DNA of 64,000 bases, taken from NCBI RefSeq assembly GCF_964204645.1, contig NC_134031.1, positions 20,085,307-20,149,306 of the forward strand. Direction: 5' to 3'. The position numbers were made by a program, and so were the translations under genes. Below the pieces are notes generated by a model, which was given only the letters and a program-made list of their open reading frames with translations, did no database searches and was not told the origin of the DNA. This DNA comes from Tubulanus polymorphus. Lineage: Eukaryota > Nemertea > Palaeonemertea > Tubulaniformes > Tubulanidae. Below are positions 1-64,000 of the stretch, piece after piece (position 1 is the first letter of the stretch; every line of letters begins with the position of its first letter).

Positions 1-373
1 CTAAATTTCAATAAAGTGCTTTTGAAAAATTTAGGATGGACCCTGATTAGTGCTAACTTCGATCCCAAAAGTGCTGAAAAATACATACTTTATGGACTCG
101 CTGTGATCATAATAAAATTCATCGGACAATTTTATCGCAGTCTATTAGGTCTTTCGCTTTACTGCTTGATCAAAATTTAAACTGGCGATTTCTTTCAGAA
201 TAAGTTTTAAATTTTGATTGCAAATGCATTTTCTTATTTCATCACTTAATCGTTGATTGAGAAAAATACCGGAAACAATGTCATTTGATTCAAGACAAAG
301 TGCTGACTTAAGACTTCCACAGTCCGACTCCTACATTAATGACTGTTATAATGTTCTGCTGCGTTTCTCGTAG
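1..373 (+). other. Intron sequence upstream of the first visible DIS3L2 exon
   Basis: AT-rich, with no reading frame that continues the DIS3L2 protein backwards. It ends in an acceptor (tctcgtag, to 373). I see no exon in it. Confidence 0.6.
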
Positions 374-3300
374 GTTGTTTACATACTTGAGAAAGTTCAT
401 TCTCGTGCGACGTCCGGATACCTGAAACTGATGGCCGATAAAAACAAATCAGTCGCGTTGTTTTCACCGATAGATTATCGAATGCCTCGTATGAAGATTC
501 CTATGTCTCAGTGTCCTGAAGGTATGATTTCTGTTTCGAACCCTCCTTGGTGCAAGGTTCTTAATGATCACGAAAAATCAGGGAATTCCTAAATTCATTT
601 TTCCGTGCAGAGAAAAAAGTCATAGAATTTGACTTTTTGTTGTCTTGTTGTTCGATTTCTAGTGACGAGTGGCACAAGGAACCTCTTGATAAGAAACAGC
701 CCCCACTGATGATATCTTATAATCTGATCAGGAAATATTTGGTCAATGGTCAGGGAAATGTCAGGGAATTTTTAATTATTCGCTTATCTGAAGGAACCCT
801 GCCAGTTGTCATTGAAGTATTTTTTCTATGGATCACTGGCAGATTTTAGCTACAGTAGACTCTGCCTTCTTGAGTATGGGTTAACTCCGTAAACTACTAA
901 AGCCAGTGAATTTTACTAATTAAAAATCATTTGGAAAACCTTCTATTCCCTTGTAATGCTATTGAAACTGATTGTTCTGAACTTCTTGAACTTAGTAGAA
1001 CATGTTTTTTCCAATATGTTTTAGGGTTTGCTGAGCGACCTGACGATTTCGCTAATACTTTATTTATTGCTCGCGTCTTGAACTGGGAAGAAAACACGAA
1101 TTTTGCTAACGGGTAAAAACAGTAATGCCGACTAAATCTATCCACTAGAAATTCTGTAAAATTGTTGTTGATTTAATGAAATTCTTCTCTTCTTAGGCAA
1201 TTGATGAAAAGTTTGGGTCAGGCTGGAGAAATTGAACCGGAAACTGAAGCTATTCTCATGTCTTACGACGTCGATTTTTCTGAATTCTCCGACGAGGTGA
1301 GATTTGCTCTATTGAACTCAATAGAGAAATTATCAAAATCAATGGAAATATTCTTTGTAACGCCACGTTTTTCATTGGTTCCAACCGTGGCATTATAAAA
1401 GGACTTTTACTGACAGCTATTCTGTAATGACGTTATCTCTTCAGGCAACGGACTGTCTACCGAAAAACCTACCGTGGAAAATACCCAACAACGAGTTCGA
1501 ATCGCGCAAAGATCTACGGAAAAACTGTGTATTCACGATTGATCCTGCAACTGCTCGCGATCTCGACGATGCTTTATCATGTGAATGTGTTAGTGATGGT
1601 ACGTTCACTGTTGTTTATTTGGACAGGGGGCGCTGCTTACCTGGAAATCAGGGAAAAGTCCGGATTATTTTGTAAAAAAAAAGGATTGTTATTGTTTATA
1701 AACAGGTGTTTATGAAATCGGAGTTCACATAGCAGACGTCAGTTTCTTCGTGAATGAATTGACTGAACTCGATCGCGTCGCTAGTAACCGAGCAACAAGT
1801 GTTTATCTAATTCAAAAGGTCAGTGTCATCACACATCGTGAATATGTAATCCTGTATTTTGCACACTGGACTAATATCGAAATTTTTCATCGCATTGATT
1901 TTGAAAGAATGTGAAAATTCGGTAAAATCATTAAAAATGTTTGAAAAATTCGAGAAAATCAATGACAGGAAAAACAGTAAAAATTTCACTTTCAAATTTG
2001 AATAAGGATTTTAATTGTTGTAGGTTATACCTATGTTGCCGCGGTTACTGTGTGAGCAATTGTGCAGTTTAAATCCGGATGAAGATCGTCTGACATTTTC
2101 GGTCATCTGGAAAATGACCGATGAAGGAGAGGTCAGTACTAGAAAAAATCAATTTGAATTCATTGAGTGTTTCATCAATGATTATGATTCTAATATTATT
2201 GATTACAGATATTGGATGAATGGTTTGGAAGATCTGTAATTCGTTCTTGTGTCAAACTCAGCTATGACCACGCTCAGGTAGGACAGGAAGGAACTATTAA
2301 CCAGTGTACATGTAACATGTGATTAGTCTCGACTGGGCAACTGACCTTCATGTCCCTCGCAGAAATATGGATTTCGAATTGGATTTAGTGAACTTTGAAG
2401 TCACTTTTTCAGAACCCGAAACCTGTGCATACTTTCAGGGATTCTTGGAATACCCTGATAAGGTTTGGTCGACCGAGGAACTTCCCCCCATATCCGATGG
2501 TTTCAGCATTGATGACATAAAATCACGAGTCCTTATTTTTGATCGGGTAAGTATTACTGTCTACTACTGAAATATGATATGATAATAATGATAATATTTG
2601 TTTTCATCTTTTATGAATTTTACAAATTTGTTATTTTCATTATTGATTTTGCAAAGGAATTAAATTGATGGGACACAGTACATGTGCATAATCTGGAGAG
2701 TGCAACGGAATACTTAAATCAAATCAGTAATGATAATGAAAAATGATAATATGAATAATGAATTACAGCCAACCCCCGATATACTGCCTTCCTATTTACC
2801 CCCACCCCCGCTTACAGCCAGGTTTGCTTAATGAACATCTCTAACACAAATACATAGTAAAACACCCAGATGTACCACCATACTCCCTATATCGTTCTGC
2901 ACACATGTGGGCGGTATATCGGGGGTTGACTGTATAATTAAAATAATGATAAGAATAAGTTGATAAAGGTTGATGATCTTCAAATTTCGGTAAACTTTAA
3001 CGTTCATTCATCGTTAGATCGCAAAGAATTTACGAAAGCAAAGATTTGACAACGGTGCTCTACGTATGGATCAAGTGAAACTTCAGTTTAATTTAGATCG
3101 TGAGTCGGGTCTTCCAAACGGTTACTTCGTCTATCAACAAAAAGATTCAAACAGGTATTTACAGTAAACCTCGCATAACTGGAACTGATAATATAATGTG
3201 AGGTGAAGTGAAATCCGAGTGATGGTTTGGAGAGATAAGATAGAAAATTAGAAAATAATTCCATGCAGTAGGTCTAGTGTGACAGGGTTCCGTGCCATGG

Positions 3301-5217
3301 CCGAGTCAAGCTATGCTATCAGGTTAAATTCCCTGCCTTGTTACAGGCGAGGATACCCTGCATCTTGAAAAAATTGTTCGACCGTTCTGATATTTTCTAA
3401 CTAAGATAATGAATGTCCATCTTTGGTATTGTATTGTAGATTGATAGAAGAGTTTATGTTATTGGCGAATATGGCCGTCGCGCACAAAATACATGACTGT
3501 TTCCCCGAATTAGCATTTCTTCGTCGACATCCGGAACCACAGGAAAAACTTTTAACTGATCTCGTACGTTTCATCTACAAATGTAGTAATTAGGATCGAT
3601 TCTATATTTTCTAGTATCCTAAGAACTGTTCTGATTATTTATAGGCTGAGCAATGTGCGAAGTATGGTTTTATGTTAGACGGTAGCAGCGCCGGTGCTTT
3701 ACAGAGGAGTTTATACTCGTATGATAACGACGATGAGGATTCGAAAGCCAAAATGCAAATTCTCAGCGTTATGTGTTCAAAACCGATGCAGGTAAAATTT
3801 TGTCATCATCGCATGAAATATTATTGACAGGGTCCCTACAACTCCTTGATTCTTTAAAACTTCAATATGGAAAACGCTTTTAAAGCTGCTTGAAACTCCT
3901 TTTATTTGAACGAATGCCTTTAACTGTTTCAATTTTCAAACCACCAAATTATTGGTTTACAAAGATAAATAGTATGGATTGAGGAGGAGTCTACAGTAAT
4001 TGGGATATGAAACGGATGCAGTTACACCATCAAAATTTTTAATTTCTCCTTTAAAATTCCTTGAAAATGCCTTATATCCAGGAATGTGGATTGATCGGCA
4101 GAGACCATGATTGATATTTCATCCGCAGTTTGTGGCAAGTGCAGGCTACTACATGTAGATTATATGTTAGTTAACAATTTCATGAAGCTAATGTTACGAT
4201 TATCGATGTAATTTGTATTTTGTAGTTAGCGAAGTATTTCAGTAGTGGATGCGTCGACGACGAGGCCAAGTTTCGCCATTACGCGTTAAACGTTCCGTTA
4301 TATACGCACTTTACATCTCCGATCAGACGTTACGCCGATATCATCGTCCATAGACAACTCGCCGCTGCTATCGGTATTTACATTGTTCCCATTATTATTT
4401 TACATTAATTTAATTACAGCAATTGACAAATTTACATATTTTGTAGGGTTAGTCGACGATCCGGTCGCCACCAAAGAAGAACTTCAAAAACGCGCCGATA
4501 ATTGTAACATCAAGAAAAATAATTCGAAACGCGTTCAGGAGCTCAGTTCCGATTTATTCTTCGCCGTTTTTGTCAAAGCAAGTTTTCTTCGATCGTAGTT
4601 GAACTAATGGTTTGTAATTAAACTACGAATTGACGATATTTATCTCTTGTTAAAACAGGAATGCGGTCCGTTAGAAGAAACCGGTATGGTAATGCAGGTT
4701 TTAGACAAGGCGTTTGATGTGCTCGCGTTGAAGTTAGGAGTTGTAAAACGAGTTTACTGTGATGTAAGTTGACTGTATAATGTACCTGTATTTCTAGAAG
4801 GTGTTTTACGCAATATTCCAAACAATGATAATTTCATTTATACGTTCATCAAAACTGGCAATATTATTGAAAACACGTGTTGCATTGGAGCCAACCTCTT
4901 CAGAGGGATTATTTCAAATGATCGGTTTATCTATTGTTTTTGTAGCAATTGCAACTGAAAGAATTCAGTTTCGCTAAGAAATTAAAACAACCAACGTTAA
5001 CCCTTACATGGCCAAACGGACAAATACAGACTGTGACGCTGTTCGATAAAGTGGAATGTATTCTGCAGTCGGCTAAGGAGCCGCTGAGATGGAATGTATG
5101 TATTCTTCTATTATTAATCAAATTGTGTCTCTAGTTCTCGCATTCGGTGCAAGATGTACTTTCTCATTTCAGGCTACAATTAAACCACCACCGAATATGA
5201 ATTCCAGCATTAGTTGA
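374..5217 (+). CDS. DIS3L2: DIS3L2-type 3'-5' exoribonuclease, 5'-truncated by window edge (16 exons seen)
   Basis: RNase II/RNB family exonuclease that degrades RNAs (in other animals uridylated ones) in the cytoplasm. Exons: 374-521, 1025-1112, 1197-1296, 1445-1598, 1706-1818, 2024-2131, 2209-2277, 2439-2546, 3018-3154, 3440-3563, 3645-3791, 4226-4373, 4447-4577, 4659-4763, 4946-5095, 5173-5217, giving 624 residues and TGA. The frame closes at every junction. The part seen runs from a cold-shock-like segment ([16 protein letters not shown]) through the RNB domain to the S1-like C-terminus. The catalytic aspartates are in [13 protein letters not shown] (about 1538-1576), and [15 protein letters not shown] is near 4311-4351. 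Similarity to vertebrate DIS3L2 is collinear and strong; DIS3 and DIS3L1 fit less well. The N-terminal quarter must lie upstream of base 1. The intron after 4577 uses a GC donor. An AATAAA lies at 5793-5798. Confidence 0.93.
2766..2932. mobile_element. pogo/Tigger-like MITE in DIS3L2 intron
   Basis: A 167-bp element with about 23-bp terminal inverted repeats: CAGCCAACCCCCGATATAC at the left and the complement of CAGTCAACCCCCGATATAC at the right, with two mismatches over the arms. It is flanked by TA on both sides (2764-2765 and 2933-2934), as expected for a TA target duplication. It has no coding capacity. Confidence 0.8.
3286..3365 (+). repeat. tRNA-derived SINE copy (degenerate)
   Basis: The stretch from CAGGGTTCCGTGCCATGG to the TCAGGTTAAATTCCCTGCC box resembles the two copies near 31.2 and 31.5 kb. 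The A-box-like and B-box-like segments are in the right order, but the B box (GGTTAAATTCC) has drifted. Confidence 0.55.
3831..4110 (+). repeat. Dispersed repeat family A copy
   Basis: GGTCCCTACAACTCCTTGAT, then GCTTTTAAAGCTGCTTGAAA, then GGAGGAGTCTACAGTA. The same segments recur at 18413-18505, 27519-27720 and 30303-30350 in this window, in introns or flanks. No open frame. Confidence 0.6.
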
Positions 5218-6909
5218 AGTTGGATTGCGTAATTCACAGAGATTTATGTCAAGAGTACTCCTCCCTTATTGATTTATGTGATATCATTTTTAAAATCATT
5301 CATTTATCCATGCAGGTATCAACCACCCCTTCTAGCCATTAGCATTTTTAGTCCGAATGTGGACGAATACTTTTTAAAAGTGTGCCGATAAAATGTTTAA
5401 TTTCTTGTGTCTCAGGTTAAATACTGAACACATGTGAAGTGTGATGACCAGTTTTGAAAGTCAGCTGATACAAGTTTAATGTCTGATTTTTGTAGTTCAT
5501 CTATCATTTAAAATGAGTTTAAATCCTGAACACATGTGAAGTGTGGGATCTTACATTGTTAGAGTGGTGATAATGTAGTGGGTGTTTGGCTCCAGGAAGC
5601 CTGAATTATTGATTAATTTGTTTCTGGTGATATTATTCTAGTTAAACGATGAAAGCTTTCTGCATTTTAATCGGTTTTATTTTAGGGGTATGTCATACGA
5701 TTTCGGCGTCAGTTCAGATATGTAGTTGTTTGTTGACATATCTTTTGGAATTATTTATTCAATCAATGTCAAAAATGGTTTAAAAATTGAGAAATAAAAA
5801 GAAATCGAAATTTGTAAACTAGTTAGTGAAGTCCTTTATTTTTGTTGTTGTGGATTTGAATATTGTAAAGGCTCCGAATGGGAGAAATCGATCGTCGTCA
5901 TCGCAGTGTTTTGCGTTCGATTATTATTGACAGATCTTGATTGTCAGGTGCTTCTGCTAAATATATCATTAGCTGTGATCGAGTGGACTAACTGGACAGT
6001 GTAATATGCATACTGTGGCATGCGAGTAATAAATTAGTTCACGTATTCACCGTCAACGATATGTATAGAGGCAGCACTTGTCGGTTGAGCTGCAGTTGGT
6101 TCTGTCGGATGTGATCTACTCTTTGCCTAGTGGTTTCACTTCCGGGTCAAGAATGTCAAGTTTATTATGACGAAAATCTCATAAAGATTAGCTAAGCTAG
6201 ATATGCATAGAATTAATAACGAGTTGATTGAAAATGGATCGACGTTGAGCTGAATCACGACTCGATAACACTCAGGGATTGTAAGTGATCACGTCTCTTC
6301 CATTTTTCCGTCATTTCGTTAAAAAAATAGTTCTTCGACTTCACTTCTTCATTTCCACTGCACACAACCAACCAATGATTCAATGAACTGAACAAGTCGA
6401 AAAAGATAACTAACCCAGTTAATAATAAGATCAAATTTATGTCCTACTCATTGCTCATTAGTAAGAAATTCAAACCGATTCATTATAAATAAACCACTCT
6501 TTTCGTTTCTCATGTGATAAATCAATGGCTGACAATAACAGTTCATGATTCATCATATTCATACCCACCCTACATAGTCATAGGGTTGGTTGGGCCTATT
6601 TTTCTTCCGGTTTCAGATTAAGATATTAGTTGAAAATAGCCCATTATCACAAGGGCTTGTCACGCTGACAGTATCCCAGAGGTACCACCTATATAAAAGA
6701 TGCTGGTTCTTAGGATACTGTAGTGAACGTTTGATTTAACGTGGAGAGCCACCTGTGCTGATTGTTACATTTAATTCTTCATGCTTCTAATTTTGTCTTT
6801 AACTGTTTTGTTTTAGGTTGAAGAAATGCTCGTCGTTTCTTCTTGACAAAAAGAACAGAGTTTATTTATTGGCTATAACGACGCAAGGGTCTCTGGTCAG
6901 AACGACACG
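5218..6909. other. DIS3L2 3' flank and FIP200 5' region
   Basis: It holds the DIS3L2 3' UTR (AATAAA at 5793), a block of dispersed repeat family B (about 5386-5570, two ACACATGTGAAGTGTG units) and the FIP200 leader. A donor (GTAAGT at 6281) and an acceptor (TTTTAG ending about 6816) suggest a non-coding first exon for FIP200 followed by one 5'-UTR intron. No other gene is visible. Confidence 0.5.
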
Positions 6910-9900
6910 ATGTTGTATGTATTTCACATGAACACCGGAACAATGCTGAAGTTTGATATCGGTTTAGCGATGGAAACCGTCGCCAACCTGAAAAAGGTGA
7001 TCGCGCATCGGCAGCACGTTCCAGAAGAGCGTCAAGTTCTATTAATCAGCGGAGGGGATAATCTCGAGCCGACTCAGAGAGTTTGTAGCTACAGCGCCGG
7101 AACCGACACCAACCCGATATTCCTGTTCTGTCAGAATACGATCGAAGACGGAGCGCCACCTATCTCGACGTCGGGCGGCGAAACGTCGCGTTCGGAAATT
7201 CACGACAAAGTCGAAGCGACGATGAACATGTCGGCGTCGTACGAGACGGTCGTGACACGCGCGCAGATGGCGCTGGCGCTTCACGACGCCGCCGTCAATG
7301 AGTTGAAACTGTGCGAGCAGGTCGTACACGATCAACACCTACAGCACCAGGGCTGGGCAGCGGCCGTCGCTAATCTCGACGATATGATCGCTTATTTCAC
7401 GCGTTGGGTGGAACGATATAAAAAATGCTTCGAAGATTACCTCGAAAATAAAGACTCGTTCGTCGATATCGTCGATCGGTTCGATTCGGTGACCGAGCTA
7501 CTAGCGAGGATTCCGTTCCTCGACAAGTTCGCGTTCGCGTGCAACGCGACCCAGTTAGAGGACGACGGTCGTCCGAAGTGTAAAACGCTGCTCGACTGGA
7601 TCGAAACGCAGGATAGTCGCAATCTGCAGGATACGTTGAGTATATGCTCGCGAGGTTTACACCAGTTCGACGACAAACTGCTGGAAACGATGAATCAGGA
7701 TATCGCGGCTGCTTTAGATAACGCGTCGGCGCCCGGGATGAAAGAGGTGAAAGGACTCGAGGATCGTTTATTCAAACTCGAACAGTTTATGCACACGTCG
7801 AAGAAACTCGTACACGAACAAGGCGAATTAGCTCAGGGATTTTTACAAAACCAAACTCGCGCCAGTAACATGCGCGATAATTCGATATTTCCCGATTTGT
7901 GCGACAGTCATAAACAGCAGCTGCAGGTGATGCTGAAGAACCACGTGCGTCTGCAGGACTGTCGCGACAAGTGCTCCAAGGCGAAGAGCGAACTGTGTTT
8001 GAATTTACACACGCGACTGCGCTGGTTGTTGTACGTCGAACGCTCCGTGTCGGAATTGCTCAGTCGATTGTCGCTCGATTATAAAGAACTGGAACGGATT
8101 AAACAGACGTGTTTGATATTGGAACACCTGCAGAGATCTCCGCGTATCTACGCCGCGATTATCACCGAAATATACCGACGTCGACATTTCAAAAAACAAT
8201 ATTCCGACTGGGCTCGGCGCTTGTCTCACGATAGTCAACATTTATACTCGGAAGAGTTAACGCGTCGTAGTCAAATCGTCCAACTCGTCGGATCTCATTT
8301 CTTCGGTCATTTGTTTCCGGGACTATCGGAGAAACCTCCGCCGTTCGCGACGGACGCTCTACGCGAGTTCGACGCCGCTCTGCCCGATATAACTGCTGAG
8401 GATATCACGACGTTACGCGATGCGGTCCCCGAATTACACGACCAGTTGAAAGTACCCGAGTTGGGCATCGCGCAGTTTTTATCGCCGGCTCGGAAGAGGG
8501 ACGCTGTCGCGGCGGAGGTAGCGGTTCCCGACGAAACGGAAGACGTGTTCGGTTCGATCGAGATTCTTTCTCCGATGGGCGAAGAGCATAAAGATTGTTC
8601 GTACGTACGATTCAGCGATAAACCGGAACCGACGGAAACCGACAACGAAAACATCGTCATCGTCGAAACGGAAGACGACGACGCGATGTTTCGAAGCGGC
8701 GAAAGTAACGTTCGTTCGGTGATTAAACGCGACGATAAACCGACGACTTCTAGTCATATTAATAACAACACGACGGCAGCGAGCGCAGACGATCGCGCTC
8801 TCGGAACTCGCGCTCAGTTATCGGTCGGCGAAGTTCTACCGAAATCACGATCGGACAGCGACGTCGTCGGAGACACGGCGGCCGTTTCTCCGGATACCGA
8901 GGAAATGTCGTTGGAGTTCGCGACCGCCGTTTTTTACATCGATGAATCGATGCCGTCATCGATGGCCGATTCGCCGCCGATGCGCACGCGAATCAACGAA
9001 CTGCAAGCGATCGTTAACGAGAAGACGTCGTTAATCGAGCAACAATTGAATCAGTTGCAAACGAAAGACGAAGTCGTCGCGGAAACCGAGCGACGATTTC
9101 GATCGTTACGCGATCTCGCCGATTCGAAAATCGGGGATTTAAAAGACGATCTTTCGTCGACGAAAGAAATGGTCGAAAACGAAAAGGCGGAATTTAGCGA
9201 ATTCGTCGGCGTCGTCGATAAGACAATCATCGAAATGATCGGTCAATTCGATTGTCGTAAAAACGTTCAGAATCAGCGGCTTATCGACGAGGTCAAATTG
9301 GAATACGCGGAGAAAATATCCGGTCTCGAGAAGGAATTGGTCGAAAAATCGGAATTGTTCGAAAAGGCTGAAAAACAACTCAAAACTTTACGCGAAAAGT
9401 TGACGTCATCCGAGACGCAGTTGAAAGTGAGTACGGAGGAGCACGAGAGGAATATTCTCGATTTACGAGCGGCGCACGAGGAATCGAATCAGAAGGTTAT
9501 CAAGGAGTTGACGTTGGAACACGAAGTAGACATCGAAAAACTGCAGTCGGATTTCGCGAAAGAGCTGCAATCGGCGAATGACGAAATCGATGCCGTGAAA
9601 AATGAATTGCTAGAAAAACAACGCGAGAAAGAACGCGCGGAGAACGAACTGGAAAATCTGAGTAGAACCCTGAGGGAAACATTCGAATCGGAGAAAGAAT
9701 CGTTAGTGCAAGTGATGCACGAAGAGTTCAAACTGGAGAAAGAATGCGCGGTTAGTTTAGCCGTTTCAAATTTGGAGAAGAAACACAAAGAAAAACTGAA
9801 TAGTCTCCGAGACGACCATAAATCGGCTCTCGACGAGGCGCGGGCTGAAGTGACCGATGAAGTTACACGGCAGGTGAAAGAAGACAAGGAACGAGAAATC

Positions 9901-11040
9901 GAGCTCTTAAAAGAGGCGCATCAAAACGAGTTGGAAAAGTTGACGCAAAGTCAACGCGAAGAGATCGAACGTTTGAAAGAAGAGATGGAGGCGGAAAAGA
10001 GAGAAGCGTTGGATAGCGTGTCTCACAGTATGACCGAATCCCATAAACAAGATATCGAGATATTACGCAGCGAGCTCGAAAAACAGAAACGATTGAGTCT
10101 CGAAAGTCCGGTGAGCGATAAATGGCAGGAGGAGAAAGATTTCGACATCGCGGCCGCTTTAGAGAAACAAAAAGTCGAGTTCGAAGAGAAAATGTCGTCG
10201 TTGAAGTGTAAATACGAACAGGAGAAAATCGACGGTATCAAAACGGTGCGATCGAGTTTGATCGCCGAGCGACAGGTGGCGTTTAATGAAGCGATCAGTC
10301 GATTGTCGAACGAGAAAGATCGAATTATTGATGAGCTGCGACAGCGCGAACGGAAACTCGTCGAAGAGCTCGACGCCGAGAAAGAGTTAAATCAAAAACT
10401 AGCCGAAGAACAAGCGGTAATCGCGGATAAAAAAGACGTCGCGCCGGCGACGCTGATGACTTCGCAATCGGAAGCTTCCGGTTTGTCGGCGATGTGCGCG
10501 TCAGTCATACCGGTACGCGAGTTCAGCTCCGATACTCAAAATCCGATCGATCGAATTCACGAACTCGAAGCGACATTAAAAAACAAAGAAGAAGAATTTG
10601 CGCGAATGCAGCAGAAAATGATGGAGTTGTCGATGACTCAGAGCACGCGTATGATCGTACAACAACACGATAAAGTATCGATAACGACGTGTAATATCGG
10701 CGATCTCGTTTTACTGTGTTTAGACGAACGACACGACCACTACGTCGTGTTCACCGTCGGTACTACTTTACACTTTCTCCACTCGGACTGTTTAACGACG
10801 CTCGGCTTGAAACCGGAATCCGGCGAAGCGAAGAAATCGTGGGTGTTGGCCGAAATTATCGATAAAGAATATTGCCAAGCGCGAAAGCCGCAGAATCGAT
10901 TTAAAGTGCCCGTCGGAACGAAGTTCTATCGCGTTAAAGCCGTGCCGTGGGATCGCGATATCGGTGAAGCTTCGACTGGCGCTGCGAAGAAAGAAACGCC
11001 ATCTACATCCGGGCTAACTGGCGGCCCTTCTATGAAATAG
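6910..11040 (+). CDS. RB1CC1: FIP200/RB1CC1 (ATG11/ATG17-like) autophagy scaffold, single coding exon
   Basis: The scaffold subunit of the ULK1-ATG13-ATG101 complex that starts autophagosome formation. 1376 residues; vertebrate FIP200 is about 1590. Residues 1-80 form the ubiquitin-like start (LYVFHMNTGTMLKFD...RVCSYSAGTDTNPIFLF), followed by an ATG17-like helical region with HDQHLQHQGWAAAVANL. The middle (about 560-690) is acidic, Ser/Thr-rich and low in complexity. A long coiled coil fills about 690-1240. The C-terminal Claw domain (about 1260-1350: GDLVLLCLDERHDHYVVFTV, CQARKPQNRFKVPVGTKFYR) binds cargo receptors in the known family. ATG at 6910 is chosen because it matches the family N-terminus. 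The exon is rich in CpG codons (TCG, GCG) compared with flanking DNA. Its lack of introns is striking beside intron-rich neighbours. AATAAA at 11127-11132. Confidence 0.95.
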   Translation: MLYVFHMNTGTMLKFDIGLAMETVANLKKVIAHRQHVPEERQVLLISGGDNLEPTQRVCSYSAGTDTNPIFLFCQNTIEDGAPPISTSGGETSRSEIHDKVEATMNMSASYETVVTRAQMALALHDAAVNELKLCEQVVHDQHLQHQGWAAAVANLDDMIAYFTRWVERYKKCFEDYLENKDSFVDIVDRFDSVTELLARIPFLDKFAFACNATQLEDDGRPKCKTLLDWIETQDSRNLQDTLSICSRGLHQFDDKLLETMNQDIAAALDNASAPGMKEVKGLEDRLFKLEQFMHTSKKLVHEQGELAQGFLQNQTRASNMRDNSIFPDLCDSHKQQLQVMLKNHVRLQDCRDKCSKAKSELCLNLHTRLRWLLYVERSVSELLSRLSLDYKELERIKQTCLILEHLQRSPRIYAAIITEIYRRRHFKKQYSDWARRLSHDSQHLYSEELTRRSQIVQLVGSHFFGHLFPGLSEKPPPFATDALREFDAALPDITAEDITTLRDAVPELHDQLKVPELGIAQFLSPARKRDAVAAEVAVPDETEDVFGSIEILSPMGEEHKDCSYVRFSDKPEPTETDNENIVIVETEDDDAMFRSGESNVRSVIKRDDKPTTSSHINNNTTAASADDRALGTRAQLSVGEVLPKSRSDSDVVGDTAAVSPDTEEMSLEFATAVFYIDESMPSSMADSPPMRTRINELQAIVNEKTSLIEQQLNQLQTKDEVVAETERRFRSLRDLADSKIGDLKDDLSSTKEMVENEKAEFSEFVGVVDKTIIEMIGQFDCRKNVQNQRLIDEVKLEYAEKISGLEKELVEKSELFEKAEKQLKTLREKLTSSETQLKVSTEEHERNILDLRAAHEESNQKVIKELTLEHEVDIEKLQSDFAKELQSANDEIDAVKNELLEKQREKERAENELENLSRTLRETFESEKESLVQVMHEEFKLEKECAVSLAVSNLEKKHKEKLNSLRDDHKSALDEARAEVTDEVTRQVKEDKEREIELLKEAHQNELEKLTQSQREEIERLKEEMEAEKREALDSVSHSMTESHKQDIEILRSELEKQKRLSLESPVSDKWQEEKDFDIAAALEKQKVEFEEKMSSLKCKYEQEKIDGIKTVRSSLIAERQVAFNEAISRLSNEKDRIIDELRQRERKLVEELDAEKELNQKLAEEQAVIADKKDVAPATLMTSQSEASGLSAMCASVIPVREFSSDTQNPIDRIHELEATLKNKEEEFARMQQKMMELSMTQSTRMIVQQHDKVSITTCNIGDLVLLCLDERHDHYVVFTVGTTLHFLHSDCLTTLGLKPESGEAKKSWVLAEIIDKEYCQARKPQNRFKVPVGTKFYRVKAVPWDRDIGEASTGAAKKETPSTSGLTGGPSMK

Positions 11041-11514
11041 TTACGATACAATTGCCTGTTTTTGACATAAGGCGTTTTTATGTTAGCAACTGTTACTATC
11101 ACGTGGTACAAATCGAATCGCCTCAAAATAAATGACCCTACCTTCTAGACCTGAAACCTGAATTTTCTAAGAGATTTTGTTTTTTGATCTATCGACGGTC
11201 TCTACTGTCTCGCAAATCAAATCAAAGTGTCGTGAGGAGCGATCTCTGGCTCGTGTTGGCACCTTGATTAGATAAATGAATGTTGGAAGCAAATCGTAGG
11301 CAAGTTTCTTGAATAAATGATCGATTTGTTCCGTGTTGATGGGAGTTGCTTGAATAAAAATACCTCTATTCTGTATGTTACGTAAATCTGTTGGGTCTCA
11401 GTTAGGCTCAGGCTGTTGTTATTGGTAAATATTAAATTTGATATGACGAAACTATTGATGGAATGAACTTACTCAGAATGTGGGAAGCATCTTATAAAAC
11501 CTCTTTAGGATTTA

Positions 11515-11800
11515 AGCAGGTATCAATTTGCAGCCTGGAAGATCACTTTGAAAGTGAGCCGGTAAATAGTGTTTAATGTCAGATTTTTGTTCATTTTCAA
11601 TCGGAAATATCTAATTGGTGATGTCCTGAGCACATGTTGTGAACTGGATGATCTGAAGAATGCTGATTGAATGTCTAATATCTAATGTTTGTGAGCCTAG
11701 TTCATTTTCAAGTCAAAATGTCTCTGCTGAATTCTCGGAAAACACACGTGAAGTGTGGATGATTGCAAATTTAAAGAATGGTGATCGAATATCTGAAGGA
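11515..11800 (+). repeat. Dispersed repeat family B copy (internally repeated)
   Basis: Repeated units built on TTCATTTTCAAT...AAAATGTCTC...GAACACATGTGAAGTGTGG. Related blocks occur at about 5386-5570, 28550-28640 and 39505-39735. The core ACACATGTG is palindromic. No coding potential. Confidence 0.55.
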
Positions 11801-12875
11801 GGGTGCAAGTTCCGGGTAGTGGATTGATACAGATGCCTGCGTTGATTATCATATAATGAAATAAAAACACCATAATTTCTGTGATGAAACCACTATTAAA
11901 AAGTATTATATTCAACATATATTTTGGGAGTGAGAATTTATGAATTCAGTTTTTTTTTCTAGTTCGATCATTGTCTCGCTATTGTGATGCAGTCAATGTG
12001 CTATATGCATACGTGTGATGTGAGTAAAACATGTTTTTCATAATGTGTAAAAACTAACAGCGAATTCTGGAAAGCGTCGTTAAATTAGGCCACAATGTTC
12101 AAAATCACATTGTGTTTCAGTAAGTGGACACATGGTATATTTTGTACCCCAGAATCATCGGCCTCAAACTTTAATATTTTGATGCAGAAAACAATCGATT
12201 TCAGTGACTCATTGTATGTGTACCGGTGGTTGCAATAGTTTATGGTTAGTTTACTACGGTTACGTTGTGTATTGTGATCATTATTTCATTCACATTTGGG
12301 TTCTGTTCATTTATTTGTAACTTTGAAAATTTAGAATACTTCAAAAATGTTAAAAAAACTGACTGTTTTTTCCAATGATAAGAATTTTGGGAAAATTGTT
12401 CATCGTCAGGGAGTTCCGAGTGTGAGATTTTAGAATTATATATTTCTACGATGTGCTTTTTTCGATGTCCCTCAATTTAGCTTTAATCGAAGTCTGGCGT
12501 GTAAAAGTTGATTTACAGTACTCATATCGGAAATGTAATGACTTTTAGGATTGTTTGATTCTCGGACGTTTACCTCATTGTTGGCTCATTATAAATGTAT
12601 GTTACGTTAAAGGATTATAAAATCGAAAAAAAACTCATATTATAATTATGTATATATTAAAATAGACAAATGTATAAATTCATGTTTTTCGCTTCCTAGT
12701 TCAAATTGATTAAAAAATTAATTTATTTGATTTTGTCGTGTTTTTCAATTCTTTGGCTCATGCTATGTCGGGATAAACTTTTCAAATGTTTTTTTGGGTC
12801 GTTGTATTGAAGTCCACTTATATGGAAGCCCTGAGGCGACGTTGCCAGTTAAGTATTCAAAACGATAAGCCTGGG

Positions 12876-13075
12876 CTTGGAGTAATCATTTGATTACTCC
12901 AAGGCCTGGGCAGACAAATTGGAAAAGTCTGCATATGCAAACCCAGATGAAATTTGGTCAACCTTCCGAACAATGACCAAACAACAGTCTAAGACGAAAG
13001 ACCGCAGTTCATCAAAAATCTTCTTAATCGATAACAACCAGGTTGGTTACATAGAGACACATAGTGGAATCAGCC
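12876..13075 (+). mobile_element. Non-LTR retroelement ORF remnant
   Basis: In one frame (12898-13086) the translation includes NPDEIWSTFRTMTKQ and SSSKIFLIDNNQ, which resembles the endonuclease-to-reverse-transcriptase linker of LINE-type ORFs (the pattern NPKxxWxxxxxL...IPxLxD). It ends at a stop at 13084-13086. The left edge is a perfect 13-bp inverted repeat with a 2-bp spacer (12876-12903, CTTGGAGTAATCA). No RT catalytic core is present, so this is a fragment at best. Confidence 0.4.
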
Positions 13076-13401
13076 CTTATATGTAAACTTTCGAAATCCA
13101 ATTTATCTACTAATTTAAATACTGGTTTTTCTCCACATAACCGATTATTATCCAGATACATCAACTCTTTATTAGATTTGGGTTGATGTCACTATGTGTC
13201 ACTCTGTTATCGCCACCCTCTTCAGTCCACTTCACTTAGTTACATAATTTGTTTTTACTCTGAACTGTTAAGAATTGCTGTGGTTTCCACGGTACCCCTT
13301 GATGTTTTATTGCTTGGTCTGTTTATCTTTAGTTTTGACGCACTGCTTCTATTTAAGATCCTGTGAGTTTATATGCTTTGCTACTTGTTTTTCTGGTCAT
13401 T

Positions 13402-13442
13402 CCACCTGATGATGGCTGTTAGTCAACAGCCGAAACGTTGTG
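13402..13442 (+). other. Hammerhead-like hairpin (CTGATGA...GAAAC)
   Basis: CTGATGA at 13406-13412, then one T, then a perfect 7-bp stem (GGCTGTT / AACAGCC, loop AGTC), then GAAAC at 13432-13436. CCAC before and GTGG after could close the whole. This matches the core order of a hammerhead ribozyme, as found in Penelope-like elements, but the extra T and the lack of a clear stem I argue against activity. Confidence 0.4.
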
Positions 13443-14228
13443 GTTTCGTAATAATAAATTTGATCGTACAATTTCAAATTCGAAGTGTGGGATTTCTTCA
13501 TTTATCTACAGTTTACACGGATGATAGTGTTTATTCGACAACTCTCGTTTATAGTTTATACGCCTATTGTGGTTGGACTAGTTTTTGAAAGTCCACGTGT
13601 TTGAGGAGCTTACATTATAATTCCTCGAGCACTCCTGGCATTTTGTATAATTGTTGTATGAGAATAAATATGATTGACTTAGAAATTTGTCATTCGTTCA
13701 GTTAAGTTCAATATAGCAAATCCTGGTTTGTGTGGCCTAAATCGTTTTAAGATAATGAATTAATGAAGAAATTAAATCGATTAAACCTTTTTATGAAACT
13801 CATGTGTTTTATTTTTGCAATCTACTTCTTTTTTACAACCGAAAAAAATTAATCCCACCACCATCTGGTCTACCGACAAGCTTAGATGCGATTAAACCAA
13901 CGTTCCGACACTGCGCATTACACTGGGCCCGTTGACGGTTGTCAACGCGCAACTACTAAAGCAACTGAGCTGAACTTAAGCACCAAAACGTTTTCACTTA
14001 GTTGAAACATGGACGTACATGGTTGAAACGATTGGGATTCGAACCTATTTACTATCTCCTCGATTCGCCCTGAAATATGTTGCGTCACCCTTTGGCCTAA
14101 ACGTCATCGGCTACCCCAAGACTGATGACGTCACTCTTACTACTAACGCATGGGGGCGCTGTTTAACACTTCCGGTTTGTGACAAATGTAAACAAACTTG
14201 AGACTTGATTTGTATTTTCGGGTATAGA

Positions 14229-17200
14229 ATGTTGCTATACGTACAAAGTCCAGTTTTTTCAGTGAGTAAATGACAGCGATCCTCCTCGGAAATCATTGAC
14301 CTACCCCTGTGTGTCTTAAACTGTTCAGATGGATAATTCGCATGAATTAGAATGAAGATTCAATTCAAAGTTTTATTCGCATATGCCATAAAGTCTAAAA
14401 TAAAACAAACAGTTCTACTTCTAATGTCTATTTCAACCTGACTTGAGAGCATTCCGAGTGGCCTAGCTCGCTCATTTTTGGTTGTACATACCTGACAAAG
14501 GTCTTAATAGGACCAGAAAGGACGGGCAGTCGACCTAAATCATCATTTTTTAATCCATTCGAAAATGTATTGAAGGATATCCAAAAAGTCTTCACTGAAA
14601 GGGGTTAAATGAAGAGAAGTGACTCCATTATTTGAAAGTTTAATAATATGTTTCCATGCCTACATACCAAACTTCACTTGGTAGGAATGGAACCATATTG
14701 TTAAACTTTCAAATCATGGAGTCTCTTTTCTCTCAGGAACCCCTCTCAATGCAGATTATTTTGGATATCCTTCAATATAGTTTAAAGTGGATTAAAAAAT
14801 GATATTTTAGGTCAGCTGCCAATGCATTCTGGTCCTAATAAGACATTTATCAGGTATGTACTACCAAAACTGACTGAGCTAGGCCACCTGATGTGCTCTC
14901 AAGTCAGGTTGAAATAGACATTAGTTCTAGTTCTACAGTATTACTGGCCAACTGCAACATGCTGAAGATTTTTGCCAGGTACCACTTTTGGGTAAAAGTG
15001 CAGACTTGCACCTCTCGTGATTGACGCAATCTGCTGAATGACAGAATTCAGGCTAAAATCTTTCTATTCTCTCTAGTGAAGATATCTTAAAATTAACCAA
15101 TGGCAATGTACTGAATTGCTGATGACATTTGAATCTGAAACAATGATATTTAATGTAATTGATTGAACCGTTTACGCGGAGAGGTGTGGATCTGTTAAAT
15201 CAGTGAGTCGACAAGCACTGATATGTGTCCTGCCTGAATAGCTTGGTTTCACTAGGATTCGAACCCTCAACCTGTCAGTTGTGAGTCAAACACCTTATCC
15301 ACCACGCTACAGGACAGGACACACGATCAGGCTTAGCAATGCCAGAAACGTGAGAAAGGCTAACATCCATACAAAAAACAAAAATATATACTACTGTTAA
15401 CAGATTTAAACGACTCGGTAGAATGTGGATTGCATTTATAAAGATGCTATTACAAAAAAGTTAGTTTTGCTCTTCTTCAGCAGACATGAGAGAGGGCATA
15501 GACCTATTCATTTATAACAATTACAATACAATTCAAACTTCAAATAAATGAGGGGGCCCCTGTGCATTCACAATGCTGCAATTAACTACGAATTAAATAC
15601 TTCTGTTAGTAGCGTCAATGCAGTGGTCTCCTCTCAAATGGCTGACTTGAGCCAAAAAGTAGCCAAAAGTAGACGGTATAACTAGTGTATTTCTTATTTC
15701 TGGTTTCAACTAGTTTGATAGGAGCAGCCACATCCAGCTCAGAATGACAGCTGAACTAAAACATCGATTCCCTAATCCGCTTTAAGTTGGATTGAATGAT
15801 TGCCGGGTCTAACTATTTCTGATTGTTTTGTAAGTATATTACGTATGTTCCTGTTTTGCAGTGTAAATCGTTTGTCGTTGTTGTAAAACCTGATGATACG
15901 ATCGCGCGTATTCGAGCTCAATTACTGCACATACTGTACAGATACAACCGCGATGAACATCAGTTCCGTCTCCGGTTCAAAGGTCAATACCTACGTGACG
16001 CCTACACGATCGACGACTATAGGCTTACTGATAACTCTGTACTGAAAATGATTCCCATGTCAAAACGATCTGAGGTAATAATTAACGTCTGAGTATCACA
16101 TGAAATACAAATGGCGGCCTAAACGATGCCTGAGTTGCGTACATGTTTTGCATGTACATGCTTTGGCCCCTTGATTTGAAGGTCTTTATACAAGAATCTC
16201 GTTTTCTGGTACATACTTTTAGTCTGTGACCGATATAGTTTCAACGAGTAGTGTTAACAGCATTGAGGATGAAGGTCCTGGTCAAAGTCCTCAGGTTAAG
16301 GCTGCACTCGCTAAAGAGCTGAAAACGTTCAGATGGAGAGAAGAAATGGTCAAAGATTTCAAGGCGAGTATTGAGAAAATTTTCCATTTGAAGTTGAAAG
16401 CTCAAATCACACGGAATGCCACATAATTGATAGCCTTTGATTGTGGCATGAATGCTCCAATTCGTGCGATGTTGACCCATATTTACTCCAACTGTTCCTG
16501 AATTTGCTTGCTTCAGAGAAAACTTCTTGGTCCTGGAAGATCTGAGTCTACTGTGTAACTGTATTGTCAGATTAAGCAGGCTGCACTGCCATATGCACCA
16601 ATCTTCTTTTAGTTTTATAACTATTTTTCACTATATTCCAGGCGTTGATGTACATGTTGTTGGTAATGAGTCCATTTGCGGGTTTTACGAATTTTTGGTA
16701 CGGTATTTTCTGGTGCTTCTTCATTCCATTGATCGGAGCTGTTGGATGCCCGTCCTACACTCAATTTGCTGGCTACGTTGGAGTCAATGCTATCTAGTAA
16801 GTTCCGCCGAACCCTCGATGGATTATTGATAATTTCTCTAATTAGTTGTGCATTACTTACAGTATTTTCGAATATTTCAGTAAAATACAGTTTTGCGCAG
16901 TGTTCGGAGTTCTGTCGCTTGCAAATCTAGCCGCAGATATTTACCTTGTGTTCGGTGATATATCCACTGTTCTCGTAAGTGTTTTACATTGAAATTCACG
17001 TATTGTTCAGGTCACGGAGTCTACTGCACCAAAAAAGCCATTATTCCTGAACATAACTATTAGCCAAAACGTTGGTTTAACTTCCGGGTTATAGCTCAAA
17101 GAAACGACGATCATTAAATCACGGACAAGATCCAGTTCCCACAATTATGAGTTCAGATTTGATTCAGGAGTTAACTCACTGAAAAGGAAGTAATTTTAAC

Positions 17201-20200
17201 TCAGAAGTTAATTCTAATTCACATTCTTGTTGGACTGAATCCTGTGTTTCCATTTTCATTCACAAATGATTAATTGATTATGCGTTATTTTACAATAGGC
17301 TAGTGGATGTGTGAATTCCGATGGCGGATGCAGTACGCTGTTGTTTTTCTCGGCTATCTACTTCGCCCTTCACGCATTCCTCATTCTGATAGGCTCCGGA
17401 CTCGCTTGGGCCATGCTTAACAACTTCCAGATCGAGGTAACCAAGTCGAAATACTCATCACTGTCACCTGCAACAGATCAGGCGTTTAATTGTTTGAAAT
17501 GTGTGTTTTATAGATGGGCGATATCGTGGAGAGATACCTGGTTCAAACGCGTAACATCGAGAAAGTAATGCATACGGCGCGCAATGGAAAGTACGTTGTT
17601 GAATATAAAAGCTGTTTTGTCGAAATGTTGTGTATTGTTTATATCGTTTAACTGTAACTGTTACAGACTGAAAGAGAAACGCATCGCAGCGTTCGAACTG
17701 GCCACTCTGGCTGCATCAGGAGACGACAACAAATATAAGATTGTAACAGAAGGCGGGTATGTTTACTGATCTGGACCCTCTCGGTCAGGAAATCACTCAC
17801 ACATCTGAAAGTGTTACTCTTGTAAAAGTCTAGTTAGTTACCTAATCGTTGGTGGAAAGCTTTTCTAATCAGATGGTCTCATACTAAACGTGAAAATATC
17901 CGATTGTGAAATGAAACCACGGATAGGTTCAATGTAAAATCTCATAATATTGAAAGACTAAAATGTTTATTCAGAAATACTAGAAATACTAGTGATTGTT
18001 ACCACATTTCTTCAGTCAAAATTTAGACTGAAGAAATGTGTAAGCAACCACTAGTATCAATAGTAGAGCTGATTTTTCAACTGATTTTTTGTGTGCCATC
18101 TGACTATGACATGGTTATATTCAGTGCATTTTTGTTTGTAATTGTTATAGTTTGGAAGTGCTGATTTCAATGATCCTTTCATCTGATGAAACAACTCGGG
18201 AACATGCAGTCGAGTGTACAGCTGAATTACTGACGTTACCAGATTTACAGGTTCAGTATGATCGAGTTGTTAGATGGCTATAAAACTGGTCTCCAATTTG
18301 TTTTGGATTTGTTTTTACCCTATTAGACGGTTACCAAATTAGAAATCAGGTTTAGTTAGTCTTAATGGTAAAAATTTTCTTACAAAACTACCACTGAGAT
18401 AAACGATATAGATTTAGGAGGAGTCTACAGTACTTGAGATATGAAAGTGATGCAGACGCTTCCTCAAAATTTAAGATTTTCTCCTTATATGGAGGAATGA
18501 CCGACTGATGTAGTACAGTATCTATTTGATTTTTTAGGATCAGTTTATTGATGAAGGCGGATTACGTTCATTAACTGCCGTATTGAGGTCATCTAATGAA
18601 CGCTTGGTTTACGAAGCCGCGACCGCTTTATCTTACATTGTTTCTGAAACAGATGAAAATAAATCAGCTGTCATCAACGACCACGGGTAATTATTATCTG
18701 CGTTTGTAGCAAGTCTGACAAAGTGTGAAAGTGCTGCGCTATTTTTTTGAAAATTTAGGGTGGGTGGTTAATTTTCATGCAAAATCCAGAAAGTGCTGAA
18801 AAGCATTTACTTGTACTCATTGTTATCCTAGGAAATTTCTACTGCCAAATTTCATTGCGTCTTCATCTGCAAATACAACTGCACCGATTATTGAGTTATA
18901 CCACTTGCCTTCTATCAATAACAAGTCTACATTACATACCAGAAACTCGATTCAGAAAAAAATACTGAAGCCTCAGTCTGACAACTACTAATCCTGCCTG
19001 GAAATAATTCTGTCTGAAATCTGTGTCTAAAGAAAAACTTGATAAAATCGACTGTAATTAATTTTTAGATTGGAGGATTTGTGTTACGCTGCTGGTAATA
19101 GTTCAGTCGCCTGTCAGAGAATTGTTGCAGGTATATTCCTCGAGTTAGTATTCAGCTCTGATGTTCGGATGAGCATGTCTTCCATGAATTCACCAGGTAT
19201 TACTAAAAAATCTTCACGCTGTATCATGCCAATCTAAATTCCACTAGCAACAGATTTCAATTTTCGTGTTATTTTTACACTTCAGCGCAAGCATTGATTA
19301 CAATGTGTCAGTCGCAGGATCCTGAAACGCAAAGATACGCCTTGCAAGCTCTGGAACTACTGGCTATTGAGAGCGCTGATATGATCTGTGCCCAGGTATT
19401 ACAGTACTAGATTTTGATGATGCGCCATCGAATGATTCAATTTTCCATCGATATAATTTTTCGCATGTTTTCAGGAGGAATTGTTACCGGTTTTACTGAA
19501 TCTTCCTCTTGTTTGTCCTGATGAAAAGTTGTACGTGTTGGCAGCTAAATTACTGCTCTACTACGCTGAAGATGAACAGGTACAATTTGTAATACAGTCA
19601 ACACTCGATTATCCAATATCCAAATATCCACCAACCTCGGTTTTCTGCCCAAATTTTCAGTTTCTCTTTTTTCGATAACAAAAATGTAGTTCAGTTTAAC
19701 AGGAAATTGGCCCTTACAGTGGCAGATAATAATCGTTTGTTTATTTAGCAAAACTGAAAACATTTCTTTGTATCTATCAATGATACACAGTGCTCTGGCC
19801 ATGTCTTTAATAAGATCAGTTATTCCGCCGGTTGTTTAGATATTTATTTAAAGAACGTTCGAATTTCATTCAGACTTGTGAGCTGTTAGTCGAACGCGAT
19901 AGTTTGTACGCATCTTTGAACTTGTACATCCAATCACAAGAACCAGTTGTCCAGAAAGTCGTCGCGAAGGTCATCTATTGTATCATCGATACTGGTGATT
20001 TGAGGTAAGAATCTCATGTTCTGATCATTGTCCATCGTGAAATCTTAGATTTCATTCATACCCATAACTTATTGGTATTGTTATTAGGATTCGCGCTGAA
20101 GAAATGAAGCTTGATGAAATACTGCAGACAGTTAAAATGAGAGCTATGGATAGAGAGACATGGGATATGGCTGATCAAGGTATTCTTCGACTCTAATCAA

Positions 20201-20600
20201 TTCATTTTTACCCGTGTTAGAAATTCGTTCTAAGATCCCTATAGCAGGCTTTGTTGATTTGATTGGTGTTCACAGTTTCTGGAATGACAAAGTCTGTAAA
20301 CCTGATAGAAGTAGAGAGAGTTTGTAATCCGGAAATGCTTTCCCTTTACCGGAATACATTCAATCAAAACCTGCCTAAAATGGATGTTGCTAAAATTGAT
20401 TATTATTGATTATTCCACCATGTTCAATCCCTGTTAATTAATATCACATTCATATTTCAGCTTTGCAACTTATGGAAGGCAATCGATTGGGTTTAAATCT
20501 ACCAGAATTGTCGCCGATGGAAAAGATTGATAAATTGTCGTCGAAAGGCTCGCATCTTTCTATCGAACCGAAAGCGGGTACATCTACTGGTTCAATGTAG
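14229..20600 (+). CDS. Ubiquitin-like / multi-TM / armadillo-repeat membrane protein, unnamed (16 exons)
   Basis: Exons: 14229-14261, 15862-16074, 16223-16363, 16642-16796, 16881-16974, 17299-17436, 17514-17590, 17667-17756, 18151-18250, 18538-18686, 19069-19196, 19286-19395, 19475-19579, 19874-20004, 20088-20179, 20461-20600; 631 residues. Residues 1-80 look like a ubiquitin-like fold (MLLYVQSPVFS, then CKSFVVVVKPDDTIARIRAQ, ending TDNSVLKMIPM). Residues 81-129 are a charged linker. About 130-245 hold three or four membrane segments (FWYGIFWCFFIPLIGAVG; FCAVFGVLSLANLAADIYLVF; TLLFFSAIYFALHAFLILIG). About 270-590 are helical repeats of armadillo type (EGGLEVLISMILSSDETTRE; EGGLRSLTAVLRSSNERLVY). 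The tail is Ser-rich. The start exon is 33 bp with a strong donor and supplies the missing first beta strand. The intron after 16363 appears to use a GC donor. I know no named family with this order of domains; function unknown, perhaps a ubiquitin-like adaptor on a membrane. Confidence 0.72.
14421..14924. mobile_element. Long foldback element in intron 1 of the UBL-TM-ARM gene
   Basis: The two halves are inverted copies. The left arm starts CTAATGTCTATTTCAACCTG and the right arm ends with its complement. Other paired segments include GAGAGCA.../...TGCTCTC, GGTCCTAATAAGAC and its partner near 14500, and GGATATCCTTCAATA against TATTGAAGGATATCC. The arms are about 245 bp each around a centre near 14675. 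No coding frame. Confidence 0.75.
15240..15325 (-). repeat. tRNA-derived SINE or tRNA-like fragment
   Basis: On the minus strand: TAGCGTGGTGGATAAGG (A-box-like) followed by GGGTTCGAATCC (perfect B box) at tRNA-like spacing. The arms do not pair well enough for a functional tRNA. Confidence 0.5.
18413..18505 (+). repeat. Dispersed repeat family A copy
   Basis: TTAGGAGGAGTCTACAGTAC...GAGATATGAAA...GATGCAG...TTTCTCCTT parallels 3980-4055 in the DIS3L2 gene. It lies in an intron of the UBL-TM-ARM gene. Confidence 0.6.
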
Positions 20601-20754
20601 TGATGTACGACGCACTGTAAACTGGAGGCTGATCCACAGGGTTTCACTTATGAGGACACATGAGTTTGCGGAAGAATATTTTGAAAGTTGTAGATTATTT
20701 TCTGCAAATCACTTCTCATCAAAACTTCAACGGATCTGTCCCTGTGAATAATTA

Positions 20755-20929
20755 CAGTAGACTTCGCTCTAGTCAGAATTTTTTGGACCATAAAAATGTG
20801 TCTGACTTGAGAGATATCCGAGTTGGATGTTATGTATTTCATATATAGTTTCACAAAAAGTATAATAAGACATCCGAGTTTAACGGTAAATCCGTGTTGA
20901 TCAGATCAGACTCGAGCGGAGTCTACTTT
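20755..20929. mobile_element. pogo/Tigger-like MITE
   Basis: The left end CAGTAGACTTCGCTCTAGTC and the right end (complement reads AAGTAGACTCCGCTCGAGTC) form inverted repeats of about 22 bp with few mismatches. TA flanks both ends. Confidence 0.6.
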
Positions 20930-21865
20930 ATATAGAATTTAGTAGAATTCTATTACCCGGTATATGTTTACTGTAAAACCACTATTGCACTAGTGGTTCA
21001 TGTAGCACTACATTTATCAGATCACAAATATTGAATATCAACATATTTCATTTTCCTTGTGATTTTTAATTGTGATTTGTCGTAGCTTTATTAATAGACA
21101 TACGTGCTTATTATAATGATCTCAAACAAAATCAAAAGTAATTTTCTCAAATGTGGCAATTTTTCTGTGATTTTAATCAAATATGTCTATCGTGCAATAA
21201 ATTTTTTAGTGATTTTAATATGAATTGTGGCTGGACCACAAATCATTAAACAAACAGTATTTTTCCGTTCCATCGTTATAATGGCAGGTCCGATTGATTA
21301 CTTTCGATCCAATTGGATTAAACTATTGTCTAATTATTTTGTATTAAAGATTCAAGTGATGAATTGTATTTTCTAAAGTAATTTTTCTGAGATATATTTT
21401 TTACTTGTTGATGCGCTGTAATAAAATGTTCTGTCCTTTAAGACTTTATTAGAATATATCTATCGCTTATAGACAAAATAATTAAGTTGTTTCTATATTG
21501 TGTGAAGTGGTTAATGTAAACAGGCGTGATAATGATTTGTCGTAGTCTTTTATAGCGAGACCCTTCGTCTCAAGTTCAAGTTCAAATTTTTTTCACTGAA
21601 AGCACACGATAGGCTACACAACAGAGATTAAAGGAGAGAAAATACAAACAAACAACAGTAAAATTTACCATTTGTTAACGAGCACTGAATTATAAAAAAG
21701 AAAGAAAAGTTAGCTTTCTGTGTGTGGGGCCGAGGAGAGACACCCGAGGGGAGACACTACCTGCGAATAATTTGCCGGAATGTATGTCAGAATGAAATGA
21801 ATTACTTAAGATAATTTCCACCAGATGTTGATTCTGGAAAACTACAGAAAATACGAAAGATATGC

Positions 21866-22105
21866 TATACATAAGGCTAAACAAAAATGATACCTTGTTT
21901 CTCCGCAGCGGCCGGGTCATTTTTATAAAATATGATAAAATTTGTAAACAGTTCATTTCTATAGCGGCCGGGTCTGTTATGGTAAAATTGATCACGATTT
22001 AAAAAAAAAGTAATGTATATGGTAAATAGGCGGCCGGCCGGGTCAACTTTTAAGCTCAGCAGAGTGGAGAAACAAGGTATCAATTTTTTTTAGCCTAATG
22101 TATAT
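21866..22105. mobile_element. Foldback MITE with three internal GGCCGGGTC boxes
   Basis: About 40-bp terminal inverted repeats: TATACATAAGGCTAAA...GATACCTTGTTTCTCC at the left, its complement with a few changes at the right. Inside, GGCCGGGTC occurs three times about 55-65 bp apart (near 21910, 21966 and 22034) in otherwise AT-rich DNA. Confidence 0.75.
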
Positions 22106-22321
22106 ATTATACGGGACTCAGTCGTTGTAGAGTTGAGACTAGCGTCAGAATTGAGTTGGTATCGTCACATGAAAAGTTAAGTAAGGCGTAAATCGATCTG
22201 TCCCACACACAACAAACTTAAGAGATTGTAAAAAGAATAACATTTTATTTACAAAACTAACATCTCGAAACAGATTCGACCGATGCCAGTTAACTCTGGC
22301 GATTAGATACGTTTTTCCTGA

Positions 22322-25300
22322 TTAACTGGACTTAAGTAACTCCTCTATTTCCTGTTCTAAATCCCCGATCTCTAATTCTAATTGTTCCGGATTGAATAGT
22401 TTTGGTTCGTGGAACCAATAAACTGGTGAACTGTTTTTGGTAGTATTGTCATTTCTATCACTATTTCTAATTTCTTTTGTTACACGTGGCTTTCTAGAAA
22501 CTGAATCATCTACGTGTCCATTTTCTAGGCTGATTCCTTCCTTGTCGGCTGCTTGTAATTCGTCATGTAGCGACTGGCCGTTGCAGTAATTCTCTTCAGC
22601 AACGGTAGACGAGTTTTTATTCAAACTATCGTCGGCGATTAGGCTACCGTCCTCGTGAAACCAATACACCGAGTTCTTCTCGGCTTGTTTTAATTTCAAT
22701 TGCGGCGAAACTTCCAACATCTCGATATTGTTAATCACCGAATTATCGGCTGCACTTTGTTGCGTGATGGTTTCCACTTTCTCTTGCGGAGTTTGCGGTG
22801 ACGACTTCTGGCAATTTCCACTGTCTATATTTTCCGGAGTTGAATTGTGACTCGAATTGTTTGTTCGCGGGGCTCGTTCTACAGTAGCAACGATCGAGAA
22901 ATTGTTTGGCCTTTCGACAATCTTCGATGATATTTTTTGAAGGGAAATCGGCGGCGAAATTATGCCAGTCCTTTGCGTATCCTCATTGGCTAAAATCTCA
23001 CAAATCTCTTCGGCCGTTAGATCGTAGTTTAATGTTTCGTCATCCAATTCAGTAAAATATTTTAGCTGAAAATCCAAAAATAAACTCGACATACACAATG
23101 CGAATAAGAATCTTCGAAACTACAGTTATTTAGTTATACCTCGACGTTGGTTGGAAGATTTGAATACAACTGACCGTCCGAACCCCAGTTACCATTTTCC
23201 GAGGAGTCGCTTTTGTCGGGCTGCAAATATTCAAACCACGATCGTAAAAAAGTCGAGATGCAGTAAATTGATAGATTTACCCTTCGTTACTCACATCGTC
23301 AGTATCTGGATGATCCATTGTGTGCGCTATCCTTCGCATTTTCTTCAGGTAACGGTTTGTTTTCGGTAGTTCTTCCATTCCTATCCACGATTGAGGACCG
23401 ATATTACTTTGTCTGTACGAGTCATGTTCCCCATCTTCATTTCTAGCAAAATAATCCACAAAAAACGGAGAATATCACAGGTCCAATACACAGGTATACT
23501 ATAGTTTTTACTATATTCAAATACAGTCACTTACTTCAACAACGAAGCAACATCTTCGTCATCGGTTTCACGACTTTCAAGTCGATGTTTCAAATTCACC
23601 AATAACTGAATTAACATCTTTATACGCGGTAAAGGTCCATATGGGCACAGGAATGGTCAACACGATTCAAGTAGTACCATATTTCCCGGCTCAAAATCCA
23701 GCACTGTGAAAGGCACTTAGGTTATTTTGATACTTTATATCGTTTGAAACCAAAACGATAAACAAAAGGATACGCCGATTTCTAGCCCCAGCACTCCAAC
23801 TCTGAAAGGTGCAAATACGTAATGATGATCATCATGAAATATCTTTACCAATATAGTATTTTTTATTTGAACGTATTACTAACATCTGAAAATCAAATTC
23901 TCGTTCATTTTACCTTCCTAAAATCCATGGTAAAGTGTGAAGAATGAATTTGGATTTGGTGCTGTACAGATATACGCTACTGATGTAGAATATTTCGGAA
24001 AATATCGTAGAAATATTGATTATCAGTTGTTTCTTCGAAAACACTTTATCTTGATACTGCAATAAAACAAACGGTTTGATTAAGATTAAACCATTATTGT
24101 GTCAAAGATGTATAAAAAAAACCTTGCCACCAATTTAGGAAACAGTCACCAGGCACCCAGGACGTCACAACAACATATAAAACTGCTAACTGAGAAAGAC
24201 TCTGACCCTATTAGCTTTCCGTAAATGAGTGCCATTTCTAAATAAATCCACCAGAAATCTACCCTTCATGCGACCCTGCAATCGACGAGATACTTCAAAA
24301 TGCCGCGTGTGCATGATAAATATAGAGTGGCACAAGCAATCGAAAATGAATTAAATTACTTACTAAAAATCTGATTTTAGGAATAGAACTTGTCCAATAA
24401 AAAACACACGATAGAAGACCCAGAGCATATCCAAACTGTACAAGACGCGACTATAAAAATCCGAATTATTGCTATTAGAAAATGTATTACACATTATAAC
24501 TATATTTCTATACCAGAGAATAATTTTACCTGTTCTAGGAGCGTGTCGTGGAGGAGAGATTCGTTATCGGTCGTGCCGAGCAGAACCCGAGATTGACGGC
24601 CTATCGTCTGGTATCCATTGGGACCAACTGAAGGCGATTGATGCCAAACAATAAGATACAGGGCACTGGCCAACCACGGACTGGCCAAACACATGTTCGG
24701 TATAGTATCTCCAACCTTCTTGTCTTTATAGTACTCGTCTACAAATATCGTATAGGACCCTCCTGAATCATTTTGATAGTCCTAAATGCTGTATATCGAT
24801 TTATTAGAAATGCCCAAATGATTCAATCAATACAAAATGTGTTGGAAACCTACGTTTATTTTGCGGCATATATTTGCTGATTTTATAGAGATTCCTTGTC
24901 GACATATACAGATGATGTAGATAAGTAATCACATCCATACTAGCAGCATATATAGCAATGCAAACCTACACGAAGAACGTATCCTTACAATAAGTAATCA
25001 TTTCGTCAGATTTGTCATATCTCTTGAGATGTTTCTTTTTTTACCTGAGTTGGAAGCTGTTGCGATAGAATAGCGCCCATTGCGTTCAGACCATCGGCCG
25101 TAAAGTCATGAAGAACGGGATAGAATCGCTGCGATATTTTCTTCTTAAATCGAGCGTGTCGTAATCTTATTTTTCTGAAGCGGTAGAAAATAAAGATTGA
25201 TTTGTCACTGATTCAAACAATTGATCGAAGTTTCTTTGCTTTTTATGCCTTGAATACGATTTTCACGCCGCTTTGACAGAGTATATATCAACTCGAAGAA

Positions 25301-26213
25301 GCCGCAGATCTTTCAACATTGTTATTCGGGTAAGTAAGAACAAACGCGATAATCAATTGGAATTAGAATGGATATATGGCTTACAACTCCGCCAGCTGGT
25401 CGCGCTCTCTTCTGTCGCCAGATTCATATGGCCATTTCTTGCATGAGAGCGCAAGGAAACGTGTTTGATTGAACTCATTCTAATACGCTTTCCAATAATC
25501 GATAGAAAGAATCTCCCAGCACGAGGATATTTGGATGTAAAAATTAATTTGAAAAAAACATCTGTGGGCAATTTACGTATTATCATAAATTCTATTTCTT
25601 ATTCGGAAAACGATATGATGCTCGTTACTTACGCGATATGAACGACATTTAACGTAAATATGGTTAAAATAGCGAAGCTGAATCCGACTGCTTGTAACGG
25701 AGTGTTGATCGGCTGACCAAGAAATTCAACGTAATTCACAACATCATTGGTTTTATTTGACGATAATATATCGGTTGAATTTTCCTAAAATGTTGAAATT
25801 ACAATCATATTGACCTCTCTTTCTCCCCATCACTCTGCCAAGTGGGTCAGCCTTCAAAAGCTGGTAAAATTTTGTGGTCAAGGAGGGTTCTACTTCCGGA
25901 ATTTGTCACCACCCCTAAGATACCCTACCTCTTTTGAGTTGGGATTACGTTGGGCAGTAGTTATTCATTTGTGTGTGTGTGTGTGTGGGGGGAGGGGGGG
26001 CGATAGCGTCCCGTAAGCGCTGTAGATCACAGCGTTATACTACGAAACGTTTTGGTTGTGAAACTCGGTACCGGCATAAAATAGCTGTTCATCTAAACTT
26101 AGAGGTTTGGGGATCTACATCAACACGGGACAAAAAGAGGCGTCCCTCGTATCTACTAGACAAAAACTAAGACTAGCGGCCCTTCATCACCAAACATAAA
26201 CACAACTTACCAT
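22322..26213 (-). CDS. TMEM44-like PQ-loop seven-transmembrane protein (12 exons)
   Basis: Exons: 26213-26211 (ATG only), 25784-25633, 25174-25045, 24965-24854, 24762-24530, 24450-24364, 24056-23914, 23801-23774, 23605-23535, 23442-23295, 23220-23140, 23065-22322; 643 residues, frame closed throughout. The first half has ADGLNAMGAILSQQLPTQV, the second GYALGLLSCVFYWTSSIPKI, a PQ-loop-type motif where IPK stands for PQ. Next comes FILHTLPWILGRVGVLGLEIG, then a cytosolic segment with SWIGMEELPKTNRYL, collinear with TMEM44. PQ-loop relatives include lysosomal amino-acid exporters and SWEETs; the job of TMEM44 is not well known. The C-terminal tail of about 250 residues is acidic, Ser/Asn-rich, and carries KNSVYWFHE and KNSSPVYWFHE. 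A distant SLC66 relative is the alternative. A (GT)n tract with a G-rich run lies at 25970-25999 in intron 1. Confidence 0.66.
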
Positions 26214-30135
<3,922 letters not shown>

Positions 30136-30198
30136 ATCACGTCGTTCTCTCCTTAAACCCTATGAATTTTTCCCCAGTTCATATCTCGTAGAATAATA

Positions 30199-30458
30199 CA
30201 GTCGAAACTCGCTTAATTCGGATTTCCATCTAATCCAACAGTCCGCTTAATGTACTGTACAGATTTAATGAACCGTATGATGTTACTTACAGATTTCTCA
30301 TACACGGTCCCTACGACTCCTTGATTCCTTTAAAACTTCTAAATGGAAAATATATACATATATTCCTGTATATCCCGCAGGAATGATTGTTCTGTAGGGA
30401 GCCTGTCGTAAACTGGATGAATTTCACCGGAATGATCCAAATTAAGCGGGTTTTACTG
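30199..30458. mobile_element. pogo/Tigger-like MITE, with family A repeat inside
   Basis: The left end CAGTCGAAACTCGCTTAATT and the right end (complement CAGTAAAACCCGCTTAATT) are inverted repeats flanked by TA (30197-30198 and 30459-30460). Inside, GGTCCCTACGACTCCTTGAT (30306 on) matches family A, either nested or part of the same element. Confidence 0.75.
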
Positions 30459-31202
30459 TATTAATATTATCGTAATACTTCGGTGCCGGAGAGAGACTTT
30501 CGGAAAGGGATAAAAAAACGATACAAACAAACACGACCGTCGAAATACGTTTCGAGGGCCGTGTATAAATTGATAACTTATTTTAACCGTTGTACCCTAG
30601 GTGCCACAAATAATGTAATGTGCTATTAATTGATTGAGAAATATCTGATCAGTCTTAATCGATATTCTGATAATGGTGGTATAATTGAACACGTATGTGC
30701 TGTTGTAGGTTGGTTAGAATTGTCTCTTTATAATCTATGAACATATTAATCGTAGACAGCAGGAGAATTTCAGGGATCATTTTGTCCTTTTCTTTCGACG
30801 CGTATTACTTAGCCGAAGATCTATCTATAATTACGATTCTATAAGATTAGATTCTTAAAAACGAATTTCTTTTCACGAATTATTTTGTACCGTAGAATTT
30901 CATGTAATGAGAAAGTGCTATTGAATACACACCCGGTTGGTCGGTCGTTTCGTTCTCCAAATTCGATTTTTGATTTTCATGAAAATTAATGTTCAATTTC
31001 TTCAGTTTCTAAAGTAACTCAATTAAACACTTAAAAATGATTAAAGGATTTATTGTCATTTGTTAGACTTCAGTGGATGCAGGATAGAGGAGTGGAATAT
31101 CTTTGACTAGTGGACACTGTGTCAGATGTGGAATGATTGACAGAAGTAGGCCGGTCCGAGAGGAATATCTTCAACAGACTTGATTGAAATCAATCATCTG
31201 TT

Positions 31203-31315
31203 GGACCATCCTCCCTCTGCAGGGACTCGAACCTGATGGTATCGCTACACTCAGCCACGGCACGAACCCCTGCATCAGTAGACCGGGTGCGCAGGTACAT
31301 GCGCAGCTTTCCGAA
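31203..31315 (-). repeat. tRNA-derived SINE, minus-strand copy
   Basis: The minus strand reads GCGCATGTACCTGCGCAC, then GGGGTTCGTGCCGTGGCTGA (A-box side), then ATCAGGTTCGAGTCCCTGC (B box). It is closely matched by the plus-strand copy at 31452-31550. Confidence 0.7.
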
Positions 31316-31451
31316 CGAAACTGGCGGCACCAATCAGATTGCTCGTTGTACAATCGTTGAGGCAAATTTCAAGGAAGAACTATAAATGGGAAAACCCGGG
31401 ATAAAATAAAACGGGATTTCTGATTGGCTAAAAACTCACATCATCTGAACT

Positions 31452-31550
31452 GCGCATGTATCTGCGCACACGGTCGATTATGGCAGGGTTTCGTGCCGTG
31501 GCAATCTCGATGCCATCAGGTTCGAATCCCTGCCGGGGGAGGATGCTGTT
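31452..31550 (+). repeat. tRNA-derived SINE, plus-strand copy
   Basis: GCGCATGTATCTGCGCAC, then GGGTTTCGTGCCGTGGC, then ATCAGGTTCGAATCCCTGCC. With 31203-31315 it makes an inverted pair about 140 bp apart. Confidence 0.7.
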
Positions 31551-34500
31551 GGACTGGAGTTTAGAATTACATGTATCTACATCAGAGGCCTTTCCGTAGT
31601 CTTGAGCTTAGTCCGGACCCTACCTTTCCACTGAGATTGCCCCACGTCAAGACTAGACAGAGGTCGTTATCCTGAAGAACATTTGACATCATGAAATGCG
31701 CATCTTTCAGGACGTATTTCTTCAAAAATATCATCACTGAAGGTGGGCCTTGCTAGTGGCCTCTGACATGACTGCTTTATCCGAGAAATGACTTCTCTTT
31801 TCTCCTGAACCTCAGCCTTCCAATTTTCCAGGAACCGCCCCTGCTTTCAACGGGGTTTAGTCTTGGGAAATCAAGATGTGAACGCCGCAGAAACAAGTGT
31901 CTGGGTTTTACATGTATTCGTGTGTTGACGCTGGATGGACTAGAATTTAGGGGCTTAATTGCGCGACAAATCCGTTGGAATGTCTATAAACATTATCACG
32001 TTAGGCGAAGTCGATTGTACTGATAATTATAATTCATTTCCATAAATAAATGAACTGTGAGAATAAGTTCAGACGTGTTCGACTTATTCGGTGCGTTTTC
32101 TCGCCGATTCAAGTGATGAACTGACTATAGTCTACACGTACCGGTAACTGACTAACATTCATCCCCATTTATAAATATACGTATATACCAGAGCTAGAGT
32201 AGTGTGTAATGCAATTACGAAAAAATGTTCTCTAGAAATAACATCTCCCTCGAACGGCGCATATAGACGCAGTATGTAACAAAATGTGCACCCGTAACAA
32301 GAAGAAAAGACTGATTTATGAGTTACGTCGACAATGAAAACTTGTTCGTTTTTAGTAACACATTTCGGAACCGAGGTGAAGTTAACGACTCGCAGGCCCG
32401 TGCCGGGCTTTTTGAGGGGAATTCAAGAAAAGGGGCACCTTTTCGCCGTGGGCATTTTCCTATCGAGAAGGACATACCTTAAGTAAGATTTTTCCTCGAT
32501 AACCTGAACTTTAACCGTATAATTTCTTTGGCTTTTCAAATATTCAACAATATCATAATTCACAGGAATAAATCATTTGAAAATAAGATTACTTTTCTTG
32601 CATAAAGAAAACATGAAAATTGTATCCAAATTTCGAAATATCTTGCCCCGAATTTTTGACACTGACTTTTTGTTAGGGGATTTGTTCGCTCCCTCGCGAA
32701 CCCTCGACCCTGGGCCTGCGACTTGAACCTACCTATTGTGTTGCCTGTATCATCGGGAAATTACACATCAAAGCCTGTGTTGTGATTTATATTTGGTCTG
32801 CAAGATTTGAATGCGACCCTCGAACCTACAATGCAACATTTCACTAGTCGACATCAGTACGGTTATATACAAGCCTCAGTCCGACAATCGTTTCAATTGG
32901 AAGAAGTCTTACAGTCGCTGCCGCGTCGATGATGACGCGTGACTCGGGCGAGATTCTGCCCCGCAGCTGATATCGTAATGAAAAATAATATATCGTAGAT
33001 TAGATTTCAAGGGCGGGACTAGGACACGTATTCACATCAATCGGGGACAGGAACCGAGACGAGAAATGGGGATCTCTCTACGCGGGCATTAATGCGAGTG
33101 TTGGACCCAATGACAACATATATACAATTATGGCGTCTTGGATTCCGATAAAATTAGATAACGAATCCATTTTTGTTCATTTAATTTTTTTAGAATGTGA
33201 TCCGTCCATGCCCCATGGACACGTACGAAACAGTGACAACAGTATATTGTGCTGATTGGTGTTAAATGATACTCAGATACTCAGACTTTTGACCATCTTA
33301 GAGCAGCTTTACTTAGGTCCAGGTTGCGAATTCATTGAATCAATCGAATACAAAACAGATGAATGTGCCATCACGGTCAACGGCCGCCCGACCTGCCGAT
33401 GACTGAGTGAAAAAGCGAAGACGAACGACTCATACGCGAATGAGAAAATGAGTTGATTGATTCGGACTATTTGAGGTGTAGAGAGATTTTGGTATGTCCG
33501 GAGGTGGGAGTGCTCCCACCTCCTTGGTATGTCGAGCATACGAGCAATTTATCTCAATAGATCAACATTGATTTATCATGAAGTAAATATGACAGAATGT
33601 TCTATGATTGCACTGAGGGATCGACGCGCGCTGCTGACGGTCTGAATTCTGATTTTTCCTGCTATTAGGCCAGGCACGCGGTGAAAATCGAAAAAAGAAT
33701 TCTATCCCCGCAAGATTAACATGTGTTAGGCGTTACCTATAAAAACACATGTTCTCCTCGTCTCATATTCAGCCACCCGATTGTTGTGTGGTCATTTTCT
33801 CTGAAAATCTATATTCATTTCATGATGCAAAAACCTATCCTTATACAAAAACCTATCATTATTTATCGGTCGAGTTCACGGAATTGTTTGTTTAAGTCGA
33901 AGTACAAGATTGGAAATTTCGTCCGGCACATTCGAGCAATCTTCCGACCAGTCTGAACCGGCAAGCGACTGATTGGGGTTAATTTTGCTGACTGTCTGAT
34001 CTAGAACATCTAGATTGTGGAAAAACCATATTACTACAAGCTTGAGATCATTTTGTCCATCTTTATATTCCTTTGATTGTTTTCCACGTGTAAATAATCC
34101 GTTATTGTATCGATTTTTTTTCGGCTACGTGTAGTTGTTAATTATAGGCAATTTTAACGATCATTGTCTTGAATAGAAATGAGGTTCAGTTATTTGTATA
34201 TAGACGTTGTTTATAATCACAACAATATCGGATTCCTGAGTGAAAGAAATGCTGTCCTGGTTGCGGTTATCGCAATACGCAGATGGGATTCCTGCCATTC
34301 ATCTTTTAGTAGTAATCGCCTAAACGACAAGCCAACGCGGGTAACTCGAGCGGGCGGAAAATTTCTCGAATAATCGGCTGCTAATCTGGCGTTGCGTATC
34401 GATTATCGAGTTGTTATTTGGCGTTTTTAATAACAGCTGAAATGGAACAGAATTAATTATTTCAGTCGGAATCTTCATCGCAGTAAGAGAGAGAGAGACA

Positions 34501-35005
34501 GAGAGCGGTACGCGCGTGGAAGTATCGTGTTTAACGGCGAGAATTTGATTTTTTGATTTCGAGGACGAGTTGGAATTACGCGCTGTAACACAATCCGGTA
34601 AGCGAATACTTCTAAAACTTCAAACCGCTCATTTCTTTTATCGGGTTTCATGTAAACCAGTTCTCAACGAGACAGGCTTTTTCAGCCCAACGAAATTATA
34701 ACGAAATTTTGTTTTGATAAAAAAAACGTGGACATTGTAATTGATACAATAGTAATTTTACGTACGGCGACAAAAAAGTTTCAAAACATCCCGGTGGTAA
34801 GCTGCTAAATTCTGCTAACAGAATGTCAGATGATAGACAAAAATAGTTCAATTATGAAGAGAAAAACAGAAAACGAAAAAATGTTGAAATTCAAACGGAT
34901 AGAAAAATGGAATAAAGCGAATAAATTCAAATTTATTCATATTTTTTATATTTTACATATTTAGATATCCATTTATTCCGCATATTGCGCATCTTTCAGG
35001 AGAAA

Positions 35006-36051
35006 ATGAATCGTCCCTGTGCAATATTGACGATGTTAGTCATCGCGGTGCTAATTCGAGCTGAAAACACGTTCGCAAAATCACTAGATCGTCGCGCGGA
35101 CGACGTCTTGTCGGAAGATGTCAAAGCAGTGGCGAAACGCTCGGCGTATTTCGGTAATTGGCCCTTCGGAAGTCACGAATTGCAGCGAAGAGCTGAAAAC
35201 GGCGATCACAAAGCATTGGACATGGGTCATAGATCTGATAACATACGTAAGTTATCATCTGAATCTGTTTAAATTGAGATAGAAAAAAATGAAATATATC
35301 TGAAATAAATGTATCAAATTTCTTAAGATGTCTACAACGTTGTTGAAGTAACGCTCTGTATTTCAGTGTGGGCGACCCTAGGATATCTAAACGGTCCTAC
35401 GTACACTGTGACGACTATATTCGATGCTTTCACTAATAAACAAGCCAAGTACGCCTGTTACGACCTCAACGGACAACTTATCAATCTTCACGAGAATCAC
35501 GATAAGAAAGAACTTTTCACAACCGTTTTAGGGTAATAAGTATAGCGCGCTAATATTTCGGAAAAATAAAATAATTTTTTTCATTTTTTTCTTACTCGAT
35601 ATATACGTTTTTATCTTATTGCTTATACAGGAGAGGGCCTGCGCTGTGGGTCGGTGGAATGTCGGATTCTGATTCCTGCTACGCCCTTTATATGGGAGTA
35701 GTGGGAACGTACGATTGTAACTCGCGTTTGCAATTCGTCTGCGAGCATATGACGTCATCGGAACTGATTCAACGTGGCTGGCATCCAAGGAGAAGTACGA
35801 ATCACCCTTCAACAAAATATTGGAATATCTTTTCTGTTACTTGTTTCCTTAATCTATGCACAAAACGTAACAAAAAGCCCAACACCCCAAATACAAATAA
35901 AGTTTAAGATACTCACTCTTGGCGAGAAATCTGAAAACCACGTTACTACATCGGACGCAGTGTCTGATAATTAAAGCGAGTAATCTATAAATCTACGTTT
36001 CTTTTTCTTACAGAGGGCCACAACGGCCACGCTGGACAGACGTTTGGTTAA
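35006..36051 (+). CDS. Small secreted C-type-lectin-like protein 1 (4 exons)
   Basis: Exons: 35006-35246 (with a 5'-UTR acceptor at 34999), 35367-35532, 35631-35794, 36014-36051; 202 residues. The N-terminus MNRPCAILTMLVIAVLIRA is a signal peptide. Basic cleavage-like sites (RR, KR) follow in the pro-region. The C-terminal half is a short, degenerate C-type lectin fold: AKYACYDLNGQLINLHE, then ALWVGGMSDSDSCYAL, then YDCNSRLQFVCEH. No EPN or QPD sugar-binding motif is seen, so sugar binding is doubtful. The last exon codes KGHNGHAGQTFG. It is paralogous to the next gene, with the same intron phases (1, 2, 1), a same-size 166-bp second exon and a 38-bp last exon. AATAAA follows near 36116. Confidence 0.78.
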
Positions 36052-36529
36052 TGGGAGAGAGAGAGGGGGAGTGAATTAATAAATGTCATATTTTGTCCTC
36101 AAAAGTTTACTGTTCAATAAAATAAAACGGTCCGACAATAGAGTTTTGATGCGTTAGGTTTGTCCATGTACATAGGTCCATGGTTTGCGTCCAACGATCG
36201 TAGTCCCATAAAGTTTATGCTGATTAGAGTGTCGTCTGTCAAATATAGTTTGATATTTCACGATTATCGAGAATGAAAGTGCTCTCTGGTGTCACAAGAT
36301 ATGATTCCGTTTACCATCTGCTCCAAAAATCTAACCGGTTAACATTACCCTGCGACGTAGAATTAATTTTCATTTCGCTTCGATTGGACGCAAAGCTTAG
36401 GTACGTAGGTAATTTGACGGCTCTTTTTCATTCCTTGCGACTAACAATTCTGTTCTCCGTCTTCGTAATAAATGTTCAATAAAAGCCGTTTTCATCAGGT
36501 GATTTGATTATGCGTGCTGCATTTCAGAT
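36052..36529. other. Spacer between the two lectin-like genes
   Basis: It holds the 3' end of gene 1 and the presumed promoter and leader of gene 2; an acceptor ends at 36527. No gene seen. Confidence 0.45.
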
Positions 36530-37818
36530 ATGAAGTTATTAGTATCAGGTGTTGTGTGCATTGTTTTGGCAACTATTGCCTTATCGCAGTCTGAAGATGC
36601 AAACAGTGAGAATACTACTTCATCTGATGCTCCCATTAAGGAGGATTCAATACGTGAGTGTCTGTAGTGACCCGGCATTTGTTTGCAATGATCGCGTCGA
36701 AGACAATCCAGTCAGTCTTTTTTTGCGGGAATATGAGCGCAATTTTGAACATATCAGTGTTGAAAACCACGCCCTCTTAAGTTTTTAAAAGGTACTTCAG
36801 GTCAATTCCTATTTCGGAGCACGTGCGTATTTTCCAGAAATCTGCAACATAAGTATAGGTTTTATGCGCGAAAATTCTGCAGATTGTATGTTCTACTTAA
36901 AAAGTGCTTGTGGGAAAATACAGTTTTCTTCGGTAAAGCCCAACGCACACGGCACCGAAAAAACGTTTTTCCTCGTGAAAAAAACGTTTTTGATGTTTTT
37001 TTGTTATGCCGTGTGCGGGGGGGGGGGGAGGCAAAACAAAAAAACGCCGAACTGAAAAACGTTTTTCACGAGCAGAAAACGTTTTCTGAAAAACGTGTTT
37101 TCTCTTTCGGCGAAACAAATGATTTGCCGTGTGCGTTGGGCTTTAAAAATTATCAAATTTGTCTTAATTTTGTAGTTTTATGTAAATATCGATAAACCAG
37201 TTTTTATTTTTTTTTCAGAATGGGTAGTTGTGGGCTATTTCAATTTCAAAAAACAAGTCGTTGCACTGATACACGATCCGAAAACAAATGAAGAAGCTAA
37301 ACAATTCTGTGAAGAGAATAATTCCACTTTGTACAACACAAAACAGAGCGTAATCCAAAATGACTTGGTAGCTAAATACATAGGGTAAGCCATGCAAGAA
37401 AGTCATCATGCAAACCGTTTTCAATTACGGTATAAACGTTTGTTTTATTTTTTGTCATGAATTTCAGTCGTGGAGGTGGTATTTGGATAGGTACTGTTCA
37501 CAATAGTGGCCGGTGTAACGCATTGTACGATTCACACATTGTGAATACTGATTGTGATGACAAGTTACCGTTCCTGTGCATCCTCGCCAAAGTGCTTGGC
37601 CCAACACCGGATGAAAGCGATGGACTCCGTAAGTATTTTTCTACTCTACATTCCCTGCAATTTGATGGAAATCGATATTCTGAAATCATTTGATGGAAAT
37701 ATGAACATTTTTGATTTTCAATCTTGGATTGGAACTGTACACAATCGATATCTCACAGTCGAATACGTTTCCTCTTGCAGATCATAACGGAGGAGGCGGA
37801 TCAGCAATTTGGGGATAA
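36530..37818 (+). CDS. Small secreted C-type-lectin-like protein 2 (4 exons)
   Basis: Exons: 36530-36653, 37219-37384, 37468-37628, 37781-37818; 162 residues. The signal peptide is MKLLVSGVVCIVLATIALS. The lectin-like domain runs from EWVVVGYFNFKKQVVALI through AKQFCEENNSTLYNTK and GGGIWIGTVHNSGRC to TDCDDKLPFLCIL. It lacks the upstream basic pro-region of gene 1, which makes it 40 residues shorter. The tail HHNGGGGSAIWG parallels KGHNGHAGQTFG of gene 1. As in gene 1, no canonical calcium/sugar motif is seen. Intron 1 carries a MITE (36934-37145). AATAAA near 37881. Likely secreted defence, mucus or matrix protein; that role is inferred from the family only. Confidence 0.75.
36934..37145. mobile_element. 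MITE with perfect 21-bp TIRs and AACGTT boxes
   Basis: TAAAGCCCAACGCACACGGC(A) at 36934-36954 is matched exactly by its complement at 37125-37145. The interior repeats AAAAACGTTTTT in several variants, has an internal GCCGTGTGCG copy next to a run of about 12 G, and has no coding frame. Confidence 0.85.
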
Positions 37819-39178
37819 AAAGAGGTTTCACGTGTTTCATAAAAAAACCATACAACTGTAAATAAGTAGAATATATATTCAATAAAGTATTTGTACTCGG
37901 GCCACACATCGTTATAGCAAAATAAGCGCGTTAGTTATTTACTTTATTTGGTTGAATCAGTGCTTTCAGGTTGCGGGAAACGTGAGTTGAGTGTGGCCAC
38001 GGTATACTGCCATCGTTGACTTTTTTGACGGTTTTAATTTTGAATGGTTTGATTTATACTCATTGGATGCGTTACTAACCCACCACGTCAGTTTTTGAGT
38101 GCATGTTTTTCTTTAGATATCTTGAATTTGGGATTGACCCCGTTATTTATTTGAATGACCCCGTTATTTATTTAACATTTGTTCGCTCCGCGAAACCCCC
38201 CTCATCACGAGCCTGGTCGGTCGTATGATCGGTCTACAGTTTTTCGGGTGCGGACGGTTTGTAAGGCTTCAGCATTAGTACTTTTCAACACTTTACTATA
38301 CTCTTGACGTATGCGACATACCGACATCGATGTCCTCTTTGATGAAAATCCAAATACAAGACTTCGACTATTTCGATGGGATCTTTATTAGAAATTTACA
38401 AAGTTACGAAAAGATTCGTCATCTATAGGTGCATATACATAATGAGCCAGTAGGTGCCACTGAATTCACGGAATACTTACACATGTATTTACAAAATAAT
38501 CAACATCCAAATTACTGAGGACCAAACGATATGATCAGCAGTAATACCTTTAATCGTTTAATATATTACATTTTATCTATAATTAATAACATTAATAACA
38601 CAATTACTAATATTGATAAAGCCAAAAATGAATTCATATTGTTTAATGAATTGTCATTGATCACAGATGGATTGGAAGAAGCACATACATTTACAGTGAA
38701 ACTTGCTTAATCCAGATCAGTATAATCCGGATATATTTCATTAGTTCCACATAATCTGGACTAAGTGGTGTTTGTAAATCACAATTTGTCTTTTTTTCAT
38801 GGTTCTCACAATCACGTACATGAATTTGAAATGGTCAAGTTTTCCAAATGATCAAGTTATTCATTTTTTCTCATCCGGCCAGCCGGCCACCTATCCACCC
38901 TGTACTACATTACTTAATTTGAAATCATGATCTAACTAATGAACTGATTACAAATTTCAATTTTATTTGAAAAGCGACCCAGCTGATTAGGAGAAACAAG
39001 CTATAATTTATTTTAGCCGAAGGGGATAATATCTTAAATTCAAAATTCTCAAGTATTTCTCCGATCTGCCTATACTGTGGGAAACATGTTTATTTAATCA
39101 CAAACGCAATAAACAAATCTTTTGGTATCGACGGACGAGTAGCTATAATTGTTTACTGGGTGTTTTATCACGGGCTAG
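37819..39178. other. Spacer between lectin-like gene 2 and the MFS gene
   Basis: AT-rich. A pogo-like TIR (CAGTGAAACTTGCTTAATCC) starts near 38694 without a clear right end. TTTATT at 39089-39094 is the likely polyadenylation signal of the minus-strand MFS gene. No gene seen. Confidence 0.45.
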
Positions 39179-42100
39179 TCACATCGGACGAGCTCGGCCG
39201 GAGTCGTGGCTGATATCATCGGCGTCGTCGAAAATCACTTCGTTCGCTTCGATTCTCGGGTCGGTGTCTAACGGAACGTACGAGTCGCCCTGAGCGCGCT
39301 GGATATCGCGCTTCATCACGACCATCGATAACAGATAAAACAACGAACCGAGCACGTATAATCCTGGATACAATACGTACAACGAATCTATAATAGAAAA
39401 ACACAAACATACATTTTAATACACGCCTGAATCATCCCCTTCACAACCATGCATATCAGCACAGGCCTGAACCATCTCTTGATGTTGTTCCAGTGTAAAG
39501 TTTGGTGGATCAATTTTTCAAAATGTCTCATCTGGTGTTTTTAGTTTCATTAATTTCAATTAAATATGTCTCTACTGAACATGTGTGAAGGACAGAAAGT
39601 GTGCTGATAAAATGTCTAATGTCTCATCTTTAAATGTCACTTTCAATAAAAATGTCTCAGCTGAAGTCCCGAGAACACATGTGAAGTGTGAATAATCAGA
39701 AATTGTAACGAAAAGTGATGGTGTATCGAATATTTGAGACTGTTAAGGATTACTTACTTCTCAAACTCTCAGTATCTCCGTAACCGCCTTTCAGAAACTG
39801 TGATTTGAGAATCGGCACCAACAGAGGAATGTTACCACCGATATTCGTAATGATAAACATATACACAGCAACGGCAGACGTACGAATATTCATCGGTACT
39901 AATTCAATAACCAACGTCAACGTAACACCGACCCACATCTCACCTAAAATCGAAACGACAAAAAAAAAACTTAGAACAATAGGATTACATCAGGAAGCAC
40001 AAACTAGGCCTAGAATAACTGAAAACCTGGGACCAGTTGCTCACAGTTTGGTTGAAGACAATCAGCGCAAAAATACCATTGTTACAATTAACTTTTAATA
40101 GTCAGCATGTCAACTAACCACCGGTTAATTCGAACCAAATTTTGAGCAACTGGCCCCAGTACGATATCTTCACGAATAATTGTGAGTGCAATCAATTTAC
40201 CGATTATGTTGGCTGGAATGAGACTGATATAAGCCCACGGCATTGGCAAGAACAACGCACCAGCGCAGAAAGGAGCGGCCAGCATCTGAATAATACGATG
40301 CCACACATATTATCACACCTATTTTCAAACTCATCGGCAGCACAACTGTGGCAAGTGAGGATTCCACAAGGAGCTGCCCGGTTTTGATAGTAAATATCAA
40401 ATAAAATTAGTTAATCAATTTTCAGTGGAAAAATACATATGAGTGGGAAAGTTATCTTATATCTATTCGATGACTTGTGGAGCCGAAATAAATCTAGTTC
40501 GTGGTTCATTGAAAATGAATATTTCCATACACAACCAAGTCTATTATTGCGCCATCTGTTGATTGGCGTATGTACCTCATAATAGTACTAATGCCACGGC
40601 TATTTGATATTTTCATACCTGACTGATGACTAAAACTATAACCCTTCCGTATGGGCCGCGCTTTTTTACAAATTTATCCGAAATAAAACCACCGAGTACG
40701 ACGCCTATACTTCCAGCTACGAGCGGGATCCATGACATGAACGTCCCTTGAAAAATATAAAATACAAATTTTAATCATGGTTCATTTCGAACAGAGCCGT
40801 CGAGGCTTCTTTCGAAGCTCTGAATTTCAAAGTTGAGCTTTTTATTTTTCGAAGCTATCGCCAAGTTTCTTCAGATTAGGAACCTAGAACAAACAAACAC
40901 TCAAGCAATGGGGGTCAGTGTGTCGAGATATTTTATGGCATATTCACCTATCTGTTCAGGTGTCTGTCCTACGCTCTCAAAATACGGCTGTGTATTATAT
41001 GCCCAGACATAACCACCTGAAATAAATATCGAAAATACAACATCAACGTTTTACATTTTATGACAATCTCATCGTTCATACTATTCCCTGACTTTTAATG
41101 AAATGAAAATAGACGCCACCTTGATAATAACCAACCTGCATTCCTGATAGATCCAGCCAGAATGAGAACAATCAGCGACGGTCGAGTGAACGGTTTCAGA
41201 GTTCGGAGAACTTTCTGACACCGAGTTTCCTCGCCGTCATTCACGTTGTGTTCGATGCCGGGTTCGGATTGTCGCTTGGGTTCCTTCACCGTCAGGAATA
41301 TCAGAATACCTATCGCTATACCGGGCGCACCGGAAATAATGAAAACATAACGCCAACCCTGTAAAACAATCAAACACTAGCATTCAGATAAAGATAGTCG
41401 GATATGTTTTTTGATTCTAGCTGATGCATTATCAACTAGAATTTGGGGTCCAGATTCACGATTTACAGTTTTATGTGTTGATGTATTAGATGTAAATGTT
41501 TACTGTGAGTATTCAGTACAACTGGAAGTCGTTATGATGAAGTATTACGTGGCATTGTTTATGGCTGTTGAATAAAACAGTTCAATTCTCATCAATGCAA
41601 ATCAACTGTGTTTGTTCGTCATCTCCCGATTCTGATAACATAGTCAACAATATGAATTTAAAATTACCAAGCATTCTGTGCTGATGGAAATGGGGCCTAC
41701 GGAATTGAACAATCCATTAAACAACTCAACAAAGCAATTGACAGAAAAGAACCTTAGAATTTTTTTTTCATTTTAGTAGGTGAACTGTCCCATGTATCAG
41801 GAGTAGATCTAGGATTTAGCCGGGGGGCAGAAAGAAAAGCAACTAGCCTATACTTCGTAAAATTTAACGGTTAAAACGGTTAAATTTTGGCTGTTGTACT
41901 CGCGAAACTGAACCCCAGAAGGCAATGCTGAAGACTAATACAAACCAGACTCTGTGAAATGAAGTTTCCAAGTGCGTAGGACATACTGTATCCGGTGTAA
42001 ATACCCCAGTTATAAACACCCATAGCAGACGCACGTAACTCCTGCGTAAATAAATCAGCGATCATAGACGCAGCAAACGGTGTACAACCAGCTTCACTGT

Positions 42101-43315
42101 ATTCAGAAAATAACATTAACTTATTAACAACAATGTTTACAAAAATACAGTCGACTCCGCTTGCTTCGAATCTCAGGGCACCAATAAATTCTCAACGAGG
42201 TAGGCCACACGAATTCTGGAGCGGTTGGAGCAAGGATGGGTTATAAACATGATCAATCAAGAGAAAGAAAACTGGATGTTTTTATACTTACCCAAATCCG
42301 AGCCCAAAACGTAACAGTACGAGTTGCCAATATTCCCTGACGAAACCAGTCAACAATGTCATCACTGACCAGAATATGAGACAAACAGCCAGCAACACTT
42401 TACGATTGTACGCATCGGCTGCCATTCCCAGAAATATACCCATGAATGTGTAGATGAATATGAAGACTGGGCCGGCTAGGATCTGATAGGCCAAACCCTG
42501 ACCGTTATAATCCCACTTACAAACATCACTGCCGTTTGAGTTCACTATCGTAGAACAACTGAAAATATAAAATAGTGAAACAACTATGAACAAATATCAG
42601 GATTTTGTGAGAAGACCTTACAATCAGGACAACTCGGGGCAGATTTGAGGTTTCTTTTCCTGCTCAAGAGTGGATTTAGGGGTGAAACGCATTGACTGGC
42701 CCACCCTCTTCAAACTTGAATATGTGCCCTCCAAAAAGTCTGGAAAAATATTTTTGCAAGAACAACTTTAAAAGAAAGACAAGGAAAATCGAACGAGCAC
42801 CAGAAAAGCCCCTTTTCATCCTAGGTTTTCAGTAGGTGGCCCACCAAAATGGAACCAATGGACCCTGCTTCAATCAGTGATCATCAGCTTAAACCACTCT
42901 GCCACTACACAGGGCCTCGATAGCTCAGTGGGATAAGACGTGATGCCATCGTATTCACTATCAGGGAGTATTGAATGACAAGCTGGTTCGAGTCCCGCTG
43001 GTTGCTTACTGTGTCGTGTTGAAAAGGGTTGTCCTGAAAAACCGAGAACCAAACGAGGTACTAAAAACAAAGGTTGCGTTACCTTTCTGGTTGAGTAGCA
43101 TTCTTACAGTCAACTCCACTACGTTGTGCAGGGGTGTACGATGTGTTCGGCATGCATACTTCATCTCCGTAATGTAACTCTTGAGCTATAGGAGTCGATA
43201 CGATCGCTAACGTGTATCTATCCAACTGATTTAATAGATAAGCAATCAATAACAGTAGCAACACGTATAAACTATAGAGACCAGCTCTTCTGAGGGCCAG
43301 CGCACCGTCAGCCAT
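39179..43315 (-). CDS. Spinster-like major facilitator superfamily transporter (9 exons)
   Basis: Exons: 43315-43083, 42558-42292, 42096-41946, 41358-41136, 41016-40948, 40746-40619, 40285-40201, 39943-39758, 39387-39179; 516 residues, typical for the family. TM1 is LYVLLLLLIAYLLNQLDRYT. The TM2-TM3 loop has the MFS A-like motif GMAADAYNRK, TM4 starts RFGLGFGEAGCTPFAASMIA, and TM5 has WGIYTGYSMSYALG. The second half has GGFISDKFVKKRGPYGR and ends PGLYVLGSLFYLLSM. The loop between TM1 and TM2 is long and Cys-rich (CMPNTSYTPAQ...CKNATQ...SCSTIV...CKWDY), with several N-glycosylation sites. Spinster proteins export lipids or sugars from late endosomes or the cell surface; the substrate here cannot be read. 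Introns contain a tRNA-like SINE (42912-43005), a MITE (40029-40157) and family B repeats. Confidence 0.83.
39505..39735 (+). repeat. Dispersed repeat family B copy in MFS intron
   Basis: Two to three units of the TTCA...CAATAAAAATGTCTC...GAACACATGTGAAGTGTG type, plus GTGCTGATAAAATGTCTAATGTCT. Same family as 5386-5570, 11515-11800 and 28550-28640. Confidence 0.55.
40029..40157. mobile_element. Short MITE in MFS intron 7
   Basis: GGGACCAGTTGCTCACAGTT at the left and, inverted, GGGGCCAGTTGCTCAAAATT at the right: about 21 of 25 positions agree. Total 129 bp, no coding frame. Confidence 0.65.
42912..43005 (+). repeat. tRNA-derived SINE head in MFS intron 1
   Basis: GATAGCTCAGTGGGATAAGA (A box) and GGTTCGAGTCCCGC (B box) lie about 70 bp apart, as in a tRNA promoter. 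No good acceptor stem forms, so it is better read as a SINE than a tRNA gene. Confidence 0.55.
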
Positions 43316-43629
43316 ATCTCACTCCTCCTTACTTCAATTCTACTTAATCTCTTGAAATGATCTGAAATAATAATCATAATAAGGCATAGCCTATGTAGCC
43401 GAGCATTGCGTTCAAGTTCGCTTACCAATACTACGTTGGACTTGCCAGCTTCGCTTGCAGGGTTAATATATATTTGGCGTCTTTTAATATGTGTGATTCA
43501 ATCCCAGCACCAGAAAAAAAGTTCCCAGGAATTAGGGTAAAAAGAATACACTCTCCGTCGACTCCGGCGTCGAAAAAACAAAAATTTACCTTTTAAAATG
43601 TATAGCGAGCTCGACCACGTCGTCACACG

Positions 43630-43821
43630 ATGTTCAGTATCAAGATCAGTACGTTGTTGATCATGTGCTTCGTGTACGTTATAATACTATCAATGAACCG
43701 CGAACTGTCATTTTCGCCTCAGCAGTATCGACGTTTCGTCTGGGTTAGTCCTCAAGTTAGAATCAGTTTCCACAGGATGAGAACTACTGACACGAAACGC
43801 CGTTACGATTCCTACGAGTAA
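43630..43821 (+). CDS. Candidate small secreted peptide, 63 residues
   Basis: An ATG-started frame with a signal-like N-terminus (MFSIKISTLLIMCFVYVII) and a basic, cysteine-free remainder with a TKRR site before the last residues (YDSYE). Two AATAAA signals follow within about 50 bp. It lies between the divergent starts of the MFS and GPCR1 genes. Nothing else supports it, and a chance frame is a real possibility. Confidence 0.3.
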   Translation: MFSIKISTLLIMCFVYVIILSMNRELSFSPQQYRRFVWVSPQVRISFHRMRTTDTKRRYDSYE

Positions 43822-44568
43822 TCAACTAATCGACTTTTTCCCTAGAATAAATTAGACCAATTCAATAAATGTATTGACACTTTATGCCTAAAATAAAGTG
43901 AACAAGCCAAAGCCGAACCAACAATATATAATTACTCAGATAAATGCCGCAGAAGCCACCGTATAGTAAATTTCTTCAGAGGGTATCGCAAGTATTCAAC
44001 AACTTCATTTACGTTTCTGTTCGCTTTGGAGGTTCTCTTTCGAATACCATCACTTTTGTTTCATACCGATTACCGGTATTTATTTCCCACAATTACAATA
44101 ACTGGATGTTTCATCAAGCATTTGCTACAGACTAGCTAAAATTTCGAAAATTAGAATGATTTTTTTCTAATAGGCCTACACAAAATTATTCTGCACCGCG
44201 CATTGAGTATAGAGTTCCCTCGTTAAAATCTTCACTGAGTATTTAATTGGCGTAGCTTGAAAATTTTAAATAGCTCGAAGTATCATTGTATCCGATTTCT
44301 CGTCACATGTTTTGACTCTGGAGTTTGGTCGCTTTGGGATTCATTGGATTTTGTAAGGAATTGAAAACTAACGTTACCGGTTTGCACGAAGCATAACTTA
44401 CGGATTTGGAAGCTTAAAGTGTTCATAATATGCTATGTGCAGACTGACATGATGTCTCGTTCCGGCCACACTCAAATTCCAACTCGATATCTAATTAAAT
44501 CAGACTGGTGATGATTAGACTGTAGAGTTCTCGCTTCAGTTTCGCCGAACTTGTTCAAACCGAAATAA

Positions 44569-45567
44569 ATGTTGGTGAATGAGACATCAGAGGGTTTCCG
44601 ATGCCCGATCATTGAAAACGAAGTTTATAAGCAGTACTGGAGAGTATACGGTATCCTAGCTACCAGTGTTATAGGTGTTTTCCTGAACATGTTTGGTATC
44701 TTCGTTTTTCGAAAAATGACCGAAAGCGGGCAAGCCATCTACTTACTGACCGTATTATCGATAGCTGATATTATATATCTGGTAAATATATCCTTGCATA
44801 TTCCAATTCGTAAACTTGTTTTCCAAGCTTTTTACGGAGACGAAGTCTTTCGTCGAATAGAATACGGAGTATTTCCAATGTGGCTCTGGATCAGCATCGC
44901 CTCTTACAAGTCAACGGTAACAATACGTAATTGGATTGTCGTTTTATCCGCTGTTGTTCGGTGTCTGCATATTTTCTTTCCCCTGTGGTCTCGACGAGTT
45001 GTCGATAGAAAACTAGTAAATATAAATATAGCTGTAATTGTCATTATATCGATAATTATATATATTCCCCGTTATTTCGGGATTAGTATCGTCCCTTACA
45101 CGTGTCCGGGAGATCCATTGTTGAGTCGTCCAAGTTATCCTATATTTAAGAAAGACAAAGCTATGGATCTGAGTTCGACGTGGATCTATTTAGTCGTAAC
45201 GGTAAGCTCACCGATAGTAATTCTCCTATTAGCCAATATGGCGCTAATATGGTCCATAAGTCATAACAGGAAAGTTCGAAAATCCATCACGGTATCGCAA
45301 TCAAATTCTGATACGAAGGCGACTCAACTGGTATTCATATCAACAATAATCTACCTGGTCTGCGAGTCAGCAACTGTCGTGTCAAGGATATTCAACTATT
45401 TCGCAGACTATGAAGTCACCGATCTATTAAAGAAAGTATTCGATTTTCTAGACTACTTAACTCCTGTCGATTCAGCTATTAATTTCATCATTTATATGAT
45501 CGCCAGTAAAACTTTCAGACAAACCACGTATAGAATATTAATTGTCGGACATCGAGATAAAAGATAG
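44569..45567 (+). CDS. Class A GPCR 1, peptide-receptor type, atypical DRY (single exon)
   Basis: 332 residues, seven membrane segments, no intron. TM1 is GILATSVIGVFLNMFGIFVF and TM2 LLTVLSIADIIYLVN. The TM3 end reads SAVVRCLHIFFPLW where relatives have S-D-R-Y-LAI-FP-W, so DRY has become VRC. TM5 is TWIYLVVTVSSPIVILLLAN, TM6 TQLVFISTIIYLVCESAT, and TM7 PVDSAINFIIYMIASKTFR with NFIIY in place of NPxxY, as often seen in FMRFamide-receptor-like families. The conserved TM3 cysteine is absent, although one cysteine is present in loop 2 (PYTCPGD). N-terminal NETS is a glycosylation site. ATG at 44569 is the first in frame. Ligand unknown. Confidence 0.8.
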   Translation: MLVNETSEGFRCPIIENEVYKQYWRVYGILATSVIGVFLNMFGIFVFRKMTESGQAIYLLTVLSIADIIYLVNISLHIPIRKLVFQAFYGDEVFRRIEYGVFPMWLWISIASYKSTVTIRNWIVVLSAVVRCLHIFFPLWSRRVVDRKLVNINIAVIVIISIIIYIPRYFGISIVPYTCPGDPLLSRPSYPIFKKDKAMDLSSTWIYLVVTVSSPIVILLLANMALIWSISHNRKVRKSITVSQSNSDTKATQLVFISTIIYLVCESATVVSRIFNYFADYEVTDLLKKVFDFLDYLTPVDSAINFIIYMIASKTFRQTTYRILIVGHRDKR

Positions 45568-46537
45568 CTTGTCACATTCGATGTATAAGTATCGAAAGCT
45601 TGCGACGCATCTTTTAAATCTAATGTTATTATAGATATTTAAGAAGACGATAATAAATATTTCTTATCGTCTATAATATTGTTCACAACATGTATGTAGA
45701 TTAACACATTATAAAAGACTATTAGCCATCATCAGGCGTACTGAGTACAGAATAAATAATACAGGATATTTATGCAAGAAAAAAACAAAGGGACTAAGTG
45801 ACTGATTGAATAGTTGAATGGAGAATACAGATTAAAAGAATTTAAAACAAAGACCGGAAAACACAACTAAGCAATTGCAAACGGCAAACTATTGGGATAA
45901 TACAAGTTGAAGTGATTAAAAAAAGCCCGAAGTGTTTAAAAAGCAAATGCGAATTAAGGGGTAATCAGACAAAATCAAATGGCGGGAACATAAAGGGCTT
46001 AATCAGTGAGCGAGTTGAAACAAGCAAGCACGAATAACGGAAAATGATATAGGGAATTAATATACAGAGAGTAAAAGTGAAGCGAGAATTTCGGAGATCC
46101 AATATGTTGTGGGGAGAAAACCGTTATTCAAATTAACATAATTTTTCAAATTTTCAATTAATCAGGTCAGATTCCATCCTCCTCATCCGGAAAACAATCT
46201 AGAACCAGTATCATATTTTACATTACATAGAAGAATCAATCTCTTAATCCGTCGAATTTCAGTATAATTCTATCGCTATGTGATTTTATAGAATACGTTT
46301 AAGTACATTGAAGAACCGAATATTCATAGTGTGTGTAGAATGAGTGCTGAAAATTGTCGGAGCGGAAGCTGTAATCGTGAAATTGTATTCTAGAATTGTT
46401 CGAGCGCGAGCTCAATTTAGGCGCGTGTCAAGGGAGCTACTTGTACGCAAAATTATACCCCTTATAATAACTAATTTCATATATTTTCATTCTTTCACTC
46501 ACTTCACTCGAACAGTAGAGGATCGCGAGTTCCAGCT
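45568..46537. other. Spacer between GPCR1 and GPCR2
   Basis: AT-rich; an AATAAA lies near 45652 for GPCR1. No gene or clear repeat seen. Confidence 0.45.
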
Positions 46538-47548
46538 ATGAATGAAACGATCATCTGTTGCGGTCGTTACTGCAATGGCGAAGTTGCTACCTACTCGTAT
46601 GGTGCAATTATGGGTATAGTTCGAGCTTTCATATACCTTATTGGTATAGTCGCCAATATCTTTTCATTAACGGTACTGAACGTCATGCAACTTCAGAGAA
46701 TTAGCAGCATGTTCTATATCAAGGCTCTCGCAGTAGCTGATTGCATCAACTGTTTAACTGGCGTATTTGGAAGAGAGTTGATGATGCTTGCAAGAGATTT
46801 TCCATTTGAATACATCAAATTCAATCGGACTTACCAGAAATACTATCTTCATGTATACTTGTATGTAGATACGGTATTTCAGATGTCTACTTCGACGAGT
46901 TCTTGGTTGCTTTTCGTGATGAGTATTGATCGCTATCTTGCTATAAGATTTCCTTTTTGGGCGAGACAATACTCAACAATAAATGTTGCACGACGTATCA
47001 CGGTTTTGACTTATTTTTTCACATTTATTTTCCATATTCCGACTTTGTTCGACGTAGAAACATATCGGGTGCAATCTGGTGAAGCATGTGAACACGTCGG
47101 CCTGAGATACCTACTACTATTCAACAAACAATATTCCCTCTATTACGATTTCCTTTTCGGTACTGTCGTGCTCAAGTTTATACCCGGTTTTATCGTTATA
47201 CTATGTAATGTGCACATGTTCATATTGGTCCGAAAGGCGGCCCGAGACCGGCTCAAATTCAGCCGGCAAGGCGAACAACAAGATGCAACAAACAGCCAAC
47301 AAGGTCGACAAATTACATTCATGATTTTAACGCTTAATTCAATATTCTTTATCGAATATTCAATGGCATTAATAAACACAATATTGCCGGCATTTTTTCA
47401 ATCGTCATATCGACCATATCATTCAGGACAATTAATACACGCAATCAATGCAATGATAAATCTATTCGTATATCTGGGCACCCGAAGAGGGTTTGGTCAG
47501 ACGCTGGTTTGGTGTTTGAGTTGTAGTTATTTTGGAAAGCGAATGTAG
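46538..47548 (+). CDS. Class A GPCR 2, peptide-receptor type (single exon)
   Basis: 336 residues in one exon. The N-terminus is MNETIICCGRYCNGE (a glycosylation site and three cysteines). TM1 is IYLIGIVANIFSLTVL and TM2 FYIKALAVADCINCLTG. TM3 ends in MSIDRYLAIRFPFWAR with a canonical DRY. ICL3 is KAARDRLKFSRQGEQQD, TM6 follows at ITFMILTLNSIFFIEYSM, and TM7 is INAMINLFVYLGTRRGF with NLFVY in place of NPxxY. The usual TM3 cysteine is missing, with loop-2 cysteine GEACEHV present. A decayed copy of its ICL3-TM6 region lies at 51650-51830, showing recent local duplication. It belongs to the same broad subfamily as GPCR1 and the pseudogene at 50490. Ligand unknown. Confidence 0.85.
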   Translation: MNETIICCGRYCNGEVATYSYGAIMGIVRAFIYLIGIVANIFSLTVLNVMQLQRISSMFYIKALAVADCINCLTGVFGRELMMLARDFPFEYIKFNRTYQKYYLHVYLYVDTVFQMSTSTSSWLLFVMSIDRYLAIRFPFWARQYSTINVARRITVLTYFFTFIFHIPTLFDVETYRVQSGEACEHVGLRYLLLFNKQYSLYYDFLFGTVVLKFIPGFIVILCNVHMFILVRKAARDRLKFSRQGEQQDATNSQQGRQITFMILTLNSIFFIEYSMALINTILPAFFQSSYRPYHSGQLIHAINAMINLFVYLGTRRGFGQTLVWCLSCSYFGKRM

Positions 47549-49026
47549 ATACTCGCCATATTTAACAGCTGGTCAATATGACTGAGAAACCAAATTCCCC
47601 ACGGTTACAGAATGCAATTAAGTGTTAAATAGTAAAGAAATGAAAAATGCATCCGTAAAGTTTATTAGTAGAATAACCACCATCAAACGTGGTGTACGGA
47701 TGATAAGATACTCACTATGTACAAATTAGAAGTTTTTTTTTGAAAATCGATAATCATTCAATCAAAAAATCGATCTCCTCGAATGGTTATTCTACACCAA
47801 GTGTCGAAAGCTACCGAAATGAATGCACGTAGTGAACGTGGTGTAGAATACGGGATATCGACAAATTCAAGTTCTTGAATTACTCGTTTGATGGCGCTAG
47901 TCAGAACCGGAAATTGGAACCTAAATCCACCATGTTCTAGTTCATTTGCAATAAAAATCTCTCGCTTCAAGTTTTTAGTTAGCGATATTTTACTTACTAT
48001 ACATAGGCACGCATAATCCTTTAAGTATGATATCTTGGCAATGTGTTGAATTCGATAAAACCTCACTTTGAACGCTAAAGATCACTATAAATGTGAAAAA
48101 ACTACCAAAAATCACAAATTTAGCGATGACGCTCGAAGCAGCTAACGGAAGTAATGACTGGTGCCGGGTGTCATCACTTTGTTGTTGAGTTCAAGACTCT
48201 AAGGTGAATTAATTGCAGGCTACACTGATAAATATGAAATAATATTACGAAATAGAATTGATGTTAGAAGGACAACACTCGTAGATTCATAATAAAAATA
48301 TGAAAAGTACCAGTACTCGAACCAACAATCGAAATTGGGCCGTCAAGTGCTGCCACCATGTGATACCTGGCAACCAGTCTTTACATCTTCAGCCGTTGCA
48401 AAATGTTTTTTGATAATTTTAGGACACTTATAGTGACTTCTAGCCTTTGCAGTGAGGTTTTATCATATCCAACGTAGCGGTAGGATAACATATTTAAAGG
48501 ATTACGCGTAACGATGTATAGTAAGTAAAATATCGCTCATTGAAAACTTGAAGCGAGAGATTTTCATTGCAAATGAACTAGAGCATGGAGGATTTAGGTT
48601 CCAATTTCCGGTTCTGACTAGCGCCATCAAACGAGTAATTCAAGAACTTGAATTTGTCGATATCCCGTATTGAAACAAAAGAAGCTAAATTCCAGTAGAA
48701 TTTTCATATTCATGTGTTGTAAAAATAGAATAAAGCAAATAATTTACATTTTGTACCTGATGAATTTATTTGGAATAAAGCGTCGATATAATTTTCTCTT
48801 AATACATTCGAAAATATGATCAAAATAAATTCAATCAATAAAACTGCAGACGATAAAGAAAAGAAAAAGAATAATATTTGCTCTTTTCTTCTAGAATCAA
48901 ATTTTCCGATCCAAATAACTGAAAAAGTTATGTATGGTATCCGATTTAGAAAATGTTACGTTTCCTGCTAGAGACCGATCTAAGCAATATAGTTACCTTC
49001 ATCATAACCTTTGACCTCCTAACTGG
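47549..49026. other. Spacer holding a large inverted repeat and the antistasin-like 3' end
   Basis: The 47848-48671 foldback occupies most of it. TTTATT at 48765-48770 is the likely polyadenylation signal of the minus-strand antistasin-like gene. Confidence 0.5.
47848..48671. mobile_element. Large inverted repeat with about 250-bp arms
   Basis: The left arm (47848-48095) and the right arm (48424-48671) are reverse complements over long runs. For example TCGACAAATTCAAGTTCTTG...GGCGCTAGTCAGAACCGGAA and TCTCGCTTCAAGTTTT...TTTTACTTACTATACAT have their complements in the right arm. Divergence is modest near the outer ends and higher inward. The spacer is about 330 bp. A 102-residue minus-strand frame in the left arm is not supported as a gene. 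Confidence 0.8.
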
Positions 49027-49844
49027 CTACTTTCCTTTCATGCAATAGCAAGTTACGCAACCGTTTGCATCTACATTCACAGTTGAACATTTTCGCTGGC
49101 ATTGCTTTTTACAAGCTGAATAAGAAATGCATATAATTTACCATTCTTCATAATCTCATTGGATAATCTTTCACCTGACCGAAAGTTGATTGAATAACCA
49201 CAGAGAAGCCGAGCATTTTTTATACCTTTCATCTTGCATAACTATCACCTTTTCTATACGTAATACTTACGTGATGGTTTGCATTTGCATGTTGGGCAGC
49301 CATTTTTACCAGGAACATATCCGTTAGGACAATAGATTTCGCAAGTTGGGCCGCAGCCGTCAACTGGAAAAGCATATTTAGAAATTAGATTAACCTTCTT
49401 AGTTCCCAAAGAGAAACGTCATTTCTATAAGTAATCGTTATTTGTATGATATAGATTCATTTGTTCATATAAACTTTACATATCACACCTCGATTACGAA
49501 AACTTACTTGATTTGCATACACATGTAGGACAGCCATTTCCATCTAGAACATTTCCATACGGACAGAATACTGCACAAACTGGGTCACATGTTTTTGGAA
49601 TAACTGTAATTATATATAGATGAAGATGCTCCCTTTGTGTGTTTACCGGAAATACTTCCATCAAACGCGTACGACTGATGACTAAAAGTTAATTTCTCGC
49701 GACTTTCAACGAAACACTTTTATCTCAATTCAACCTTACAAAGAATTAGATTTAGATTTTACGCTTGATAAAGTTATATTTACCGGACAGAGATTGCGCA
49801 ACAGGTAATAGAAGAGCGACCACGAGGACAGACGTGGAAAACAT
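49027..49844 (-). CDS. Secreted antistasin-like protein with three inhibitor domains (4 exons)
   Basis: Exons: 49844-49784, 49603-49508, 49363-49271, 49115-49027; 112 residues, all introns phase 1. Exon 1 is a signal peptide (MFSTSVLVVALLLPVAQSLS). Each later exon codes one six-cysteine antistasin-type domain: CDPVCAVFCPYGNVLDGNGC(PTCVC), CGPTCEIYCPNGYVPGKNGC(PTCKC) and CKKQCQRKCSTVNVDANGCV(TCYC). In leeches and other invertebrates such domains inhibit trypsin-like serine proteases, including clotting factors. Here the target could be a digestive or defence protease; that is inference. The third domain lacks the CPxG core and is the most divergent. One exon per domain with equal phase suggests growth by exon duplication. 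Too short per exon to stand out in a simple frame scan. Confidence 0.83.
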
Positions 49845-50489
49845 TTTTTGTCGAGCGTTCAAGCCGAGTAACACAGAAAATGTGAGCCACCCACAAAGCC
49901 GTCCCAGCTGCTTCAGGAAATATATCATCAGGAAGAAAAAAAATTGAATTCAAAATGAGTATCTCAGAAAAAATATTACATGATCTCTGTAATCGCTTGC
50001 ATAAAATGGTCAATAAATTATCCTGAAATCGCATGAGAAAATCATTTTGTATTGTTCCTCGTTGATTTACGCCGAAGATAGGTCACGAGTCGAATAGAGA
50101 AAATGATTCCTAAAATCTCAGTCGTTAAAAGATAAATTATATCCCTAGATGATTGAATACATCGTTTGATTATTAATGGAATTATGACTGTTATATTCAT
50201 TGTTTCATTCGTAACATGAATAGAAAATGCGTACAAATGTTACACTGAAAAGTAACTTTATTTCATTAGACGTTGACAAAAACTGGGCTGAAACGACAAC
50301 GTTAATATTGCAGCATTGGAAAAGGCAAAATGAAATTGCCTCTGGGGCTTAGTTAGTATTTAAATGATCAATAAAAACTGAGGTAATCCAATCCTAAATT
50401 GATGAATTATATTCATATATAAACGCAACATTGATCTAAAAACAACTAAAAGCAACTAATCTTTCAGATTTTTGTAATCATCATCTGCG
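49845..50489. other. Spacer, antistasin-like promoter side
   Basis: The upstream region of the antistasin-like gene (minus) and the former promoter of the frameshifted GPCR (plus). No gene seen. Confidence 0.45.
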
Positions 50490-51454
50490 ATGGTGAGTAA
50501 TGAATCATTTGCACCGCTAGTAATGTTTACAACCACCGCGTATCGTACGGTAGTCGTCGACCCTACAAAACTTTCGTACGCGCAGAAAATATCTCGTAAT
50601 TGGAAGCTGTTTGATTTTTGGTTTCATCGGTAATGTATCCATCGTTGTCTTGATGACTAGAAAAAAGTTCCGTAAACTATCTTATAGTCGTATATTTCTC
50701 ACCCTGGCTTTAACGGATACGCTGATTTTAGTTCACCAAACTTGCAAAATGGCGAATATGATTTCGCACGATATCCAAGGCAAAGTTGTAATTGTTTTCG
50801 GTAGCGTGTTGCAGTGTACGGCTTATGAATACATAGTTACTGTCGCAGCTTTATCTAGTGCCTGGCTTCTTGTTTGTGTGTCGGTCGAAAGATTGTATAT
50901 TGTGAGATTTCCATTTTCCGCGTGCCGATTTGGACAACTAGGATGACATCTATTTTGAGTTTAATCGTTATTTTAGCCATTTGTTTTGGTTTCTCGAGCA
51001 TCTGGCCTGTCATAAACTACAGTTCTATTCAAGGCTGCTATTTTGAAAGGACGTACGACCAAGAACGCCGTTATGCGATATCTCTAACGACTTTCAGCTC
51101 GTATTGTCCAACTATTTTGTTATTTGCCCTATCGGTATACACCTATCCTTGAGAGATAGTAGAAGCAATAATGATGTTTACAGAACATCTTCAGGTTCGA
51201 CCCAGGCCAGTTTGGTAGTTCTGACAGTATCTGTATTCTTTCTTTGCACCACGACGCCGTTTTGCATTATTTGGATACTCAAAGAAATACCCGCTTTGAA
51301 ACAAAACATGTATATCGCATTCCAAGTCGTGGGTATTTTCTTCACATGGAACTATGCTTTGAATTTCTACCTTTACCTTGCAGTTGGGAAGAGCATTCGC
51401 TCAGAAGCCATGAACCTCGTGTACTCCTGCATCAAAAAGAGCTATTCATTGTAG
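50490..51454 (+). pseudogene. Class A GPCR 3, frameshifted
   Basis: Similar in plan to GPCR2: TM1 GFIGNVSIVVLMTRKKF, TM2 FLTLALTDTLILVHQT, TM3 end CVSVERLYIVRFPFS, TM4 ILSLIVILAICFGFSSIW, TM6 LVVLTVSVFFLCTTTPF, TM7 LNFYLYLAVGKSIRSEA. The frame breaks near 50606 (before TM1), near 50930 (after the ERL box) and near 51145 (TM5), each with a stop just beyond. The TM3 (LQCTAYEY) and loop-2 (IQGCYFE) cysteines are still there. Three breaks within 1 kb favour a recent pseudogene; sequencing error in AT-rich DNA is the alternative. Confidence 0.72.
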
Positions 51455-51649
51455 AGCCTTTTTTCGGTTAAAGCGTGATTTTCAAACAATTTCCAAAATA
51501 TTCTAACATTTTGCACAAGATCGTGTTTATATATATCTTGGTCCTTGGAAGGTTATTTGGCACTCGTAACCGTCGCGTTTTGTCGACATAGTTTCGTCGT
51601 GATAAAGGGTCGCGACGGTTTTGTCGAGTCTCAAATTAGCTTCCGTATA

Positions 51650-51830
51650 GAGAACGGCTCAAATTCAGACAGCAAGGTGAACAACAGGATGCGACAAACA
51701 ACAAACAATGTCGACAAATTGCATTCATGATTTTAGCGCTTAATTTGATACTTTTTATAGAATAGTAAATGGCATTAAAAACACGATATTGCCGACATTT
51801 TTCCAATTGAAATATCGGCCATTTCAAGTA
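51650..51830 (+). pseudogene. Fragment copied from GPCR2 (ICL3 to TM6/ECL3)
   Basis: From CGGCTCAAATTCAGACAGCA to ATATCGGCCATTTCA it parallels 47250-47420 of GPCR2 at the DNA level, with scattered substitutions and a stop in TM6 (FIE then TAG). The ends of the homology are abrupt, so it is a partial duplicate. Confidence 0.8.
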
Positions 51831-53152
51831 GTTAGGGTCTTGTATAAGCTATATATATTCGAATGTGCTCTGTATTTTATTATTTAATTGACTTACTCGA
51901 AAATATATACGTAAGGCCAAATAAAAAAATATTTGTTGATCATTAACCCCACCCGAAAAATATATACCCGACCCAAATTTCTGTTCAAATAGTACAAAAA
52001 CCACATTCAACGCGTTCCAATTTGGTGCCAATCAAAAATGATTTTGTCATTAGGACAGTTTAGCAGAAAATTTTAGCATAGAACCCAAATCATATTGATT
52101 TGAGTTCTATGATTTTAGTAAACAAAACGATTTATCGATCGATGAAGCGTCGTTCACTGAATAACAAACTGACGTGAACATTCGGTTGTGGAGGAGATTG
52201 GGCCTGCTGACGCCTGGAATAAACAGCGAAACAGCGGGCAAAACGCTTGGAGTTTAAAGCTATCGAATAGTTAAAATAAAATTGTTTTGATGGAAAAGCT
52301 GCTGTATTCTTTCATCGTATAACATTTACCACACTTTAAAAAATCAACAAAAAAATATCCTCCCGCCCTACCCAAGGATTTCGTAAAAAGACGCACAGGC
52401 AACTATCTTTTTTTTAATCTGGCCTTTTACAAACGTATACACTGTCGCGCACTTACTTTTAACGACAAGCTCAAATTTCCAATAGTTTAAACTCGAATAT
52501 TACAGTACAGTAGACTTGGCCTACCATACAACACTGATAGAGAACTATATGAGTGAAAAATATACATGCATGTAGCTTGGTTCGAGCCACGAGCAATTAT
52601 CTCAAGGCTCCCGGGTTCGAGTGTGAAACGATAAAACGAGAAAAAGTCGTTTTATCGCGCGAGGAAAGGAGTAATTTTCCATTTCGTTGCTACGTTTTAA
52701 AACGTAAGATAGCGATACGATACGTAATACACTATCATTTAGATTTAGGAGTTGACTGGAGTTCTGATGAAAGTGTTTCTATTAATCGAGGCGACTGGAT
52801 CGTTTTCAAAATACATATACACACATGTGTGTGTCGCTAAAAGTACACACCAACGAGAAATAATGGATTGCGGTTAATATTGGCGCGCGCCATATCAATA
52901 TTTTCAGTGATACCGTAATAATTCATTGCACAAAAAAAAAACATAAATACTACCCCATTATGTTTTCGCTTGATTTCATAACGAACCATAAGTTCATATT
53001 GATCGAGCTGTATCGGATAGTATCGGATTGTATCGGATTGTACCGGATTGTATCGGATTTACCAACAAACGCAGCATTTAGCAAAAACCGAACATAGGAG
53101 TAATTGAACGACGCAGAGCTTTACCTTTCAGTAGAACATACAGGTTATTAAA
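51831..53152. other. Kv gene upstream region
   Basis: AT-rich with purine tracts. It has a 9-bp hairpin ATAAAACGA/TCGTTTTAT at about 52631-52655, a (CA)-type short run near 52820, and a decamer array just before the Kv start (53011-53060). An acceptor-like ACATACAG ends near 53142 and may bound a 5'-UTR intron. No other gene supported. Confidence 0.45.
53011..53060 (+). repeat. Tandem decamer TATCGGATTG x5
   Basis: Five units of 10 bp in register (TATCGGATAG, TATCGGATTG twice, TACCGGATTG, TATCGGATTT), about 90 bp before the Kv start codon. Confidence 0.9.
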
Positions 53153-55016
53153 ATGACCGCTGAAGTCGAAGGGCAAAATTTAGAGATGGACGAAACATTT
53201 TCTAATGACGAGAATGACCGTTTGGTCAAAATAAATGTCGGTGGGCGAGTTTTTGAGACGAAAATCTCCACGTTAAAACGAATCCCTAATACGCGACTGG
53301 CCTCATTGCCAACCGACGAGGAGCATTTCATAGCTGATAGACAGGAATATTACTTTGATCGTAATTCTACTGTTTTCGAATCGGTTTTGGAATTCTATCG
53401 AACCGGTGAACTGCATACGCCCGTATCATTGTGCGGACCGCAGGTCAAACGCGAGTTGAAATACTGGGGAATCGACCAAAGGGATGTCGAAAGATGTTGC
53501 TGGACGAACTATTACGGCAGTATGGGAACTAGGGATGACTTGATTGAATTTGAGAAGTCGTTAATGAAATACAAGGCACCTGCTGCTGGTAAAGGGTGCA
53601 CATCGTGGAAGAAGCAAGTGTGGATGTTTTTAGACAACCCATCATCATCTATTGGAGCCACGGTAAGTGCCACGGATGTGGACAGAAAATCGGCAACTGT
53701 CACCCAATTTATCATAAGTCGATTCCTTCTCAGTTAAGGTCGGTTTCGTGGATAGATTTTCAATTACCATGAACTACATTGCATCCTAAATCTGAACTCA
53801 TATTTCACACAAGCGAAGATATCAAAACAAACTCCTGACTTTTCACAGAAAATACCTTTCAATCGTTATTCATGATTCCAACACAAAATAGTGGCGATGG
53901 TTTGCCTTATTCTCAAAACATAATTTGCAGTAAGCCGTATGCTAGTTGCTTTTAGTTTTAACTTTCCAGAAATATAACATTATATGATGACATTGACCGT
54001 TCAAATTTTTATGTACATTTCTAGTTCTACGGCAGAAGATTGATCAATTTTTTTACATCGCGTGTTTTTTCATCTCATCTTAGATATTTGCCGTCTTGTC
54101 GCAACTGATAATCATCATTTCGGTAATATCGCTTATCCTCGAATCGATACACGACGTTCAGGTTCCGATGAGTCGCTATGACAATGATACGTTACGCATG
54201 TTACCAGGAATCCGTCAAGCAGGCGACACGACCGTTCCCCCGATACAACTTCTCTACGTCGATTGGTTCTGCTACGTATTCTTCATCGTCGAATACATTG
54301 TGCGCTTCATTTTTTGCCCGGAAAGAAAAATGTTCATAATGAATATGTATTTTGTCATCGATTTTCTGGCCATAATTTGGCCGATTATATATTACGTCAC
54401 ACGACTAGTCGATGGAGAGTTCGCCGCGAAACCGAAATTCGTGATTACAGTTCGCGCTTTGGAATCGCTACGCGTGATCAGATTGCTGCACATTATGCGT
54501 AATATTCACGCCGGAGAAGTGGTTCTATATTCACTGCGCAGGAGTATGAGGGAAATAGGTCTGACTATTTTACTGTTCATAATCGGAACGGTGTGCTGCG
54601 GCTGTTTAATGTACTACGCTGAAAAAGACAACACGAAAAACTTTCTGGACATCACATCCTCCATCTGGTGGGCCATGGTAACGATGACGACGGTCGGGTA
54701 CGGCGACATGTACCCGACTCAACCATGGGGATATCTAGTCGGCGCTTTGACTATGGTCATCGGCATACTTCTTGTCGGTTTAACTTTCTCAACGATCGTT
54801 AACAATTTCATGTTGTTTTTCGGCCACGATCCCAAAGCAGACAACTATCGATGTCCCAGGTCGTACACACCCCCGAACATAACCGAGTTGGTGTTCAACC
54901 AGAATATTTACTATGCTCACGATAAACCTGCGACGCGTTACCCTTACCCCATAGACTCTACCGAGTGTGGAATAGTCAACGGTGGATATTACAGACGTGA
55001 GCCGAAAAGCTACTAA
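53153..55016 (+). CDS. Divergent voltage-gated potassium channel alpha subunit, Kv2-4-like T1 (2 exons)
   Basis: Exons 53153-53662 and 54084-55016; 480 residues. The T1 domain (about 24-140) starts DRLVKINVGGRVFETKISTL and carries the zinc signature of non-Shaker Kv channels, H-x5-C-x20-CC (HTPVSLC ... CCWTNY). S1 starts at 171. S2 contains FFIVEYIVRF. S4 (about 290-312) is VRALESLRVIRLLHIMRNIH: R, R, H, R and then little charge, about six residues shorter than Shaw-type S4. The filter is TMTTVGYGD (371-378). S6 is GILLVGLTFSTIVNNF, so the usual PVP hinge is TFS (404-406). The cytoplasmic tail is short, with a Tyr-rich end. A family member by architecture; kinetics cannot be inferred. A gated, tetrameric plasma-membrane K+ channel is expected. 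Confidence 0.88.
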
Positions 55017-55779
55017 GAAGGGCTAGGGCAAAATTATGGTGCCGACAAAAACTGATATGTATTCGCGAGCACATGGTTTCCGAGGAATCTGTAACATTTC
55101 CTGTACTGATAATGTCAAGCGATCGTAGATTCTTCAACATTTTTCAATTGTATGAAGTTTTGAATTAGTAATCTAAGTATGTCTTTCTGCCGAAATCAGG
55201 GTAGAACCGAAATGGCGGTATTTATTTTACAATACAGTTTCTTTGCCAGTTTCCGTTGAGACCGAATGTTCCAGTCTGAAGAAGAGCACGTGTGATTGAG
55301 TGGACAACGTTTAGAGACGACCGGACGAAAACTGTGAGAAGCTTTGAGAAGAACGAGTCCGTAAACATCCGAATGCAGTAACTCGAGAATGCCATATCTC
55401 CAGTTTTCCATAAACAGTGAACATAAAATGGACAAAATCTACTTACATACACCGGAGCCAAGATTGATGAATTAGTTTCGATTACTTTATTCGGCAAACA
55501 AAAAGTTTACGCATTTTACATAAAGATAATATATAACACGTGTATCATGTTTTTTTATCTATGATCTCTGTACAAATTATTGCAACCGACAAAAAATTCA
55601 ATGTAAACATTTCTAGCAAGTTTCGGTAAATCTACCGAGAAAAAACGTCCTGGAGAAGAATAGATTAATCAATTTATCATGATACGTATTCAATAACTAT
55701 ATACGTCATTATTATAAGCTTTTTAAGCACATTCATATATCAATGTATATTTTGATTGCAGCTTTCATTTTCCGATGGA
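55017..55779. other. Convergent 3' ends of the Kv and gelsolin-like genes
   Basis: Both 3' UTRs lie here; TTTATT at 55486-55491 fits the minus-strand gelsolin transcript. No gene seen. Confidence 0.45.
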
Positions 55780-58627
55780 TTATTCCGGTAATTGATCAAA
55801 AATGCCGTTTGTGGCGCCTTCTGACATCACGGTTATTGGACGGAAAGGATCTTCGGACTTCGAGATGAGATTCTGAAAATACATATTCAAATCGATAAGA
55901 AATCTTATCGATAACCGGATATCATTAAGGATTTTGTTAAGACGATAAAAACGTGCATATAACTTACGTGAGCGTAACCCATCGAGTTTCGACGCTCATC
56001 AACTGATGCTTCTTTTCCGACCCAAACCAACACCATTTTCTCAGTTTCGTAAACGAATACATCCTACAAACGTTATATCGAGTTCGTGGAAGTTATTTAA
56101 ACGAAGATTTCTCTGTTTTGGTTTCAGTCTTTAAGAGCAAAAGGCAGTAGACACGGAATGAAAATGGTTCCCATGTAACCGGGTAAAGCTGGTTAATTCG
56201 ATTTACAGTTTAAAGAGAGTTTAAAGTTTTTAGAGAGCGGGAAGTGAAAGAAGGGGGCCGAGGGAGAGGTATGCCCTAAAATGTTGGGTAGAATGCCTTT
56301 ATCTTCAGCGTATCCCCACCTGACTGTTGAACAAGGCTTTGGTGACTGCGCCGATACCGTCAACAAGTTCTTTGAATGTCGAATTCCCACCTTCATCTGA
56401 CAATCTGAAACGAAATATTTGATACAATATGCAATAAGTTTTAGCCCACGCTTAATCTACGGATCCAAATACACATACTCATTGAGATACCACTTACATG
56501 AAAAGCTTTTCTAAAGGTTCCATACCATTTTTCGATTTCGATTGCCCATCTGCGAGATGTTTCGTAATCATGTCGGCCTAAGAAGAACAAAAAATGTTTC
56601 ATATCTATGCACAAAAAATAAAGAGTGCGCTGAAATCAAATCATACCATGAAAATCATTTATCGTAACTAAGATTGTTAAAACGAATGTTTCAATGCATA
56701 GAGGTACATGCGCGTCATATTGGGCATAAAATGACAGTCGACTAAGACTTCGTTATTTCAGTTTCTGCTAGCACCTGACGGCCAATATGACGCGCTGTGA
56801 CATCAGACGCATTATCTCTACATGTATTTGCAGAGATTTGAAATAATCGTTCTGTATACATCAATGAACATATTCATAGAGCTTACTTCGTTAATGAGAT
56901 ACAACGAAACTATGACTATTAATAAATACCCGATCAGCAATGGTCAATTTGGATTTTCCTGCGCGGTCTGATTTCAATTGGTTAACATACTGCGTCGCCT
57001 AGTTCGAAATAGATAAAACAATTCATTGTAAACGTTTCGCTTACGTTCTTTTAGTAAAGAATGAGTCCTACGATATTTGTATATATCGACGCACCTTGAA
57101 TTTTTCATCTTTATCGCAGGATGGTCCAGAATACACGATTATTTCGTTGCCGAGGTCAAGAATGAAGCAATCCTCGTCATTTATGTTGCCTTTCTTTTTT
57201 GATATCTGTGAAACATTTTTAGTTGAGAACTTAAAGTTTTTAGACAACAGGAACAGCAGTAATTTGTTTCGTCCAAAGAAAATTCGATGTTTTAATACAT
57301 TGAAGTAAGAATACACTTTACGGGTGGAAACATTTTCGACTTTTCTAATAATTCAATTTTCTAATAATGCGAATTAACTTTTTCTCATCAAGTTTGGATT
57401 TGCTGAACCAATATTTTAGTTTGACCACAAAAGAAATTATGTAATTCCGTTAATGATCAATCGTTTATCGTGTATCATACGTACCTCAGTCACGGTTGTA
57501 TTTTTCATGGTTTTTCCTTTTACCAGAAAAAGTCTTTTCGGAGGACACTCAGGTAGCACTCTTCGGAATCCGGTATCGGCACCACCCTTCAAAATCCTTG
57601 ATAATAAAACAACTTTTAAACTTAGTAAAGCCGCGGTGAATATTAAGTGGTAGTACATCCAGTATCGGTTTATTAGGTACTTACGTCATGTTTTCGAAGT
57701 AGGATTTAAACAGACTGGATTCGTGCGCCTGAACCTCACGATGCTGGACCGGTTTATCATCCAAAAACGTATCGAGTTCAACCGTTTTATAGGCAGCAGT
57801 ACCGTATTCATCCTATACAAGTGCGTAGAAAATCACGTTTTTTACTCATCCGAAAACATGTTCAAAATTCATCAATTTATCGAACGAACCTGAGTGCTGT
57901 ATTTTCCGATCCAAAAATGAACATCCATCAGAATTTCATCGCTATCTTCATTTTTGTATTTCTTAAAATGAGGTAAAGAATGTATATGAATGGAATATGT
58001 ACTTGCTGTGTGTGCATTTTGCCGGGCAATTTTGCCAAGTTCTTTTGGCCCCAAAAATTGGTAAGTGTATGCTTACATTTAGGATGATGTAGCTATCACC
58101 GTTATAGAATTGTCCATAATCCTCCGGATTGAGGTTTTCAACCTTAAACTTCTGAGAAGGGAATATACGATATTCGATATACAATGAGACTCTTGAATAA
58201 TTTGGCGACACGTGTTTTTCGTTTAACTCACCACTATTCTCCATATCACCAATCCAATTTCATCCGGACGGCTAACTTCCCAGGCGGGTTCAGTTTCAGC
58301 CGATTGCTCTGAAAAATGAAATGGGGCCGATAAGAACACACGCCAACAAGTTTCCCAAACAAGCAATTGAATCGAGCTCTAGAAATCCCACATAAATGAA
58401 AAAACAGGGACCCCAAACTTTAATAACGATAGGCGGTGTGGCCCGCGAAAATCCGACAAACTCACTTTTCACTTTCTTCTCGGTATCACTACCAAACAAC
58501 GCTAGGTTGGAGTCTTTCCAGTCGTATTGCTTTGCTGTAAAAGGAACATTATAGTTATACTTGCAACTCACCCAAAATCACGTTCGAGAAGTCTTATCAC
58601 ATAGACAAGTGTTTTACCTTTTAACAT
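55780..58627 (-). CDS. Gelsolin-like actin-severing protein, three-domain type (13 exons)
   Basis: Calcium-controlled actin filament severing and capping in the cytosol is the family role. Exons: 58627-58618, 58534-58466, 58308-58232, 58151-58077, 57961-57890, 57812-57685, 57596-57485, 57205-57095, 56998-56930, 56577-56498, 56404-56320, 56063-55968, 55872-55780; 358 residues, close to severin and earthworm gelsolin-like proteins and half of vertebrate gelsolin. G1 has GLVIWRIV...[18 protein letters not shown] and [20 protein letters not shown], then [18 protein letters not shown] and [13 protein letters not shown] at the G1-G2 join. G2 has [21 protein letters not shown]3 ends [20 protein letters not shown] and [18 protein letters not shown]. 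Exon 1 contributes only MLK and one base of the next codon. Confidence 0.88.
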
Positions 58628-59826
58628 TATGTCGTTGGTCGTCTGTCAACGATACGAATGAAAACGTTTTGCCTAGGCAGAGATATATATTCTAGGCATA
58701 TATATAGTGTAACGCTGAAAGGGACTTACTAAAGCGTATGATGAGTCTGACGCCGATATTAAACGATATGGGTCAGCGTGACATTCCATTACCGCCGCAA
58801 ACTATTCTATTATCCGACATTCACGCAAATCGGTTTTCGCCATATATGGAACCATATGGAAATAGTATGCTATAATTTTTTCTATTCAGGGATTTTTTCA
58901 GTGACTTCCGTCAGCGGATCGCTACCATCATAAACTGTAGAATATGGTAGATAGTATAATGCGTGCACAGTGTCGGATTCAGAAACATATTCAGGGTTGA
59001 CCGTTTGTCATTCAAATTGGAGCTAGGGAGAGGGGAGGTGATACTTAGCTCGAACATGTAACTTCTTTAAATATCCTACAGAGAAATACAAATTATAATA
59101 TTTGAGTAAATCATTGATGTTTATGCGTGAATTAGAATCCATTCGTGGTGCAAATTTTTGAAATTACTGGAGCACAAAAATAGTGCCGCACATTTCTACT
59201 TTTTACCGAAATAGCCGCCTTCACTAGACTCACCACTCTACCGATGGATTGAATGAATGGTCGAAATTGGTTCTCGATTGTAACATGAAGCTTATACGTA
59301 TCTTTGCAAAATATACTCGTAAGGATATGGACGTTAGCGAATCCGTAAACAAAGTGGAGATTGCAAGTTCCATGAAATTTAAAAAATTCTAATTATCAAT
59401 GAGGTCAGAATTCCACGGTCAGAATTCCTGGTTCGCATTGATTCCATTTTTCCATATACATTTTTGATTAATCACGCAATACAGAGTTAGTCATACGAGA
59501 TCATGTTTAATCTATGATTTTTTTACGTGCTTTAAGTTGTTTCAATATATTATCATCAGTCTGGGTGATATGTAAACCTGGAATACAGTTGTTACCTGCC
59601 CTACCTCGGTTTGTCATAGTATTTTCGTTCAAAGCACAATTCTATCACCGGCTAATAATACAAATAAACTCCATTATGTCGTGAATGAATTAGCGATAAA
59701 GAGCTCCAACAGATACATGAGCAGATTCCAACGTCGCGTTCTATAAAACTCAAAACAGATAGAAACGATGGAAAAACATGCAGGTTTATGCATAAAGCTG
59801 CATTTTGTGGACAAAATATTGCCGCA
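58628..59826. promoter_or_regulatory. Divergent spacer between the gelsolin-like and glutamate receptor genes
   Basis: 1.2 kb, head to head. No coding exon was found; it must contain the upstream regions of both genes. Confidence 0.4.
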
Positions 59827-62800
59827 ATGTGGCATTCTGCGAAACGTGCGTTTTACCTATGCCTCCATATATTTGCCCTCGAACCTGTGACATCCAGGAA
59901 GATTATTGAGCAAGGTAAGCGTGGAATCACTTTCATTGAGTTCTGACAGATCTACGCAATATGAAAATGATATAAAGCCGTTTTGCTTTTTGAAAGTTAC
60001 CGTTTAAGATCACTAGAATTTGTATTAAGAAATTGATACATTCTTTTCCTAAAACATTTAGGATTTCACCCTAACGTATCCGATAGCCTCAACTTGTCCG
60101 CATGTCATCATTTGAACGGCAAAATCATTTTCGACGTTGGTCTCCGAAAACAAATAGAAAATCTAAGACAATTGGCCATTCTGAATGGAGGTAGTAGCTA
60201 TACCGTTCGTGTATTTACGTAAGGTTTTTTATCAGGATCGAATTTAACATCGTCGTCATTTTCCATGTATAGAATGCGCTAACGGTACGAGCCTAGATTT
60301 ATCAGATAAGCAACATGCACCAGCAACAAAATCAACAGGATGGTCGGTAATTCAGTTCTTGTCATCTACGTATGACGTCAGCGATGTTCTGTTCGCTCTC
60401 ATCAAACATATAGCTTTGCACCGCGTGGTTGTCATATACGACAGAACGTGGCTGGGTAAGTGTGAATCAAAACTATCAAATGTTGTATCCATTCGTGGTG
60501 TGATAGAATAGCTAAAAACCCACAACGTAACAATTTTCAAAAATGAAAATCTCAAAAAAGGGCAAAACACTTCAAAAAAGTGCTTTATAATGCAATCGTT
60601 TCGGCCAATGAAAAACAAGACGTTATAACGATTTCGGTAGCGTTATAAAGAATGGTATTTCCATTGAATTCGAGTAACTCATGTATAGGTCGAGAAAATC
60701 TGTGCTCTGTGAAAAATGTTGGCGTTAAGTGAACATTGGCATTAAACAGGATGGTAGCGTTATAACCGACTTTGACTCTATTTATCAAATCAAAAAGACG
60801 ACATTTTGTCCTCTCACTCGTATATGTAAAGTGCTCGCATCACGATCGTTCACGTGAAAGGTTAGGAACCGAATTTACGCACTTTTATTATAGGATCGGT
60901 TGCGAAATTCATACGTGATCTGCGACCCAACACGCGCGCGGTGACATTCGAGATTTCTGACCGGACCGACTCGACGAATTCGTCAATCAAAAACATCATT
61001 TCACGCGTTATGTCTAGATGTGTTCCCGCGTACCGGCTGTTTGTTTTACTCGCCGACTCTACTGTCGTTACAGAAACGATAGATCAGGTGAGATATAACT
61101 GAAAATGGAAAAAAAACTAAATTTTGTAGCTGCGAAACAACTGTCAATCATAGTTTTTCTCCTGGTGTTTTCAATTGATCTTGAATACAGATTGGACCAC
61201 TATTAGGTTCTTCTCCTCGTCGTATCTGAGTCAATGCTCTGATGAGAATTACGTTGTCTGGTTCAAGAAAGGAAAGTTCCTTTTCTTATGTATCATTTTA
61301 GGCGAGTCTAAGTGGTTTACTACATAATCGTTTCTATTGGATCACAGCCGGCGATGAACTGCTCACGGATCCGATGCTGCCCAAATTCAGTAATATACTA
61401 CAAGTTTTGCCGTTGATTGAATGTCAAGATTATCGACGTGCAACAATTTCAAATGAAACTAATAACCTGGTAAGTTTTTTTTTCGACCGAATCATTGCAC
61501 CGAAATCAGACAACGATCTGACGTGACACCATGGCTTCATTTTTCTACTTTAGCGCGAAGAAATGTGGGCAACATGTATGAGGCAAGACAGTTCTATTAC
61601 TGCTAAGTATGAAATTTACAGTAGTTTTACCGACAACAGCGGTATCACCAAATTCCGCAAAACATGGCGGTGGTCGATCAAGGAAAAACAGTTCATCGCC
61701 AACAAGACGGAGAACAATGTGTTTATGAACAAACACAGAGCTATCTACAATCGACGTCTTATCGTTACTTCACAACTAGTCTGTATGGTTTTAAAATTAT
61801 TTCATTTTTCTAGATTGTTTCCAGTTTTTACGCATGAACTATGAACTAATTTACAGGCGTGGCCGACTGTGATTAAATACTACAATAAAACCACAAATGA
61901 AACTCTCTGGGATGGCTTCTGTTTCCAGATACTCAGAGAAATATCGAAGGTTTACAATTTCAGGTGAACAAAATTTTGTCTTCACTTTCGTCAATAAAAA
62001 TCAACAACTCGCCTCAATTGATAATTTTACTCTCAAGATGATTCTGTATTTTATGGACTTATAGTATGTTTGATATTTTTTCTTTCGGAGTTTTGACGTG
62101 ATTCAACCGCCCGATAATCAGTGGGGAGCCCAAGATGAAAATGGACGCTGGTCAGGGATGGTCGGCATGGTCATGAGAGGGGTATGAATTTCATTCTACA
62201 GCAAACGGTGTTGTAAATCAAAAGCCATCGTATATTCTATTGTCTGGACTTCTAAATACAGAAATACAACGTCATTAAAAGAATCTTGCTCGTACACTAG
62301 TTACTAGTATAAACCCCACCTCTTAATCGTTCTATATTCATTAGTAAACCTGCCTTTCCAGGAGGCTGATGTCGCCGTAGGGCCGTTTACTATCACGGAC
62401 CTTCGAGAGAGGTTCATAGACTTCACGTATCCATACGCGGAAGCAGGGCTTACACTCGTGATGAAAAAACCGCAAGAACAAAACAAAGCTTTCAAAATAT
62501 TGAAACCTCTGAACTGGCGAGTCTGGTACCTGATACCGTCGATGATGATCGTGGTCGGGATAGTGATACACGTAGCGACGCTGATTAGTCCTTTTGACCG
62601 GAGACAGATCGCTAAAAGGTTCGAACGCAAGTGTCCGAAGAAAGCGAGAAAGAAGAGTAGCCTAGAAAATACTATATGGTTAACGTTTGGTACTATACTC
62701 GAACAAGGTTCGTGAATGATTTACATCTATTTTGGAGATATTATACTACACCGGATCATCCCTTTCACGACACTATTCCAATATTCAATTCTATTCCAAA

Positions 62801-63880
62801 AGGAGCTGATTTCTATCCGAAAGCACAGTCCGGCAGAATAATGGTAATGTGCTGGTGGTTTTTTACTATAATCATCCTCGCCACATACACCGCTGATCTT
62901 GCAGCCTATCTAACTGTGCCCGATATTCCGGCACCAGTGAACAGTTTGGAAGAGCTTCTCCTTCAACATCGCGTACAACCTATAACTACCACTGGTACTA
63001 GCACCGAGTCCCTATTCAAGGTATCTGTTCCGAGTATCGATGTATTGACTTATTTTTCGCGTGGGTTCGATTTCGAAAATCATATTTATAGTGATGTTTC
63101 TTCTTTGTCGTGATAATTTTCATATTAAGACATACATGTTTTGTAGGGTGCGACTGATGGAACAGTGTATTCCCGAGTCGGGGATCGAATGAAGACTATG
63201 CCCAAAGTTTATAGTATGGAGGAAGCGACGGAATACGTAGATCAAGGAAATTGGGTTTATATCACAGACACATCCACTGCCGACTATGTAGTCAAGCATC
63301 CATGTGGACAATACGTTGTAGCCGATGAAATCTTCTACATCACAGGATATGGTTTTGTTTTACCAGAGAATTCACAACTGAAAGAAGCCTTTGATGAAAG
63401 GTCTAATTACATTCGACTGTTATGTTTTTCTGTTCTTTATCTAACTGTATTCCTGAATAATCAATTTTGAATATCGCGCCAGCTCAAACTCGTCGGCCCT
63501 CCTTTATTCTACATCATGTATCCATTCGTTTCAGAATTATTCGACTGCACCAATCGGGTCTCTTGAAGAAATGGAACGATGCTTGGGCAGCAATGGACAG
63601 CGATTGTAAGGACGACACAATTCATGCAGCCGTAATTAACCAGGGTATAGATCTAGAAACTATCATCGGACTTCTAGTTATACTAGGATGTTCTATTGGT
63701 CTAGCATTATTAGTGCTCGGTTTTGAGGTAGTCGTTTTTAATATGAAACAAAGACGGCTGAAAACTATTTCGGAATCGTTCGGGCGTCGTCGCCAGCGTG
63801 CGGACAACTCCCGCGGTGAATGTGGAGTCGAGCTACAGCATGTGAACCGAATCGTATGGACAGATCATTCGTTATACTGA
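59827..63880 (+). CDS. Ionotropic glutamate receptor subunit with atypical filter (12 exons)
   Basis: Exons: 59827-59914, 60062-60190, 60273-60455, 60894-61087, 61302-61469, 61554-61778, 61857-61963, 62091-62181, 62362-62707, 62803-63020, 63147-63400, 63535-63880; 782 residues. A signal-like start (MWHSAKRAFYLCLHIFALEP) is followed by a short amino-terminal domain to about 315. S1 includes GFCFQILREISKVYNF and GPFTITDLRERFIDF (the ligand carboxylate Arg is R410). M1 is about 450-470. The pore loop is TIWLTFGTILEQGADF with E509 at the Q/R/N site. M3 is WWFFTIIILATYTADLAAYL, where SYTANLAAFL is usual. S2 has GATDGTVYSRV, and D624 (ITDTSTADY) takes the place of Glu in AMPA/kainate receptors. M4 is about 708-736, then a basic tail. 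The tetrameric ligand-gated cation channel role is known for the family; ligand preference is inferred. Confidence 0.87.
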
Positions 63881-64000
63881 TTGACTTAACAAAAACCTTT
63901 TATTTCGTTTCTTGAATAGAAATTGTTGTTATCTTCTTCGATTTTGTTATCCACAGATGGGATGTAGTTTCAACTAATTTTGTTACACAATTTTATGTTA
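63881..64000. other. 3' flank of the glutamate receptor gene
   Basis: AT-rich 3' UTR sequence running off the window; no further feature. Confidence 0.5.

Follow-up and report, generated by a model that had tools for sequence, protein, structure and literature searches.

We have identified in Tubulanus polymorphus a single 16-exon gene whose predicted product joins an N-terminal ubiquitin-like (UBL) domain, a block of putative transmembrane (TM) spans and a C-terminal armadillo (ARM) solenoid in one chain. The gene lies within the 64,000-nt stretch of DNA that was analysed (the window), and we consider its UBL-TM-ARM architecture to be fairly secure on the sequence evidence. What the protein does is a more tentative matter: we favor, at somewhat short of an even chance, a scaffold anchored in an organelle membrane, in which the solenoid and the UBL would each dock a different cytosolic partner and so bring a client to quality control or degradation.

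Rebuilding the gene model from the DNA gave 16 exons on the + strand between positions 14229 and 20600 (Table 1), with a coding sequence of 1896 nt that translates into 631 residues, and the closed-frame model put forward in an earlier sequence-only reading is thereby borne out. The frame stays open across all 15 exon junctions, and each of the 16 exons is free of internal stops when read as called. Just 5' of exon 1, an in-frame TGA precedes the first ATG; the TAG stop occupies positions 20598-20600. Shuffled coding sequences never remained open in frame (0/2000). By codon score, 12 of the 16 exons favor the called frame over either alternative forward frame (narrowly so in exon 9), with a tie in exon 10 and no lead for the called frame in exons 1, 5 and 11. 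Introns are of the GT-AG type in 14 cases out of 15; intron 3 is GC-AG and has a good GC-donor context (AAG/gcgagt), and use of the nearby GT donor that we checked as an alternative puts exon 4 out of frame. Exon 3 begins and ends in phase 0, so that its omission preserves the frame; skipping this linker exon would set the UBL and the first span side by side, in frame.

Table 1. Exons of the predicted UBL-TM-ARM gene, with positions counted from the first letter of the window.
Exon	Position	Strand	Content
1	14229..14261	+	residues 1-11 (MLLYVQSPVFS), UBL first strand; donor gtgagt
2	15862..16074	+	residues 12-82, remainder of UBL; Pfam PF00240 E=4.4e-9 for exons 1+2
3	16223..16363	+	residues 83-129, charged linker; phase 0-0, GC donor
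4	16642..16796	+	residues 130-180, hydrophobic; one long or two short predicted spans
5	16881..16974	+	residues 181-212, weaker predicted span 183-206
6	17299..17436	+	residues 213-258, Cys216/Cys221 loop, strong predicted span 222-252
7	17514..17590	+	residues 259-283, basic start of ARM region
8	17667..17756	+	ARM repeat 1; PDB ARM alignments
9	18151..18250	+	ARM repeat 2; PDB ARM alignments
10	18538..18686	+	ARM repeat 3; best Arm stretch 348-383 (Pfam)
11	19069..19196	+	ARM repeat 4
12	19286..19395	+	ARM repeat 5; Pfam
13	19475..19579	+	ARM repeat 6
14	19874..20004	+	last part of repeat 6, most of repeat 7
15	20088..20179	+	last part of repeat 7, plus cap
16	20461..20600	+	helical cap, polar tail, TAG stop

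With the first 82 residues as query, the Pfam ubiquitin profile (PF00240) matches residues 10-74 at E=4.4e-9, spanning the junction between exons 1 and 2 and scoring 36.4 bits against a curated cut-off of 25.4, which bears out the N-terminal ubiquitin-like domain proposed from the letters. Ubiquitin from the PDB aligns over the same part of the 631-residue protein, and the alignment of the domain to ubiquitin beats all shuffles; NCBIfam returned only a weak Rad23 match over the UBL, far under its cut-off. A single-sequence fold of exon 2, made without an alignment and without the first strand, reached a pLDDT of 80 with the element order E-H-E-E-H-E. Its structural matches were weak, with HPr fitting at least as well as ubiquitin, and hence the UBL assignment rests on the sequence profiles rather than on this model. 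In a structure search (VIA-align) with the exon 2 model, no ubiquitin chain stood among the 50 matches listed, which is no evidence against the fold because the first strand is absent from the model.

The surface of the domain departs from that of ubiquitin. Aligned to ubiquitin, the UBL carries Arg49 at the Ile44 position and Ile75 at the Val70 position; in the TMUB-like, NEDD8-like and other UBL exons of the same genome the hydrophobic Ile44 position is kept (Ile, Phe or similar). The arginine makes the standard ubiquitin-receptor contact unlikely, and canonical docking of the UBL on such receptors is thus the less likely case on its sequence, with another docking surface as a possible route. 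Furthermore, the domain ends in MIPMSKRSE with no C-terminal Gly-Gly, indicating that the UBL is not a modifier.

Hydropathy reveals three hydrophobic blocks, of which those near residues 130-166 and 222-252 are strong and the one at 183-206 is weaker, in agreement with the three or four spans that had been predicted. Depending on whether the first block is one long span or two short ones, residues 83-258 could hold three or four. No Pfam family matched these residues and no PDB chain aligned to the TM block at E<=10. Charged, basic stretches flank the hydrophobic block on both sides, and the loop leading into the last span fits the lumenal side, since it has two cysteines (Cys216/Cys221) and no Lys or Arg. 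Four spans would place the UBL and ARM ends on the same side of the membrane, and this is the arrangement that we expect.

The solenoid is matched by the Pfam Arm profile at E=2.4e-14 in three stretches (53.2 bits, cut-off 20.6), and ARM proteins from the PDB align to residues 273-402, crossing several exon junctions. Counting by eye gives approximately seven repeats plus a cap, which, together with the profile match, upholds the seven or so repeats of the sequence-only reading. Many ARM proteins of the importin-alpha and beta-catenin type use an asparagine on helix 3 of the repeat for peptide binding. In a MAFFT alignment read by eye, we did not see this asparagine at the classical peptide-binding position of the repeats, and binding of extended peptides by the solenoid would therefore seem less likely.

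Support for our preferred reading, an organelle-membrane scaffold, comes from the open model with its consensus splice sites, the ubiquitin and Arm matches, the PDB ARM alignments that cross exon junctions, the absence of a Gly-Gly end, the single copy of the gene in the genome and the charges of the loop and flanks. The UBL would reside in the cytosol, followed by the charged linker; most likely four spans would anchor the protein, the even number being our inference, and the ARM solenoid of some seven repeats would probably return to the cytosolic side. As to the compartment, an organelle membrane is envisaged, with the endoplasmic reticulum as a first guess. The solenoid would hold one partner and the non-conjugatable UBL another, and a client could thereby be brought to the degradation or quality-control machinery at that membrane. 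Among UBL-TM proteins, Dsc3, Usa1 and TMUB1 couple membrane E3 ligases to other subunits or to p97 (PMC11555709). They provide the precedent for the role that we guess at here, in which the protein would loosely resemble the TMUB/HERP/Usa1 adaptors. It had been suggested that the protein tethers ARM-bound clients to a membrane under the control of a ubiquitin-receptor interaction. This idea is partly supported: the profiles back the UBL-TM-ARM order in one open model, but the proposed mode of action is weakened by Arg49 at the Ile44 position and by repeats that apparently lack the helix-3 asparagine.

These same two regions invite a different reading, in which the protein is a Vac8-like contact-site tether whose ARM solenoid grips a protein on another organelle and whose UBL is regulatory or structural and unrelated to degradation. 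Vac8 is a membrane-associated ARM protein and the best-matched natural ARM chain among the matches listed, its PDB chains aligning at residues 257-395, and a UBL without an equivalent of Ile44 would be at ease in such a role. However, the ARM match is generic, given that designed ARM proteins outscore natural ones among the PDB matches to the solenoid, and Vac8 is lipid-anchored and is not known to possess a UBL or membrane spans. We regard this alternative as unlikely, although deserving of consideration. ARMCX and ARMC10 are likewise membrane-anchored ARM proteins; they are set apart in having one N-terminal anchor and no known UBL.

It is also conceivable, albeit improbable, that two neighboring genes or isoforms, one coding for a short UBL product and the other for a TM-ARM product, are joined only in the model or only in some transcripts. 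A repeat element sits in the long intron 1, and exon 3, with its GC donor and phase 0-0 borders, can be skipped. Against this, the frame is still open where UBL exons 1 and 2 end, and the domain is followed there by a GT donor and not by a stop codon; the joins between exons 2, 3 and 4 are in phase 0, and introns 2 and 3 are short. We infer a single continuous transcript carrying all 16 exons. Phase-0 introns fall at all of the domain borders (UBL/linker, linker/TM and TM/ARM), a pattern that would suit assembly by exon shuffling.

The N-terminal UBL followed by spans might suggest a diverged TMUB/HERPUD-type member that acquired an ARM tail, a reading that we consider highly improbable given the separate TMUB-like UBL-TM exon at G000 C6:21641620 and a TM block that matches no family. 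TMUB1/2 and yeast Dsc3 do unite a UBL and spans in one protein, as here, but have two C-terminal spans (PMC11555709) and no ARM repeats, whereas the ARM region of the present protein comes after the spans. For this reason, and in view of the separate exon, identity of the gene with TMUB was rejected. That exon (C6:21641620-21641721, same genome) encodes the end of a UBL and then two hydrophobic spans. In HERPUD1/Usa1, an N-terminal UBL, a linker and a membrane segment follow one another as they do here; the differences are that HERPUD1/Usa1 are not known to have an ARM solenoid and that the TM block of our protein matches no Pfam family.

The gene is present as a single copy in the 268-Mb genome; the closest of the other ARM matches there, on C10, is to a generic repeat with 24% identity over 94 residues. 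No relatives occurred in the viral contigs searched, and the seven pattern matches in the prokaryote genomes searched include none. No entry in Pfam, NCBIfam or PDB has the UBL-TM-ARM order, and what the literature searches by phrase and term brought up describes no protein with all three parts; within these sources, the earlier statement that no named family has this order holds. An orthologue in other animals that is unannotated or merely predicted is likely. UBL-bearing membrane scaffolds are of a known kind and the protein appears to be a variant of them; our claim about its function is made with modest confidence. Membrane proteins with a UBL link membrane E3 ligases and p97 to clients (PMC11555709), and one with an ARM docking solenoid of its own would unite both jobs in one chain. 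It is tempting to speculate, although we think it doubtful, that the protein represents a conserved, undescribed animal UBL-4TM-ARM family, lost or unrecognized in vertebrates and acting as a new ubiquitin-pathway scaffold on an organelle membrane. Should such a family prove to be conserved among invertebrates while vertebrates lack it, it would constitute a testable membrane component overlooked by vertebrate-centered work.

The upstream neighbor is a large single exon (6847-11037) of an RB1CC1/FIP200-like autophagy gene, with ATG11 and ATG17_like domains and an N-terminal UBL of its own. A shared origin of the two UBLs was rejected, as 77 of 500 shuffles score as high. Within intron 1 lies a MITE-like fold-back repeat of approximately 505 bp (14421-14924) with two pairs of inverted arms; of 901 candidate places in the genome, the best 40 were scored, and these match it at 91-95%. 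Rfam gave no match within the window. Elsewhere in the window are two nearby single-exon ORFs resembling 7TM receptors (44569-45564 and 46475-47545; 7tm_1/Srw matches), a BTB_2 exon with a long ORF after it, resembling a voltage-gated potassium channel (53135-55013), and an exon from a gene that resembles those for ionotropic glutamate receptors (62308-62712).
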